This document shows positions 1-47,960 of a stretch of DNA of 47,960 nucleotides, piece after piece (within the stretch, counting starts at the first letter, position 1; each line of letters starts with the position of its first letter). The notes under the pieces are model-generated. The model did no database searches. It was not told where the DNA came from and saw only the letters and a program-made list of their open reading frames with translations. The translations under genes and the position numbers were made by a program. The DNA comes from Burkholderiales bacterium (GTDB lineage: Bacteria > Pseudomonadota > Gammaproteobacteria > Burkholderiales > Casimicrobiaceae): the NCBI GenBank assembly GCA_025354165.1, contig JANXNI010000082.1, forward strand, positions 1 to 47,960, read 5' to 3'.

Positions 1-1653
1 CAGTTTTTTCGTGTAAGCGGCTTGCGGAGCGGCATAAATCGCATCCGAGTCGCCCTGCTCGACCACATTGCCCTCAGACATCACCATCACCTCGTCGCTC
101 ATGTACTTGACGACTGCCAAATCGTGAGAGATAAAGATATACGACATGCCGAACTCGTCCTGCAGGTCTTGTAGAAGATTCAAGACTTGCGCTTGCACCG
201 AAACGTCGAGCGCCGAGACCGATTCGTCACAAATCAGCAGTTCCGGCTTCATGGTCAGGCAGCGCGCGATGGCGATGCGCTGACGCTGTCCGCCCGAGAA
301 CTCGTGCGGATACTTGTAGAAGCTCATCTCCGGCAAACCAACTTTGGCGAGCAGTTCGAACGCCATCTTTGCGCGTTCCTCACCGTTGGCACCAATGCCG
401 TGAATCACCATCGGCTCGCAGACGATCTGGCCGACCGTGAAGCGCGGGTTGAGCGATGCGTACGGGTTCTGGAAAATGATCTGGATGCGCTTTTTGTACG
501 GCAGGAATTCCTTTTCGTTCATCGCGAAAATGTTCTTGCCGTCGAACCAGGCTTCGCCTTTGGTGGCGTCATGCAGTTTCATGATCGTCAGGCCGACCGT
601 GGTTTTGCCGGAGCCGGACTCGCCCACCACGCCCAGCGTTTTGCCTTTGCGCAGCTTAAATGACACATCCTTGGCCGCATGGAACACACGCTTGCCGAAG
701 AGGCCGTCGCGTGAAACGAAATCCTTGCACAGCCCCTTTACTTCGAGCACGACAGGATCGTTGTCTTTCACGCCGCGCGTACGCTGCTCTAAGCGCATTG
801 CATCTGCTCGGCCCGCCATGAAATCATCAATCACCGGCAAGCGCTTCGGACGCGAATCAACTGCCGGACGGCATGCCAGCAGCGCTCGCGTGTAGTCGTC
901 TTTCGGTGCGGCGAACACGTCTTTCGCTGCGCCCTGTTCGCGAATTTCGCCGTTGCGCATCACGACAACGTGATCGGCAATGTCGCCCACGACCGCGAGA
1001 TCGTGCGTGATGAAGAGCACGCTCATGCCGCGCTTCTTTTGCAAGTCACCGATGAGGTCAAGAATCTGCTTTTGAATCGTAACGTCCAGCGCCGTCGTCG
1101 GCTCGTCGGCGATGAGCAGTTTCGGCTCGCAGGCAATGGCCATCGCGATCATCACGCGCTGTTGCTGTCCGCCGGACATCTCGTGCGGATAACTATCGAC
1201 CTTGGTCGAAGGATCTGGGATGCCGACCTCTGTCAACAGCGCGATCGAGCGATCACGCGCCGCTTTGCCGGAAAGGCCCATGTGCTCTTTCAGCACTTCC
1301 TCAATCTGGTAACCGACTCGGAACACCGGGTTCAACGAGCTCATCGGCTCCTGAAAAATCATCGAGATTTCGCTGCCGCGCAAGGCACGTTTTTCTGCGT
1401 TAGAGAACTTGAGCAGGTTCTTGCCCTCAAACTCGATCACGCTCGCCTTGTCGATGGTCGAGTTCTCTTTCGGCAGCAGGCCGAGCACGGCGAGCGACGT
1501 CACCGATTTACCGGAACCCGATTCACCCACCAGCGCGACGGTCTGGTTCGGCATCACGTCAAACGAAATACCTTTCAGCGCATCGAATGAGTTTTTCTTG
1601 TCGAGGCGGAATTTGACGCGGAGGTTTTTAACGCTTAGGAGTGGTGTAGTCAT
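1..1653 (-). CDS. yejF: Dual-ATPase ABC transporter subunit (YejF-like), 3' end cut by window
   Basis: Cytoplasmic ATPase that would power import of peptides (microcin C-type substrates in E. coli YejF). Both nucleotide-binding domains sit in one chain: Walker A GESGSGKS at residues 43-50 with signature MSGGQ at about 159-163, and a second Walker A GESGSGKT at about 344-351 with signature FSGGQ near 451. The frame is open from the ATG at 1653 through base 1 (551 codons), slightly longer than E. coli YejF, so only the extreme C-terminus should be missing. It starts 9 bp after the upstream permease gene and is last of a four-gene operon. The fold and role are clear; the substrate is inferred. 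Confidence 0.93.
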
Positions 1654-1662
1654 GATGCGCTC

Positions 1663-2832
1663 CTATTTCAACTTCGGATCGAGCGCGTCACGCAGCGCGT
1701 CGGTGAACAGACTGAATGCGGTGACCAGCACCGCCATGAACGCTGTCGCCGCCGCGAGTTGCCACCAGTAACCGAGGATCAATTCGTTCTGTGATTCGTT
1801 CAGCATCGAGCCCCAGCTTACGACGTCCACCGGCACACCGAAACCCAGAAAGGACAGGATCACTTCACTCTTGATGAAGAGCACGACGTGCAACGAGAGC
1901 TGCACAAGAACCACGTGTGAAATGTTCGGAAAAATGTGCACGAACATGCGGCGGGCGTGTGAAGCGCCAATCGCGTTCGCCGCGCGCACGTAGTCACGCG
2001 CCTTGTGCTTTAAGTACTCGGCGCGAACGAGGCGGAAGATGCTCGTCCACCCAGTCAATCCAAGAATCAGCACCACCGTGACGACGCCTTTTTGCTTGAG
2101 CACCGCCGCAATTGCCAGCACCAGGAGGATGTACGGAATGGAGCTGAAGATGGAATAAAACCAATTCAGCGCGTCGTCGGTTTTGCCGCCGTAATAGCCC
2201 GCCAGCGCACCGAGTAGCGTGCCCATGATAGTGGCAACGATAGCCGCAGCGAAGCCCACGAGGATCGATGTCTCTGATCCTTGAATGACTTTCGCGAGCA
2301 CGTCACGGCCCCATTTGTCGGCACCTAAAGGTAAGGAATCGAGCCGCTTTTCCTCGACGACTTTCGCCGCACCATCGCCGGTGCGGCCCAGTTGCTTGCG
2401 CAGTTCGATCATCACGTCCGCCAGCGGATCGACGATTTTGATGCCGGAATCGACCGCAGCTCCGGTCGACTGCCCAAGTTGCTGTTTGAGTTCGTTGATC
2501 GTGTCGCGCAGGGGATCGCGATCATTGATGAACTCGGGTTTGGCGGCGGCACCGTCCACGGCGGGACCTGAATCCACAGCGCCGGCTTTCAGGTCGGACG
2601 ACGGTTTGTGGCTGTCCTTGAACAGCGTCGGCGGCGCGTAGTTAATCGCGATCTCACGGTTCCAGTCTTTGGCAACGAAGCCAAAAAATGCGGCGAGTGA
2701 GAGCAACAAAAAGAAGATCACGATCAACATCGACACGATGGCGACGCGATCTGCCATGAGGCGTTTCCATGCGAGCGCCCACAGTCCGGGCGAGCGCTCG
2801 ATTCCAATCTGGTTAACGGTTACGGCGCTCAT
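1663..2832 (-). CDS. yejE: ABC transporter permease (YejE/DppC-like)
   Basis: Inner-membrane permease of the peptide importer, 389 aa. An N-terminal cytoplasmic stretch and one membrane segment (residues 31-53) are followed by a long polar loop (54-185), then the BPD_transp_1 domain with the EAA-type sequence VRAANAIGASHARRMFVHI. The loop holds two similar blocks, DPLRDTINELKQQLGQ (106-121) and DPLADVMIELRKQLGR (135-150), an internal duplication that probably faces the periplasm. The start overlaps the end of the yejB-like gene in an ATGA arrangement, which indicates translational coupling. Family assignment is firm; the function of the loop is unknown. Confidence 0.92.
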   Translation of the reverse strand: MSAVTVNQIGIERSPGLWALAWKRLMADRVAIVSMLIVIFFLLLSLAAFFGFVAKDWNREIAINYAPPTLFKDSHKPSSDLKAGAVDSGPAVDGAAAKPEFINDRDPLRDTINELKQQLGQSTGAAVDSGIKIVDPLADVMIELRKQLGRTGDGAAKVVEEKRLDSLPLGADKWGRDVLAKVIQGSETSILVGFAAAIVATIMGTLLGALAGYYGGKTDDALNWFYSIFSSIPYILLVLAIAAVLKQKGVVTVVLILGLTGWTSIFRLVRAEYLKHKARDYVRAANAIGASHARRMFVHIFPNISHVVLVQLSLHVVLFIKSEVILSFLGFGVPVDVVSWGSMLNESQNELILGYWWQLAAATAFMAVLVTAFSLFTDALRDALDPKLK

Positions 2833-3767
2833 TTCAACTCCACCCTAGGGTCGACAGCTTTGTACATGAGATCAGCCGCAAGATTCGCCAACATGGTCGC
2901 AAGCGCCACGTAGATTGTGACCGCCTTGATCACAGGAAAGTCAGAGCGTTCGACTGCCAGAATTACTTCGCGGCCAATGCCCGGGACCGAAAAGAAGCGC
3001 TCAATCAGGAACAGACCGACAAGTAGTCCGGGCAACTGAATCATCAGGTTCGTGATGATTGGAATCGAGGCGTTGCGCAACACATGCACGAACATGACAC
3101 GGTTCTCTGAGAGCCCTTTGGCGCGCGCCGTGCGCACATAGTCCTGATTAACTTCATCAAGAATGAACGTCCGGTAAAGCCGGATATTCGGCGCGAGCGA
3201 CACGACCAGTCCAATCAGTATCGGCAGCGCCGCAAATTTGAACAGGTTTTCGAAGAAGCCGTTTCCCCAGCCCTGCACCGGGAACCAGCCGAACTTGTAA
3301 GCCAGAACGTACTGGAAAATGATGATGTAGACGAGGATCGACACCGACTGAGCCACAGTGCACGTGATCATCGCCGCACGATCTGTGAAAGAACCGCGCA
3401 CGTAAGCCACGCCGAGCGCGATAGCCACCGTGATCGCCGTGTCCAGCGCCAGGAGGGGAATGCCGATCATGAGCGAAGCGGGCAGACGTGTTGCAAAGAT
3501 GTGCGATACCACTTCGTTGGTGCTCCAGCTTGCCCCAAAGTCAAACGTCACCACCTGCTTGACGAATATCCAGAGCTGCACCCAGTACGGCTCGTCAATG
3601 CCGAGTTGTTTGCGAATGTTCGCGATTTGTTCAGGGTTGGAAATCTTGCCCGCCAGCAGATACGCGGGGTCGCCGCCAACCACATTGAACAGGAAGAAAA
3701 TCAGCAGAATCACGCCTGCCATCGTCGGCAATATCTGCCACAAACGCCTTACGATATACGCCATCAT
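2829..3767 (-). CDS. yejB: ABC transporter permease (YejB/DppB-like)
   Basis: First permease of the peptide importer, 312 aa. It begins MMAYIVRRLWQILPTM, the usual start of DppB/OppB/YejB proteins (the ATG at 3764 is an equally good start). Six membrane segments are predicted by eye, and the conserved loop carries VRTARAKGLSENRVMFVHVL. It is somewhat shorter than E. coli YejB. It begins 3 bp after the stop of the binding-protein gene and overlaps the next permease by 4 bp, so all four genes should be one transcript. Confidence 0.92.
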   Translation of the reverse strand: MMAYIVRRLWQILPTMAGVILLIFFLFNVVGGDPAYLLAGKISNPEQIANIRKQLGIDEPYWVQLWIFVKQVVTFDFGASWSTNEVVSHIFATRLPASLMIGIPLLALDTAITVAIALGVAYVRGSFTDRAAMITCTVAQSVSILVYIIIFQYVLAYKFGWFPVQGWGNGFFENLFKFAALPILIGLVVSLAPNIRLYRTFILDEVNQDYVRTARAKGLSENRVMFVHVLRNASIPIITNLMIQLPGLLVGLFLIERFFSVPGIGREVILAVERSDFPVIKAVTIYVALATMLANLAADLMYKAVDPRVELK

Positions 3768-3770
3768 GGC

Positions 3771-5672
3771 TTATTTGCCCTTCCCTGAATTAGCCATATT
3801 GACATCGAAATAAAGATAGTCGGCGAGCAGCACCGAATGTTTTTTATAGCCGATCACCCACGGGTAAATCATCTGGTTGCGGTAGCGCGTCACACCCAGC
3901 GTCCACGGCGTGTCCGCCTCAAACTGCTTCTGCATTTCGAGATACAGTTTGTCGCGATCTGGGCCATCGGGCAGCAGCGCTGATTGTTCATAGAGTTTGT
4001 CGAATACGGCGCTCTTGTAGCAGCCGTTATTGGATTCGCCAATGTTCTTGCTGTAGAGCAACTGCATGAAGTTGTCGCCATCCGGATAGTCCGCAATCCA
4101 CGCCGCGCCGCGAATCGCAATCTGGCAACGCTTTTCGCGCTTGATGGAATCGGCGAACTTCTCTTTCTCAGCCTCGTAGCGAATGCCGATTGCGTCCATA
4201 TTCTTTTTATAAAGCTCATCGAACTCGCGTTCGACCGCTATGGGCGTTGACGTGTACTTGAACACAAACGGCTTGCCATCAGGCGTATTGCGGTACCCGT
4301 CCGCAACCTTTTTGTAGCCAAATTTATCGAGCAAAGCGTTGGCTAGCGCCGGGTTGTAGCTGATATTTGACGCGAAATCCGCTTTGTGTCCGGCGACGCC
4401 GGGTGGCACCAAAAATTCTGCCCTTACGGCATTGCCTTTGCGAATGATCTCGATTTCTTCCTCGCGATTGATCGCCATCGCAGCCGCACGGCGTAGCGCC
4501 ACCTTGTAAGGTTCGGTGCCGCCCCAGACCGGATCGTTCCACTGGAAATAGGTATAGGTGTATTCAGGGTCCAGCAATCGCTGAACGCGCACGCCCTCGG
4601 CCGCCAGTTCGGCGGAGACCTTGCCACCCGGCAGCGCCTGCTTGATGAACGACTCCGGCATGTTCATCACGTCCAGTTGCTTGTTCTTGAACGCCAGCCA
4701 ACGCGTCTGCGCCTCCTCGATGGGATAGAACTCAACGCGATCGATCACCGCTAGCGGCTTGCCCTCCATCGCTTTCACGATAACGTCGTCGTAGGGATCT
4801 TTGCCCGAGGCTTTGAAATCCCAAGTACCGCCGCGCCAATTCGGGTTTCTCTCCAGAACAATTTTTTGGCCGCGGGTCCATTCCTTTAGGTAGTAGGCGC
4901 TTGAACCCACCGGGTGGCTCTGCACATCGTTGGGATACTTTTCCACCACCTCGCGCGCCACGATGGCCATCGCTGGGTGCGCCAGCACATAACTGAAGTT
5001 GAAGTCAGGCTTGGTCAGCGTAATTTTGAGGGTGTAGGGGTCAACGACTTCCAGCCCTTCAACGGGGTCGTCCCACGCCAGACCGTCTGCCTTTTTGCCT
5101 TTTTCGTACCAGGCATTAAGCCCAACGATTTTGCCGTCGGTCAGAAAGCGCCACACTGGCTTGATCGAATCGTCGTAGTGCCGCTTAAACGAATAAGCGA
5201 TATCGTTCGCAGTCAGTTCGCGCTTTTGGCCGCCGAAGACGGGATCTGGCGAAAAGTAAACACCCTTTTTTAGTTTGATCGTCCAGCGCTTGCCGCCGTC
5301 CTCAACCGTCGGCATTTCGCTGGCAATCTTCGGCACGAGCTTGGCAGGTTGCGCCAAGTAGTCGTAGGTCAGAACCGTGTCGAAGATGCCGTCGATAATG
5401 ATGCTCGAATAGAGATCATGCGCGGTGGCCGGGTCAAAGCCGGATTCCGCGACAGGGAAATTCAGCCGAACCACTTTTTTGCCATCGGGCGACACCACCG
5501 GCGACGCGGCGCTCGCGCCGGAAGCACTTGCGGCCGATTGCGGCGAATCGCCACATCCGCCGAGGCTGGCAAGGGTTGCAAAAGTGCCCAATCCAACGCC
5601 GCCGATCAGGCAGGTGGTGAGCACTCGCCTCAGTTGCGCCGTTAGGTGCTGGTTGAGAGGCCAAGCTGTCAT
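3771..5672 (-). CDS. Peptide-type ABC transporter substrate-binding lipoprotein (SBP family 5)
   Basis: Periplasmic solute-binding protein of 633 aa delivering substrate to the two permeases downstream. The N-terminus has a hydrophobic signal ending in a lipobox LGGC with Cys40, followed by a low-complexity Ser/Ala linker, so it is probably a membrane-anchored lipoprotein. The body has SBP_bac_5 hallmarks: VRLNFPVAESGFDPATAHD near the start, DIAYSFKRHYD, and a C-terminal ALLPDGPDRDKLYLEMQ region. It is the first gene of the operon. E. coli YejA is a soluble periplasmic protein, so the lipid anchor is a difference. Oligopeptide is the best guess for the ligand; it is not shown by the sequence. 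Confidence 0.9.
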   Translation of the reverse strand: MTAWPLNQHLTAQLRRVLTTCLIGGVGLGTFATLASLGGCGDSPQSAASASGASAASPVVSPDGKKVVRLNFPVAESGFDPATAHDLYSSIIIDGIFDTVLTYDYLAQPAKLVPKIASEMPTVEDGGKRWTIKLKKGVYFSPDPVFGGQKRELTANDIAYSFKRHYDDSIKPVWRFLTDGKIVGLNAWYEKGKKADGLAWDDPVEGLEVVDPYTLKITLTKPDFNFSYVLAHPAMAIVAREVVEKYPNDVQSHPVGSSAYYLKEWTRGQKIVLERNPNWRGGTWDFKASGKDPYDDVIVKAMEGKPLAVIDRVEFYPIEEAQTRWLAFKNKQLDVMNMPESFIKQALPGGKVSAELAAEGVRVQRLLDPEYTYTYFQWNDPVWGGTEPYKVALRRAAAMAINREEEIEIIRKGNAVRAEFLVPPGVAGHKADFASNISYNPALANALLDKFGYKKVADGYRNTPDGKPFVFKYTSTPIAVEREFDELYKKNMDAIGIRYEAEKEKFADSIKREKRCQIAIRGAAWIADYPDGDNFMQLLYSKNIGESNNGCYKSAVFDKLYEQSALLPDGPDRDKLYLEMQKQFEADTPWTLGVTRYRNQMIYPWVIGYKKHSVLLADYLYFDVNMANSGKGK

Positions 5673-5810
5673 GGTGTTTGCCGGTCTCGTGAACCGTAAT
5701 TAACTTGAATTAACGATTGTAAGGGCGGGGCGCAGCATGGGGCTCCACCGCAATCAACAGCACGACTTCCTCGCCGCCAGTTTCACAGTGTCAAGGAGTC
5801 GGCTGCATTT

Positions 5811-5926
5811 CAGCTTTTCCTTGAAATCCATACTACACCGGGGGCAGCTGACTTTTTTTCGATAAGTCGACAAAGATCGTTTATCCGCGCAATCCCATTT
5901 GCAGTGGTCACTTTACACAAAAGCTG
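5811..5926. repeat. Dispersed palindromic repeat, copy A
   Basis: About 116 bp between the DMT gene (its stop lies 2 bp beyond the right end) and the importer operon. It begins CAGCTTTTCC and ends ACAAAAGCTG, giving terminal inverted repeats, and it contains the core AAGTCGA and the right-arm sequence CAGTGGTCA shared with copy B. It could act as a hairpin terminator for the DMT gene or be a mobile MITE-like element. Confidence 0.7.
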
Positions 5927-5927
5927 T

Positions 5928-6812
5928 TTACCGCTTCGACAACCGCGTCAACTGCGGTGCCAAACCGATGACCGCCATGCCGACCAGCGTCACCGTGTCC
6001 GGCACCGCGTCGAACACCAGCCAGCCGATGCTCACTGAGAGCATCAATTGCATATAAGTCCACGGCGCGATCACCGGGGCCGAAGCAAGGCTGTACGCGC
6101 GAATCAGCAGCAAATGCCCAAACGCACCGAGCACGCCAGTCATCGCAAACACCAGCCACGACAGCGGCTCGACGCGACCCATCCAGCCGCTCTCCCACCA
6201 AAACGGCATCGCCAGCGTCATCACAATCGCGCCGACCATGCCCGCGAACAGCAGCTGCGTGCTGGTGCGCTCGGCATGGTTAAGTGATGCCGACGCGGCG
6301 CGCGTTAGCGTTTGATAGGCCGCGTTGCAACAGGCCGCAGCAAACACCAGCCCGAGGCCGATGGCGGACAAATTGCTGCCAGGTCGCACGACGACCAGCA
6401 CGCCGGCAAAGCCCAGCGCAATCGCCACAATCGCCCAGCGCGTCGGCTTTTCCTTGAGCAGCCACGACGACAGACAGGTCGTAAAAATGGGCGTCAGAAA
6501 GAATAGTGCGGTGGCCTCCGCCAACGGCACGTACTTGAGCGCCGCAAAATAAAGCAGGGTCACGGTGAGCATCATCACGCCGCGTGCCCACTGAAACGAC
6601 GGACGCACCGCGCGAAACAATCGAACGCGATCTCGCGGAAAAAAAAGTATCACGACCACCAGAAAATGCCCGAAATAGCGCGACCAGGTCGTCGCCGCCA
6701 CGGGCACGCCGTGAACACCCAGATATTTGCCGCTGGCATCGAGACAAATCAGCAGCGCAAGGCCGCAGAGCATGAGGATGATGGCGCGGCGGTGGGCCTT
6801 GTTTTGGGGCAT
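5928..6812 (-). CDS. DMT-superfamily transporter (two EamA domains)
   Basis: Inner-membrane drug/metabolite exporter family protein, 294 aa from the ATG at 6812. About ten membrane segments are visible, arranged as two EamA halves (ATTWSRYFGHFLVVVILFF in the first, WLVFAMTGVLGAFGHLLLI in the second). A longer reading from 6860 adds 16 polar residues with no membrane character; the start MPQNKAHRRAIILM matches the usual short basic leader of the family. The gene stands alone, divergent from manC. Substrate cannot be told from sequence. Confidence 0.85.
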   Translation of the reverse strand: MPQNKAHRRAIILMLCGLALLICLDASGKYLGVHGVPVAATTWSRYFGHFLVVVILFFPRDRVRLFRAVRPSFQWARGVMMLTVTLLYFAALKYVPLAEATALFFLTPIFTTCLSSWLLKEKPTRWAIVAIALGFAGVLVVVRPGSNLSAIGLGLVFAAACCNAAYQTLTRAASASLNHAERTSTQLLFAGMVGAIVMTLAMPFWWESGWMGRVEPLSWLVFAMTGVLGAFGHLLLIRAYSLASAPVIAPWTYMQLMLSVSIGWLVFDAVPDTVTLVGMAVIGLAPQLTRLSKR

Positions 6813-6906
6813 GGTGGGACAAGTACAGCGATTGCGTAAACTTCGTAAGGTGTCGAGCATACGTGCTTGGCGGCAAACCCTCCTCCACCGACGTCACAAT
6901 TTATTC

Positions 6907-8376
6907 ATGATCATCCCTGTCATCCTCTGCGGCGGAAGTGGTACCCGGCTCTGGCCGCTGTCGCGCACTCACATGCCGAAGCAGCTCCAGGCCATGCATG
7001 GCGACACCACGATGCTGCAGGCCACCGCGCTTCGTCTTGCCGGTTTTGCTGAAGAGTCAGTCGGCGCACCGGTCGTTGTCTGTAATGACGCGCATCGCTT
7101 CATGACGAGGCGTCAGCTTCAGGAAATAGGCTTGCAGCAGTCCACGCTAATCGCCGAGCCGGTGGGGCGCAACACCGCCCCTGCGCTCACACTGGCGGCG
7201 CTCTCGATTGCTGATCCGGAAGCGGTCATGCTGGTGATGCCCGCCGATCACGTCATGGCGGACGCCGAAGCGTTTCGCGCTGCGACCGAGATCGCCGCGG
7301 TCACCGCGCATGCGCAAGGTTCAGGCTTTGCATCCATCGTCACCTTCGGCATCGTTCCCACCGAGCCCGCGACCGGCTATGGTTACCTGCAAGTCGGCGG
7401 TACCAGCAATTTTCATCCGGCTGCGTTCAATCTTCTCCGTTTCGTCGAAAAGCCGACGATCGAAGTGGCCAAAGAGTACGTCGATAGCGGCCAGTACCTG
7501 TGGAACAGCGGACTCTTCGTAGTGCGGGTTTCGGTGTGGCTGCAAGCGATGTCGGTGCTCGCTCCAGACATGCTGGCCGCCTGCAAAGCCTCGTTAGCGC
7601 AAGGCAAGCGCGTCGGCGACGATCTGTTGCCTGACCGTGAAATTTTCGAATCCTGCCCTGCCGATTCCATCGACTACGCCGTCATGGAAAAGCTCGGCAG
7701 CGATGCGGCGCTAAAGATCATGGGCGCGGTCGTGCCACTCAACGCGGGCTGGAGCGACGTCGGTGCGTGGGATAGCGCTTGGGCGATCGCCGTCAAAGAC
7801 GCGCATGGCAATGCCAGTATCGGCGAGGCGATGTTCGAGAATTCGCACAATACTTATGTGCGCAGCTCCGGCCCCAACGCGCCGGTCATCGCCTGCGTAG
7901 GCATCGACAATGCAGTCATCGTGCACACCCCCGACGCAATTCTGGTCGCCAGCAAAGACAGCGCGCAGGACGTCAAACGAATCGCCGCGCGGCTTGGAGA
8001 GCGCAAGGACAGTCGTGCAGAGCTGCATCGCAAGGTCTACCGTCCGTGGGGCTGGTACGACTCGCTCGGCTCTGGCCCCGACGGAGCGGGTTTTCAGGTC
8101 AAGCACATCAGCGTCTATCCAGGTCAGTCATTGAGCCTGCAACTGCACCATCAGCGGGCCGAGCACTGGGTCGTCGTCAAAGGAGTGGCCACGATCACGG
8201 TCGGCGAATCAGTGCGCGACTATCAACCCAACGAGCATGTGTTCATCCCGCTCGGCGAAGTGCATCGGCTGGAGAACAAGACCGATGCTGCGGTTGAAAT
8301 TGTTGAGGTGCAGCTCGGGGCTTACCTGGGCGAGGACGACATTGTCCGGCTTCAGGACAAGTATTCCCGGGCCTGA
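6907..8376 (+). CDS. manC: Mannose-1-phosphate guanylyltransferase / mannose-6-phosphate isomerase
   Basis: Bifunctional cytoplasmic enzyme of GDP-mannose synthesis, 489 aa, the normal length of the AlgA/ManC/CpsB family. The N-terminal nucleotidyltransferase shows GGSGTRLWPLSR at residues 9-20 and a later FVEKP motif. The C-terminal cupin (type II phosphomannose isomerase) shows PGQSLSLQLHHQRAEHWVVV and EVQLG. The ATG at 6907 places the substrate loop at the expected position; a longer in-frame reading from 6727 overlaps the divergent DMT gene and is rejected. GDP-mannose feeds exopolysaccharide or LPS, but no other polysaccharide gene lies nearby. Confidence 0.94.
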   Translation: MIIPVILCGGSGTRLWPLSRTHMPKQLQAMHGDTTMLQATALRLAGFAEESVGAPVVVCNDAHRFMTRRQLQEIGLQQSTLIAEPVGRNTAPALTLAALSIADPEAVMLVMPADHVMADAEAFRAATEIAAVTAHAQGSGFASIVTFGIVPTEPATGYGYLQVGGTSNFHPAAFNLLRFVEKPTIEVAKEYVDSGQYLWNSGLFVVRVSVWLQAMSVLAPDMLAACKASLAQGKRVGDDLLPDREIFESCPADSIDYAVMEKLGSDAALKIMGAVVPLNAGWSDVGAWDSAWAIAVKDAHGNASIGEAMFENSHNTYVRSSGPNAPVIACVGIDNAVIVHTPDAILVASKDSAQDVKRIAARLGERKDSRAELHRKVYRPWGWYDSLGSGPDGAGFQVKHISVYPGQSLSLQLHHQRAEHWVVVKGVATITVGESVRDYQPNEHVFIPLGEVHRLENKTDAAVEIVEVQLGAYLGEDDIVRLQDKYSRA

Positions 8377-8415
8377 GGGCAGACGGCGTTGCGCCTGGCA
8401 ACGCGCATTAATTCG

Positions 8416-8499
8416 ATGACGGCCTCCGAAAGATTGAAAAGGCTGGGACTCGCCCTGACTTTCTCTTCCATTGCTGCGTTCACCGCTCTTTTCTGGTGA
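8416..8499 (+). CDS. Possible 27-aa membrane peptide
   Basis: A short open frame between manC and the thioredoxin gene: ATG, about ten polar or basic residues (begins MTASERLKRLG), then about 17 mostly hydrophobic residues ending in LFW and TGA. The composition resembles small single-pass membrane peptides. No clear ribosome-binding site precedes it and its length could be chance, so it is only a candidate. Confidence 0.2.
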   Translation: MTASERLKRLGLALTFSSIAAFTALFW

Positions 8500-8556
8500 G
8501 CGGCAGGCACTCGCTTCGCCTCCTACAATGTCAACGAACTTCCACTTCTGGCCAAC

Positions 8557-9420
8557 ATGACCGAATCCCCGCACATCTTCACCGTTACCGCCGAAAACTT
8601 TGAGACGGACGTCATTGCGGCATCTGACACAACGCCGATCGTGCTTGATTTTTGGGCACCGTGGTGCGGGCCATGTAAAACGTTGTCGCCGCTGCTGGAG
8701 AAATTGGCGATCGAGTATGGCGGGCGTTTCCGCCTGGGTATGGTCAATTCCGATGAGCAGCAGGAACTGGCCGGGATGTTCGGGATTCGCTCGATTCCCA
8801 CCGTGATTGCGCTGGTCAAACAGAAGCCGGCGAGCGCATTTCAGGGCGCGCAGCCTGAGAGCACGATTCGTCAGTTTCTTGACAAAATTGTGCCATCGGC
8901 GAGCGATGAAAAACTGGGTAAAGCGGCGGAAAAACTCGCTGCGGGCGATGTTCAGGGTGCGCTCGATGAGCTGCACGTAGCGCTTGCTTTGAATCCTCAG
9001 CTGGACGCAGCGCGTGTGATGTCCGCAGACATTTTGATGCGTGACAACCGGATTGATGAGGCGAAAGCGTTTCTTGATGCGTGCAAGCCGCTGACCCGCA
9101 TGGATGAAGAGTTTCAGCGTGTCGCGACAAAAATTACGGCCGCCGAAGAAGCCGGCAATTCGCCGGAGGCTGCAGCACTCAAAGCGAGCATCGCCAAGAA
9201 TCCGGGCGATCATGAATCGCGCTTGCATCTCGCAGCCGTGCTGGCAGCGCAGAGTCAGTTTGAGCCGGCGTTTCAGACTTTGCTCGAATCGATTCAGATT
9301 GATCGGTCGTGGAACGAACAGGCGGCGCGCAAACGCATGGTCGAATATTTCACTTTGGCTAAAGAGCAACCCGAATTAGTGCGACGCTATCGGCAGGCGC
9401 TTTCGACCTTGTTGAACTAG
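8557..9420 (+). CDS. cnoX: Thioredoxin/TPR chaperedoxin (CnoX/YbbN family)
   Basis: Cytoplasmic protein of 287 aa with an N-terminal thioredoxin domain (residues 1-110) and a C-terminal TPR region (about 120-285, with the TPR_19/TPR_20 character of YbbN). The active site is WCGPC at residues 36-40, an intact CXXC, unlike E. coli CnoX where one cysteine is lost; this copy may therefore keep redox activity. CnoX proteins act as holdases that protect proteins under oxidative (HOCl) stress and pass them to GroEL or DnaK. It stands alone, just before repeat copy B and the sigma-kinase cluster. Confidence 0.9.
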   Translation: MTESPHIFTVTAENFETDVIAASDTTPIVLDFWAPWCGPCKTLSPLLEKLAIEYGGRFRLGMVNSDEQQELAGMFGIRSIPTVIALVKQKPASAFQGAQPESTIRQFLDKIVPSASDEKLGKAAEKLAAGDVQGALDELHVALALNPQLDAARVMSADILMRDNRIDEAKAFLDACKPLTRMDEEFQRVATKITAAEEAGNSPEAAALKASIAKNPGDHESRLHLAAVLAAQSQFEPAFQTLLESIQIDRSWNEQAARKRMVEYFTLAKEQPELVRRYRQALSTLLN

Positions 9421-9456
9421 CGCAGTGACCGTCTCGGGATGGGTTCATCTGGTCTA

Positions 9457-9573
9457 TAGCTTTTTCATGAATCGATTGCCGCACAAGGGCTGAGCCTTTA
9501 TTTTGGCAATAGTCGATAAGCCGCAATTATCGAATTCAGCCCCTATGCGGTGGTCAATTTAGAGAAAAGCTGT
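9457..9573. repeat. Dispersed palindromic repeat, copy B
   Basis: The best-preserved copy. The ends AGCTTTTTC (9458-9466) and AAAAGCT (9565-9571) are inverted. A second arm pair, CCGCACAAGGGCTGA (9479-9493) and TCAGCCCCTATGCGG (9536-9550), pairs with two mismatches. The centre TCGATAA/TTATCGA (9513-9519, 9527-9533) forms a perfect 7-bp stem with a 7-nt loop. The whole element could fold into one long interrupted hairpin. It ends 43 bp before the sigma-1 start codon. Confidence 0.75.
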
Positions 9574-9616
9574 ATCACCTTGTTGCATTGTTGTAGTTCC
9601 ATTGCAAAATGCCGTG

Positions 9617-10216
9617 ATGCCTGCCTCACCGACCCTTCTCGTTCAGCGCGCCGCCGCCGGTGATTCCGAAGCGATGCGCTCGCTTTTTTCGACGCTCTAC
9701 CCTGACATCAAGCGCCTGGCGCGCAGTCGACTGGCGCAGGCTGGCGGCATCACAGGGCTTAACGCGACGGCCTTGGTGCATGAAGGCTTCATGCGCATGG
9801 CCGAGCGCGAGGGTTTGCAGGGGCAAACGCGGCTGCAATTTTTCGCCTACATCGGCAAAGTATTGCGTTCGGTGGTGATCGATTACGTGCGTGAGCGCGA
9901 CGCCGAAAAACGCGGCGGCGGCATGACCTTGATGACGATGTCGGCAGCCGACGCAACGCCCGCGCCGTGGATGGACGTGACCGATATGGTGGCGCTCGAT
10001 CAGGCGCTCGATCATCTGCAAAAGCTGGATTTGCGCCTGTATCAGGTGATCGAATTGCATGTGTTTTCCGGTATGTCGCTGCAGGAAGTCGCCGACGAGC
10101 TGAGCGTGACGCTGCGCACCGTCAATCGCGATTTGCTCAAAGCGCGGGCCCTGCTGGCAAACGCCCTGGGCACGCCCACGCCCGATTCTGATTCTGATTC
10201 TGATTCTGCGAATTGA
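9617..10216 (+). CDS. ECF-type RNA polymerase sigma factor, copy 1 (kinase-linked)
   Basis: Sigma factor of 199 aa in the family usually described as sigma-70 ECF-like and linked to Hanks kinases (ECF43-like; PF07638 type). Region 2 runs over residues 20-95 with FAYIGKVLRSVVIDYVRERDAEKRGGG in several pieces, and region 4 (about 130-190) holds the HTH LQEVADELSVTLRTVNRDL. The region-2.2 acidic motif is replaced by N49-A50-T51-A52 followed by LVHEGF. The ATG at 9617 is preferred to the upstream TTG at 9602. The C-terminus ends in an Asp-Ser repeat, (DS)4, encoded by a GATTCT repeat. It is followed 56 bp later by its probable partner kinase. Target and phosphorylation are inferred. Confidence 0.9.
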   Translation: MPASPTLLVQRAAAGDSEAMRSLFSTLYPDIKRLARSRLAQAGGITGLNATALVHEGFMRMAEREGLQGQTRLQFFAYIGKVLRSVVIDYVRERDAEKRGGGMTLMTMSAADATPAPWMDVTDMVALDQALDHLQKLDLRLYQVIELHVFSGMSLQEVADELSVTLRTVNRDLLKARALLANALGTPTPDSDSDSDSAN

Positions 10217-10230
10217 TGGTGGCATTGCTT

Positions 10231-10256
10231 AGGGTGTGCTCCAGAATGCACACCCT
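10231..10256 (+). promoter_or_regulatory. Hairpin between sigma-1 and kinase-1
   Basis: A perfect 9-bp stem, AGGGTGTGC and GCACACCCT, with an 8-nt loop lies in the 56-bp gap, ending 16 bp before the kinase ATG. No T-run follows, so it is not a classical terminator. It may be an attenuator or processing site that lowers kinase relative to sigma expression, which is inference. Confidence 0.45.
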
Positions 10257-10272
10257 GTGGCACTGATTCGAA

Positions 10273-11907
10273 ATGAGCGATCCTCTTAATCTCCAGACCA
10301 TTCCGCAGCAAACCTGGCAGCGCGTCTCCGATTTATTTGACGAAGTGATTGAGCTGGCCGAAGGCGATCGCATCACCTTCATCCGAAAGCTCTGGGGCAC
10401 CGAGCCACTCGTGGCCAGTGAGCTGGCAGCGCTCCTCGTTGCAGCTGCAAAAGTAGAGAAATCGCCGAAGCTGGCACAAGCTCCGTTTGATTCAGTGTTG
10501 AGCGATGCGTTGGCCAAACAAAACGCCGCCAACGCAGCCTACAAACCGGGCCAAAAATTCGGCCCGTGGACGCTCGAAGAATGCATCGGCCAGGGCGGCA
10601 TGGGCGAGGTCTGGCGCGTGAAGCGAAGCGACGGGCTGTACAAGGCTTCAGCCGCGCTGAAAATCGTTCGCAGCGATCTCTCCAACGAAAAACTGGGTGC
10701 CCGTTTTCGTCGTGAACGCGTCGTGTTGGCGCGGCTCAATCATCCAAACATTGCCCGGTTGCTCGACGCCGGTATCGAGCAAAACCAGCCCTTCATCGTG
10801 CTGGAACTGGTCAAGGGCATGCCCATGCTCGACTACGTCACGCTGCACACAAAAACGCTGGCGGATCGATTGCGTTTGATCCGTGACATCGCACTGGCCG
10901 TGGAGCATGCGCATAGCCAACTGGTGTTGCATCGTGATCTGAAACCATCGAATGTTTTGGTGACGGCCGACGGCCAGATCAAGCTTCTCGATTTCGGTAT
11001 CGCCGGGGTGCTCGACAGCAGCAGCGAAGAGCCGATGACCAAGCTCACGCAGCTCACCGGTCGCGGCCTCACGCTGGAATACGCCTCGCCCGAGCAAATC
11101 ACTGGCGAGGCAACGGTGGCCGCGAGCGATGTCTATTCGCTGGGCGTGCTGCTGTTTCATCTGTGCACCGGCAACCGTCCGTTCGCAGGCAGCAGCACAC
11201 GCGCCGCGCTCGAATACGCGATGGTCAACTCGGATCCCCCGCGCCCATCGGCGAGCATCGCCACGCAAAACGCCGACCCGAACAACCCGGCGCTCGCTGA
11301 TCAAATCAATCCACCGGTTGACGCTTATCGTTTGCGTGGTGACCTCGACGCCATCATCAGCCGCGCGATGCGTCTGGTGCCCGCCGAACGCTACCCGACC
11401 GCAGCAGCGCTCGCCGCAGATCTCGACGCATGGATGACCGGGCGGCCCACGTCGATGCATGCCGGTGACCGCACGTATGCATCGCGCTTGTGGTTCAAGC
11501 GGCACTGGAAAATCGTCAGCGCAATCGCCGCATCGGTCGTGCTCGTCATCGCCGCGCTGGGCGTCAGCCTGTGGCAACGCAGCGTCGCCATCGGCGCGAC
11601 GGAGGCGACTGCGCGCCACCTTGACGGCGTGATGGCGCAGTTGCCCGCGCTGGGCACCATTGACAGCGAGGCAACGGTTGAAGCCAAGCGTCAATACGCC
11701 GCGTTACTGCTACGCCTGAACCGCCCCATAGACGCTTTGACGGTCGTCGATGAGGCGCTGTCCCTTGTAGCGGCCAAATACGGCAAGACGAGTCCGATTT
11801 ACGGCAAACTTTTGCTCGGGCGCAGCGCGGCACTGGATGCGCTGGGTCGCACCGACGAAGCCCGCACGGCGCAACGCGAGGCGGCGCGGATTGTTGAGTC
11901 CAAGTGA
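10273..11907 (+). CDS. Transmembrane Hanks-type Ser/Thr protein kinase, copy 1
   Basis: Kinase of 544 aa. Residues 1-95 form an N-terminal helical region, then the kinase domain: glycine loop GQGGMGEV (106-113), catalytic Lys130, HRDLKPSN (220-227), DFG (240-242), and SPE in place of APE (272-274), so all catalytic residues are present. One membrane segment lies at about 413-434 (IVSAIAASVVLVIAALGVSL). The C-terminal 110 residues look like one or two TPR units and would lie in the periplasm. It is closely similar to the second kinase (15038-17962), but its C-terminal sensor region is far shorter. The position after sigma-1 suggests that it phosphorylates that sigma factor. Confidence 0.92.
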   Translation: MSDPLNLQTIPQQTWQRVSDLFDEVIELAEGDRITFIRKLWGTEPLVASELAALLVAAAKVEKSPKLAQAPFDSVLSDALAKQNAANAAYKPGQKFGPWTLEECIGQGGMGEVWRVKRSDGLYKASAALKIVRSDLSNEKLGARFRRERVVLARLNHPNIARLLDAGIEQNQPFIVLELVKGMPMLDYVTLHTKTLADRLRLIRDIALAVEHAHSQLVLHRDLKPSNVLVTADGQIKLLDFGIAGVLDSSSEEPMTKLTQLTGRGLTLEYASPEQITGEATVAASDVYSLGVLLFHLCTGNRPFAGSSTRAALEYAMVNSDPPRPSASIATQNADPNNPALADQINPPVDAYRLRGDLDAIISRAMRLVPAERYPTAAALAADLDAWMTGRPTSMHAGDRTYASRLWFKRHWKIVSAIAASVVLVIAALGVSLWQRSVAIGATEATARHLDGVMAQLPALGTIDSEATVEAKRQYAALLLRLNRPIDALTVVDEALSLVAAKYGKTSPIYGKLLLGRSAALDALGRTDEARTAQREAARIVESK

Positions 11908-11922
11908 CAACTGTTTTGCAAG

Positions 11923-12037
11923 CAGCTTTTAACTGAAACGGCGTGTGATCCGGGGCTGACGCTATTTTTTACAGAAAGTCGATAATGCGTATTATCAGCC
12001 GCTTGCCCTCATGCTGCGGTGATTTTGGCGAAAAGTC
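11923..12037. repeat. Dispersed palindromic repeat, copy C
   Basis: Starts CAGCTTTTAACTG and ends GGCGAAAAGTCG, with the core AAAGTCGATAAT at about 11975-11986 and a central stem GATAAT/ATTATC (11981-11986, 11991-11996) around a GCGT loop. The left arm CGGGGCTGA and the right arm ATGCTGCGGTGATTTT match copy B. It begins 16 bp after the kinase-1 stop and ends 46 bp before the sigma-2 ATG, the same arrangement as copy B and sigma-1. Confidence 0.7.
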
Positions 12038-12083
12038 GTTCGCATTTCGCAACTCCCGAGGAACCGTTGCAGAATGACGCTTG

Positions 12084-12704
12084 ATGCGCTCTGATTCCAC
12101 CTCACCTTTGCCACCCTCGCCGCGCCAGCAATCGTCTACGCCAACGCCCACCGTCCTCGTGCAACGCGCTGCCGACGGTGATGCCGGCGCGATGCGAGCG
12201 TTGTTCACCGAGCTGTATCCCGACATCAAACGCCTCGCGCGCTCAAAACTTGCGCACGCTGGCGGCGTCACCGGGCTCAACGCCACAGCGCTCGTGCATG
12301 AGGGTTTCATGCGGATGGCGGAGCGCGAAGGTTTGCAGGGTTCGACGCGGTTGCAGTTTTTCGCGTACGTTGGCAAGGTGTTGCGCTCCATCGTCATCGA
12401 CTTCATTCGCGAACGCGACGCGGATAAACGCGGCGGCGGCGTCAAACTGCTCACCATGTCAAACGCGGACGCTTCGCCTGCCGTATGGATGGAAAGCGCC
12501 GATCTGATTGATCTGGATCGCGCGCTGGACGAGCTCAAATCCTTCGACGAACGGCTCTATCAAATCGTCGAAATGCATGCGTTCTCCGGGCTCTCCTGCA
12601 CTGAAGTCGGCATCGAGCTGGGCGTCACGGAGCGCACCATCAATCGCGACCTCGCGAAGGCACGCGCCCTGCTCGCGCAGGCGCTCGGCACTGCGGCTGC
12701 CTGA
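12084..12704 (+). CDS. ECF-type RNA polymerase sigma factor, copy 2
   Basis: A 206-aa paralogue of the sigma factor at 9617, nearly identical in motifs: VLVQRAADGD, LYPDIKRLARSKLAHAGG, then N66-A67-T68-A69 in place of the acidic region-2.2 motif, and the region-4 HTH CTEVGIELGVTERTINRDL. It has an extra Ser/Pro/Thr-rich N-terminus of about 17 residues. The ATG at 12084 is used; a TTG immediately before it is an alternative. Unlike copy 1 it is not followed directly by a kinase but by the S74 surface-protein gene. Its regulator could be either nearby kinase. Confidence 0.9.
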   Translation: MRSDSTSPLPPSPRQQSSTPTPTVLVQRAADGDAGAMRALFTELYPDIKRLARSKLAHAGGVTGLNATALVHEGFMRMAEREGLQGSTRLQFFAYVGKVLRSIVIDFIRERDADKRGGGVKLLTMSNADASPAVWMESADLIDLDRALDELKSFDERLYQIVEMHAFSGLSCTEVGIELGVTERTINRDLAKARALLAQALGTAAA

Positions 12705-12770
12705 ACGCCGAGTTAAAAAAACCGAATTTCTGCACACTGCGCTTGCCGCAGCCCGCGTCTGCCGCTCGAA

Positions 12771-12803
12771 ATGTCGGACTTTTCTCCGCGTTGCGTCTAT
12801 CGC
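12771..12803 (+). promoter_or_regulatory. ECF-type promoter P1 (surface-protein gene)
   Basis: ATGTCGG (12771-12777) is followed by 13 nt and then TTGCGTCTATCGC (12791-12803). The CGTC element is typical of ECF -10 boxes. The same two blocks with identical spacing, plus a shared TTTTCT in the spacer, lie upstream of the OmpA-like gene at 18020. The distance to the ATG at 12849 leaves an untranslated leader of roughly 40 nt. Confidence 0.65.
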
Positions 12804-12848
12804 CGGACGAAAGACGAATTCGTCAACATTCAAGCGGAGGTGCGGTCT

Positions 12849-14792
12849 ATGTTTACTTTATTTCAGAGGTGCAAGGCGGTCACGGTGATTGCCTTGTCAG
12901 GCGTACTGGCGTGGTTGCCGATTTCAGCGAGCGCGCAAACGTGTCCGTTCGACGACGGCAACTCGTCGCTGGCGGTCGAAGGATTGGTGCTCACTCGCTA
13001 TGCGCTCGGGCTTACGGGTGCGCCGCTGGTGGCCAATTCCGGTATCAATGCAGTCGATGCGCCCACCGTAGAAGCTGCGATCAACTGCCACAGTTGCGGG
13101 CTCAACATTACCGGCAACCTGACCATGACCGTGGCCGACGCCACCATCATCAGTCGCAAGCTTGCAGGAATGACCGGCAGCGCGCTCACCAACGGCCTCG
13201 CGCTCGGCAGCGGAACGCGCAACACGTCCGCTGCGGTGCAGAGCTTTTTGCTGTCGGGATGCGGTGCGACCGGCGGCACAGTCACCGGCATCACGGCCGG
13301 AACCGGCCTCACGGGCGGCACCATCAGCGCCAGCGGGATCATCGCTGCCGACACTACGTATTTGCAACGACGCGTGAGCGCGTTTTGTTCAGTAGGACAG
13401 AGCATTCGCGCCATCGCTGCCGACGGGACCGTAACTTGCCAAACAGATTCGACGGGATCACCGTACGCTTTCGTGCTTTACGGAAACGCTTTTGGCACGG
13501 CGGGCGTGCTCGGCACCAGTGACGACCAGGACATGAAAGTCGTCGCCGGTGGCAGCAAGGTGAGCCTTGAGGTCGCGGGCGGCAATGGCCTGCGCGTATT
13601 TAAAACCACTAGCGTGCCGAGTTCACCCAACGTCGTCAACGGCTCAGTGAGCAACACCTCAACGAACATCAATTATGCGGGCGTGATGATTGGCGGAGGC
13701 GGCAGCTCAAACACTAACTGCTACGCGCCCGCAACAGCAACGAATAACCGACCGTGCGCCAATCGTACAAATTCCAACTACGCAACCATCAGTGGCGGAC
13801 TTGCGAATTCCGTTACGGGCAGCTCGGGCGGTTATGTTGGAGGCGGCGAATCAAATACCGCTGGGGGCGATTACGCCACCGTTAGCGGAGGAATTAGCAA
13901 CACGGCGCTCACACAAAGCGTGGTGGCAGGAGGCGTTTCCAACATCGCAAACGGCTTTGATAGCGCGGTGGGCGGTGGCGCAAACAACACCGCAGGCGGA
14001 AGCTACAGCGCTGTGCCCGGCGGAAATCTCAACGTCGCTGGCGGTGCCACGAGCCTGGCCGCAGGTAATCGCGCTAAGGCCACGCACGATGGCTCATTTG
14101 TCTGGGGCGATAGCGTCGCCGCAGACGTTACCACCACTGCCGACAACCAGTTCGTCATCCGCTCGACGGGTGGTGTCCACCTGAGCCCGCCAACGCGCCT
14201 GTATTTCGGGATGCAAACCCGGCAAATGATTAATCTGTGGGGAACCAGCGCCACCACGCCTGACGAATTCGGCATTGGTGTGCAGACGGCCGCTGCTTAT
14301 TTCCGCTCGAACAGTAATTTCTGCTGGTTCAAGGGTGGTACGCACAGCGACACTTTTTGCACGCCAGGAGGCAGTGGTACTGTGCAGATGGCGTTGCGCG
14401 ACACGGCTGCTGCCATCACCGCAGTCGGGCACTTGTACGCTGCGTCGTTCAATATTGGAAGTGATCGCGCCGTGAAGACGGCGATTCAATCGATCAACCC
14501 ACGCAATGTGTTGAGCAAAGTGCTGGCGATGCCGATCACCAGCTGGGCCTACAAAACCGACCACAAAACTCGCCACATTGGCCCGATGGCGCAAGACTTT
14601 CACAAGGCGTTCGGCTTGGGCGGAAGCGAAAAGTCCATCGCCACAGTGGACGCCGACGGCGTAGCGCTAGCGGCGATTCAAGGGCTGCACCAAATCGTTA
14701 AAGACAAACAATCGAGGATCGAGGTGCTAGAGAAACTGAACGCGACCATGCATAAAAAACTGGCAGCCATTGAAAAGCGTTTGGGAATGTGA
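12849..14792 (+). CDS. Secreted YadA-head-like surface protein with S74 self-cleaving chaperone domain
   Basis: Predicted exported protein of 647 aa. The signal peptide covers residues 1-29 (ends SASA, then QTC). Next come two dockerin-like or degenerate EF-hand segments (DGNSSLAVEGLVLTRYALG and TVADATIISRKLAGMTG). A glycine-rich region at about 280-420 has 14-residue repeats of the YadA head type (GGDYATVSGG, GGGANNTAGGSYSAVPGG). The C-terminus is an intramolecular chaperone (peptidase S74) with S538-D-R-A-V-K543, matching the Ser-Lys dyad spacing of endosialidase, then a coiled coil. The start at 12849 has a GGAGG ribosome site; a reading from 12771 would begin on the promoter. It is expected to trimerise and self-cleave; the surface role is unknown. 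Confidence 0.85.
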   Translation: MFTLFQRCKAVTVIALSGVLAWLPISASAQTCPFDDGNSSLAVEGLVLTRYALGLTGAPLVANSGINAVDAPTVEAAINCHSCGLNITGNLTMTVADATIISRKLAGMTGSALTNGLALGSGTRNTSAAVQSFLLSGCGATGGTVTGITAGTGLTGGTISASGIIAADTTYLQRRVSAFCSVGQSIRAIAADGTVTCQTDSTGSPYAFVLYGNAFGTAGVLGTSDDQDMKVVAGGSKVSLEVAGGNGLRVFKTTSVPSSPNVVNGSVSNTSTNINYAGVMIGGGGSSNTNCYAPATATNNRPCANRTNSNYATISGGLANSVTGSSGGYVGGGESNTAGGDYATVSGGISNTALTQSVVAGGVSNIANGFDSAVGGGANNTAGGSYSAVPGGNLNVAGGATSLAAGNRAKATHDGSFVWGDSVAADVTTTADNQFVIRSTGGVHLSPPTRLYFGMQTRQMINLWGTSATTPDEFGIGVQTAAAYFRSNSNFCWFKGGTHSDTFCTPGGSGTVQMALRDTAAAITAVGHLYAASFNIGSDRAVKTAIQSINPRNVLSKVLAMPITSWAYKTDHKTRHIGPMAQDFHKAFGLGGSEKSIATVDADGVALAAIQGLHQIVKDKQSRIEVLEKLNATMHKKLAAIEKRLGM

Positions 14793-14807
14793 GTTGCGAT
14801 TTTGAAT

Positions 14808-14832
14808 GCCCGTTGCACATGGCCTGACGGGC
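14808..14832 (+). terminator. Weak stem-loop after the S74 gene
   Basis: GCCCGT and ACGGGC form a 6-bp stem around a 13-nt loop, 16 bp after the stop codon. No T-run follows, so terminator function is uncertain. Confidence 0.25.
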
Positions 14833-14885
14833 GAATAATCATAAAAGCTTTACTCTTTCCCGCGCGCGCCTTGATCCAATGCAGA

Positions 14886-15041
14886 ATGTTGGAAAGAGAG
14901 GCCATTTTGCAGTCATCATTGGTGCCGACAGTTCCCGTGCAGTGCGCCGCCAGCGGAGATACTGTGGCAAAGCGCGACTTGTTTACCAGGACATATCGCG
15001 ACATCAAGCAACTTGCATTCTTATCGTCTAACACTCGATGA
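14886..15041 (+). pseudogene. Truncated ECF sigma factor remnant (copy 3) fused to kinase start
   Basis: A 51-codon frame whose residues LVPTVPVQCAASGD and DLFTRTYRDIKQLAF align with the N-terminus of both intact sigmas (TLLVQRAAAGD, SLFSTLYPDIKRLAR). The similarity stops just before region 2.2; everything after, including all of region 4, is missing. The stop overlaps the start of the second kinase as ATGA. It cannot work as a sigma factor, but the frame is open and may persist as a leader that couples translation to the kinase. The upstream sequence TGCAGAATG is shared with sigma-2. Confidence 0.75.
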
Positions 15042-17962
15042 GCACGCCTTTCAACGTTCGCAGCGAAGCCTGGCCCCGCGTATCTGCGCTCCTGGATCTT
15101 GCCTATGACATGGACGAAGCGGAGCGCGCACATTTGCTGGCGACAGTCATCGCCGACGACGCAGACTTGGGCGCGGAGTTGGCACGCCTGCTGCCCGCCA
15201 TTGCGGCTGCACAAACGAATATAAGCAGCGCCGACGCAGCACCGTTCACGGCCCTGTTGAGCGAAGCGCTCGCGCAAGCTGCGCAAACCGAAAGCCCAAA
15301 CAGCGCGGGCACACTGTTCGGCGCATGGACGCTCGCCGAAAAGATTGGCATGGGCGGGATGGGCGAGGTCTGGCGAGCGCAGCGCAGCGACGGCTTGTTT
15401 AACGGAGCCGCCGCGATCAAACTATTGCGCAGCGACTTGCCCGCCGACAAACTCGCAGCCCGATTTGCTCGCGAGCGCGCCGTGCTGGCGCGCCTCAATC
15501 ATCCGAATATTGCACGCTTGCTGGATGCAGGCATCGCCAACGAACAGGCCTTCATCGTCCTGGAGTTGGTGAAGGGCGAACCCCTGCTCGCGTTCGCTGC
15601 CACGCGCGCGCCCAGCCTCGCGAGCCGCGTGCGGCTGATCCGCGACATCGCGCACGCGGTTGAGCATGCGCACAGCCAGCTCGTGCTGCATCGTGATCTA
15701 AAACCCTCGAATGTTTTGGTCGCAGGCGACGGCACAGTGAAGCTGCTCGACTTTGGCATCGCGGCCGCACTTGATGAGGCGACCAGCGCCGACACGACGC
15801 CAAATCTCACCCAATTAACCGGGCGCGGTCTCACGCTCGAATACGCCGCACCGGAGCAAATTCTCGGCGAGCCGACCGTCACCGCGAGCGACGTGTATTC
15901 ACTGGGCGCAATGCTGTTTCATCTCGCTACCGGACAGCGCCCGTTCGCAGCGAAGGCCAATCGCGCTGCGCTTGAATATTCCGTAGTGCATGACGAAGCG
16001 CCTCGCGCTTGGACTTCCGTGGTGCGCCGATACGACGCGACAACGAAAGCTGACGAAATCACGCCGCCGTCGGACGTCAAAGCGCTCAACGGTGATCTCG
16101 ACGCCATCATCGCAAAGAGCTTGCGAAAACTGCCGACAGAACGCTACGCGACTGCCACTGCTTTCGCCAACGATCTCGATGCGTGGCTCACGAAATCGCC
16201 AATCTCAATTCGAGCGGATGATCGCAGCTATCGCACGCGGCTTTGGTTGTGTCGCAATTGGCGGTTGGCAGCATTGGGTGGCGTTGCAGTCGCGGCCATC
16301 ACTTTGGGGCTCGGTGTCAGTCTGTGGCAGCGAAACGTTGCCGTCAACGAAGCGGCACGGGCGACCGACGAAGCCAGCCGCGCCAGCAAAGTGGCCGACT
16401 ATCTGGGAGAGCTAATTCAGAGCGCCAGCCCCGACAATCACGGCGGAAATTGGCCAACCGTCATCGCACTTCTGGAGCAATCCGAAAAGGATATTGACGA
16501 AAAATTCAGGGACGACCCGAAGACAAAATCGCTGTTGTTGGAGCGAATGGCCGACACCAATAATGCGCTCAACCGCAATATGGTGGCCCTTGCCCAGTAC
16601 GAAGCACTGCTGTCAACCTTGGAAAAATCCGGGGAGACGGGCACTGCGCGCGCAATCGAGGTGCGCTCGAACTATGCCTCGATGTTGGGGCGCGTTGGAC
16701 GCCACGAAGACGCGCTCAAGCAGAATGAAATGCTGAAGGAAACAATCGCGGCGCTGTATGGCATGCAGAGCGAACAATACGGAAACGTGCTGTTGAATAT
16801 CGCAACCGGTGCGGCGAGTGTCGGTCGCCACGATGAAGCCCGCGCGTTGCAGAAAGAAGGCGCGGCGATTCTCACAAAGGTGTTTCCGAATGACCTGAAA
16901 AAGCGTGTAAATATCGCGAACGACGTAGCGGTGGGTTTCACCCGACGCGCGATGTGGCGTGAGGCCGAAGCTGCGCTCGCTGCAGTAGAGACCGACTTTC
17001 CAGCATTTGCCGCCTTGGGCAACGTCTCTACGCGAGATGCGCTGGTGCAACGAAACAATCTGGAAAGTATTCGCATCCGCCTTGGCAAATTTGACGCTGT
17101 TGATGCGCGTTTGCAGGCCAATTCGGTGGCGGCCACTGCACTGTTGGGGGTCGACAATCAGATTGCCTACGCCAGCGAGGATTTGCGCGCAACGCTCGCT
17201 GCGTCAGAGGGTCGATTCGCCGACAACTACGCGCTGACGCAGATCAGAATCGAATCCATTCGACGGCAGAAAGGCTTCAATCCCGCTGATCGAATCGTGG
17301 AGGAGCTGATACTAATTCGCGACGCATCGATCCATGATCGGATCAACGCGGGCAACATAGTTGCCCGGACGAAAGCCGTCGAAAGCCGTGCACTGTTGCA
17401 AAAACTCGTATCGGCCATTGCGATAGAAATTCCACAGCCGGGCCTGAGCCGGAGCTACGCTTATCGAACGGCCATTGACACTGCTGTTACCACGCAGCAA
17501 TTAAATATTGCGCGGGAAGCACTGCGCCTGGCACGTGAAAACACACGACTGGCTGGGATAACGAATCCAGAGCGTCTGGCTCAACTGGATCGTGCCGAAG
17601 CCGCGATCATGTTCGCTGATGGCGACGGACGGCGTGCCGTAACCTTGCTTCAGTCACGATTTGATTTGTACGAAAGAGTGGGTGAAGGCGACACGCCGCG
17701 CCGCGCGACTCTTTGGGTTCAGCGAGCGCTCTATGAATGCAGCTTTGATACGGATGCCGCAATGAAGTCGGCAACGCAAGCTCGCGATATTTTTAGTCGC
17801 ACGGGCGGTACTCCTCTGCAGTTTGTAGCGTTGTTGACGTACATCGATGCCCGAGTCAGTGGCGACAAGGCCCGCATCAAAGCTGCGGAAGAAGCCGTCG
17901 ACACCGCTTATCTACGCCAACGTAAAAGCGTCTGGTCACCGCCTCATTTGCCGAGCGTCTGA
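15038..17962 (+). CDS. Transmembrane Hanks-type Ser/Thr kinase with long TPR sensor region, copy 2
   Basis: Kinase of 974 aa. The order is an N-terminal helical region (1-90), a kinase domain with glycine loop GMGGMGEV (104-111), Lys128, HRDLKPSN (from 218), DFG (238-240) and APE (271-273), a membrane segment at about 406-431, and about 540 residues of TPR-like helical repeats (for example ALGRVGRHEDAL-type units near 550 and SVGRHDEARALQKEG near 600). It resembles kinase-1 through the kinase domain and membrane segment (shared ARLNHPNIARLLDAGI), so the two arose by duplication. The start overlaps the sigma remnant. The large extracytoplasmic part is the likely sensor. Confidence 0.92.
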   Translation: MSTPFNVRSEAWPRVSALLDLAYDMDEAERAHLLATVIADDADLGAELARLLPAIAAAQTNISSADAAPFTALLSEALAQAAQTESPNSAGTLFGAWTLAEKIGMGGMGEVWRAQRSDGLFNGAAAIKLLRSDLPADKLAARFARERAVLARLNHPNIARLLDAGIANEQAFIVLELVKGEPLLAFAATRAPSLASRVRLIRDIAHAVEHAHSQLVLHRDLKPSNVLVAGDGTVKLLDFGIAAALDEATSADTTPNLTQLTGRGLTLEYAAPEQILGEPTVTASDVYSLGAMLFHLATGQRPFAAKANRAALEYSVVHDEAPRAWTSVVRRYDATTKADEITPPSDVKALNGDLDAIIAKSLRKLPTERYATATAFANDLDAWLTKSPISIRADDRSYRTRLWLCRNWRLAALGGVAVAAITLGLGVSLWQRNVAVNEAARATDEASRASKVADYLGELIQSASPDNHGGNWPTVIALLEQSEKDIDEKFRDDPKTKSLLLERMADTNNALNRNMVALAQYEALLSTLEKSGETGTARAIEVRSNYASMLGRVGRHEDALKQNEMLKETIAALYGMQSEQYGNVLLNIATGAASVGRHDEARALQKEGAAILTKVFPNDLKKRVNIANDVAVGFTRRAMWREAEAALAAVETDFPAFAALGNVSTRDALVQRNNLESIRIRLGKFDAVDARLQANSVAATALLGVDNQIAYASEDLRATLAASEGRFADNYALTQIRIESIRRQKGFNPADRIVEELILIRDASIHDRINAGNIVARTKAVESRALLQKLVSAIAIEIPQPGLSRSYAYRTAIDTAVTTQQLNIAREALRLARENTRLAGITNPERLAQLDRAEAAIMFADGDGRRAVTLLQSRFDLYERVGEGDTPRRATLWVQRALYECSFDTDAAMKSATQARDIFSRTGGTPLQFVALLTYIDARVSGDKARIKAAEEAVDTAYLRQRKSVWSPPHLPSV

Positions 17963-18019
17963 AGTCGGCGAACGTCCGAAACATTGTGTGGCACTGTGCG
18001 TGCTACAGACGATTAGCGA

Positions 18020-18052
18020 ATGTCGGGATTTTCTATGGTTTGCGTCTATCGC
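18020..18052 (+). promoter_or_regulatory. ECF-type promoter P2 (OmpA-like gene)
   Basis: ATGTCGG (18020-18026), 13 nt, then TTGCGTCTATCGC (18040-18052). Both blocks and the spacing are identical to P1, and the spacer shares TTTTCT. The ATG at 18077 lies about 25 nt beyond the -10 element. Confidence 0.65.
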
Positions 18053-18076
18053 TCCACTTCCCTATGAAAGAGCGAC

Positions 18077-19141
18077 ATGCATCTCGATTTCAATTCAATC
18101 CGCCGCGATAAAGCTCGCGTCGTCGCCACCAGTTTTCTGCTATTTCTGTGTACTGTGGCTCACAGCCAAACACCTGTACCCACTGCGGATTTGACGGGTC
18201 TTTCCGATCCACCCGGACTCTCGCGCTTTGCTGGGTCGGTACTCGTCTATCGCAACGACTCGGCCTACGATGAAGTCAAACTGCCCGTCTCGAAAACAGC
18301 CAACGTTGATGGCAAAGTCGTCGCGCCGAAAACGCTGGATCGCGCCGGTCAGCGCGCAGCATTGCAATGCATAACGCCCGCGGGAAAGAGCGCGCTGGAA
18401 GTGCTACGCAACTATCAACAGGCAACCAAACCCGCTGGTTTTGAGACCGTTTACGAATGCGCGGGCGATGGCTGCGGACGCACGCCTGACATCAGTCGCT
18501 ACTACTTTGCTGCGCTGGTGATGCCGGAAAGCTACTGGGCCAGTGTTGGTGACCGGACGCCCGCCTATTGCGGCGGCAGCCAACGAATCGGTGATTTTCG
18601 TTACGCCGTGTTCGACAACAAGACCACCGGCGCAACGCTGGCAGTCATGACGTGGCGACCGGGTGACGTTTCGTCGTACTGCGTCGAATCGGATTACAAG
18701 TCGCGGGCCAGTGTTTTCGTCGTGAGCATTCAGCCGAAAGCGCGCGAACAGTTGATGGAAATGCTCACTGCATCGGAGATGGGTCAGAGCCTGACGGCAA
18801 CCGGAAAGGTCGCGGTGTACGGCATTTTGTTTGACACCAACAAAGCAGAAATCAAAGCAGAAAGCAAAGCTTCGCTTGATCAGATTGGCGCGCTACTGAA
18901 GCAACAGGAATCGCTCAAGCTGCATGTGGTTGGCCACACCGACAACGTCGGCAACCTGCCCGCCAATCTCGACCTCAGTAAGCGCCGCGCCGACGCAGTG
19001 GCAGCGGCGCTCAGGCGCGACTACGGCATCACGCGTGATCGTCTCACCGCGAATGGTGTTGGCAGCCTTGCGCCAGTCGCATCTAATGCGAGCGATGCGG
19101 GCAGGGCAAAAAATCGTCGCGTTGAACTGGTATTGCAATAA
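18077..19141 (+). CDS. OmpA-family outer-membrane/periplasmic protein (DUF4892-like N-terminus)
   Basis: Exported protein of 354 aa. After a signal peptide (about 1-33, ending AHSQ) the first 230 residues resemble DUF4892 (DPPGLSRFAGSVLVYRNDSAYDEVKLP as consecutive elements). The last 110 residues are an OmpA C-terminal domain: GILFDTNKAEIKAES, VVGHTDNVGN, LSKRRADAVAAAL and NRRVELVLQ, which bind peptidoglycan non-covalently. There is no beta-barrel. It follows kinase-2 after 114 bp and has its own ECF-like promoter. A role in envelope integrity is likely; the N-terminal function is unknown. Confidence 0.88.
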   Translation: MHLDFNSIRRDKARVVATSFLLFLCTVAHSQTPVPTADLTGLSDPPGLSRFAGSVLVYRNDSAYDEVKLPVSKTANVDGKVVAPKTLDRAGQRAALQCITPAGKSALEVLRNYQQATKPAGFETVYECAGDGCGRTPDISRYYFAALVMPESYWASVGDRTPAYCGGSQRIGDFRYAVFDNKTTGATLAVMTWRPGDVSSYCVESDYKSRASVFVVSIQPKAREQLMEMLTASEMGQSLTATGKVAVYGILFDTNKAEIKAESKASLDQIGALLKQQESLKLHVVGHTDNVGNLPANLDLSKRRADAVAAALRRDYGITRDRLTANGVGSLAPVASNASDAGRAKNRRVELVLQ

Positions 19142-19155
19142 GCCGGACAAGTAGC

Positions 19156-19202
19156 GCGGCACCGCTGTAGCCGGAAGTTTCGCCTTCGGGCAAAGGTGCC
19201 GC
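19156..19202. terminator. Nested stem-loop between convergent genes
   Basis: Outer arms GCGGCACC and GGTGCCGC pair perfectly. Inside, GCCGGAAG and CTTCGGGC give a second stem with one mismatch. It lies 15 bp after the OmpA-like stop and just before the 3' end of the doxX remnant, so it could stop transcription from both sides. Confidence 0.5.
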
Positions 19203-19210
19203 CACCCGCT

Positions 19211-19642
19211 TTATCGACTGCGTTTTCCGTCCATGCTGAACGCGCCCGCTCCCCATGCGGCGACTGTCAGCAAACCGCCGATGACAGCAATGTTCTTGTT
19301 GAACAGAAGCTGTTGCCTCATTTTTTGCGCCTCAGGTATCGCCCAGCAGTTGTGGAAAATGAGCGTCGCGGCGAGCGTGAACACCACAAGCGTGAGCGTG
19401 AGCGTGGCCCAGCGAACTTTAAAGCCCAGAATCAGCCCCATACCACCGCCCACTTCGACGATGATCGCGATGGCCGCAGCCACTTCGGGCAGGGGCGCGC
19501 CTTTTGAAGCGATATAGCCAGCGGTGCCCGCGAAGCCAGCAATTTTGCTGATACCCGCCGGCAGAAATAGCTACGCGAGCATCAGGTGCCCGATGAGAGT
19601 CAGTGGGTCATGAAGTGAATTGAGCAGGGTATGTCCCGGAAT
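19211..19642 (-). pseudogene. DoxX-family membrane protein, broken by an in-frame TAG and lost start
   Basis: The frame encodes a recognisable DoxX/SURF4-like four-helix membrane protein (LFLPAGISKIAGFAG, GLILGFKVRWATLTL, LIFHNCWAIPEAQKM, NKNIAVIGGLL). The N-terminal part TLLNSLHDPLTLIGHLMLA runs straight into a TAG at 19571-19573 where homologues continue LFLPAG. Upstream of it the same frame meets a TAA (19643-19645) with no ATG between the two except an internal Met. Either the gene is decayed or a single-base sequencing error is present; the missing start favours decay. Confidence 0.7.
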
Positions 19643-19882
19643 TTATTTTTGATACACGTTAATGGTCGGCACTCACACGATTGCGAACGAGCATTGTGTG
19701 CGTGTTCGTGTGCTCGCGCAAATGCTGCGCCGATGTTAATAGGCAACACCAATTCGCGATGCTCGATGCTCGATGCCGTGGCACGCGGAGGCGGATTGGC
19801 GGCGGCGCCTCGATTCCTGCGCTTCGTTAAGGCGTGGGCAGCGGATTTTAGTCGCGCCCATGTTGAACGATTTTGAAGCGCG
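19643..19882. other. Gap before the peptidoglycan-binding gene, no gene supported
   Basis: Short frames on both strands here have no recognisable domain. A small direct repeat, GATGCTC twice in succession, lies near 19760. The right end leads into the ECF-like promoter P3. Confidence 0.4.
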
Positions 19883-19914
19883 ATGTCGCAGCTTGACTCG
19901 CGATTGCGTCTAAC
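19883..19914 (+). promoter_or_regulatory. ECF-type promoter P3 (peptidoglycan-binding gene)
   Basis: ATGTCGC (19883-19889), 14 nt, then TTGCGTCTAACG (19904-19915). It matches P1 and P2 in ATGTCG and TTGCGTCTA but has a spacer one base longer and a different spacer sequence. The ATG at 19948 is about 35 nt beyond. It is weaker evidence than P1 and P2 alone. Confidence 0.45.
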
Positions 19915-19947
19915 GTGAATTGAACTCCCAAAAAAAGAAATATAGTC

Positions 19948-20862
19948 ATGCGCACTCTTAAACAGGGGGCCGTGGGGCCTGACGTTGCAGCAATGCAATT
20001 GCTGCTCAACACGATCCCGCAAACCTTGATCGCCCGGTTGGTTGAAGACGGCGTGTTCGGTCGCAAAACGACCGCACGCGTGATCGAATTTCAGAAGAAC
20101 GCGAAGCTCGTCGTCGACGGCGTGATCGGGCCTCAATCCTGGTTCATGCTCGACGAATTGACCAAGGCGCTGTTGCCCGGTGGCAAGCATCCGGCAGGGC
20201 TCGGCGCGTGGCGCGACGAACCGTTTCGTGAGGCGGTGCTTCGAGTCGCGCTGGGCGAAGCGTTGCCCGTTTCTAACGTCAGTGACTTTGTGTCAATGCC
20301 AGCGGTCATCGACCCGAACGAGCCGACGCCGCTAGGGAAAACACCGACCAAAACGCCCAGCAGTTTTCGCTTCGGCTGGCCGCGCCTGAAGCAGTATTAC
20401 GACGAAGCAGTGATCGGCGTCGGCCCCAATTTCTGGCGGCAAACCAACGAACTCAAAATCAATGGCCAGATCGAAATCATCACCCATCTCAACGGCGTGC
20501 GCGGCAATAACTGGCGCGTCCCGAATATCGCCGACCCCAACAAGGGTGGCATGCATTGGTGCGGCATCTTCGCCACCTGGTGCTGGATCAAGGGCGGTGT
20601 GCCAACTAAATGGCCATTTGGCGGGCCACCCGTTGGCATCAGGAAACGCGCCTTTTCGATGGGCGATTTGCCGAAACCGGGTGACATGTTGGTGCAGGGC
20701 GGGAGCCTCGTGCATCACAGCTTGTTGCTGCCCGACAGTGTCGGCAACGGTGATTTTTTAGTGGTAAACGGAAATTCAGACGGACAAAGCGTGTTGATCA
20801 AAACGATCAAGCGCCAATCCGTTGTAGCGGTCTACAGCCTGGAAGATTTCTCCCTGACGTAG
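19948..20862 (+). CDS. Peptidoglycan-binding protein with CHAP-like cysteine amidase domain
   Basis: Protein of 304 aa. Residues 1-70 form a PG_binding_1 domain (LKQGAVGPDVAAMQLLL, DGVFGRKTTARVIEFQ, VDGVIGPQSW). After a Pro/Thr linker the C-terminal half shows the Cys-His-Asn pattern of CHAP/NlpC-type enzymes: MHWCGIFATWCW, then LVHHSLLL, then VVNGNSDGQS, plus the PGD element KPGDMLVQGG. This suggests cleavage of peptide or amide bonds in murein. No signal peptide is visible, so it either acts from inside or uses another export route. It carries the P3 promoter and is convergent with adk. Confidence 0.8.
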   Translation: MRTLKQGAVGPDVAAMQLLLNTIPQTLIARLVEDGVFGRKTTARVIEFQKNAKLVVDGVIGPQSWFMLDELTKALLPGGKHPAGLGAWRDEPFREAVLRVALGEALPVSNVSDFVSMPAVIDPNEPTPLGKTPTKTPSSFRFGWPRLKQYYDEAVIGVGPNFWRQTNELKINGQIEIITHLNGVRGNNWRVPNIADPNKGGMHWCGIFATWCWIKGGVPTKWPFGGPPVGIRKRAFSMGDLPKPGDMLVQGGSLVHHSLLLPDSVGNGDFLVVNGNSDGQSVLIKTIKRQSVVAVYSLEDFSLT

Positions 20863-20890
20863 CAATCGTCCCGCGCGCTTGCCAAGCGAG

Positions 20891-21864
<974 letters not shown>

Positions 21865-22989
21865 CTACGAACGCACCACCGGCGTGGCAACCACCACGTC
21901 CGCATTCTGTGCACGATGCCGTAGCGCATGATCGATCAAAACGAGCGCCAGCAACGCCTCCGCAATCGGCGTCGCGCGAATGCCCACGCAAGGATCATGG
22001 CGACCGTGCGTGTTGATCGTGACGGCGTTACCCTGTTTGTCGATCGTCTCGCGATCCAGACGCATGCTGGACGTCGGCTTGATCGCGATGTTCACTGTGA
22101 TCGGCTGGCCGGTCGAAATGCCACCGAGCACACCGCCGGAATTGTTGCTCGCAAATTTACCATCGCGAATCTCGTCGGAATGCTCGGTGCCTTTTTGCGT
22201 GACGCTCTTGAAGCCAGCGCCGATCTCGACGCCTTTGACGGCGTTGAGGCCCATCATCGCGTGCGCAATATCAGCGTCGAGTCGGTCGAACACCGGTTCT
22301 CCCCAACCTACTGGGAGATTGACCGCTTCGACATAAATTTTCGCGCCACAGCTATCGCCGCTTTTGCGCATTTCGTCCATGTAATTTTCGAGTTCGGCGA
22401 GCTTTGGTGAATCGGGCTTAAGGGGTGCGAAGAATGGATTGCCGGAAGGACCTGTGTCCGGGCCAGCATCCGCGTCATCGTGGGATTCAAACGGAATCAC
22501 CACGTCACCAATCTGCGCGCAATAACCGCGAACAATCACGCCGTAACGCTCCGCCAGCCATTTCTTTGCCACCGCGCCCGCCGCCACAATCGGCGCCGTC
22601 AGCCGCGCCGACGAGCGACCGCCTCCGCGATAGTCGCGCTGGCCAAATTTCATCCAGTACGTGTAATCGGCATGCCCCGGCCGAAACGTCTGCGCGATGT
22701 TGCCGTAATCCTTGCTGCGCTGATCGGTGTTGCGGATCAAGAGGCCAATCGGCGTGCCCGTCGTTACGCCTTCGAACACGCCTGAGAGGATTTCGACGGT
22801 GTCGTCTTCTTTGCGCTGGGTGACATGTCGCGAAGTACCCGGCTTACGCCGATCCAGATCGGGTTGAATGTCCTCGGCAGACAGCGGCATCCCCGGCGGA
22901 CAGCCGTCAATAACGCAACCAATTGCAGGCCCGTGCGACTCACCAAAGGTGGTGACGGAGAAAAGGTGACCTAGGGTGTTTCCAGACAT
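21865..22989 (-). CDS. aroC: Chorismate synthase
   Basis: Last enzyme of the shikimate pathway, converting EPSP to chorismate with reduced FMN; cytoplasmic tetramer. The 374-aa protein begins [20 protein letters not shown] and keeps the signature [12 protein letters not shown] and the region NVDV-like GGISTGQPI with [17 protein letters not shown]. Length is normal for the family. It is followed upstream by the MFS/acyltransferase genes on the same strand after a 98-bp gap. Confidence 0.97.
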
Positions 22990-23087
22990 TCTGGGATTTT
23001 AGGCGGTATGGTCGAGTCAAGTTGTATACGCACCTAGTCAAAGCCCACCGATAACTTCAGCGCGCCAGACCTGTACTTCGCCGACAG

Positions 23088-23459
23088 CTAAAAGCAATCA
23101 CCGTGACTGCACGCGGCCGCCAACCAAGACAAGAACGCGATCGGAAACCAAGAGAAGGGTACAGCAATGGCAGCAATCAGAATCGCTCCATACCCTTCTT
23201 CATGCTTCCTGAAAATTAACCACATGCCGCCGATCAAAATGGGCAACGTGAAAAGAGCACCTATCACGCCGAATTTAAACGGTAGAGGCCGAATCAAATA
23301 TTGCGTTGTTGCAGCAAAAAAGACCCCCACGCAACATACCGCGTAAAGCGCTACGATGACGACAAGTCTCCACCCGACGCGTTCATACGGAAATATCTTG
23401 AATCCACGGACAAGGATGGTCAGAGGCACAAGAAAGGCCAGCAGTAGTAGCAACTCCAC
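23088..23459 (-). CDS. Small four-helix membrane protein of unknown function
   Basis: A 123-aa hydrophobic protein with four predicted membrane segments (about 3-19, 30-50, 62-82, 93-115) and a short loop RKHEEGYG. No family was recognised. It uses a GTG start whose last base overlaps the TAG stop of the MFS/acyltransferase gene, so translation is probably coupled and the product may act with that transporter. This is inference from spacing. Confidence 0.6.
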   Translation of the reverse strand: MELLLLLAFLVPLTILVRGFKIFPYERVGWRLVVIVALYAVCCVGVFFAATTQYLIRPLPFKFGVIGALFTLPILIGGMWLIFRKHEEGYGAILIAAIAVPFSWFPIAFLSWLAAACSHGDCF

Positions 23460-25345
23460 TAACGCATCTCCCCCCGCATCTCCCGCACCGTAGCCTCCAA
23501 CCCCGCCGCAGTCACATTCCCCGCAGGCACCAAAGCCCCGCCCGCCAGCTCAATCCGGTTGAAGAATCCACGGAAGCGCTTAAACGCATCGCCATCTGCG
23601 GCCCGGCTGAAAAAACTGCCCCATAGCCCGCGCAGCGCGAGTGGCACCACGGGCGCTCCCGTCTGGGCAACGATCCGCTCAATGCCGGGTCGGAACGGAT
23701 TCATCTCGCCGTCTTTAGTGAGTTTTCCTTCGGGAAAAATGCACACCACTTCACCCTCAGCAAGCGCCTGCTTCACGCGATCAAACGCTTTTTCCATCAT
23801 CGCCGGATCCTCTTTGGCGCTGGCAATCGGGATGGCTTTCATCTGACGGAACACCCACGCCAGCCCCGGCGTTTTGAAAATCGCATGATCCATCACGAAC
23901 TGGATGGGACGGCGGCATGCGGCCGAGATTACCAAAGCGTCGACGTAGCTGACGTGATTCGCAACCACGATCACTGGCCCCTTATCGGGAATATTTTCGA
24001 GCCCCTTGACGCGCAGACGATAGACAAACGAAATCAGTATCCAGCAGATGAAGCGCAGCAAAAACTCCGGCGTGAGTGTGTAGATATACGCCGCGACCAG
24101 CGCGTTAAGAATGCCAATCGTGAGAATCAATTTCGGCACGTCAAAGCCCGCGAATTTGATCAGGACAATCGCCAGCACCGCCGAGGTCACCATGAAAATC
24201 GCATTCAAAATGTTGTTCGCTGCGATGATGCGCGAACGATGTGATTCATCCGACCGCTCTTGAATCAGGGCATACAGTGGCACGCTGTAAAGACCGCCAC
24301 TCAACGACAGCATGAACAAGTCGAACACCACGCGCCAGTGCTCGGATTTGCCGATGAATTCCATCGCGCCGCTCTGACCGACCGGATGCAGGCCTTTGGT
24401 CGCGAAGTACAAATCGATAGCAAAGACGCTCATGCCGATAGAGCCGAATGGCACCAGACCAATCTCCACCTTTTTACCGGACAGCCGTTCGCACAACAGC
24501 GATCCCACGGCGACACCCACTGCGAAAACGGCGAGCAACAACGTCGCCACCTGCTCGTTTCCACCCAGCACATCTTTGCTCATATTGGCGAACTGGTTCA
24601 GCAGCATCGCACCATAAAACCACAGCCAGGAAATGCCCAGCATCGAGCGCCAGACGACGATATTTTTTGCCGCCAGCCGCAAGTTGTTCGCGGTTTCTGT
24701 GAAAGGGTTCCAGTTCAGCTTGAGCGTTGGATCGGTCGCCGCCGCAGCCGGGATAGTGCGACTCACGAGGTAGCCAATCACGGCCACAATGATCGTCACC
24801 GCAGCCACGTAGGTGGGCCCGCTCGGCTTCAACGCGACCACCACGCCGCCGACAATCGTGCCGACCAGAATCGCCACAAACGTGCCCGATTCCACCAGCG
24901 CGTTGCCGCCAACAAGCTCATCGCTGCGCAACGCCTGCGGCATGATCGCGTACTTCACAGGCCCGAACAGCGTCGAATGCAGCCCCATTGCGAACAGGCA
25001 GACAAACAGGATGCCGAGGTTTGCCGTGACAAATCCCACGGCGGAGAGCGCCATCACCACGATCTCGAAAACCTTAACGCCGCGAATCACGCGCGTCTTT
25101 TCGTATTTGTCGGCGAGCTGCCCGGCGAATGCCGAGAACAACACAAACGGCAGGATGAACACGGCACCCGCTGCGTTCACCAGCAGATTCGAATCCATAC
25201 CGGCCAAAGTCATGCCTCCGAACGCCATGAAAATAATCATTCCGTTCTTGAACACGTTGTCGTTCATCGCGCCCAAAAACTGCGTCCAGAAGAACGGAGC
25301 AAAGCGGCGCTCACCGAGCAAGGCAAATTGACTGTGTTCTGACAT
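23459..25345 (-). CDS. MFS transporter fused to PlsC-type acyltransferase
   Basis: Inner-membrane protein of 628 aa. Residues 1-410 form a 12-helix MFS domain similar to the lysophospholipid transporter LplT (QFLGAMNDNVFKNGMIIF). Residues about 430-625 are a lysophosphatidate-type acyltransferase with NHVSYVD (the HX4D motif, His near 462) and FPEGKLT near 536. The pair would flip lysophospholipid inward and re-acylate it, like E. coli LplT plus Aas but without the acyl-ACP synthetase domain. It overlaps the small membrane-protein gene by one base. Confidence 0.9.
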   Translation of the reverse strand: MSEHSQFALLGERRFAPFFWTQFLGAMNDNVFKNGMIIFMAFGGMTLAGMDSNLLVNAAGAVFILPFVLFSAFAGQLADKYEKTRVIRGVKVFEIVVMALSAVGFVTANLGILFVCLFAMGLHSTLFGPVKYAIMPQALRSDELVGGNALVESGTFVAILVGTIVGGVVVALKPSGPTYVAAVTIIVAVIGYLVSRTIPAAAATDPTLKLNWNPFTETANNLRLAAKNIVVWRSMLGISWLWFYGAMLLNQFANMSKDVLGGNEQVATLLLAVFAVGVAVGSLLCERLSGKKVEIGLVPFGSIGMSVFAIDLYFATKGLHPVGQSGAMEFIGKSEHWRVVFDLFMLSLSGGLYSVPLYALIQERSDESHRSRIIAANNILNAIFMVTSAVLAIVLIKFAGFDVPKLILTIGILNALVAAYIYTLTPEFLLRFICWILISFVYRLRVKGLENIPDKGPVIVVANHVSYVDALVISAACRRPIQFVMDHAIFKTPGLAWVFRQMKAIPIASAKEDPAMMEKAFDRVKQALAEGEVVCIFPEGKLTKDGEMNPFRPGIERIVAQTGAPVVPLALRGLWGSFFSRAADGDAFKRFRGFFNRIELAGGALVPAGNVTAAGLEATVREMRGEMR

Positions 25346-25347
25346 GG

Positions 25348-26115
25348 CTATTCCTGATTGTTGTGGTGAACGTCGCGCAGCCGGAGCATATCAAGCAGTC
25401 GTTGCTCGCGCGTTGCGTCGAATCCGCACTGAACCAGTCGGTGCTTCGGATTCTCAAATGTGCCGAAAAGCGCATCCCACAAAGGTAGGTCCGAATAGTT
25501 GTTTCTGTGGACGCCCGCCTCATGATGAATTCGGTGCATTTCGGGACGCTGAACAAACAGACCGATCCAGTGCGGCGTTGCCACGTTCATGTGCACAAAG
25601 AACTGACTGCAAGCGATGCAAGTTGCGTGCAGAATGAACGTTTCCGTCGAAACGCCGAGCAAGATGAAGCTCAGTGAAAGGTTGAGAAGCGTGTCAGCTA
25701 CGACCTCAAACGGGTGCTTGTAGAACGTGGTAATCGTCTCAATTCGCTGCGGGCTATGATGGAGCTGATGCGTCCATCGCCACAGCAAATCACTGTCATG
25801 CCGAACGCGATGCCACCAGTAAAAGACAAACGTACTGAGCAGCCAATTCGTGCTCACTTGAAACCAAATGGCTTCGCCGCTTAGATCGAACAGAGCAAAC
25901 GAATCTAAGGGATCGACAAATGAAAACCAGGCAAGCACGATGCTCGCAACCAGTATCAGCTCAAGCGCAACAAAGCATGCAGCGCGGCGTGACCATCCTG
26001 TCACTTGTGGCAGCGTAGTGCCCGGATGCGCCCGCTCAAGCGCGCCAGCAGCGGCACCAACGACGATTGAAGTAGCAAACATTTGCGCATCCTTAAGAGA
26101 TGGCTGGTTCGCCAC
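25348..26115 (-). CDS. Sterol desaturase/fatty-acid hydroxylase family membrane protein
   Basis: Di-iron membrane oxygenase family, 255 aa, with about four hydrophobic segments. The three histidine clusters are complete: H102-x3-H106, H116-x2-H119-H120, and HRIHHEAG near 205-210. The stop is 2 bp before the MFS/acyltransferase start, so the two genes are probably co-transcribed, which points to a lipid substrate. The actual substrate is unknown. Confidence 0.87.
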   Translation of the reverse strand: MANQPSLKDAQMFATSIVVGAAAGALERAHPGTTLPQVTGWSRRAACFVALELILVASIVLAWFSFVDPLDSFALFDLSGEAIWFQVSTNWLLSTFVFYWWHRVRHDSDLLWRWTHQLHHSPQRIETITTFYKHPFEVVADTLLNLSLSFILLGVSTETFILHATCIACSQFFVHMNVATPHWIGLFVQRPEMHRIHHEAGVHRNNYSDLPLWDALFGTFENPKHRLVQCGFDATREQRLLDMLRLRDVHHNNQE

Positions 26116-26128
26116 CGATGCCTGAATT

Positions 26129-26141
26129 GTTTGTCACAAAC
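26129..26141. promoter_or_regulatory. Short perfect palindrome upstream of the desaturase
   Basis: GTTTGTCACAAAC has 6-bp arms around one base, 14 bp upstream of the start codon. It could be an operator; the size also allows chance. Confidence 0.25.
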
Positions 26142-26211
26142 CCATCGTTGATTCACTTCTCGCATTGAGTATCACTTATCAATACTGTGCGTCGCCTCAA
26201 CATCTCGCGAA

Positions 26212-27045
26212 TTACTTCTTCACCGCATTCGGGAAGAACAACTGCTCGCCACCAATTTTGTAGCCCGCAATCGTCGCCTGCCCTTCAGCGCTCACCAGCC
26301 AGTTGATGAATTTCTGTCCCGCTTCAGCCTTGACATGCGGATGCTTTTTCGGGTTGACCAGAATCACACCGTATTGGTTGAATAGTTTGACATCACCTTC
26401 AACGATGATTTTCAGGTTCTGACGATTTTTGAACGACAACCAAGTGCCGCGATCCGCGAGGACATAAGCGTTCATGGCGGCGGCGGTATTAAGCGCGGGG
26501 CCCATGCCGGAGCCTGTGTCGCGATACCACGCCTGCTTTTCTGTTGCCGGATCAAGGCTCGCCATTTTCCAGTAGCGCAACTCTGCAGCATGCGTGCCGC
26601 TCTTGTCACCGCGTGACACGAACGCCGCTTTGTTGGCGTACACCGATTTGAGGCCGGCAACAATGTCCTTGCCCGCCGCTTTGGCTGGGTCATCGCTTGG
26701 GCCAACAAGAACAAAATCGTTGTACATCACGGCGATGCGCTCAACGCCCGCGCCCTCTGCGATGAATTTTTCTTCTGCAACCTGATCGTGCACGAAGACC
26801 ACGTCTGCGTCGCCGCGACGGCCTACGTCAAGCGTCTGTCCCGTTCCCAGAGCCACGACCTTCACGGCAATTCCTGTGGCCTTCTGCGCTTGTGGCAGCA
26901 GGTAGCCGAACAGTCCCGATTGCTCCGTCGAGGTGGTGGACGAGACTGTGATCGTGGGCTCTTGCGCCAGCACTGATGTAGGCGCCAAGGCACCCAGCGA
27001 AATCGCGGACAGCGTAACCGCGACCAGGTTAGAAATTCGTTTCAT
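26212..27045 (-). CDS. tupA: Tungstate-type ABC transporter substrate-binding protein
   Basis: Periplasmic oxyanion-binding protein, 277 aa with a signal peptide (about 1-27, ending VLA-QEP). The motif TVSSTTSTEQSGLF is the TupA-type binding loop, and RRGDADVVFVHD and YNDFVLVGP follow as in the family. A GGAG ribosome site precedes the ATG, which overlaps the tupC-like stop by 4 bp. It is the last gene of a four-gene operon. Tungstate is the usual ligand; molybdate cannot be excluded. Confidence 0.9.
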   Translation of the reverse strand: MKRISNLVAVTLSAISLGALAPTSVLAQEPTITVSSTTSTEQSGLFGYLLPQAQKATGIAVKVVALGTGQTLDVGRRGDADVVFVHDQVAEEKFIAEGAGVERIAVMYNDFVLVGPSDDPAKAAGKDIVAGLKSVYANKAAFVSRGDKSGTHAAELRYWKMASLDPATEKQAWYRDTGSGMGPALNTAAAMNAYVLADRGTWLSFKNRQNLKIIVEGDVKLFNQYGVILVNPKKHPHVKAEAGQKFINWLVSAEGQATIAGYKIGGEQLFFPNAVKK

Positions 27046-27761
27046 AAAGATTCTCCTTCGAGGTAAATCCGCGCGGCGGCGGAATGAGGTGATACAAAAA
27101 ATTCAGCGGCGGGTCGGTCTTCGACGATCATTCCGCCGTCCAGGAAAACAATTCGATGAGCCAGACGTCTGGCTTGCGCGACGTTGTGCGTCGTGAGTAC
27201 CAGCGTCGTGCCTTCGGATTGAACGGCTTTCAGCAATGCCTCGACGTCGCGCATAGCGGTGGGGGCGAGGTTTGCAGTGGGCTCATCAGCGAGCAGCAAG
27301 CGCGGCTTGCAAGCCCAGGCGCGGGCGAGCGACAGACGCTGTTGCTCACCGCCCGAGAGTGATCGTGCCTGTTGGTTAGCCGTTGCGCTCAAGTTGCATG
27401 CGGTGAGCGCGCGATGCGCTTGTTCGGTACATGCCGGCTCCGCAATGCCACGAATCGAAAGAACATAGCGCACGTTGTCCAGAACGGTGCGTCGAAGTAA
27501 TGCTGGCCTTTGAAAAATCAGCGACTGCTCATGCAAAGACAGAGTTTGCAAGCTGCCAAGACTTGGTGAAATAATTGCGTTGCATAGCTTCAGTAGCGTC
27601 GATTTACCCGCACCATTGGCTCCCAGCACGACGACACTTTCACCTTCTGAAATAGTGAGATCGATCTCCGAGAGCAGTGCTTTGCCGTCGACGATCACCG
27701 AGGCCCGGTGTATTTTCACCAGCGCAACGGGTAAGTTGGGATGAGCCTTGGCCTCAAGCAT
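27042..27761 (-). CDS. tupC: Tungstate/molybdate ABC transporter ATPase
   Basis: ATP-binding subunit of 239 aa. Walker A is GANGAGKS, the signature is LSGGEQQRLSLARAW, and Walker B is LLLADEPTANL. It overlaps the permease gene by 8 bp and tupA by 4 bp, so it is translated together with both. The single ATPase must serve both binding proteins of the operon unless a second transporter exists elsewhere. Confidence 0.9.
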   Translation of the reverse strand: MLEAKAHPNLPVALVKIHRASVIVDGKALLSEIDLTISEGESVVVLGANGAGKSTLLKLCNAIISPSLGSLQTLSLHEQSLIFQRPALLRRTVLDNVRYVLSIRGIAEPACTEQAHRALTACNLSATANQQARSLSGGEQQRLSLARAWACKPRLLLADEPTANLAPTAMRDVEALLKAVQSEGTTLVLTTHNVAQARRLAHRIVFLDGGMIVEDRPAAEFFVSPHSAAARIYLEGESL

Positions 27762-28458
27762 GACGCCGCTCCATCCTCGCCTTTAGAGTCTGCGCAAAAC
27801 CGTTGACGATGAGCACTAGCGTGACGAGCAAAAGGCCAAGCGCTAACGCCAGCGGCAGATCACCCTTCGAGGTCTCCAGCGCAATCGTCGTCGTCATCAC
27901 GCGCGTCGAACCTGCGATATTGCCACCCACCATCATCACCGCGCCGACCTCGGCGATGGCACGCCCAAATCCTGCGAGCAGCACAACCGCAAGCGAGAAG
28001 CGCGCCTCGAACAACAGCGTGAGGATGCGCTGCCATGCGCTTAATCCCAACGATGTGAACCAGTCACGGAGCGGGACATGCGCGTCCTCGATGGTTTGTC
28101 GCGCGAGTGCGGCAATGATCGGCGTGATCAAAATGGTTTGTGCCATCACCATGCCAGCCGGTGTAAACAGCCAACCTAATGGGCCCATCGGACCGCTACG
28201 TGAAAGCAGGAGATACACAATCAGCCCGACTACCACCGGCGGCAACCCCATTGACGCGTTGAGCACCACAACAATCGGAGTTCGCAAGCGACTTGACGTC
28301 AACGCAGCCCAAGCACCGAGTGGCAGCCCAATCAATGCGGCGATCACGGTGGCGGTCGCGCTCACGCGCAGCGACAACGCAGTGATTTCGAGCAGCGTCG
28401 AATCGCCGGCGAGCAGCAGCGAGCTCGCTGCTGCCATCGAATCGCCGAAGAGACTCAC
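27754..28458 (-). CDS. tupB: Tungstate/molybdate ABC transporter permease
   Basis: Membrane subunit of 234 aa with about five or six segments and the BPD_transp_1 loop FGRAIAEVGAVMMVGGNIAG typical of TupB proteins. It overlaps the ModA-like gene by 4 bp and the ATPase gene by 8 bp. Confidence 0.9.
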   Translation of the reverse strand: MSLFGDSMAAASSLLLAGDSTLLEITALSLRVSATATVIAALIGLPLGAWAALTSSRLRTPIVVVLNASMGLPPVVVGLIVYLLLSRSGPMGPLGWLFTPAGMVMAQTILITPIIAALARQTIEDAHVPLRDWFTSLGLSAWQRILTLLFEARFSLAVVLLAGFGRAIAEVGAVMMVGGNIAGSTRVMTTTIALETSKGDLPLALALGLLLVTLVLIVNGFAQTLKARMERRHA

Positions 28459-29837
28459 TTCGGGATCAATGCGGTGGCAGACGATAACTGCATCGGCATC
28501 AACAAGACCGCAGCTTGCGCGTTTTCAACTTCTGACAGCCTTAGCTCGTAGCGTTCGCCCAGCACAACATCGAATCCGAGGTTCTTCCCGACCCCCGCAC
28601 AGCCGAGCCAGCGATCCGAGCGAACCGATGCCGCAGCGGTTTGACCCTGCGCGCGCACAACGTCAATCCAGGCGCGCTGATCGAGAAATACCTCTAGGTG
28701 GCCGCTCAAAGGCGCGGTGAACTCAACAACACCACCAAAGCTCGATTTGTTGCCGCCCGCGTCTGCGCGTGCACGACGGCTAAACGTTAGGGTTTCGGCA
28801 GGTTGCAGGGTCATTGTTAACCGTTTCGCAACTGCAACAACCGGAAATACAGCCGCCTCATTGTCGATTGCGCGACCTACCGCAGCGGACACGGCAAGAG
28901 GCACGCTGGTCCAGGCCGCATGGGCATCCTTGAGTTGCGCGTCAACCTGCTTGCAAACCAGCGCAGGCGCAGAGAAACCAAGCTCTGCCATCACTTTTTG
29001 AGCGCGCTGCGACAGCACAAAACGCACAAATTCACGTGCCGCATCGGGGGCATCCGGCGTGAACCCAAGAGCATAAGAAGTCGCGACGACAAACGCGGCA
29101 GGCACTTTTAGGCTAGTGATTTTGGGGTCCGCCTTTTGAGCGATGCGGCCGTTGGTGCAGTACGTCACAAAGATATCGGCACGTTTCTCCAGCAGAATGC
29201 GGGCATACGGAGACGTGTTGTCGGCCAGATTTACCTCGGCACCCGTCAATTTTTTGGCCTTTGCATCCAGCGCCGCCAAGGCACCGGGTCGAGCGGCGTC
29301 GATCTTCCTGATCATCTCCCAGGTGTAGTCGCCGGAGGGGTCAGCTCCGGGGGTCGATGTGCCTAGTACGACGTTCGGTGCGAGCAGTGTGTCGATCAGA
29401 TTCGATTCTGAAATCGCAAAGTCCGGCCGCGCGATGACGCAAAGCGAATTGCTGGCGAACACACTGGATGAGCGCAATTTGCCTGCGGTAACCAGCCGCT
29501 CAGTGTGAGTTGGCGAGGCGGACGCGAACACATGAACCACGTCACCGGCTTCAATTTTTTCGCGCAGCTTGCCAGACGGCCCAAACACGAATTGAAACGT
29601 TGGGCCTGCTCCCGTGGGCGCTGCGCTGCGGCGCTCGTCCGTGTAAGCGCGCGCTAGCGCTGTCATCGCGTCGCGCAGACTGCCCGCTGCAAAGACCTTG
29701 ATGGCGGGCGATTCTGCAGCGTGTACTAGCGGCGCCATCATCATCGCGATAGGCAAACACAGGGCGAGCCCAATGCCCATCCAACGACAGGCGCTCCCTG
29801 AGCCAAATCCAAACCCGCCAACATTCATGTCCGTCAC
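28455..29837 (-). CDS. ModA-like binding protein with an extra C-terminal domain
   Basis: Exported protein of 460 aa, about 200 residues longer than ordinary ModA. The signal peptide ends near residue 41. Residues about 45-275 are an oxyanion-binding domain (VFAAGSLRDAMTALA, FGPSGKLREKIEAGD, VHVFASASPTH). The C-terminal part (about 300-460) is a separate all-beta-like domain with GGVVEFTAPLSGHLEVFLD, RAWIDVVR and a Cys-containing CAGVGKNLGF; similar free-standing periplasmic proteins exist without a firm function. It is first in the operon, ahead of tupB, tupC and tupA, so one membrane complex has two different candidate binding proteins. Confidence 0.82.
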   Translation of the reverse strand: MTDMNVGGFGFGSGSACRWMGIGLALCLPIAMMMAPLVHAAESPAIKVFAAGSLRDAMTALARAYTDERRSAAPTGAGPTFQFVFGPSGKLREKIEAGDVVHVFASASPTHTERLVTAGKLRSSSVFASNSLCVIARPDFAISESNLIDTLLAPNVVLGTSTPGADPSGDYTWEMIRKIDAARPGALAALDAKAKKLTGAEVNLADNTSPYARILLEKRADIFVTYCTNGRIAQKADPKITSLKVPAAFVVATSYALGFTPDAPDAAREFVRFVLSQRAQKVMAELGFSAPALVCKQVDAQLKDAHAAWTSVPLAVSAAVGRAIDNEAAVFPVVAVAKRLTMTLQPAETLTFSRRARADAGGNKSSFGGVVEFTAPLSGHLEVFLDQRAWIDVVRAQGQTAAASVRSDRWLGCAGVGKNLGFDVVLGERYELRLSEVENAQAAVLLMPMQLSSATALIPK

Positions 29838-29887
29838 TTCAAGCGCAAAAAATCACGTTGTATTTTGGCGTTTGCTTTAGGATTGAT

Positions 29888-29917
29888 TTAATATGTAAAC
29901 CACTGCATAAACTGCAA
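29888..29917 (-). promoter_or_regulatory. Candidate promoter/operator of the mod-tup operon
   Basis: On the minus strand TTGCAG (29917-29912) and TATTAA (29893-29888) are separated by 18 nt, a fair sigma-70 promoter. The direct repeat ACTGCA (29902-29907 and 29911-29916) lies within it and may be the binding site of the divergent regulator. Confidence 0.4.
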
Positions 29918-29937
29918 CTATTTGTTTCGGCACTGCT

Positions 29938-31002
29938 ATGACCCGACCATCTGCCATACAGATAAGTTTTTCTACCGAGGCGGTAGCTTTGATCGGCACG
30001 GAAAGCGTAAACCTGAGCGATCTCAAGCGCAGCCTGCGAACGGTCTCCGATACACAGTCAATCACGCACGCTGCGCAGGCGCTGGGCGTGACTTATCGAA
30101 CGCTGTGGGGGCGACTGCTTGGTTTTGATGAAGCCCTGGCCTGCAAGCTCATCGGCAAATCGCGCGGACGCGGCACCAGCCTGACGAGCAAAGGCCGCAC
30201 AGTGCTGGCCGTGTTAGAAAAGCATGGTGAATTGTTTGCTCAACCCGCCAAAGATCGCGTGGACAGTTTTGCCAATGATCTGATGCAGTCGTTGCGTGAT
30301 GACGCGCAGTTACGGCTGATGGCGAGCCACGACTTTGCGATCGCACAGACCTTCGCACGTTCCTCATCGACCGCCGTGAATACGAAAGCGCAAAAATTGA
30401 GCGACGCAATTCACACCAGTAGTGGCGGCAGTGTGGACTGCATTCGCACGCTGTTGCGGGGCGATACTGATCTGGCCGGCTATCACCACATGACGCCTGC
30501 GGTTGACAGCGGTGCTGTGCAGGCCGAATCGCCGCTGTGGGCGAAAGTTGAGCAAAGCGCGGACTTCTGGAGTGTGCCGTTGATGCAACGCGAACAAGGG
30601 CTCATCATTGCGCCGCGATTAAAAGGAAAAGTATCTTCACTGGCTGATCTCACGGGCGATGCCGTCCGATTCATCAACCGTCAACGTGGTTCAGGCACAC
30701 GATTGCTGCTGGACTCGCTCCTCGCCGATGCCAGCGTCGCATCGGCTCGAATTTCTGGTTACGAGCACGAGGAATTTACCCATCAAGCCGTTGCGGCGAG
30801 CATCGCTGCGGGTGCAGCGGACGTAGGGCTAGGTCTGCGCGCGGCGGCGGCACAATTCAAGCTGCATTTTGTGCCGCTCGCGGTTGAAATTTATCGCTTA
30901 GCAGGTCGTAGCGAAACGCAAAATCATCCGCGTGTGCTTGCGTTAATTGCCGCAGTACGCGAACACGCGGCCAAGCTGCCAGGGTACAAAGCACTGAACT
31001 AG
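29938..31002 (+). CDS. ModE-like transcriptional regulator with periplasmic-binding-like domain
   Basis: Cytoplasmic one-component regulator of 354 aa. The N-terminal 110 residues form a LysR/ModE-type winged HTH (SITHAAQALGVTYRTLWGRL, then TSLTSKGRTVLA). The rest is a PBP-like ligand-binding domain (SSGGSVDCIRTLLRGDTDLAGYH, INRQRGSGTRLLLDSLL, GAADVGLGLRAAA), the fold seen at the end of some MoeA proteins. It is divergent from the ModA-like gene across 100 bp. It likely senses molybdate, tungstate or molybdopterin and controls the operon; ordinary ModE has TOBE domains instead. Confidence 0.85.
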   Translation: MTRPSAIQISFSTEAVALIGTESVNLSDLKRSLRTVSDTQSITHAAQALGVTYRTLWGRLLGFDEALACKLIGKSRGRGTSLTSKGRTVLAVLEKHGELFAQPAKDRVDSFANDLMQSLRDDAQLRLMASHDFAIAQTFARSSSTAVNTKAQKLSDAIHTSSGGSVDCIRTLLRGDTDLAGYHHMTPAVDSGAVQAESPLWAKVEQSADFWSVPLMQREQGLIIAPRLKGKVSSLADLTGDAVRFINRQRGSGTRLLLDSLLADASVASARISGYEHEEFTHQAVAASIAAGAADVGLGLRAAAAQFKLHFVPLAVEIYRLAGRSETQNHPRVLALIAAVREHAAKLPGYKALN

Positions 31003-31862
31003 TTTTTTGCCGGTTTCGCTTTGACTAAATTGATTGATTTAACAGGTTTAGTACTCGGCGCACTGGATAACCAGCGTAGCTTGCTGCCAAACCCTTCAGC
31101 GACTAACGCCGCACCGTAGAGCACCAGCGACCAGATCACAAACACTGTCACCATCAATACCGGGAATGCGATAAAGGCACCGTAGAGCGATTTCAACTGC
31201 TGCAATTGCGCGAAATAGTGAGTGATGAGGTATCGAGCCACCTCGATAAGCGCAGTTACCAGCGCGGCCGCAGCCAGTGGTGACTTCCAGGCGTTCAGGC
31301 GCGCCGGAACCCAACGATAAATAAGCGTTAGTGCCGCGACCAGCGGCACGCCAATTTCGATGGGATCGAAAACGCTCTGAATCGGTTCGCGGAGTGAAGG
31401 CATCAGCACAATCACGAATTTCTCAACGAAACGTATCACCCAAATCAACGCAGCGACCACCGTCGGAACCAGCAGTAGCACTACCAGCGCTCCACGAACA
31501 AATCCCCAAAGATTGCGCCGCGATGATCCCCAAATGCGATCCACCGCGGCGTTAAGTGCCAACGCTTTCAGTAACAAGTCTCCGGCAATGATGGCAATAC
31601 CCGTCATACCCAGGCCTTTGGCATTCGCTCGCAACTTGTCCACGACGGCAACTACCTGTTTCGCTGTTTCAGGAAACAAATTGGTAAACAAAAAATCACG
31701 AAACGCTCCATCTGCGGCTTTAATAATCGAGCTTTGTTGCGACAACCAGAACAGCACGCCCAGCACCGGCAACAAGGCCAGCAACGACAAAAACGCCAGA
31801 TACCCGGAATATATGATGCCGTCACCTTTGAGGAAACGACGGAAGGCACGCCAAAGCGTCAT
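30999..31862 (-). CDS. YihY/BrkB-family inner-membrane protein
   Basis: Protein of 287 aa with six membrane segments and the family motifs YSGYLAFLSLLALLPVL near the start and LYGAFIAFPVLMVTVFVIWSLVLYGA near the end. The C-terminal 30 residues are basic and cytoplasmic. Its function is unknown in most species. It ends 4 bp inside the convergent regulator gene. Confidence 0.87.
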   Translation of the reverse strand: MTLWRAFRRFLKGDGIIYSGYLAFLSLLALLPVLGVLFWLSQQSSIIKAADGAFRDFLFTNLFPETAKQVVAVVDKLRANAKGLGMTGIAIIAGDLLLKALALNAAVDRIWGSSRRNLWGFVRGALVVLLLVPTVVAALIWVIRFVEKFVIVLMPSLREPIQSVFDPIEIGVPLVAALTLIYRWVPARLNAWKSPLAAAALVTALIEVARYLITHYFAQLQQLKSLYGAFIAFPVLMVTVFVIWSLVLYGAALVAEGFGSKLRWLSSAPSTKPVKSINLVKAKPAKN

Positions 31863-31912
31863 GCTTCAGAACGAGAGCATTGACGTGACGAGCGAGCTCT
31901 CCACGCCAACGT

Positions 31913-31950
31913 CCCCCTCACCCTAGCCCTCTCCCGCAAGGGGAGAGGGG
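31913..31950. repeat. CTCTCCC-type palindromic repeat, intergenic copy
   Basis: CCCTCTCCC, a short loop, and GGGGAGAGGGG pair as a hairpin. The same sequence type occurs twice inside the helicase gene at 42069-42183. Confidence 0.6.
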
Positions 31951-31978
31951 ACTCTGCGACCGCCGCACTGGAGCGCCA

Positions 31979-32083
31979 ATTTTCGTTGCCAACGGCTGTC
32001 AACCGAGGCGCAGGGCGACGACGCGTGGTAAACCCACGCGAGGCGTCCAGCAACGAAGGATCACAGCCGCTGGCAACGAAAAT
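31979..32083. repeat. Large inverted repeat after the SDR gene
   Basis: Arms ATTTTCGTTGCCAACGGCTG (31979-31998) and CAGCCGCTGGCAACGAAAAT (32064-32083) pair with one mismatch. An inner CGCGTGG/CCACGCG hairpin lies near 32022-32040. The right arm ends on the SDR stop codon, so it may serve as a terminator or be a REP-like element. Confidence 0.6.
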
Positions 32084-32835
32084 CAAACGTGCTCGCCGCC
32101 GTTGACGTGGATCTCCGCCCCGTTCACATAAGAGCTCTGCGAAGTGCACAAAAAATAGATCAGCTGCGCCACTTCGGACGGCTTGCCCAGACGCCGCATC
32201 GGAATTTCGCGCTGCACGATATCGTCAGTGCCGGGCGAAAGAATCGACGTATCTATCTCGCCCGGCGCAATGGCATTCACGCGCACGCCGTGTGGGCCGA
32301 AATCTCTCGCCAGTTCACGCGTGAGGGTGGCCAGCGCCGCCTTCGACGAAGCGTACGCCGCGCCAGCGAAGGGATGCACTTTCGACCCCGCGATTGACGT
32401 CACATTCACCACACTACCCTGCGCTAGCTTCAGCTCTTCAAATAGGCCCTGTCCCAGCAGCGCCGGCGCAAACAGATTGACGTTGAACACGTTTTGCCAG
32501 GTCGCAAGGCTCGTTTCCAGTGCACCCATGCGACGCCCGCCCTCAAGCTTTGGCGAAATGCCAGCATTGTTGACGAGTGCAGCCAGCTTGCCCCCGGTTT
32601 CCGGTTCCGCCAGTTTGGAGCGAATTTTTGCGATCATTGCCGGATACTGATCGACATCGTTCAGGTCAGCCTGAATATGATCTTTTTCGCCTTGCGGCCA
32701 AGGGCAAATCTTGTCGAAAGGCTGTCGCGAAACGGTAATCACGCGCCATTCCGCTGCGTGAAAGTGCTTGACCGTGGCATGCCCGATGCCGCGCGACGCG
32801 CCAGTCAGAAGCAAGGTTTTTTTAGTGTTAGGCAT
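32083..32835 (-). CDS. Short-chain dehydrogenase/reductase
   Basis: Cytoplasmic NAD(P)-dependent oxidoreductase, 250 aa. The nucleotide-binding motif TGASRGIGHA lies near residue 10, NNAG follows, and the catalytic Ser-Tyr-Lys set is visible in NVTSIAGSKVHPFAGAAYASSKAAL. Substrate is unknown. It lies between the TonB receptor and YihY genes on the same strand, spaced too far to call an operon. Confidence 0.9.
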   Translation of the reverse strand: MPNTKKTLLLTGASRGIGHATVKHFHAAEWRVITVSRQPFDKICPWPQGEKDHIQADLNDVDQYPAMIAKIRSKLAEPETGGKLAALVNNAGISPKLEGGRRMGALETSLATWQNVFNVNLFAPALLGQGLFEELKLAQGSVVNVTSIAGSKVHPFAGAAYASSKAALATLTRELARDFGPHGVRVNAIAPGEIDTSILSPGTDDIVQREIPMRRLGKPSEVAQLIYFLCTSQSSYVNGAEIHVNGGEHV

Positions 32836-32871
32836 GCCGTGATTGTAGGTGTCGCCGCTCAGTTTGGAGCG

Positions 32872-35157
32872 CTACAACCGCATCTCCAGTCGCAGCGCGA
32901 CCGACATGTCCGTTCGCCCCGTACCGATGATAGTCTGACGCTGACCGTCCGCCAGCGTAATGCCTGTGGTCAGGCCATCAATTGGTGAGATGTTGGACAG
33001 CGACAGGCGCAGCTTGGCCAATGGGTTGACCGTCCACAGTGCGTACGCGTCATACACACGCTTGGTCGAAATTTTTTGCAGTTGCGTATCGCTCTGCTGC
33101 GTCGTGTAGGCCGGGGTCCAGGCGATATTGCCGCCAACCGAAACCGGCAAGCTGCGGAATTTGTAGTCTGCGCCCAGGTTGCCGGATGCCCGCGGTTGCT
33201 GGTCGATGTGGTTGTAGGGCCCGATGATCGCGGCGACCTTCGAATCGTAGAGGCTCAGATTGAACCGCAGATTCAGCGGAATCGCATCTTCGATGAGCTC
33301 CTTCAACTGGAACTTCGCGTCGAACTCGATGCCCCTGGTGATTGCTTTGCCAATATTTTGCGGACGACTGACATAGCGATCAGCAGGTGCCCAGGAAACG
33401 TCCTCCAGCACGGTGACGTTGCGAATCAGATCCTTGATGTCGCGCACAAAAAGATTTACCGACATCACGCCACCGGATTTCAGGTAGCGCTCGAACGCGA
33501 GATCAACACCATTGGCGCGCTCGGGCTTCAAGTTCGGGTTGCCCGCTCGATCCGGCGAGATTGCTGTGTTCGCACCGGGGACAGGATAGAGCGTATTTAG
33601 CGAAGGGCGCGAACTCAACTGTCCCACGTTCGGCGCACGGTAGCTTTGCGTCAAACTGAGACGCAGTTGGTCGCGCGATGGCGCGGCAAAACGCCACACC
33701 AGATGCGCCAGCGGCGTCAGCACCCGGCTAGTGTTGGTAAACGTATCCTGCGCGTTGCTGCTTGACGTTCTGATCGCTTCATAGCGAAGCCCGGCGTTGG
33801 CACCCCATTGCGGATTGATATCCCATTCGTCCTGCAGATAGGCGGCGAATCGTCGTGTGGTGACATCAAACTCTGAGCCAAGATCGGCAAGCTGTTGCAC
33901 GCCGTTAAGCAAGGTGACAGAGGTTTCATCGCGCGCAAGATTCTCGATATCCCAGCCGGCCGTCACCGAATGCGCGCCGCTGGCAAAACTGCGAACCACT
34001 TTGCCGTTCATGCTCCACGACCAATCCCGCACATCGCCGCGACTCGTTTGCAACAGGCTGCGCGCACCGTTGCTCGCAAATTGCTCTGACACCGAATCCG
34101 TGTTCGACGAGAACTTGCCAACGCCACCGCGAATTTCGTAGCGTGTATCGGCATCGAAGCGTTTGTTCAGATTGAGATTGATACGCCCCACATCAAAACG
34201 ACCGACAAACGAACCAGCACGTGTCGCGTAAGGCGATGGCGTCAAACCAAGTGGCTGATCGAGCGTGCCGTTTGAGTGATTCTCTGCGGCGTTATGAGCA
34301 AGAAAAGTTTGAACGCCGAACTGCTCGCCATTGCCCAAACGCCATTGCAATCGACCATTCAGGAACAGGTTCTCGCGATCGCTACGGCTTCTGCCAAAAC
34401 TGTATTGCTCCAGCGTCTTGGCACCGGTGAACAGATCCTCGTAGATCGTGTGCGATGCGTCATCCGTTAGCTGGTGCGTGAGCGTCGTCGACGCTGATAC
34501 GTTGAACGTACCGGTTTCGCCCATCGTTCCGTTGTGCGTCCATGACGCATTGGGCGAATATTTTTGGCGCTCTTCCTGAACGCCCAGTTTGATGTCGTTG
34601 TTGGTTTGTCGCAGCGGTTCGCGCAGGATGATGTTGATCGTTCCCGCGATGGCGCGCGCACCGGTTTCGGCGGTCGGCGCACGAAGAATCTCAATGCGCT
34701 CGACCTGATCTGGGGTGATTTGTTCGATGGAAAAACCGGGGGGAATCCGTTGTCCGTCCAGCAAAATTTGTGTGAAGCCACCGCCCATGCCGCGCATCAT
34801 CGGCGCACCGGGACGCCCCGGACGCCCGCCCGTCGTCACACCCGGCAAGCGACGCATCGCCTCTCCAAGATTGCTGTCGCCGTACTGCTCCAGATCATCA
34901 CGTGTGATGATGATTTTTGCGGCGCTTGCGTTGCGTCGCTCGTCAGTGGCGCTATTTTTCCCTGTGATCTCGACGGCTTCGACGCGCTGGGCTCGCGTGG
35001 TCGGTAGAGCGGCGGGCGCGGGTGTCTCGGGCGTCGCGCCGGGAGCATCTGCGGGCGCGACGGGCGGCGAGGGCGGTGTTTGCGCGACGGCGTTGATCGC
35101 GCGAAAGAAAATGCAGGCAATGGCGAGCGGCAGCGCTCGTCGGGCGAAAAAAGACAT
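32872..35157 (-). CDS. TonB-dependent outer-membrane receptor
   Basis: Outer-membrane active transporter of 761 aa. The signal peptide covers about 1-25 (ends AVAQT), followed by a Pro/Ala-rich linker, the plug domain (VEAVEITGKNSATDERR as TonB-box region, MRRLPGVTTGG, RIEILRAPTAETGARAIAGTINIILR), and a 22-strand barrel with a C-terminal strand ending in a hydrophobic/aromatic-like RLEMRL. It resembles siderophore-type receptors. No neighbouring siderophore or heme gene identifies the ligand. Confidence 0.92.
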   Translation of the reverse strand: MSFFARRALPLAIACIFFRAINAVAQTPPSPPVAPADAPGATPETPAPAALPTTRAQRVEAVEITGKNSATDERRNASAAKIIITRDDLEQYGDSNLGEAMRRLPGVTTGGRPGRPGAPMMRGMGGGFTQILLDGQRIPPGFSIEQITPDQVERIEILRAPTAETGARAIAGTINIILREPLRQTNNDIKLGVQEERQKYSPNASWTHNGTMGETGTFNVSASTTLTHQLTDDASHTIYEDLFTGAKTLEQYSFGRSRSDRENLFLNGRLQWRLGNGEQFGVQTFLAHNAAENHSNGTLDQPLGLTPSPYATRAGSFVGRFDVGRINLNLNKRFDADTRYEIRGGVGKFSSNTDSVSEQFASNGARSLLQTSRGDVRDWSWSMNGKVVRSFASGAHSVTAGWDIENLARDETSVTLLNGVQQLADLGSEFDVTTRRFAAYLQDEWDINPQWGANAGLRYEAIRTSSSNAQDTFTNTSRVLTPLAHLVWRFAAPSRDQLRLSLTQSYRAPNVGQLSSRPSLNTLYPVPGANTAISPDRAGNPNLKPERANGVDLAFERYLKSGGVMSVNLFVRDIKDLIRNVTVLEDVSWAPADRYVSRPQNIGKAITRGIEFDAKFQLKELIEDAIPLNLRFNLSLYDSKVAAIIGPYNHIDQQPRASGNLGADYKFRSLPVSVGGNIAWTPAYTTQQSDTQLQKISTKRVYDAYALWTVNPLAKLRLSLSNISPIDGLTTGITLADGQRQTIIGTGRTDMSVALRLEMRL

Positions 35158-35280
35158 GAAGGAACTTTAGTTAACTCGCGGCGCAAACATGCGTGTCAAC
35201 GGCGCGATAAGCGCCCGATTCTAAGGGCGTATGCCGCACCCGGTCAGTTCATGTAACGATTTATAAAACCGGCAGGAACG

Positions 35281-35505
35281 CTAATCCGGCGCGCCGAGGA
35301 CCAGCGTTACGGTGATGGGCGAAGTCGTAAAGTCATAAGCACGCTGAATCACTTTAAAAAAAACGGGAGGCTCATCGAGCGTGACGCGCATCATGTCGCC
35401 CACCTGCGGCATCGTCATGCCCTGATCCGCGTTGGTGGAGAACGTGAACTCGGTGCTGAGGACGAGCTTTTGTGCAGTGGGGGTCAGGGTGAGTTTCAGT
35501 TCCAT
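35281..35505 (-). CDS. Small conserved-looking protein of unknown function
   Basis: A 74-aa protein from the ATG at 35505, which has a GGAG site 7 bp before it (a longer reading from 35550 adds 15 residues). It is rich in alternating Thr/hydrophobic residues (MELKLTLTPTAQKLVL, PPVFFKVIQRAYDF), suggesting a small beta-rich fold. No family was recognised. It lies 30 bp after the aminotransferase gene on the same strand and may share its transcript. Confidence 0.6.
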   Translation of the reverse strand: MELKLTLTPTAQKLVLSTEFTFSTNADQGMTMPQVGDMMRVTLDEPPVFFKVIQRAYDFTTSPITVTLVLGAPD

Positions 35506-35534
35506 GTCGATCTCCAGCGTTGTTGGGAGCGTTC

Positions 35535-36932
35535 TTAGCGACGCAACCAAGCCTGCGTATCTGCCAGCGCCAACGCAAACCGCGTCAGCATCTCGGCAAT
35601 CTCTGCCTCGGTAATGATGAGCGGCGGACTGAACGCAATGATGTCGCCGCCCATCGCGCGCAGGATCAGGCCATGCTCTTGCGCGCGGCGCACGAGGTAC
35701 GCGCCAACGCCGCGTTGGGCATCGAATGGCTTCCGAGATTTCGGGTTTTCGGCCAGTTCAACGGCTCCGATCAGACCGACACTGCGCACCTCACCCACGA
35801 TCGGATGGCTGGCAAATTGTTGCAGACCCTTTTGAAATGCGGGCGACACCGCACGAACGTGGTTCACCAGATTGCGCTCTTCGTAAATCTTCAACGTCTC
35901 CAGCGCCACCGCGCAGCCGAGCGGATGGCCCGAGTACGTGTAGCCATGACCAAACACACCAACGCTCGCGCTCGCGTCCGCGCAAGCTTGATAAATCTTG
36001 CCACTCACGTAGAGCGCCGAGAACGGCACATAAGCCGACGTGATCATCTTGGCGGTGGTGAGCATGTCGGGCTCAAGCTTGTAAGTCTGCGTACCGAACA
36101 AATTGCCGGTGCGCCCGAAGCCCGTGATGACCTCATCCGCAATAAAAAGAATCTCGTGCTTTTTGAGGATTGCCTGAATTTTTGCAAAGTAGGTCGGCGG
36201 AGGAATGATCACGCCGCCCGCACCCTGCACGGGTTCGGCGATGAATCCGCCAATCGTGTCCGCACCTTCTTTCTGGATTAATGCTTCGAGTTCGTCTGCA
36301 AGGCGCGTCGCGAATTCTTCCGACGATTCACCCTCATTTGCGAATTGATACAGATGCGGACAACCCGTGCGCAGCACGCCATCAATCGGTAAATCAAAGT
36401 GCTGATGCATTGCGGGAATACCGGACAACGACGCCGTTGCGACCGTCACGCCGTGATAGCCCTTGACGCGCGAGATGATCTTTTTTTTCTGCGGTTTGCC
36501 GATGGAGTTGTGGTAGTAGTGCACCAGCTTGAACGCGGTGTCGTTCGCCTCCGAGCCCGAGTTCGCGAAGATCATGCGGCCCTCACGCAACGCCTGCGTT
36601 GGCGCCAGCGAGATCAGTTTTTCACTCACCTCGGCGACCACGTTGTGCGCCTTGCCGGAGAACGAGTGGTAGTACGGCAACTTGTCCATCTGCCGCTTCG
36701 CCGCCTCAGCCAAACGCTTCTCGCTGAACCCCAGCGATGCACACCACAGCCCCGCCATGCCCTCGATATAACGCTTGCCCGTGTCGTCGATCACCTCGAT
36801 CCCGTCACCCTCAACGATGATCAATGGCGCGTCTTTCTCAATGGCGCGCAGATTGGTGTACGGATGGAAGTGATTGGCGACGTCTTTGCGGGCCAATTCG
36901 CCAGCGAGCGGAGCGGAGACGGGTGCGTTCAT
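35535..36932 (-). CDS. Class III (omega) aminotransferase, PLP-dependent
   Basis: Cytoplasmic enzyme of 465 aa. It has the fold-type I features of the putrescine/beta-alanine:pyruvate group: MAGLWCASLGFSEKRL, PYYHSFSG, FANSGSEANDTAFKLV, KGYHGVTVATASLSG, FIAEPVQGAGGVI, ADEVITGFGRTG, and AKMITSAYVPFSA with the PLP lysine near 295. The amino donor is not settled by sequence; a polyamine or omega-amino acid is typical. Repeat copy D lies upstream of the start. Confidence 0.92.
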   Translation of the reverse strand: MNAPVSAPLAGELARKDVANHFHPYTNLRAIEKDAPLIIVEGDGIEVIDDTGKRYIEGMAGLWCASLGFSEKRLAEAAKRQMDKLPYYHSFSGKAHNVVAEVSEKLISLAPTQALREGRMIFANSGSEANDTAFKLVHYYHNSIGKPQKKKIISRVKGYHGVTVATASLSGIPAMHQHFDLPIDGVLRTGCPHLYQFANEGESSEEFATRLADELEALIQKEGADTIGGFIAEPVQGAGGVIIPPPTYFAKIQAILKKHEILFIADEVITGFGRTGNLFGTQTYKLEPDMLTTAKMITSAYVPFSALYVSGKIYQACADASASVGVFGHGYTYSGHPLGCAVALETLKIYEERNLVNHVRAVSPAFQKGLQQFASHPIVGEVRSVGLIGAVELAENPKSRKPFDAQRGVGAYLVRRAQEHGLILRAMGGDIIAFSPPLIITEAEIAEMLTRFALALADTQAWLRR

Positions 36933-37302
36933 GGTGATGCTTTTTCACGCTGATTGAGGGATGATTACATTATCGACGAATCCAATAGCTTTTTAGTGCA
37001 ACGACTGTTTCACGCGGGGTATGCGTTATTTATTCAAAAAGTCGACTTATAAAATTTCTTCGCTTCAACCCCCATTTGTACGTTGTTTCAGGCCGGAGTT
37101 ATAAGGTCTATTTTTCTGGCAAAAGTAAACTGACTTTGTCGCTCGATCAGCGCGTGAAGGTCGATTCACCAGATCGATGAACGTCAGGCCAATGGATTGC
37201 AGGTAAGCGACACCAGCCGCACCAGGAGTCACGACAAGGTTGTTGCATCACTTTGATGGCTGCATAGAATCCGGCAATTCGCCCTCCATCACACCCTTCA
37301 CC
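36933..37302. other. 370-bp divergent gap with repeat copy D
   Basis: Contains copy D and the promoters of the divergent aminotransferase and TPR genes. A plus-strand frame from 37240 is an in-frame extension of the TPR gene from a TTG. No separate gene is supported. Confidence 0.5.
36985..37104. repeat. Dispersed palindromic repeat, copy D
   Basis: Starts ATAGCTTTTTAGTG and contains CGCGGGGTATGCGTTATT and AAAAAGTCGACTTAT, then CAACCCCCATTTGTACG. The right end is diverged, so the boundary is approximate. Confidence 0.55.
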
Positions 37303-38064
37303 ATGCCCTACATCGGAATCGGCCTTCACTTCATTGTCGCGCTGTTTTTCGCGATTCATGCACTGCGCTCCGGTCGCCAGATGTATTGGTTGCTCATTCT
37401 TTTCTCGTTCCCGCTGCTCGGCAGCGTGGCGTATTTTTTCGTGGAATATTTGCCTGAGTTGCGCTTCAACCGCACCGCACGCGGCGCGGCGCACGCGGTC
37501 ACGAAATTCATCAAGCCCGACGGCGAGCTGCGCGACGCGCAACGAGCATTCGATCGTGCCGAGACCGTCGGCAATCGCATCCGGCTGGCGCAGGCGCTAC
37601 TCGGCAAGGGAGACGCACCGGGCGCTGCGGCGCAGTTTCGCGAGTGCGCTCAGGGCGCATTCGCCAACGATCCTGACGTGCTTTACGGTCTGGCCGATGC
37701 GGAGTTCGCGTGCGGCAACGCGCCCGCCGCAGCGACCGCGATGAAGACGCTTTTCAAGCATCGCGCGGCACGAAACACCGGTGCCGCCGCACTGCTTTAC
37801 GCGCGAATTCTGGTCATCGCCGAGCCGGAAGACGCTGAGGCTGCCTTTCATCATGCCGTGATCAGCGGCAATGGCCCTGAGCCGCTAATTCGCTACGGTG
37901 AATGGCTGCATAACAAAGGTCGAAACGTTGACGCGGCGCGGCTTTACCAGCAGGTGGTCGATGACGCGAAGCACTGGCCGTCGCACACGAAATCGCTTCA
38001 AAAAGATTGGCTTCGACAGGCACGAGAGGGATTGGTGGCAATCAATACGGAGCGGCAGTCGTAG
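37303..38064 (+). CDS. Membrane-anchored TPR protein
   Basis: A 253-aa protein from the ATG at 37303. Two N-terminal membrane segments (about 3-18 and 25-44, LLILFSFPLLGSVAYFFVEYLP) resemble the N-terminal hairpin of cardiolipin synthase (PLDc_N). The rest is a soluble TPR-like array (QRAFDRAETVGNRIRLAQALLGKGDAPGAAAQF as successive units). There is no phospholipase domain. It is probably a scaffold at the membrane; function is unknown. Confidence 0.72.
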   Translation: MPYIGIGLHFIVALFFAIHALRSGRQMYWLLILFSFPLLGSVAYFFVEYLPELRFNRTARGAAHAVTKFIKPDGELRDAQRAFDRAETVGNRIRLAQALLGKGDAPGAAAQFRECAQGAFANDPDVLYGLADAEFACGNAPAAATAMKTLFKHRAARNTGAAALLYARILVIAEPEDAEAAFHHAVISGNGPEPLIRYGEWLHNKGRNVDAARLYQQVVDDAKHWPSHTKSLQKDWLRQAREGLVAINTERQS

Positions 38065-38078
38065 TCAACGTTTGATTG

Positions 38079-38194
38079 ATAGCTTTTCTATGTATTCACC
38101 GCTGCATTGGGGCTAGCGCCTAATAATTTAAAAAGTCGATAATCGATCTAAATCGACATGAGCCCTTATACAGCGGGGATTTCAGCTAAAAGCC
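38079..38194. repeat. Dispersed palindromic repeat, copy E
   Basis: Starts ATAGCTTTTCTATG, contains CCGCTGCATTGGGGCT and AGCCCTTATACAGCGG as an inverted pair (13 of 16), the core AAAAAGTCGATAAT, and ends CTAAAAGCC. It lies between two convergent genes, 14 bp after the TPR gene stop. Confidence 0.7.
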
Positions 38195-38208
38195 GATTAC
38201 ACGACTCG

Positions 38209-38976
38209 CTAGCTTTTCTGCACCGCAGACAACGCCCGCGCCTGCACCACGAGCTTGTTGTGTGCATCGAGAAACGCCGCCGCGATCACCTTGCCCTCGT
38301 TGGTGATTCCCCAACCCGCAGCGCCGCCCAGCACTTTGCCGATCACGATGCCGCCGACGCCCAAATCGGTCGCTCGCGCCGAGCCTGTCGCTGCCGCCAA
38401 TTGCTCCGTCGTTTCGTTGTCGGTCAGTAGTAGCACCACCTGCGCTTCCTTGAATTTCACGCCGCTCGCCACGCCCGCCCAATCACGCAACGCCGGGATC
38501 AACCCGATGAGCGCAGCGATGCCGCCGCCCGCGTTGTCCTCGCTGAACGTGAGGCTCGGCGTCAGCGTCATGCGCGCGCCGATGCCTTCGCCCTTCTTCG
38601 GCACCGTTTCCGCCTTCAAAAGGCCCGCGTCCTTTAGCGTCTGCTCCTGAATCGTTCCGCGCAAACCCGCCGCGCGATCCACGATGCGGAAGCAGCCGGA
38701 TTGCTGCGCCATCACGCGGATCAGCGGCAGCGGCGTCGGCGGCAATTGCGAGCCGGAGATCACGCTGTAGCCATTCGGATTTTCTGAGAGCGCGATAGTG
38801 GCAATCGGTTTGTCACAGGTCACCAATTCTTTCGCGGCCCCTTGCGCGCCCGCAGGCCCAGCAGAGCCTGAGACTTTGCTGCCACCCTCGCCCAAATCGG
38901 TCTGACGACAGGAAGTCAGCGCGGCAGCGACAAGTAGCAGGAACAGAACCAGCGGACGCATCGTGGCAAACTTCAT
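38209..38976 (-). CDS. CsgG/HfaB-like outer-membrane lipoprotein
   Basis: About 255 aa from the ATG at 38976. Starts at 39006 and 38961 are also possible and no clear ribosome site decides. A signal peptide ends in the lipobox LTSC. The body has CsgG-type features: QQSGCFRIVDR, GTIQEQTLKDAGL, TLTPSLTFSEDNAGGG and a long glycine-rich GIAALIGLIPALRDWAGVA stretch. CsgG proteins form export pores for curli-like subunits, but no curli genes are nearby. The family match is moderate. Confidence 0.65.
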   Translation of the reverse strand: MKFATMRPLVLFLLLVAAALTSCRQTDLGEGGSKVSGSAGPAGAQGAAKELVTCDKPIATIALSENPNGYSVISGSQLPPTPLPLIRVMAQQSGCFRIVDRAAGLRGTIQEQTLKDAGLLKAETVPKKGEGIGARMTLTPSLTFSEDNAGGGIAALIGLIPALRDWAGVASGVKFKEAQVVLLLTDNETTEQLAAATGSARATDLGVGGIVIGKVLGGAAGWGITNEGKVIAAAFLDAHNKLVVQARALSAVQKS

Positions 38977-39057
38977 GGCAAACTTTGAATTGCGAATCAC
39001 GCACATTTAACCCGATTGCCGCGCAACGCGCAGTAGTCGTACGGAAAGAAAAACGTC

Positions 39058-39699
39058 ATGTTGAAACTCTGGGGCCGCAAAAATTCTTCCAACGTCAAGA
39101 AGGTCATGTGGGCCTGTGCCGAGCTGGGCGTGCCGTACGAACGCATCGACGCGGGGCTGCATTTCGGTATCACCACGACCGACGAATTCCGTGAAAAAAA
39201 TCCAAATGGAATGATTCCGGTGATCGACGATGACGGCTTTATTTTGTGGGAATCGAACGCGATTGTGCGCTACCTCTGCGCCAAATATCCAAAGGCTCCG
39301 TTCTGGCCGACTGACCCGAAAATTCGCGCCTCCGCTGACCGCTGGATGGACTGGCAACTCACCACGCTCGGCCCGCCCATCGGCCCCGCGTTCATGCAGC
39401 TCGTGCGCGCACCGCAAGAGGAATGGGACATGAAAATGATCTCGGCCAATGTGCCCAAAGCCGCCCAAAACTGGAAAATTGCGGACCGACAATTGGGCAA
39501 AACCAAATGGCTAACGGGTGACGATTTCACCGTTGGCGATGTCCCGGCGGCGATCCTCGCCTACACGTGGTTTGAAATGCCATTGGCCAAGGCCGGACTT
39601 GAGCAGCATCGCGTGCCAATGGCGAACGTGGATCGCTGGTACGCGCAGTTGAATGCAATGCCGAATTTCAAAGAAATTGTGGCAATTGGGTTGACCTGA
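39058..39699 (+). CDS. Glutathione S-transferase family protein
   Basis: Cytoplasmic protein of 213 aa with an N-terminal thioredoxin-like domain (MLKLWGRKNSSNVKKVMWA, then NPNGMIPVIDDDGFILWESNAIVRYL with the glutathione-binding ES) and a C-terminal helical domain (LTGDDFTVGDVPAAILAY). The AAAGAAAAA site lies upstream of the ATG. The substrate is unknown. It precedes thyA by 29 bp. Confidence 0.9.
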   Translation: MLKLWGRKNSSNVKKVMWACAELGVPYERIDAGLHFGITTTDEFREKNPNGMIPVIDDDGFILWESNAIVRYLCAKYPKAPFWPTDPKIRASADRWMDWQLTTLGPPIGPAFMQLVRAPQEEWDMKMISANVPKAAQNWKIADRQLGKTKWLTGDDFTVGDVPAAILAYTWFEMPLAKAGLEQHRVPMANVDRWYAQLNAMPNFKEIVAIGLT

Positions 39700-39728
39700 T
39701 CACGCGCGTAAATCGCTAAAATTGCGCT

Positions 39729-40652
39729 ATGAACTCTGCCTTTTCTACCGCATACACCATCGCTCAATCCGTCCAGCCCGCGCTCGAACAGCCCTACCTC
39801 GACCTGCTCGAACAAGTTCGCGCACAAGGCGCTGAAAAGGGAGATCGCACCGGCACCGGAACGCGCTCGATCTTTGGTGCGCAGATGCGATTTGACCTCT
39901 CGCGCGGCTTCCCGCTGTTGACGACGAAGAAGGTTCACTGGAAAAGCATTGCTTACGAATTGCTTTGGTTTTTGCGTGGCGATGGCAACGCAAAATGGTT
40001 GCAGGATCGTGGCGTCACCATCTGGAACGAATGGGCGAAACCCGACGGCGATTTAGGCCCGGTGTACGGCGTGCAATGGCGCTCATGGCCTAAGCGTGAG
40101 GAAGATGGCGGGGGCACGATCGACCAGATCGCAAACGCAGTAGAGATGCTCAAACGCGATCCGAATTCGCGCCGCATCATCGTGTCGGCGTGGAACGTGG
40201 CGGACCTGCCGAAGATGGCACTTTTGCCGTGCCATGCGTTCTTTCAGTTTTATGTCGCCGACCCGATTTCTGCACGAGATCGGGCACGCGCAAAGGAAGA
40301 AGGTCTCGACGACACGCTGCCCAAACCGCGCCTGTCCTGCCAGCTTTATCAGCGAAGCGCCGACCTTTTTCTCGGCGTGCCGTTCAACATCGCGAGCTAC
40401 GCGTTACTCACGCACATGATTGCGCAGCAATGTGATCTGGTCGTCGGCGACTTCATCTGGACGGGTGGTGATTGCCACATTTACAGCAATCATTTTGAGC
40501 AAGTTGCTACGCAGTTGTTGCGCACGCCGATGCCGCCGCCGAGGCTGGTCATCAAACGCAAGCCTGCGTCAATTTTTGAGTATGTGTTTGAGGACTTTGA
40601 GATTGCCGACTATGAGAGTCATGCGGCGATTAAGGCGCCGGTGGCGGTTTAG
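39729..40652 (+). CDS. thyA: Thymidylate synthase with an N-terminal extension and an insertion
   Basis: Makes dTMP from dUMP and methylene-tetrahydrofolate; cytoplasmic dimer. At 307 aa it is longer than the 264-aa E. coli enzyme. A 30-residue N-terminal extension precedes [19 protein letters not shown]. The catalytic Cys168 lies in [12 protein letters not shown]. Between YVAD and LSCQLYQRS, where E. coli has two residues, there are about 23 extra charged residues (176-199). The end IKAPVAV is intact, so the enzyme should be active. Confidence 0.96.
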
Positions 40653-40655
40653 CGC

Positions 40656-41000
40656 ATGCCTATCGTTGCCGTGATGGTGCATGTCGCTGACGTTGAAGCC
40701 GGGATGCTTTGGTACCAACAAGCCTTTCCATCGGCAAAGCGCAAGTCAATCCCTGAGCCGTTCTTCGAATATCTTGATGCAGACGGCGTGAGTATCGAGA
40801 TTGTGCACGCAGATGAAAAAGTTGCGTCTGGCGCAGCAGGCTCCGTAGTTTATTGGCACGTCGAAGACTTTGATTTGGCGCTTCGACACATGCAGTCAAT
40901 CGGCGCGACGCTCTGTCGTGGCCCTTTGAAAATAGAAGAGCACAAGCGCATGTGTCAAGTACGTGATCCGTGGGGCAATTGCATCGGACTGCGCGGTTAA
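40656..41000 (+). CDS. VOC (glyoxalase/bleomycin-resistance) family protein
   Basis: A 114-aa single-domain protein with the VOC pattern: an opening strand VAVMVHVADVEAGMLWYQQAF, central SIEIVH, and a closing QVRDPWGNCIGLRG with the metal-ligand-type DPWGN. It starts 3 bp after the thyA stop, so it may be co-transcribed. The substrate is unknown. It overlaps the convergent VapC gene end by 4 bp. Confidence 0.85.
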   Translation: MPIVAVMVHVADVEAGMLWYQQAFPSAKRKSIPEPFFEYLDADGVSIEIVHADEKVASGAAGSVVYWHVEDFDLALRHMQSIGATLCRGPLKIEEHKRMCQVRDPWGNCIGLRG

Positions 41001-41398
41001 GGTTGAACCCAGTTCTCCACCTGCAATCCCGCGTACCCCATAAAGTCCCGCTCATTGTTCGTGGCCAGCGTCACATCCAAAGCAATCGCATGCGCGGCAA
41101 TCATGCGATCCAGAATATTTTTTCTGCGCTCCGGCGCGGAGGCGGTCAAGCGCGCATAGCTGCGCGCCGCGTCATCATCAAACGGGAGCGATGCGACTCT
41201 TGCACTAAGCGCATTCAGCACGCGCAACTGCCGGGAACGCTGCGTAACGTCGAGCTCCACACCGAGAAAGAGCTCGGCGTAGGTCACGCTTGACATAATC
41301 GCATCACCTTCGTTGAGCGTGGCGAAACGCGCGCGCACACTGGCCGGGTCGTGGCGCGTCAGGTAGATGCAGATATTGGTGTCCAGCATGTAGCGCAT
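40997..41398 (-). CDS. vapC: PIN-domain toxin (VapC type)
   Basis: Ribonuclease toxin of a type II toxin-antitoxin pair, 133 aa. The acidic set of PIN nucleases is present: D6 in MLDTNICIYL, E42 in YAELFLGVE, D97 in ILDRMIAAHA and the LATNNERDF motif. VapC toxins commonly cut tRNA or rRNA; the target here is unknown. It begins 3 bp after the antitoxin gene on the same strand. Confidence 0.9.
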   Translation of the reverse strand: MRYMLDTNICIYLTRHDPASVRARFATLNEGDAIMSSVTYAELFLGVELDVTQRSRQLRVLNALSARVASLPFDDDAARSYARLTASAPERRKNILDRMIAAHAIALDVTLATNNERDFMGYAGLQVENWVQP

Positions 41399-41401
41399 GG
41401 A

Positions 41402-41764
41402 CTACTTTCTTTTGATCACTTTGACCGCCGTCACCTTTGCTTTAGTCGCAGCAACTTTCTTCTCGGACAAAGCCTTCGGAACGTAGGTCGCGCGTGGCTC
41501 CTGAACTGAGAAACCACCCGCGCCGATGCCTTCCCAATCGCGCTCTTCCTGCTCCTGCGAGTAACGCCCGTCTTTCATGAAATCTGGCCCGAACTGCGCG
41601 AAGATATCCATTACATCTGCCAAGGATTTTCGCTCCGCCGCGCGCAGCACCAGCGTGTCGCCTTTGCGCTCGATAATTACGTCCTGCGAAGGCTCAAAAA
41701 TCGCGAGATCTTTGGGGATACGCACAGCGAGTGAATTGCCACTTTTGAAAGCTTTGGTTTGCAT
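41402..41764 (-). CDS. vapB: AbrB/SpoVT-type antitoxin (VapB type)
   Basis: DNA-binding antitoxin of 120 aa. The N-terminal swapped-hairpin fold is clear (KAFKSGNSLAVRIPKDL). It is longer than usual VapB proteins and ends in a Lys-rich tail (AATKAKVTAVKVIKRK), which may help DNA binding. It precedes the toxin gene. The palindrome at 41813 upstream is the probable operator. Confidence 0.88.
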   Translation of the reverse strand: MQTKAFKSGNSLAVRIPKDLAIFEPSQDVIIERKGDTLVLRAAERKSLADVMDIFAQFGPDFMKDGRYSQEQEERDWEGIGAGGFSVQEPRATYVPKALSEKKVAATKAKVTAVKVIKRK

Positions 41765-41812
41765 GATCGGCTCGCGACTGAGGAAAAGAAGGTTCGCAAA
41801 TAAGCGATGTAT

Positions 41813-41830
41813 ATACAGTATATACTGTAT
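41813..41830. promoter_or_regulatory. Perfect 18-bp palindrome, operator between vapBC and the helicase
   Basis: ATACAGTATATACTGTAT is self-complementary. It lies 48 bp upstream of the antitoxin start and 5 bp before the helicase ATG. VapB-type antitoxins bind such sites to repress their own operon. Its place suggests the same site also controls the helicase. Confidence 0.6.
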
Positions 41831-41835
41831 CGATT

Positions 41836-44502
41836 ATGCCAGCGATCCAGCCAAAATCACGCGCAACCGCTGCCGACAAAAAAGCCGTTAGTGCTGCGGA
41901 GCAGTTCTTCGCAGATCGCGGCTGGACGCCGTTCGCTTTCCAACGCGAAACATGGGCCGCGCAGGCTGCGGGCAAGAGTGGGCTGATTAACGCGCCGACT
42001 GGATTTGGCAAAACGTATGCGGCGTTTTGTGGATTGTGCGGAGACCCCAAGACAAACATCGCTATACCCCCTCTCCCTTTGCGGGAGAGGGTTGGGGTGC
42101 GGGGTAAGGTAGCGCTCAAAGCCACCTTGGCGGATGACGCCACTGTCACCCTCTCCCCAACCCCTCTCCCCTCAAGGGAGAGGCGCTTTATCGCTCCCCC
42201 CATCACTATCCTCTGGATCACCCCGCTAAAAGCCCTCGCTGCCGACACCCTGCTCTCGCTCAAAGACGCAGCCGCCGCCATGCAGCCCACCTGGACTGTC
42301 GGCCTGCGCACGGGTGACGTATCCACCAGCGAGCGCGCGAAGCAGGATCGGCGCTTGCCCACGGTGCTCGTGACCACGCCGGAATCACTCGCGCTGATGC
42401 TCACCAAGGCGGACTGGCAGTCCCGGCTCGGCAGCTTGACTTGCATCGTGGTGGATGAATGGCATGAGCTGTTGTCGTCGAAGCGCGGCGTGCTGCTTGA
42501 GCTGTGTCTTTCGCGCGTTCGCGGTGGCAGAAAAAAAGGCAGCAAGCCGCTACAAACCTGGGGCATGAGCGCAACGCTCGGCAACCTTGATGAAGCGATG
42601 CGGGTGCTAATCGGTCCGGACGCGGCGCTCGCAGGCGAAGGCGTGTTGATCAGCGGCAGGATCAAGAAAGACATCGTGATCGATTCATTGATGCCGAAAA
42701 CGATTGAACGCTTTCCGTGGGGCGGGCATTTGGGTTTGCGGTTGTTACCCGAAGTTCTGACAAAACTTGGGCAGTCAAAGAGCACGCTGATCTTCACCAA
42801 CACGCGCTCGCAAACCGAGATTTGGTATCAGGCGCTGCTCGATGCGAAGCCCGAACTCGCGGGCCTGATTGCGCTGCATCACGGTTCACTCGACAAGGCC
42901 ACGCGCGCCTATGTGGAGGAAGGCATCAAGAGCGGCGCGCTGTTAGCGGTGGTGTGTACCAGCTCGCTTGATCTCGGTGTGGACTTTCGCCCGGTGGAGC
43001 AAGTGCTGCAAATCGGATCGCCCAAGGGCATCGCGCGCCTCTTGCAGCGCGCAGGGCGCAGCGGACATCAACCGGGCGCAAAAAGCCGCGTCACGGTCGT
43101 GCCAACGCATGCGCTGGAGCTCGTGGAGGCGGCTGCCGCGCGACAAGCGGCATACGCGGGACACATCGAATCTCGTACACCGTTAGGGCAGGGTCACAGC
43201 GGCGCAAAGTGGCGCTCACTCGATGTGCTCACGCAGCACATGGTGAGCTGCGCGCTGGGTGGCGGCTTCGACGCGGATGAGTTGCGCGCCGAAGTGGAGC
43301 GCACTTTTTCGTACATGGCGCTTACTGATGCTGAATGGACGTGGTGTCTGGATTTTGTAACGAAGGGTGGCGCATCGCTGTCGGCGTATCCCGATTTTCA
43401 CAAAGTCGTGATCGACGCGGAGACTGGCCACTACGTCGTCACGGATCGTCGCATCGCAACGCGCCATCGCACCAACATCGGCACCATCGTGTCCGAGGCG
43501 TCGATCACCGTGCAGTTCCTCGGCGGCGCGCGGCTCGGCCATGTTGAAGAGGATTTCATCGCCCGCCTGAATCCCGGTGACGCTTTCATTTTCGCGGGCC
43601 GCGTGGTCGAGTTCATCCGCGTTCGCGAGATGACGGCGTATGTGCGGCGCGCGGCAAAACGGAAAAATCTCGTACCGCGTTGGGCAGGTGGAAAAATGCC
43701 ACTCTCCACTCAACTCGCGGACGCGACGCGTACGTTGATCGCCGAAGCAAAGCACGGCATTTACTCAACGCCCGAGACCCAACTGTGCGCGCCACTTTTC
43801 GCATTACAAGCCCGCTTGTCGATGCTGCCGGACGACAAAGAATGGCTCGTTGAGTCGTTCAAAAGTAAAGAGGGTTGGCACCTGTTCTTCTTCCCGTTTG
43901 AAGGGCGATTGGTACATCTCGGGTTAGCAACATTGTTCAGCTACCGCATCGCCAAGGATCATCCTGAATTGGGCAAAACCTTTTCGATAGCGATCAATGA
44001 CTACGGCTTCGAATTGCTCTCACCTACCGAGGTCACGTTGAGCGCGAAGGACCTACGCGAACTGCTCGATTCAAGGAACGTCGAGGCCGACATCCTTGCC
44101 GGACTCAACGCCGCCGAGCTAGGCAAACGCCAATTCCGCGAGATCGCCCGAGTCGCGGGTTTGATCGATCAAGGCTATCCCGGTCAGAACAAATCTAGCA
44201 AACAATTGCAGGCATCGAGCGGATTGTTGTATGAAGTATTCACTACCTACGACAGCGATAATTTGCTGCTGAAACAGGCCGTGCGCGAAGTGCTGGAGCG
44301 GCAACTGGAAGCATCACGTTTAGCCTCCGCGCTTCTGCGATTGCGCGGCAGCAAAGCGCTGATGGTTACATGTGATCGGCCGACGCCCTTCTCGTTTCCA
44401 CTGATGGTTGAACGGTTGCGCGAGAAGTTAACTACGGAGCAGATTGAACAGAGAGTGGCACGGATGGTGGCGGAGTTGGATGGGGTGGCAAGCGCAAATT
44501 GA
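41836..44502 (+). CDS. Lhr-type (ligase-associated) DEXH-box helicase with repeat insertion
   Basis: Superfamily 2 DNA helicase of 888 aa, of the type found with ligase-associated DNA repair genes. Motif I is NAPTGFGKT (near 55-61), motif Ia WITPLKALAAD, motif II DEWHE, motif III SATLG, motif IV IFTNTRSQTE, motif VI QRAGRSGHQ, followed by the Lhr winged-helix and beta-barrel core. Residues about 75-118, between motifs I and Ia, come from inserted CTCTCCC-type repeats kept in frame. No ligase or exonuclease partner gene lies in the window. It starts 5 bp after the vapBC operator. Confidence 0.9.
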   Translation: MPAIQPKSRATAADKKAVSAAEQFFADRGWTPFAFQRETWAAQAAGKSGLINAPTGFGKTYAAFCGLCGDPKTNIAIPPLPLRERVGVRGKVALKATLADDATVTLSPTPLPSRERRFIAPPITILWITPLKALAADTLLSLKDAAAAMQPTWTVGLRTGDVSTSERAKQDRRLPTVLVTTPESLALMLTKADWQSRLGSLTCIVVDEWHELLSSKRGVLLELCLSRVRGGRKKGSKPLQTWGMSATLGNLDEAMRVLIGPDAALAGEGVLISGRIKKDIVIDSLMPKTIERFPWGGHLGLRLLPEVLTKLGQSKSTLIFTNTRSQTEIWYQALLDAKPELAGLIALHHGSLDKATRAYVEEGIKSGALLAVVCTSSLDLGVDFRPVEQVLQIGSPKGIARLLQRAGRSGHQPGAKSRVTVVPTHALELVEAAAARQAAYAGHIESRTPLGQGHSGAKWRSLDVLTQHMVSCALGGGFDADELRAEVERTFSYMALTDAEWTWCLDFVTKGGASLSAYPDFHKVVIDAETGHYVVTDRRIATRHRTNIGTIVSEASITVQFLGGARLGHVEEDFIARLNPGDAFIFAGRVVEFIRVREMTAYVRRAAKRKNLVPRWAGGKMPLSTQLADATRTLIAEAKHGIYSTPETQLCAPLFALQARLSMLPDDKEWLVESFKSKEGWHLFFFPFEGRLVHLGLATLFSYRIAKDHPELGKTFSIAINDYGFELLSPTEVTLSAKDLRELLDSRNVEADILAGLNAAELGKRQFREIARVAGLIDQGYPGQNKSSKQLQASSGLLYEVFTTYDSDNLLLKQAVREVLERQLEASRLASALLRLRGSKALMVTCDRPTPFSFPLMVERLREKLTTEQIEQRVARMVAELDGVASAN
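42069..42183. repeat. CTCTCCC-type repeats inside the helicase gene
   Basis: Left unit CCTCTCCC, loop, GGGAGAGG followed by GTTGGGGTGCGGGG (42069-42104); right unit CACCCTCTCCCCAACCCC and a second hairpin (42147-42183). The two units are inverted to each other, so the whole block is a composite palindrome. It adds peptides such as PLPLRERVGVRG and LSPTPLPSRER to the protein. Confidence 0.75.
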
Positions 44503-44510
44503 TCAATGCC

Positions 44511-44606
44511 GTGGGGCGGGCACTGCCCGCCTTGTGAACTCATCGGCGCAGCCGCAATTACTTTTGCGCTTCGCGAAGACTACTAGGCGGGCAGTGCCTG
44601 CCCTAC
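44511..44606. repeat. Palindromic repeat (GGGCGGGCACTGCCCGCC type) after the helicase
   Basis: Left arm GTGGGGCGGGCACTGCCCGC (44511-44530) and right arm GCGGGCAGTGCCTGCCCTAC (44587-44606) pair at 18 of 20 positions, with a smaller hairpin TGCGCTTCGCGAAG-like inside. It fills the gap between two convergent genes. Confidence 0.65.
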
Positions 44607-44610
44607 GAAA

Positions 44611-44988
44611 CTAACAGTCAGCCCGCCCCAACCGTTTCTCCCCAAACCGAAACCAAGCCCGCACAATCCGCTCGCCCTGCACCTCATACATCGCGATCAA
44701 CTCAATGGTTCCAATACCTTCCGGTTCAGGAAAATTCCGCGTAATCACCTCCTGATCAATCACCAGATTGCCCATCGCGATCCGGTTTACCAACCGGGCA
44801 TGCAAATCAGGCTCCTGCAAACGAATGCTCAACCACTCACGAACCTGCGCGGCTCCACTCGCCACCAGCGTGGACGGAAATTCAAAATGCTGAATGTCGT
44901 CAGAATAAATCGCCATCAACGCACCCACATCGTGAGCGTTGTAGGCGTCTAGTTGGCGTTGGACAATGGCGGTAGGATCAAGTGTCAT
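44611..44988 (-). CDS. NTF2-like / SnoaL-type protein
   Basis: A 125-aa single-domain protein from the ATG at 44988, with the alpha-plus-beta barrel pattern IVQRQLDAYNAHDVGALMAIYSDD and the closing YEVQGERIVRAWFRFGEKR. Such proteins include isomerases and binding proteins; no function can be given. It overlaps the thioesterase gene by 11 bp and should be translated with it. Confidence 0.8.
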   Translation of the reverse strand: MTLDPTAIVQRQLDAYNAHDVGALMAIYSDDIQHFEFPSTLVASGAAQVREWLSIRLQEPDLHARLVNRIAMGNLVIDQEVITRNFPEPEGIGTIELIAMYEVQGERIVRAWFRFGEKRLGRADC

Positions 44989-45436
44989 GGGTTGCAAGAT
45001 TCAGTTCGTGATTGGGGAGTGCGATAGAGATCGCTTGCAACGCATCGCGAATCTTCGCGGGAATCGCCACACTTTTCCTCGCCGCTCTATCCACAAACAC
45101 ATGCACAAAGAAGCCGCTAGCACGCGGCACTTCATCACCTTCACCAAACAGCCCAACTTCGTAGCGCACCGAGCTGTTGCCGAGTTTGGTGACGCATAAG
45201 CCAGCGTGCACAAGCTCCGGGAACGAGAAGCTTTTCTTGTAAGTACAGCCCGAGTCCACAGCGAAGCCAACGATCGGTGCGTTATGAATATCAAGGCCAC
45301 CTACGCGAATCAGGTATTCGTTGATGACCGTGTCGAACCAGCTGTAGTAGACGACGTTATTAACGTGACCGTAAATGTCGTTGTCCATCCAGCGGGTGGG
45401 GATGGTGAGAAAGTGTTTGTAATGGGAACGGGACAT
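44978..45436 (-). CDS. Acyl-CoA thioesterase (YbgC/4HBT family)
   Basis: Hot-dog-fold hydrolase of 152 aa. RWMDNDIYGHVNNVVYYSWFD carries the Asp and the HVNN motif typical of the family's active site. Likely hydrolyses acyl-CoA in the cytoplasm. It overlaps the NTF2-like gene downstream. Confidence 0.9.
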   Translation of the reverse strand: MSRSHYKHFLTIPTRWMDNDIYGHVNNVVYYSWFDTVINEYLIRVGGLDIHNAPIVGFAVDSGCTYKKSFSFPELVHAGLCVTKLGNSSVRYEVGLFGEGDEVPRASGFFVHVFVDRAARKSVAIPAKIRDALQAISIALPNHELNLATHDT

Positions 45437-45473
45437 TCACAAATTATCAACCAACTTGCGACGACACGTTGGA

Positions 45474-46694
45474 CTACGCTAACCGTTCATCCACCAACTC
45501 AATCCAGTGCTTCACCACCAACTCCGTACCGCTTTGCAGATGCGTCATACAACCAATATTGGCAGTAGCGATTTGCGTGGGTGCGTCAGCAATCAGCGAC
45601 CTGAGTTTTCGACTCTTGAGTTCGTTGCTGATCGTTGGTTGCAACACCGAGTACGTGCCTGCTGAGCCGCAGCAGAGGTGGCTGTCGGCGACGGGTGCGA
45701 GCGCGAAGCCCATGTCCTTCAGCAAGCCCTCAACGCCGCCCTTCAACTTCATGCCGTGTTGCAGCGTGCAGGGTGGGTGATAGGCGATCTTCTCTGTGGC
45801 GGGTTTGACTTTGGATTGCAGCTTTGGCCACTCGGCGGCGATCACCTCGGAGATGTCCTTTGATAGCGACGCGACGCGCTCGGCTTTGGTCACATAAGCC
45901 GCGTCATGCTTCATGAAATGACCGTAGTCCTTGAGCATCACCGAGCAACCGGAGGCTGTGCCGACTACGGCTTCTGCACCCGCCTCGATGAACGGCCACC
46001 ATGCGTCGATATTGGCGCGCACTTTAGTGACGGCTTCATCGTGTGCGTTCAGGTGATGCGACAGTGCGCCGCAGCAGCCGCCCGCACTCACGCGTTTGAG
46101 CATGATGCCTGCGGCGTCAAGCACTCGCGCGGTAGCGCTGTCAATCGATGGCGCGAGTGCGTCCTGCACGCAGTTGTCGAGCAGCAGCATGCTACGCGCG
46201 TGTTGTGTCGTAGGCCACGCACCCGTTGAGCGACGCGGTTGAATCTTTGTCTTCAATGCGGCGGGTAACAAAGGCCGCACAGCGCGACCGAGCGCTATCG
46301 CGGCAGCAAATGATTTCTTGCTGAGCAGCCCTTTGCGCAATACGCGGCGTTGCAGTGCCTGTCCAAAAGTGCGGCCCACTTTTTTCTCGACGACAGCGCG
46401 ACCGATGTCAACCAGGCGACCATATTCCACACCACTGGGGCAGGTGCTTTCGCAATTGCGACAAGTAAGGCAGCGATCCAGATGTTGTTGCGTTTTGATC
46501 GTTGGCTCGACCCCTTCGAGCACTTGTTTGATGAGATAAATTCGTCCGCGCGGACCGTCCAGTTCATCACCCAATACCTGATATGTCGGGCAGGTCGCTG
46601 TGCAAAAACCGCAGTGCACGCAGGAGCGCAGAATGGCGTCCGCCTCAATGCCTTCGGGCGTGTCTTTGATGAAATCGGCTAGATTGGTTTGCAT
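45474..46694 (-). CDS. glcF: Glycolate oxidase iron-sulfur subunit
   Basis: A 406-aa protein, the normal GlcF length. Two 4Fe-4S motifs, CVHCGFCTATCP and CLTCRNCESTCP, sit in the first 90 residues. Two CCG domains follow, with SAGGCCGALSHH and DSHLCCGSAGTY. It works with GlcD and GlcE to oxidise glycolate to glyoxylate at the membrane. It lies 74 bp after glcE; glcD is presumably beyond the window edge. Confidence 0.95.
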   Translation of the reverse strand: MQTNLADFIKDTPEGIEADAILRSCVHCGFCTATCPTYQVLGDELDGPRGRIYLIKQVLEGVEPTIKTQQHLDRCLTCRNCESTCPSGVEYGRLVDIGRAVVEKKVGRTFGQALQRRVLRKGLLSKKSFAAAIALGRAVRPLLPAALKTKIQPRRSTGAWPTTQHARSMLLLDNCVQDALAPSIDSATARVLDAAGIMLKRVSAGGCCGALSHHLNAHDEAVTKVRANIDAWWPFIEAGAEAVVGTASGCSVMLKDYGHFMKHDAAYVTKAERVASLSKDISEVIAAEWPKLQSKVKPATEKIAYHPPCTLQHGMKLKGGVEGLLKDMGFALAPVADSHLCCGSAGTYSVLQPTISNELKSRKLRSLIADAPTQIATANIGCMTHLQSGTELVVKHWIELVDERLA

Positions 46695-46705
46695 GAGGTG
46701 GTTCT

Positions 46706-46773
46706 TGTAGGAGCGGCTTGCCGCGACCTGAGTTAGCTATCGATACTTGGGTCGCGGCAGAGCCGCTCCTACA
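46706..46773. repeat. REP-like palindrome between glcE and glcF
   Basis: Arms TGTAGGAGCGGCTTGCCGCG (46706-46725, extending to 46728) and CGCGGCAGAGCCGCTCCTACA (right arm 46750-46773) are inverted around a 21-nt spacer. The right arm includes the glcE stop codon. A single arm of the same type occurs at 47898. Confidence 0.7.
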
Positions 46774-47815
46774 GCAAGGATGGAAATACGTTGTACGGAT
46801 CAAAACTGGTTTTTATTTTTTGAGTGATGTCGACGAGCGCGGGTTGAAGCGGTTCGATGCGTTCCGATTGCGACGTCGCACCACGAAATACGGTTGCGTG
46901 ACCGCCTTCAGCGCGTGCCCATTCGCGAATGGCGGGCAACGCGATGGACTGTGTTCGCAGCCAGCGCTGCGCGCCGCCCCAGTCGATGGCTTGCTGCTCT
47001 GAGCTATTGGCGAGATCTCCCCACGGTGCAGTGGATTTACAAGTGACGCGAATCAACGGGATGTCGCCCGCAAAGAACGCATGTGCCTGCTCGCGCCAGC
47101 CGCGCCACCAGTCAATATCGTTGTGGAGAGCTTCGCCACCAAGCTTAGCGACTGCCGAATTTACAGCGGGTTCTGCACCTGCGAGCCGCACATAAAGTTT
47201 GCCATTCACCCATGTTGTAGCCGTCACCGGATTGGCCTCAGCGTACCAACGGTTCATTGCGACGATGGCGGCTTGCGCGTCCATCTCGAACACACGGGTT
47301 TGCTGCGCCTTGGGTAACGGTAGGCATTTGAACGATGCCTCGGTGACGACTCCTAACGTACCCATTGATCCCGTGATCAATCGCGACACGTCAAAGCCCG
47401 CAACGTTCTTCATCACCTTGCCACCGAAGCTCAGGTGATCACCCTTGCCGTCGAGCACTTTGCAGCCAAGCACGAAGTCACGCACCGCGCCTGCGTACGG
47501 ACGACGCGGGCCGGACAAACTGCTTGCGACCATGCCGCCGATGGTTGCGTGCTCGCCGAAGCGGGGAGGTTCAAAAGCGAGCATCTGGTTGGCAGCGGCC
47601 ATCGTCTTTTCAACCTCAGCGACAGATGTGCCGCAGCGAACGACGATGACGAGCTCTTTCGGATCGTATTCGACGATGCCTGCGTGGGTTCGTGTGTCAA
47701 GCACTTCGCCTTGCGCTTGGGACGCGAGAAAAGATTTGCTGCCGCTGCCGCGAATGGTGAGTTTTTCTCCCTTGGCTGCGGCGGCTTTGATTTGGTTTTG
47801 CCAGGATTCGATCAT
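46769..47815 (-). CDS. glcE: Glycolate oxidase FAD-binding subunit
   Basis: A 348-aa protein, normal GlcE length, with an FAD_binding_4 (PCMH) domain: KLTIRGSGSKSFL, VRCGTSVAEVEKTM, FGEHATIGGMVASSLSGPRRPYAGAVRDFVLG and KNVAGFDVSRL. It acts with GlcD and GlcF. Its stop lies in the palindrome at 46706-46773. Confidence 0.94.
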   Translation of the reverse strand: MIESWQNQIKAAAAKGEKLTIRGSGSKSFLASQAQGEVLDTRTHAGIVEYDPKELVIVVRCGTSVAEVEKTMAAANQMLAFEPPRFGEHATIGGMVASSLSGPRRPYAGAVRDFVLGCKVLDGKGDHLSFGGKVMKNVAGFDVSRLITGSMGTLGVVTEASFKCLPLPKAQQTRVFEMDAQAAIVAMNRWYAEANPVTATTWVNGKLYVRLAGAEPAVNSAVAKLGGEALHNDIDWWRGWREQAHAFFAGDIPLIRVTCKSTAPWGDLANSSEQQAIDWGGAQRWLRTQSIALPAIREWARAEGGHATVFRGATSQSERIEPLQPALVDITQKIKTSFDPYNVFPSLL

Positions 47816-47897
47816 GGTGAATTACGGAGTTTGGCCCCCGCTGCCGGGTTAGGACGCAAGGGCTATGTTCGATACAGTTTGCTTAAGCGTCACATCC

Positions 47898-47920
47898 TGT
47901 AGGAGCGGCTTGCCGCGACC
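47898..47920. repeat. REP-like single arm upstream of glcE
   Basis: The 23-base left arm seen at 46706 (TGTAGGAGCGGCTTGCCGCG plus ACC) recurs here, 83 bp upstream of the glcE start. The inverse arm is not present before the window end. Confidence 0.55.
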
Positions 47921-47960
47921 CAACATGGCGGTGCTTAGGTGTCTGCCTAAACGAGGCGGG

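Follow-up and report, generated by a model that had tools for sequence, protein, structure and literature searches.

Among the genes of a window of 47,960 nt from a Burkholderiales genome, which is the whole stretch of DNA analysed here, lie two genes for ECF sigma factors (sigma1 and sigma2), genes for Hanks-type Ser/Thr kinases that neighbour sigma2, and two sites (P1 and P2) that share the elements of an ECF-type promoter (Table 1). This arrangement raises the question of whether the two sites are promoters of a common regulon and, if so, which sigma factor reads them. An earlier note on this DNA had described the cluster as coding for two ECF sigmas, and both do score above the TIGR02999 cut-off (139.4 bits for sigma2, against 126.15). 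In region 2.2 they carry NATA, an uncharged string with a threonine, in place of the canonical ECF DAED, and all 38 sigmas aligned in this work share this feature (NATA in 37, NATS in one). Genomes of this genus hold between 3 and 15 TIGR02999 sigma matches each (17 genomes; E up to 0.001, weak matches included).

Sigma factors of the ECF43 group are described, in the available excerpts of three papers (PMC8999054, PMC8103513, PMC13147305), as missing the acidic motif and as being activated via phosphorylation by a neighbouring Ser/Thr kinase. In having a threonine without an acidic motif, sigma2 resembles, according to the same excerpts, EcfP/PknT of Vibrio parahaemolyticus (STTA in region 2.2; PMC8103513) and EcfK/PknS of Xanthomonas citri (QATE; PMC13147305), and all three adjoin a Ser/Thr kinase gene. 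For EcfK, one test showed that the threonine of region 2.2 could be dispensed with, and sites in the linker are also of importance (PMC13147305, in excerpt). Unlike these systems, the present one has several such sigmas per genome and a proposed target promoter; the excerpts of the ECF43 literature searched yielded no target promoter motif. Kinase-linked ECF sigmas are found in many bacteria, and a readable target sequence would be a gain for this poorly mapped class of regulators.

Table 1. Coordinates of the window features discussed in the text
Feature	Position	Strand	Details
Sigma1, TIGR02999 / PF07638 ECF-type sigma factor	9602–10216	+	start probably slightly downstream
Kinase 1, Hanks-type Ser/Thr kinase	10273–11907	+	Pkinase
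Sigma2, TIGR02999 / PF07638 ECF-type sigma factor	12081–12704	+	NATA in region 2.2; start probably ATG 12084
Putative promoter P1	12771–12803	+	-35 TGTCGG 12772–12777, 16-nt spacer, -10 CGTCTA 12794–12799, then TCGC
Exported-looking surface protein	12849–14792	+	C-terminal Peptidase_S74 (endosialidase chaperone) domain; GGAGG 12836–12840
Kinase 2, Hanks-type Ser/Thr kinase	15038–17962	+	hydrophobic segment, TPR match, Pkinase
Putative promoter P2	18020–18052	+	-35 TGTCGG 18021–18026, 16-nt spacer, -10 CGTCTA 18043–18048, then TCGC
Exported-looking OmpA-family protein	18077–19141	+	N-terminal part matches DUF4892 below cut-off
Weaker third site	19883–19912	+	ATGTCGC...CGTCTA, 17-nt spacer; before PG_binding_1 gene
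PG_binding_1-domain protein	19948–20862	+	downstream of third site
113-bp repeat copies	5812–5924, 9458–9570, 11924–12036, 21659–21771, 36987–37099, 38081–38193		

Architecture and genomic distribution of P1 and P2

The two sites, of 33 bp each, read ATGTCGG-ACTTTTCTCCGCG-TTGCGTCTATCGC (P1) and ATGTCGG-GATTTTCTATGGT-TTGCGTCTATCGC (P2), and the earlier note was correct in placing ATGTCGG, an exact 13-nt gap and TTGCGTCTATCGC at both positions. Its reading of them as ECF-type promoters also holds: each site combines a CGTC -10 element with a -35 element 16–17 nt upstream and a downstream gene on the same strand, and P1 and P2 are in all likelihood promoters. Classical RpoE-type ECF promoters are bipartite, with a CGTC-type -10, a spacer of about 16–17 nt and GGAAC as the -35 element; P1 and P2 share the bipartite form, the -10 type and the spacer, and differ in their -35 element, TGTCGG. 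P1 precedes the surface-protein gene and, farther on, kinase 2, and P2 precedes the OmpA-family gene. Both immediate products look exported, as proposed (here and below, N-termini inspected by eye are the basis for calling a protein exported-looking). The start of the surface-protein gene at 12849, which the earlier note had preferred, is supported in two ways: a GGAGG lies 8 nt ahead of the ATG, and a paralogue on contig C12 has its start at the aligned position.

At up to three mismatches, P1 and P2 are the only window matches to ATGTCGG-N13-TTGCGTCTA, and both are exact; shuffled windows gave a mean of 0.44 such matches, with two reached in 7 of 100 shuffles. The motif was picked after P1 and P2 had been seen, so that an independent test has to come from elsewhere. 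The whole genome (4.72 Mb, 97 contigs), searched with the downstream genes listed as the earlier note had proposed, contains exact TGTCGG-N15-GCGTCTATC at four sites: P1, P2 and two sites on C12 that played no part in noticing the motif. All four precede genes for proteins with export-type N-termini, the C12 pair standing before a short S74 paralogue and a cysteine-rich exported-looking protein, respectively. Since the same pattern at up to two mismatches gave 18 genome matches against 13 in the reversed control, and ATGTCGG-N13-TTGCGTCTA at up to three gave 45 against 36, the bulk of the loose matches is noise, above which only the four exact sites rise. The string TTTTCT in the gap, which had been noted as a further shared feature, is indeed present in both window sites, but these are the only two of the four exact sites to have it in common; it is kept neither on C12 nor at most sites of the genus, and we discard it as a component of the motif. 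The short S74 paralogue (L009:14147–14467) has kept promoter element and start and runs into a stop after about 80 residues.

Dispersed through the genome, too, is an imperfect palindrome with a constant length of 113 bp (AGCTTTT...GTCGA...AAAAGC), similar in kind to ERIC elements. Copies of it precede sigma1 and sigma2 in the window and, on visual inspection, the sigma genes of several relatives as well. The repeat arms gave 12 matches in 303 kb of own-genome stretches, of which two are the forward and reverse readings of a single palindromic copy, and none in the reversed control. As the centre of some copies reads (A/T)GTCGA...GCGTCTA with the same spacing, P1 and P2 might be remnants of this repeat, and several motif-like matches do belong to it: those on C1, C38 and C37 (1–3 mismatches) sit in copies identified by their arms, that on C39 was assigned by eye and added to the alignment, and that on C93 was recovered by a repeat model (R2) from outside its training set. 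R2 gives at least 150 genome matches, with some copies counted once per strand, and those on C39, C1, C38 and C37 (training) are also among the matches listed (the best 150 of 1404 candidates), whereas the motif-like matches on C4 and C87 are not. Against a repeat origin, none of the six copies in the window (four from the R2 training set) covers P1 or P2, the two C12 sites lie outside the C12 copies among the best 150 of 1404 candidates, and the repeat arms are absent, by eye, from the flanks of all four exact sites. With the sites lying outside the repeat copies listed, we reject this origin and regard it as the least credible of the alternatives considered.

Association of the element with sigma2-type genes

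Relatives of sigma2 were sought in 64 genomes, and the 39 found at E 1e-50 or better all come from this genus. A tree of 38 of them, built after two very distant sigmas had been excluded from a poorly resolved first version, contains a sigma1 clade of 10 (96/90), a sigma3 clade of 15 (100/100), 10 sigma2-type factors and three others. The sigma2-type rows form no single supported clade, and their grouping therefore rests partly on sequence likeness and on the partner kinase. The 39th relative (G016:C113) is probably identical to L211, and in the rebuilt tree the L211 sigma belongs to the sigma3 clade. The loci and the genomes are not independent sets, 28 of the 29 named locus contigs coming from the same assemblies as the genomes.

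Around each sigma gene, TGTCGG-N16/17-CGTCT[AT] was searched from -4 to +7 kb, as far as contigs reach. All 10 sigma2-type genes have the element in this span, with 17 sites in 85 kb and none in the reversed control. Within the same span, which contig ends shorten for several sigma1 and sigma3 genes, it was found at none of the eight sigma1 genes without sigma2 alongside, none of the 15 sigma3 genes (one match in the reversed control) and none of the three other sigmas. The two of the 10 sigma1 genes that do have it nearby belong to clusters also holding sigma2. One of the other sigma genes, in G002, is followed by a sigma2 gene at a distance of 6.6 kb, and the count for sigma genes without a nearby sigma2 is thus 0 of 25; related loci are not independent, and we attach no probability to the comparison. 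In nine of the 10 sigma2-type loci a site (TGTCGG in eight, TGTCGT in L103) stands at the 3′ end of the sigma gene, 0.58–0.78 kb past the start of its ORF, and is followed by a kinase gene in eight and by the S74 gene in the window; the kinase ORF of L109, as called, overlaps its site. In L100 no site was found between sigma and kinase.

Genus-wide (17 genomes), exact TGTCGG-N16/17-CGTCTAT has 16 matches against three in the reversed control, and 14 of the 16 precede kinase or exported-looking genes, so that the motif is not as common inside genes as upstream of them, a possibility that the earlier note had raised against its own reading. Of the other two, one lies inside a coding sequence (G003:C459) and one runs into the 3′-terminal part of a convergently oriented gene (G000:C45). 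The exact pattern is matched in eight of the nine genomes with a sigma2-type factor and in none of the eight without one; the single match of G003 is the coding one, G008 has none, and both carry CGTCTT or CGTCTG forms. Across all 64 genomes of the wider family, TGTCGG-N13/14-TTGCGTCTA is found six times, each time in one of three genomes of this genus, and its control twice. We also considered and rejected the idea that all TIGR02999 loci share one motif: TGTC[AG]-N17/18-CGTC[TA] gave two matches in 30 loci and none in the control (101 kb, flanks of up to 1.5 kb, some sigma1 and sigma3 loci included).

These comparisons bear directly on the identity of the reader. The earlier note had made both kinase-linked sigmas of the cluster candidates, and the link to kinase-associated sigmas stands; the involvement of both is less favoured, because no genus locus with sigma1 and no sigma2 carries the element (0 of 8), and sigma2 is likely the reader, the best supported by this comparative pairing. 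If sigma1 read both promoters, alone or with sigma2, the cluster would be one two-sigma circuit. The two genes do share a cluster, and their products differ little in the region-4 helices; indeed, the recognition helices of sigma1, sigma2 and sigma3 are very similar, so that sigma1 may read the sites too. Given the empty sigma1 loci and the absence of the exact pattern from the genomes without a sigma2-type factor, we hold a role for sigma1 to be unlikely.

A reader from another ECF family, such as the ECF42-type sigmas, was also weighed. The ECF42-type target sequence begins TGTCGA and resembles the -35 element of P1 and P2, and the five of 17 genus genomes with a sigma bearing DUF6596, which we take to be the mark of ECF42-type sigmas, all hold sigma2, with an exact-pattern match in all but G008. 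A DUF6596 sigma has, however, no match in the present genome (G000) and is likewise absent from G011, G015 and G006, all of which have sites, and this disfavours it as a general reader. We set the ECF42 candidate aside as very improbable, well below sigma1. Taking the evidence on all readers together, it is highly probable, on comparative sequence evidence, that P1 and P2 serve one regulon as promoters recognised by RNA polymerase with the kinase-linked sigma2.

Downstream genes and the proposed circuit

Relatives of the OmpA-family protein were sought in 60 genomes, with 23 matches, for 21 of which the ORF was located. TGTCG[GT]-N16/17-CGTC[TA], in which T was admitted after the G007 site was known, occurs from -300 to +120 nt relative to the ORF start in six of the 21 (control 0 of 21), all in this genus and the window's own among them. 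Six of the eight relatives that match over the N-terminal part have it, the misses being G025, from another genus, and G016. The comparison of intergenic regions in relatives, suggested in the earlier note, thus finds the element recurring before OmpA orthologues of the genus, with a spacer of 16 or 17 nt.

We assembled a table of 25 sites by hand, in which TGTCG and CGTCT are invariant because the search patterns demanded them. The matches of G000:C45 and G003:C459, one further L167 match, the window site at 19884, the sigma3-locus matches and two CGTCTG sites (L102:16956 and L102:19411) were left out. At the free positions, A precedes TGTCG in 21 sites, G follows it in 23 and T in two, most sites have TT just ahead of the final spacer base (22 and 23 of 25), and 17 continue with A after CGTCT; the distance from TGTCG to CGTC is 17 nt in nine sites and 18 nt in 16. 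The genes downstream code for kinases (eight), OmpA-family proteins (six), cysteine-rich exported-looking proteins related to each other (three), S74 proteins (two), DUF5122 proteins (two) and CARDB-like proteins just under the Pfam cut-off (two), the remaining two being other exported-looking genes after a kinase.

In the circuit that we propose, the kinase would sense a signal as input and its partner sigma2 would probably be turned on by it, the Hanks-type kinase phosphorylating the region-2.2 threonine. Active sigma2 would then bind TGTCGG and CGTCTA, driving the S74 surface protein from P1 and the OmpA-family protein from P2, and read-through from P1 into kinase 2 may close a positive loop. 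The ECF43 targets named in the available part of PMC8999054 are a type VI system and a polymyxin response, in contrast to the S74 protein, OmpA and other exported-looking proteins found here. A regulon made up of a kinase and of surface or envelope proteins suggests a surface-remodelling response. A searchable conserved element tied to one sigma type would make it possible to list regulons from genomes, to test which kinase drives which sigma and to ask what keeps a cell's several, nearly identical sigma-kinase pairs from interfering with each other.

A variant element and a predicted hairpin RNA at sigma3 loci

At 12 of the 14 sigma3 loci examined, a variant element, TGTC[AG]-N18-CGTCT, follows the kinase gene, its -35 part being TGTCG[CT] in nine and TGTCA in three; L172 and L176 have, by eye, altered elements. 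The narrower TGTCG[CT]-N16/17-CGTCT[AT] is found near 10 of 15 sigma3 genes (none in the control). The spacing of the third window site, at 19883, fits this sigma3-type variant, and the site could also be of chance origin; it is absent at the C83 paralogue.

Directly after the kinase gene, the variant element is followed by a stretch of 186–221 nt that ends in a T-run. A conserved multi-hairpin RNA is predicted from it at L107:5505–5725 (contig C81 of this genome), at 13 further sigma3 loci and at L235. Minimum-energy folds have six hairpin loops in 11 of 12 cases and five in L179, and the three RNAs folded with shuffles have z-scores of -6.57, -3.04 and -6.10. In all 12 folds, and by eye also in L172 and L176, the hairpin preceding the terminator has CCUCC in its loop. 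The last hairpin and terminator, aligned in windows selected by CCTCC, show clear covariation: 89% of cells pair against 74% in shuffled alignments, and 38 cells against 13.5 are changed on both sides, with the structure derived from the same alignment and the sequences being related. On the whole small-RNA alignment RNAalifold recovered nothing but the terminator, since the middle aligns poorly. Searches of the window, L107, L171, L177 and L181 against Rfam gave no match at or above a family's cut-off.

CCUCC-type loops are carried by the CcsR and cuckoo RNAs. These alphaproteobacterial small RNAs have an alternative-sigma promoter and a Rho-independent terminator, according to the accessible part of PMC10253847. 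The predicted sigma3-locus RNA resembles them in its putative alternative-sigma-type promoter, its terminator and its CCUCC loop, and differs in being betaproteobacterial, in lying directly after a Ser/Thr kinase gene and in having an ECF-type promoter variant; the excerpts of the literature searched contain no account of it.

We consider it reasonably probable, with less confidence than for the reading of P1 and P2 by sigma2, that paralogous kinase-linked ECF43-type sigmas of this genus have split one promoter code, with sigma2 directing kinase and envelope protein genes through TGTCGG and sigma3 directing the CCUCC RNA through the variant (TGTCG[CT] or TGTCA, N18, CGTCT). If true, this would constitute a pathway from Ser/Thr kinase through sigma to an anti-Shine-Dalgarno RNA, and the RNA of the sister sigma3 clade would add a post-transcriptional arm. 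The sigma-E-dependent small RNAs, which restrain envelope protein synthesis, are comparable in logic.

A model of the last hairpin and terminator (R1) gives scores of at least 52 bits to the 14 loci on which it was trained and 42 bits to G015:C254. This locus is preceded by TGTCACC...CTCCGTCT, and the ORF upstream of it matches the sigma3-locus kinase of L178 (1.9e-195). Weaker R1 matches, with E up to 0.01, occur in all 17 genomes among the best 150 candidates per genome.
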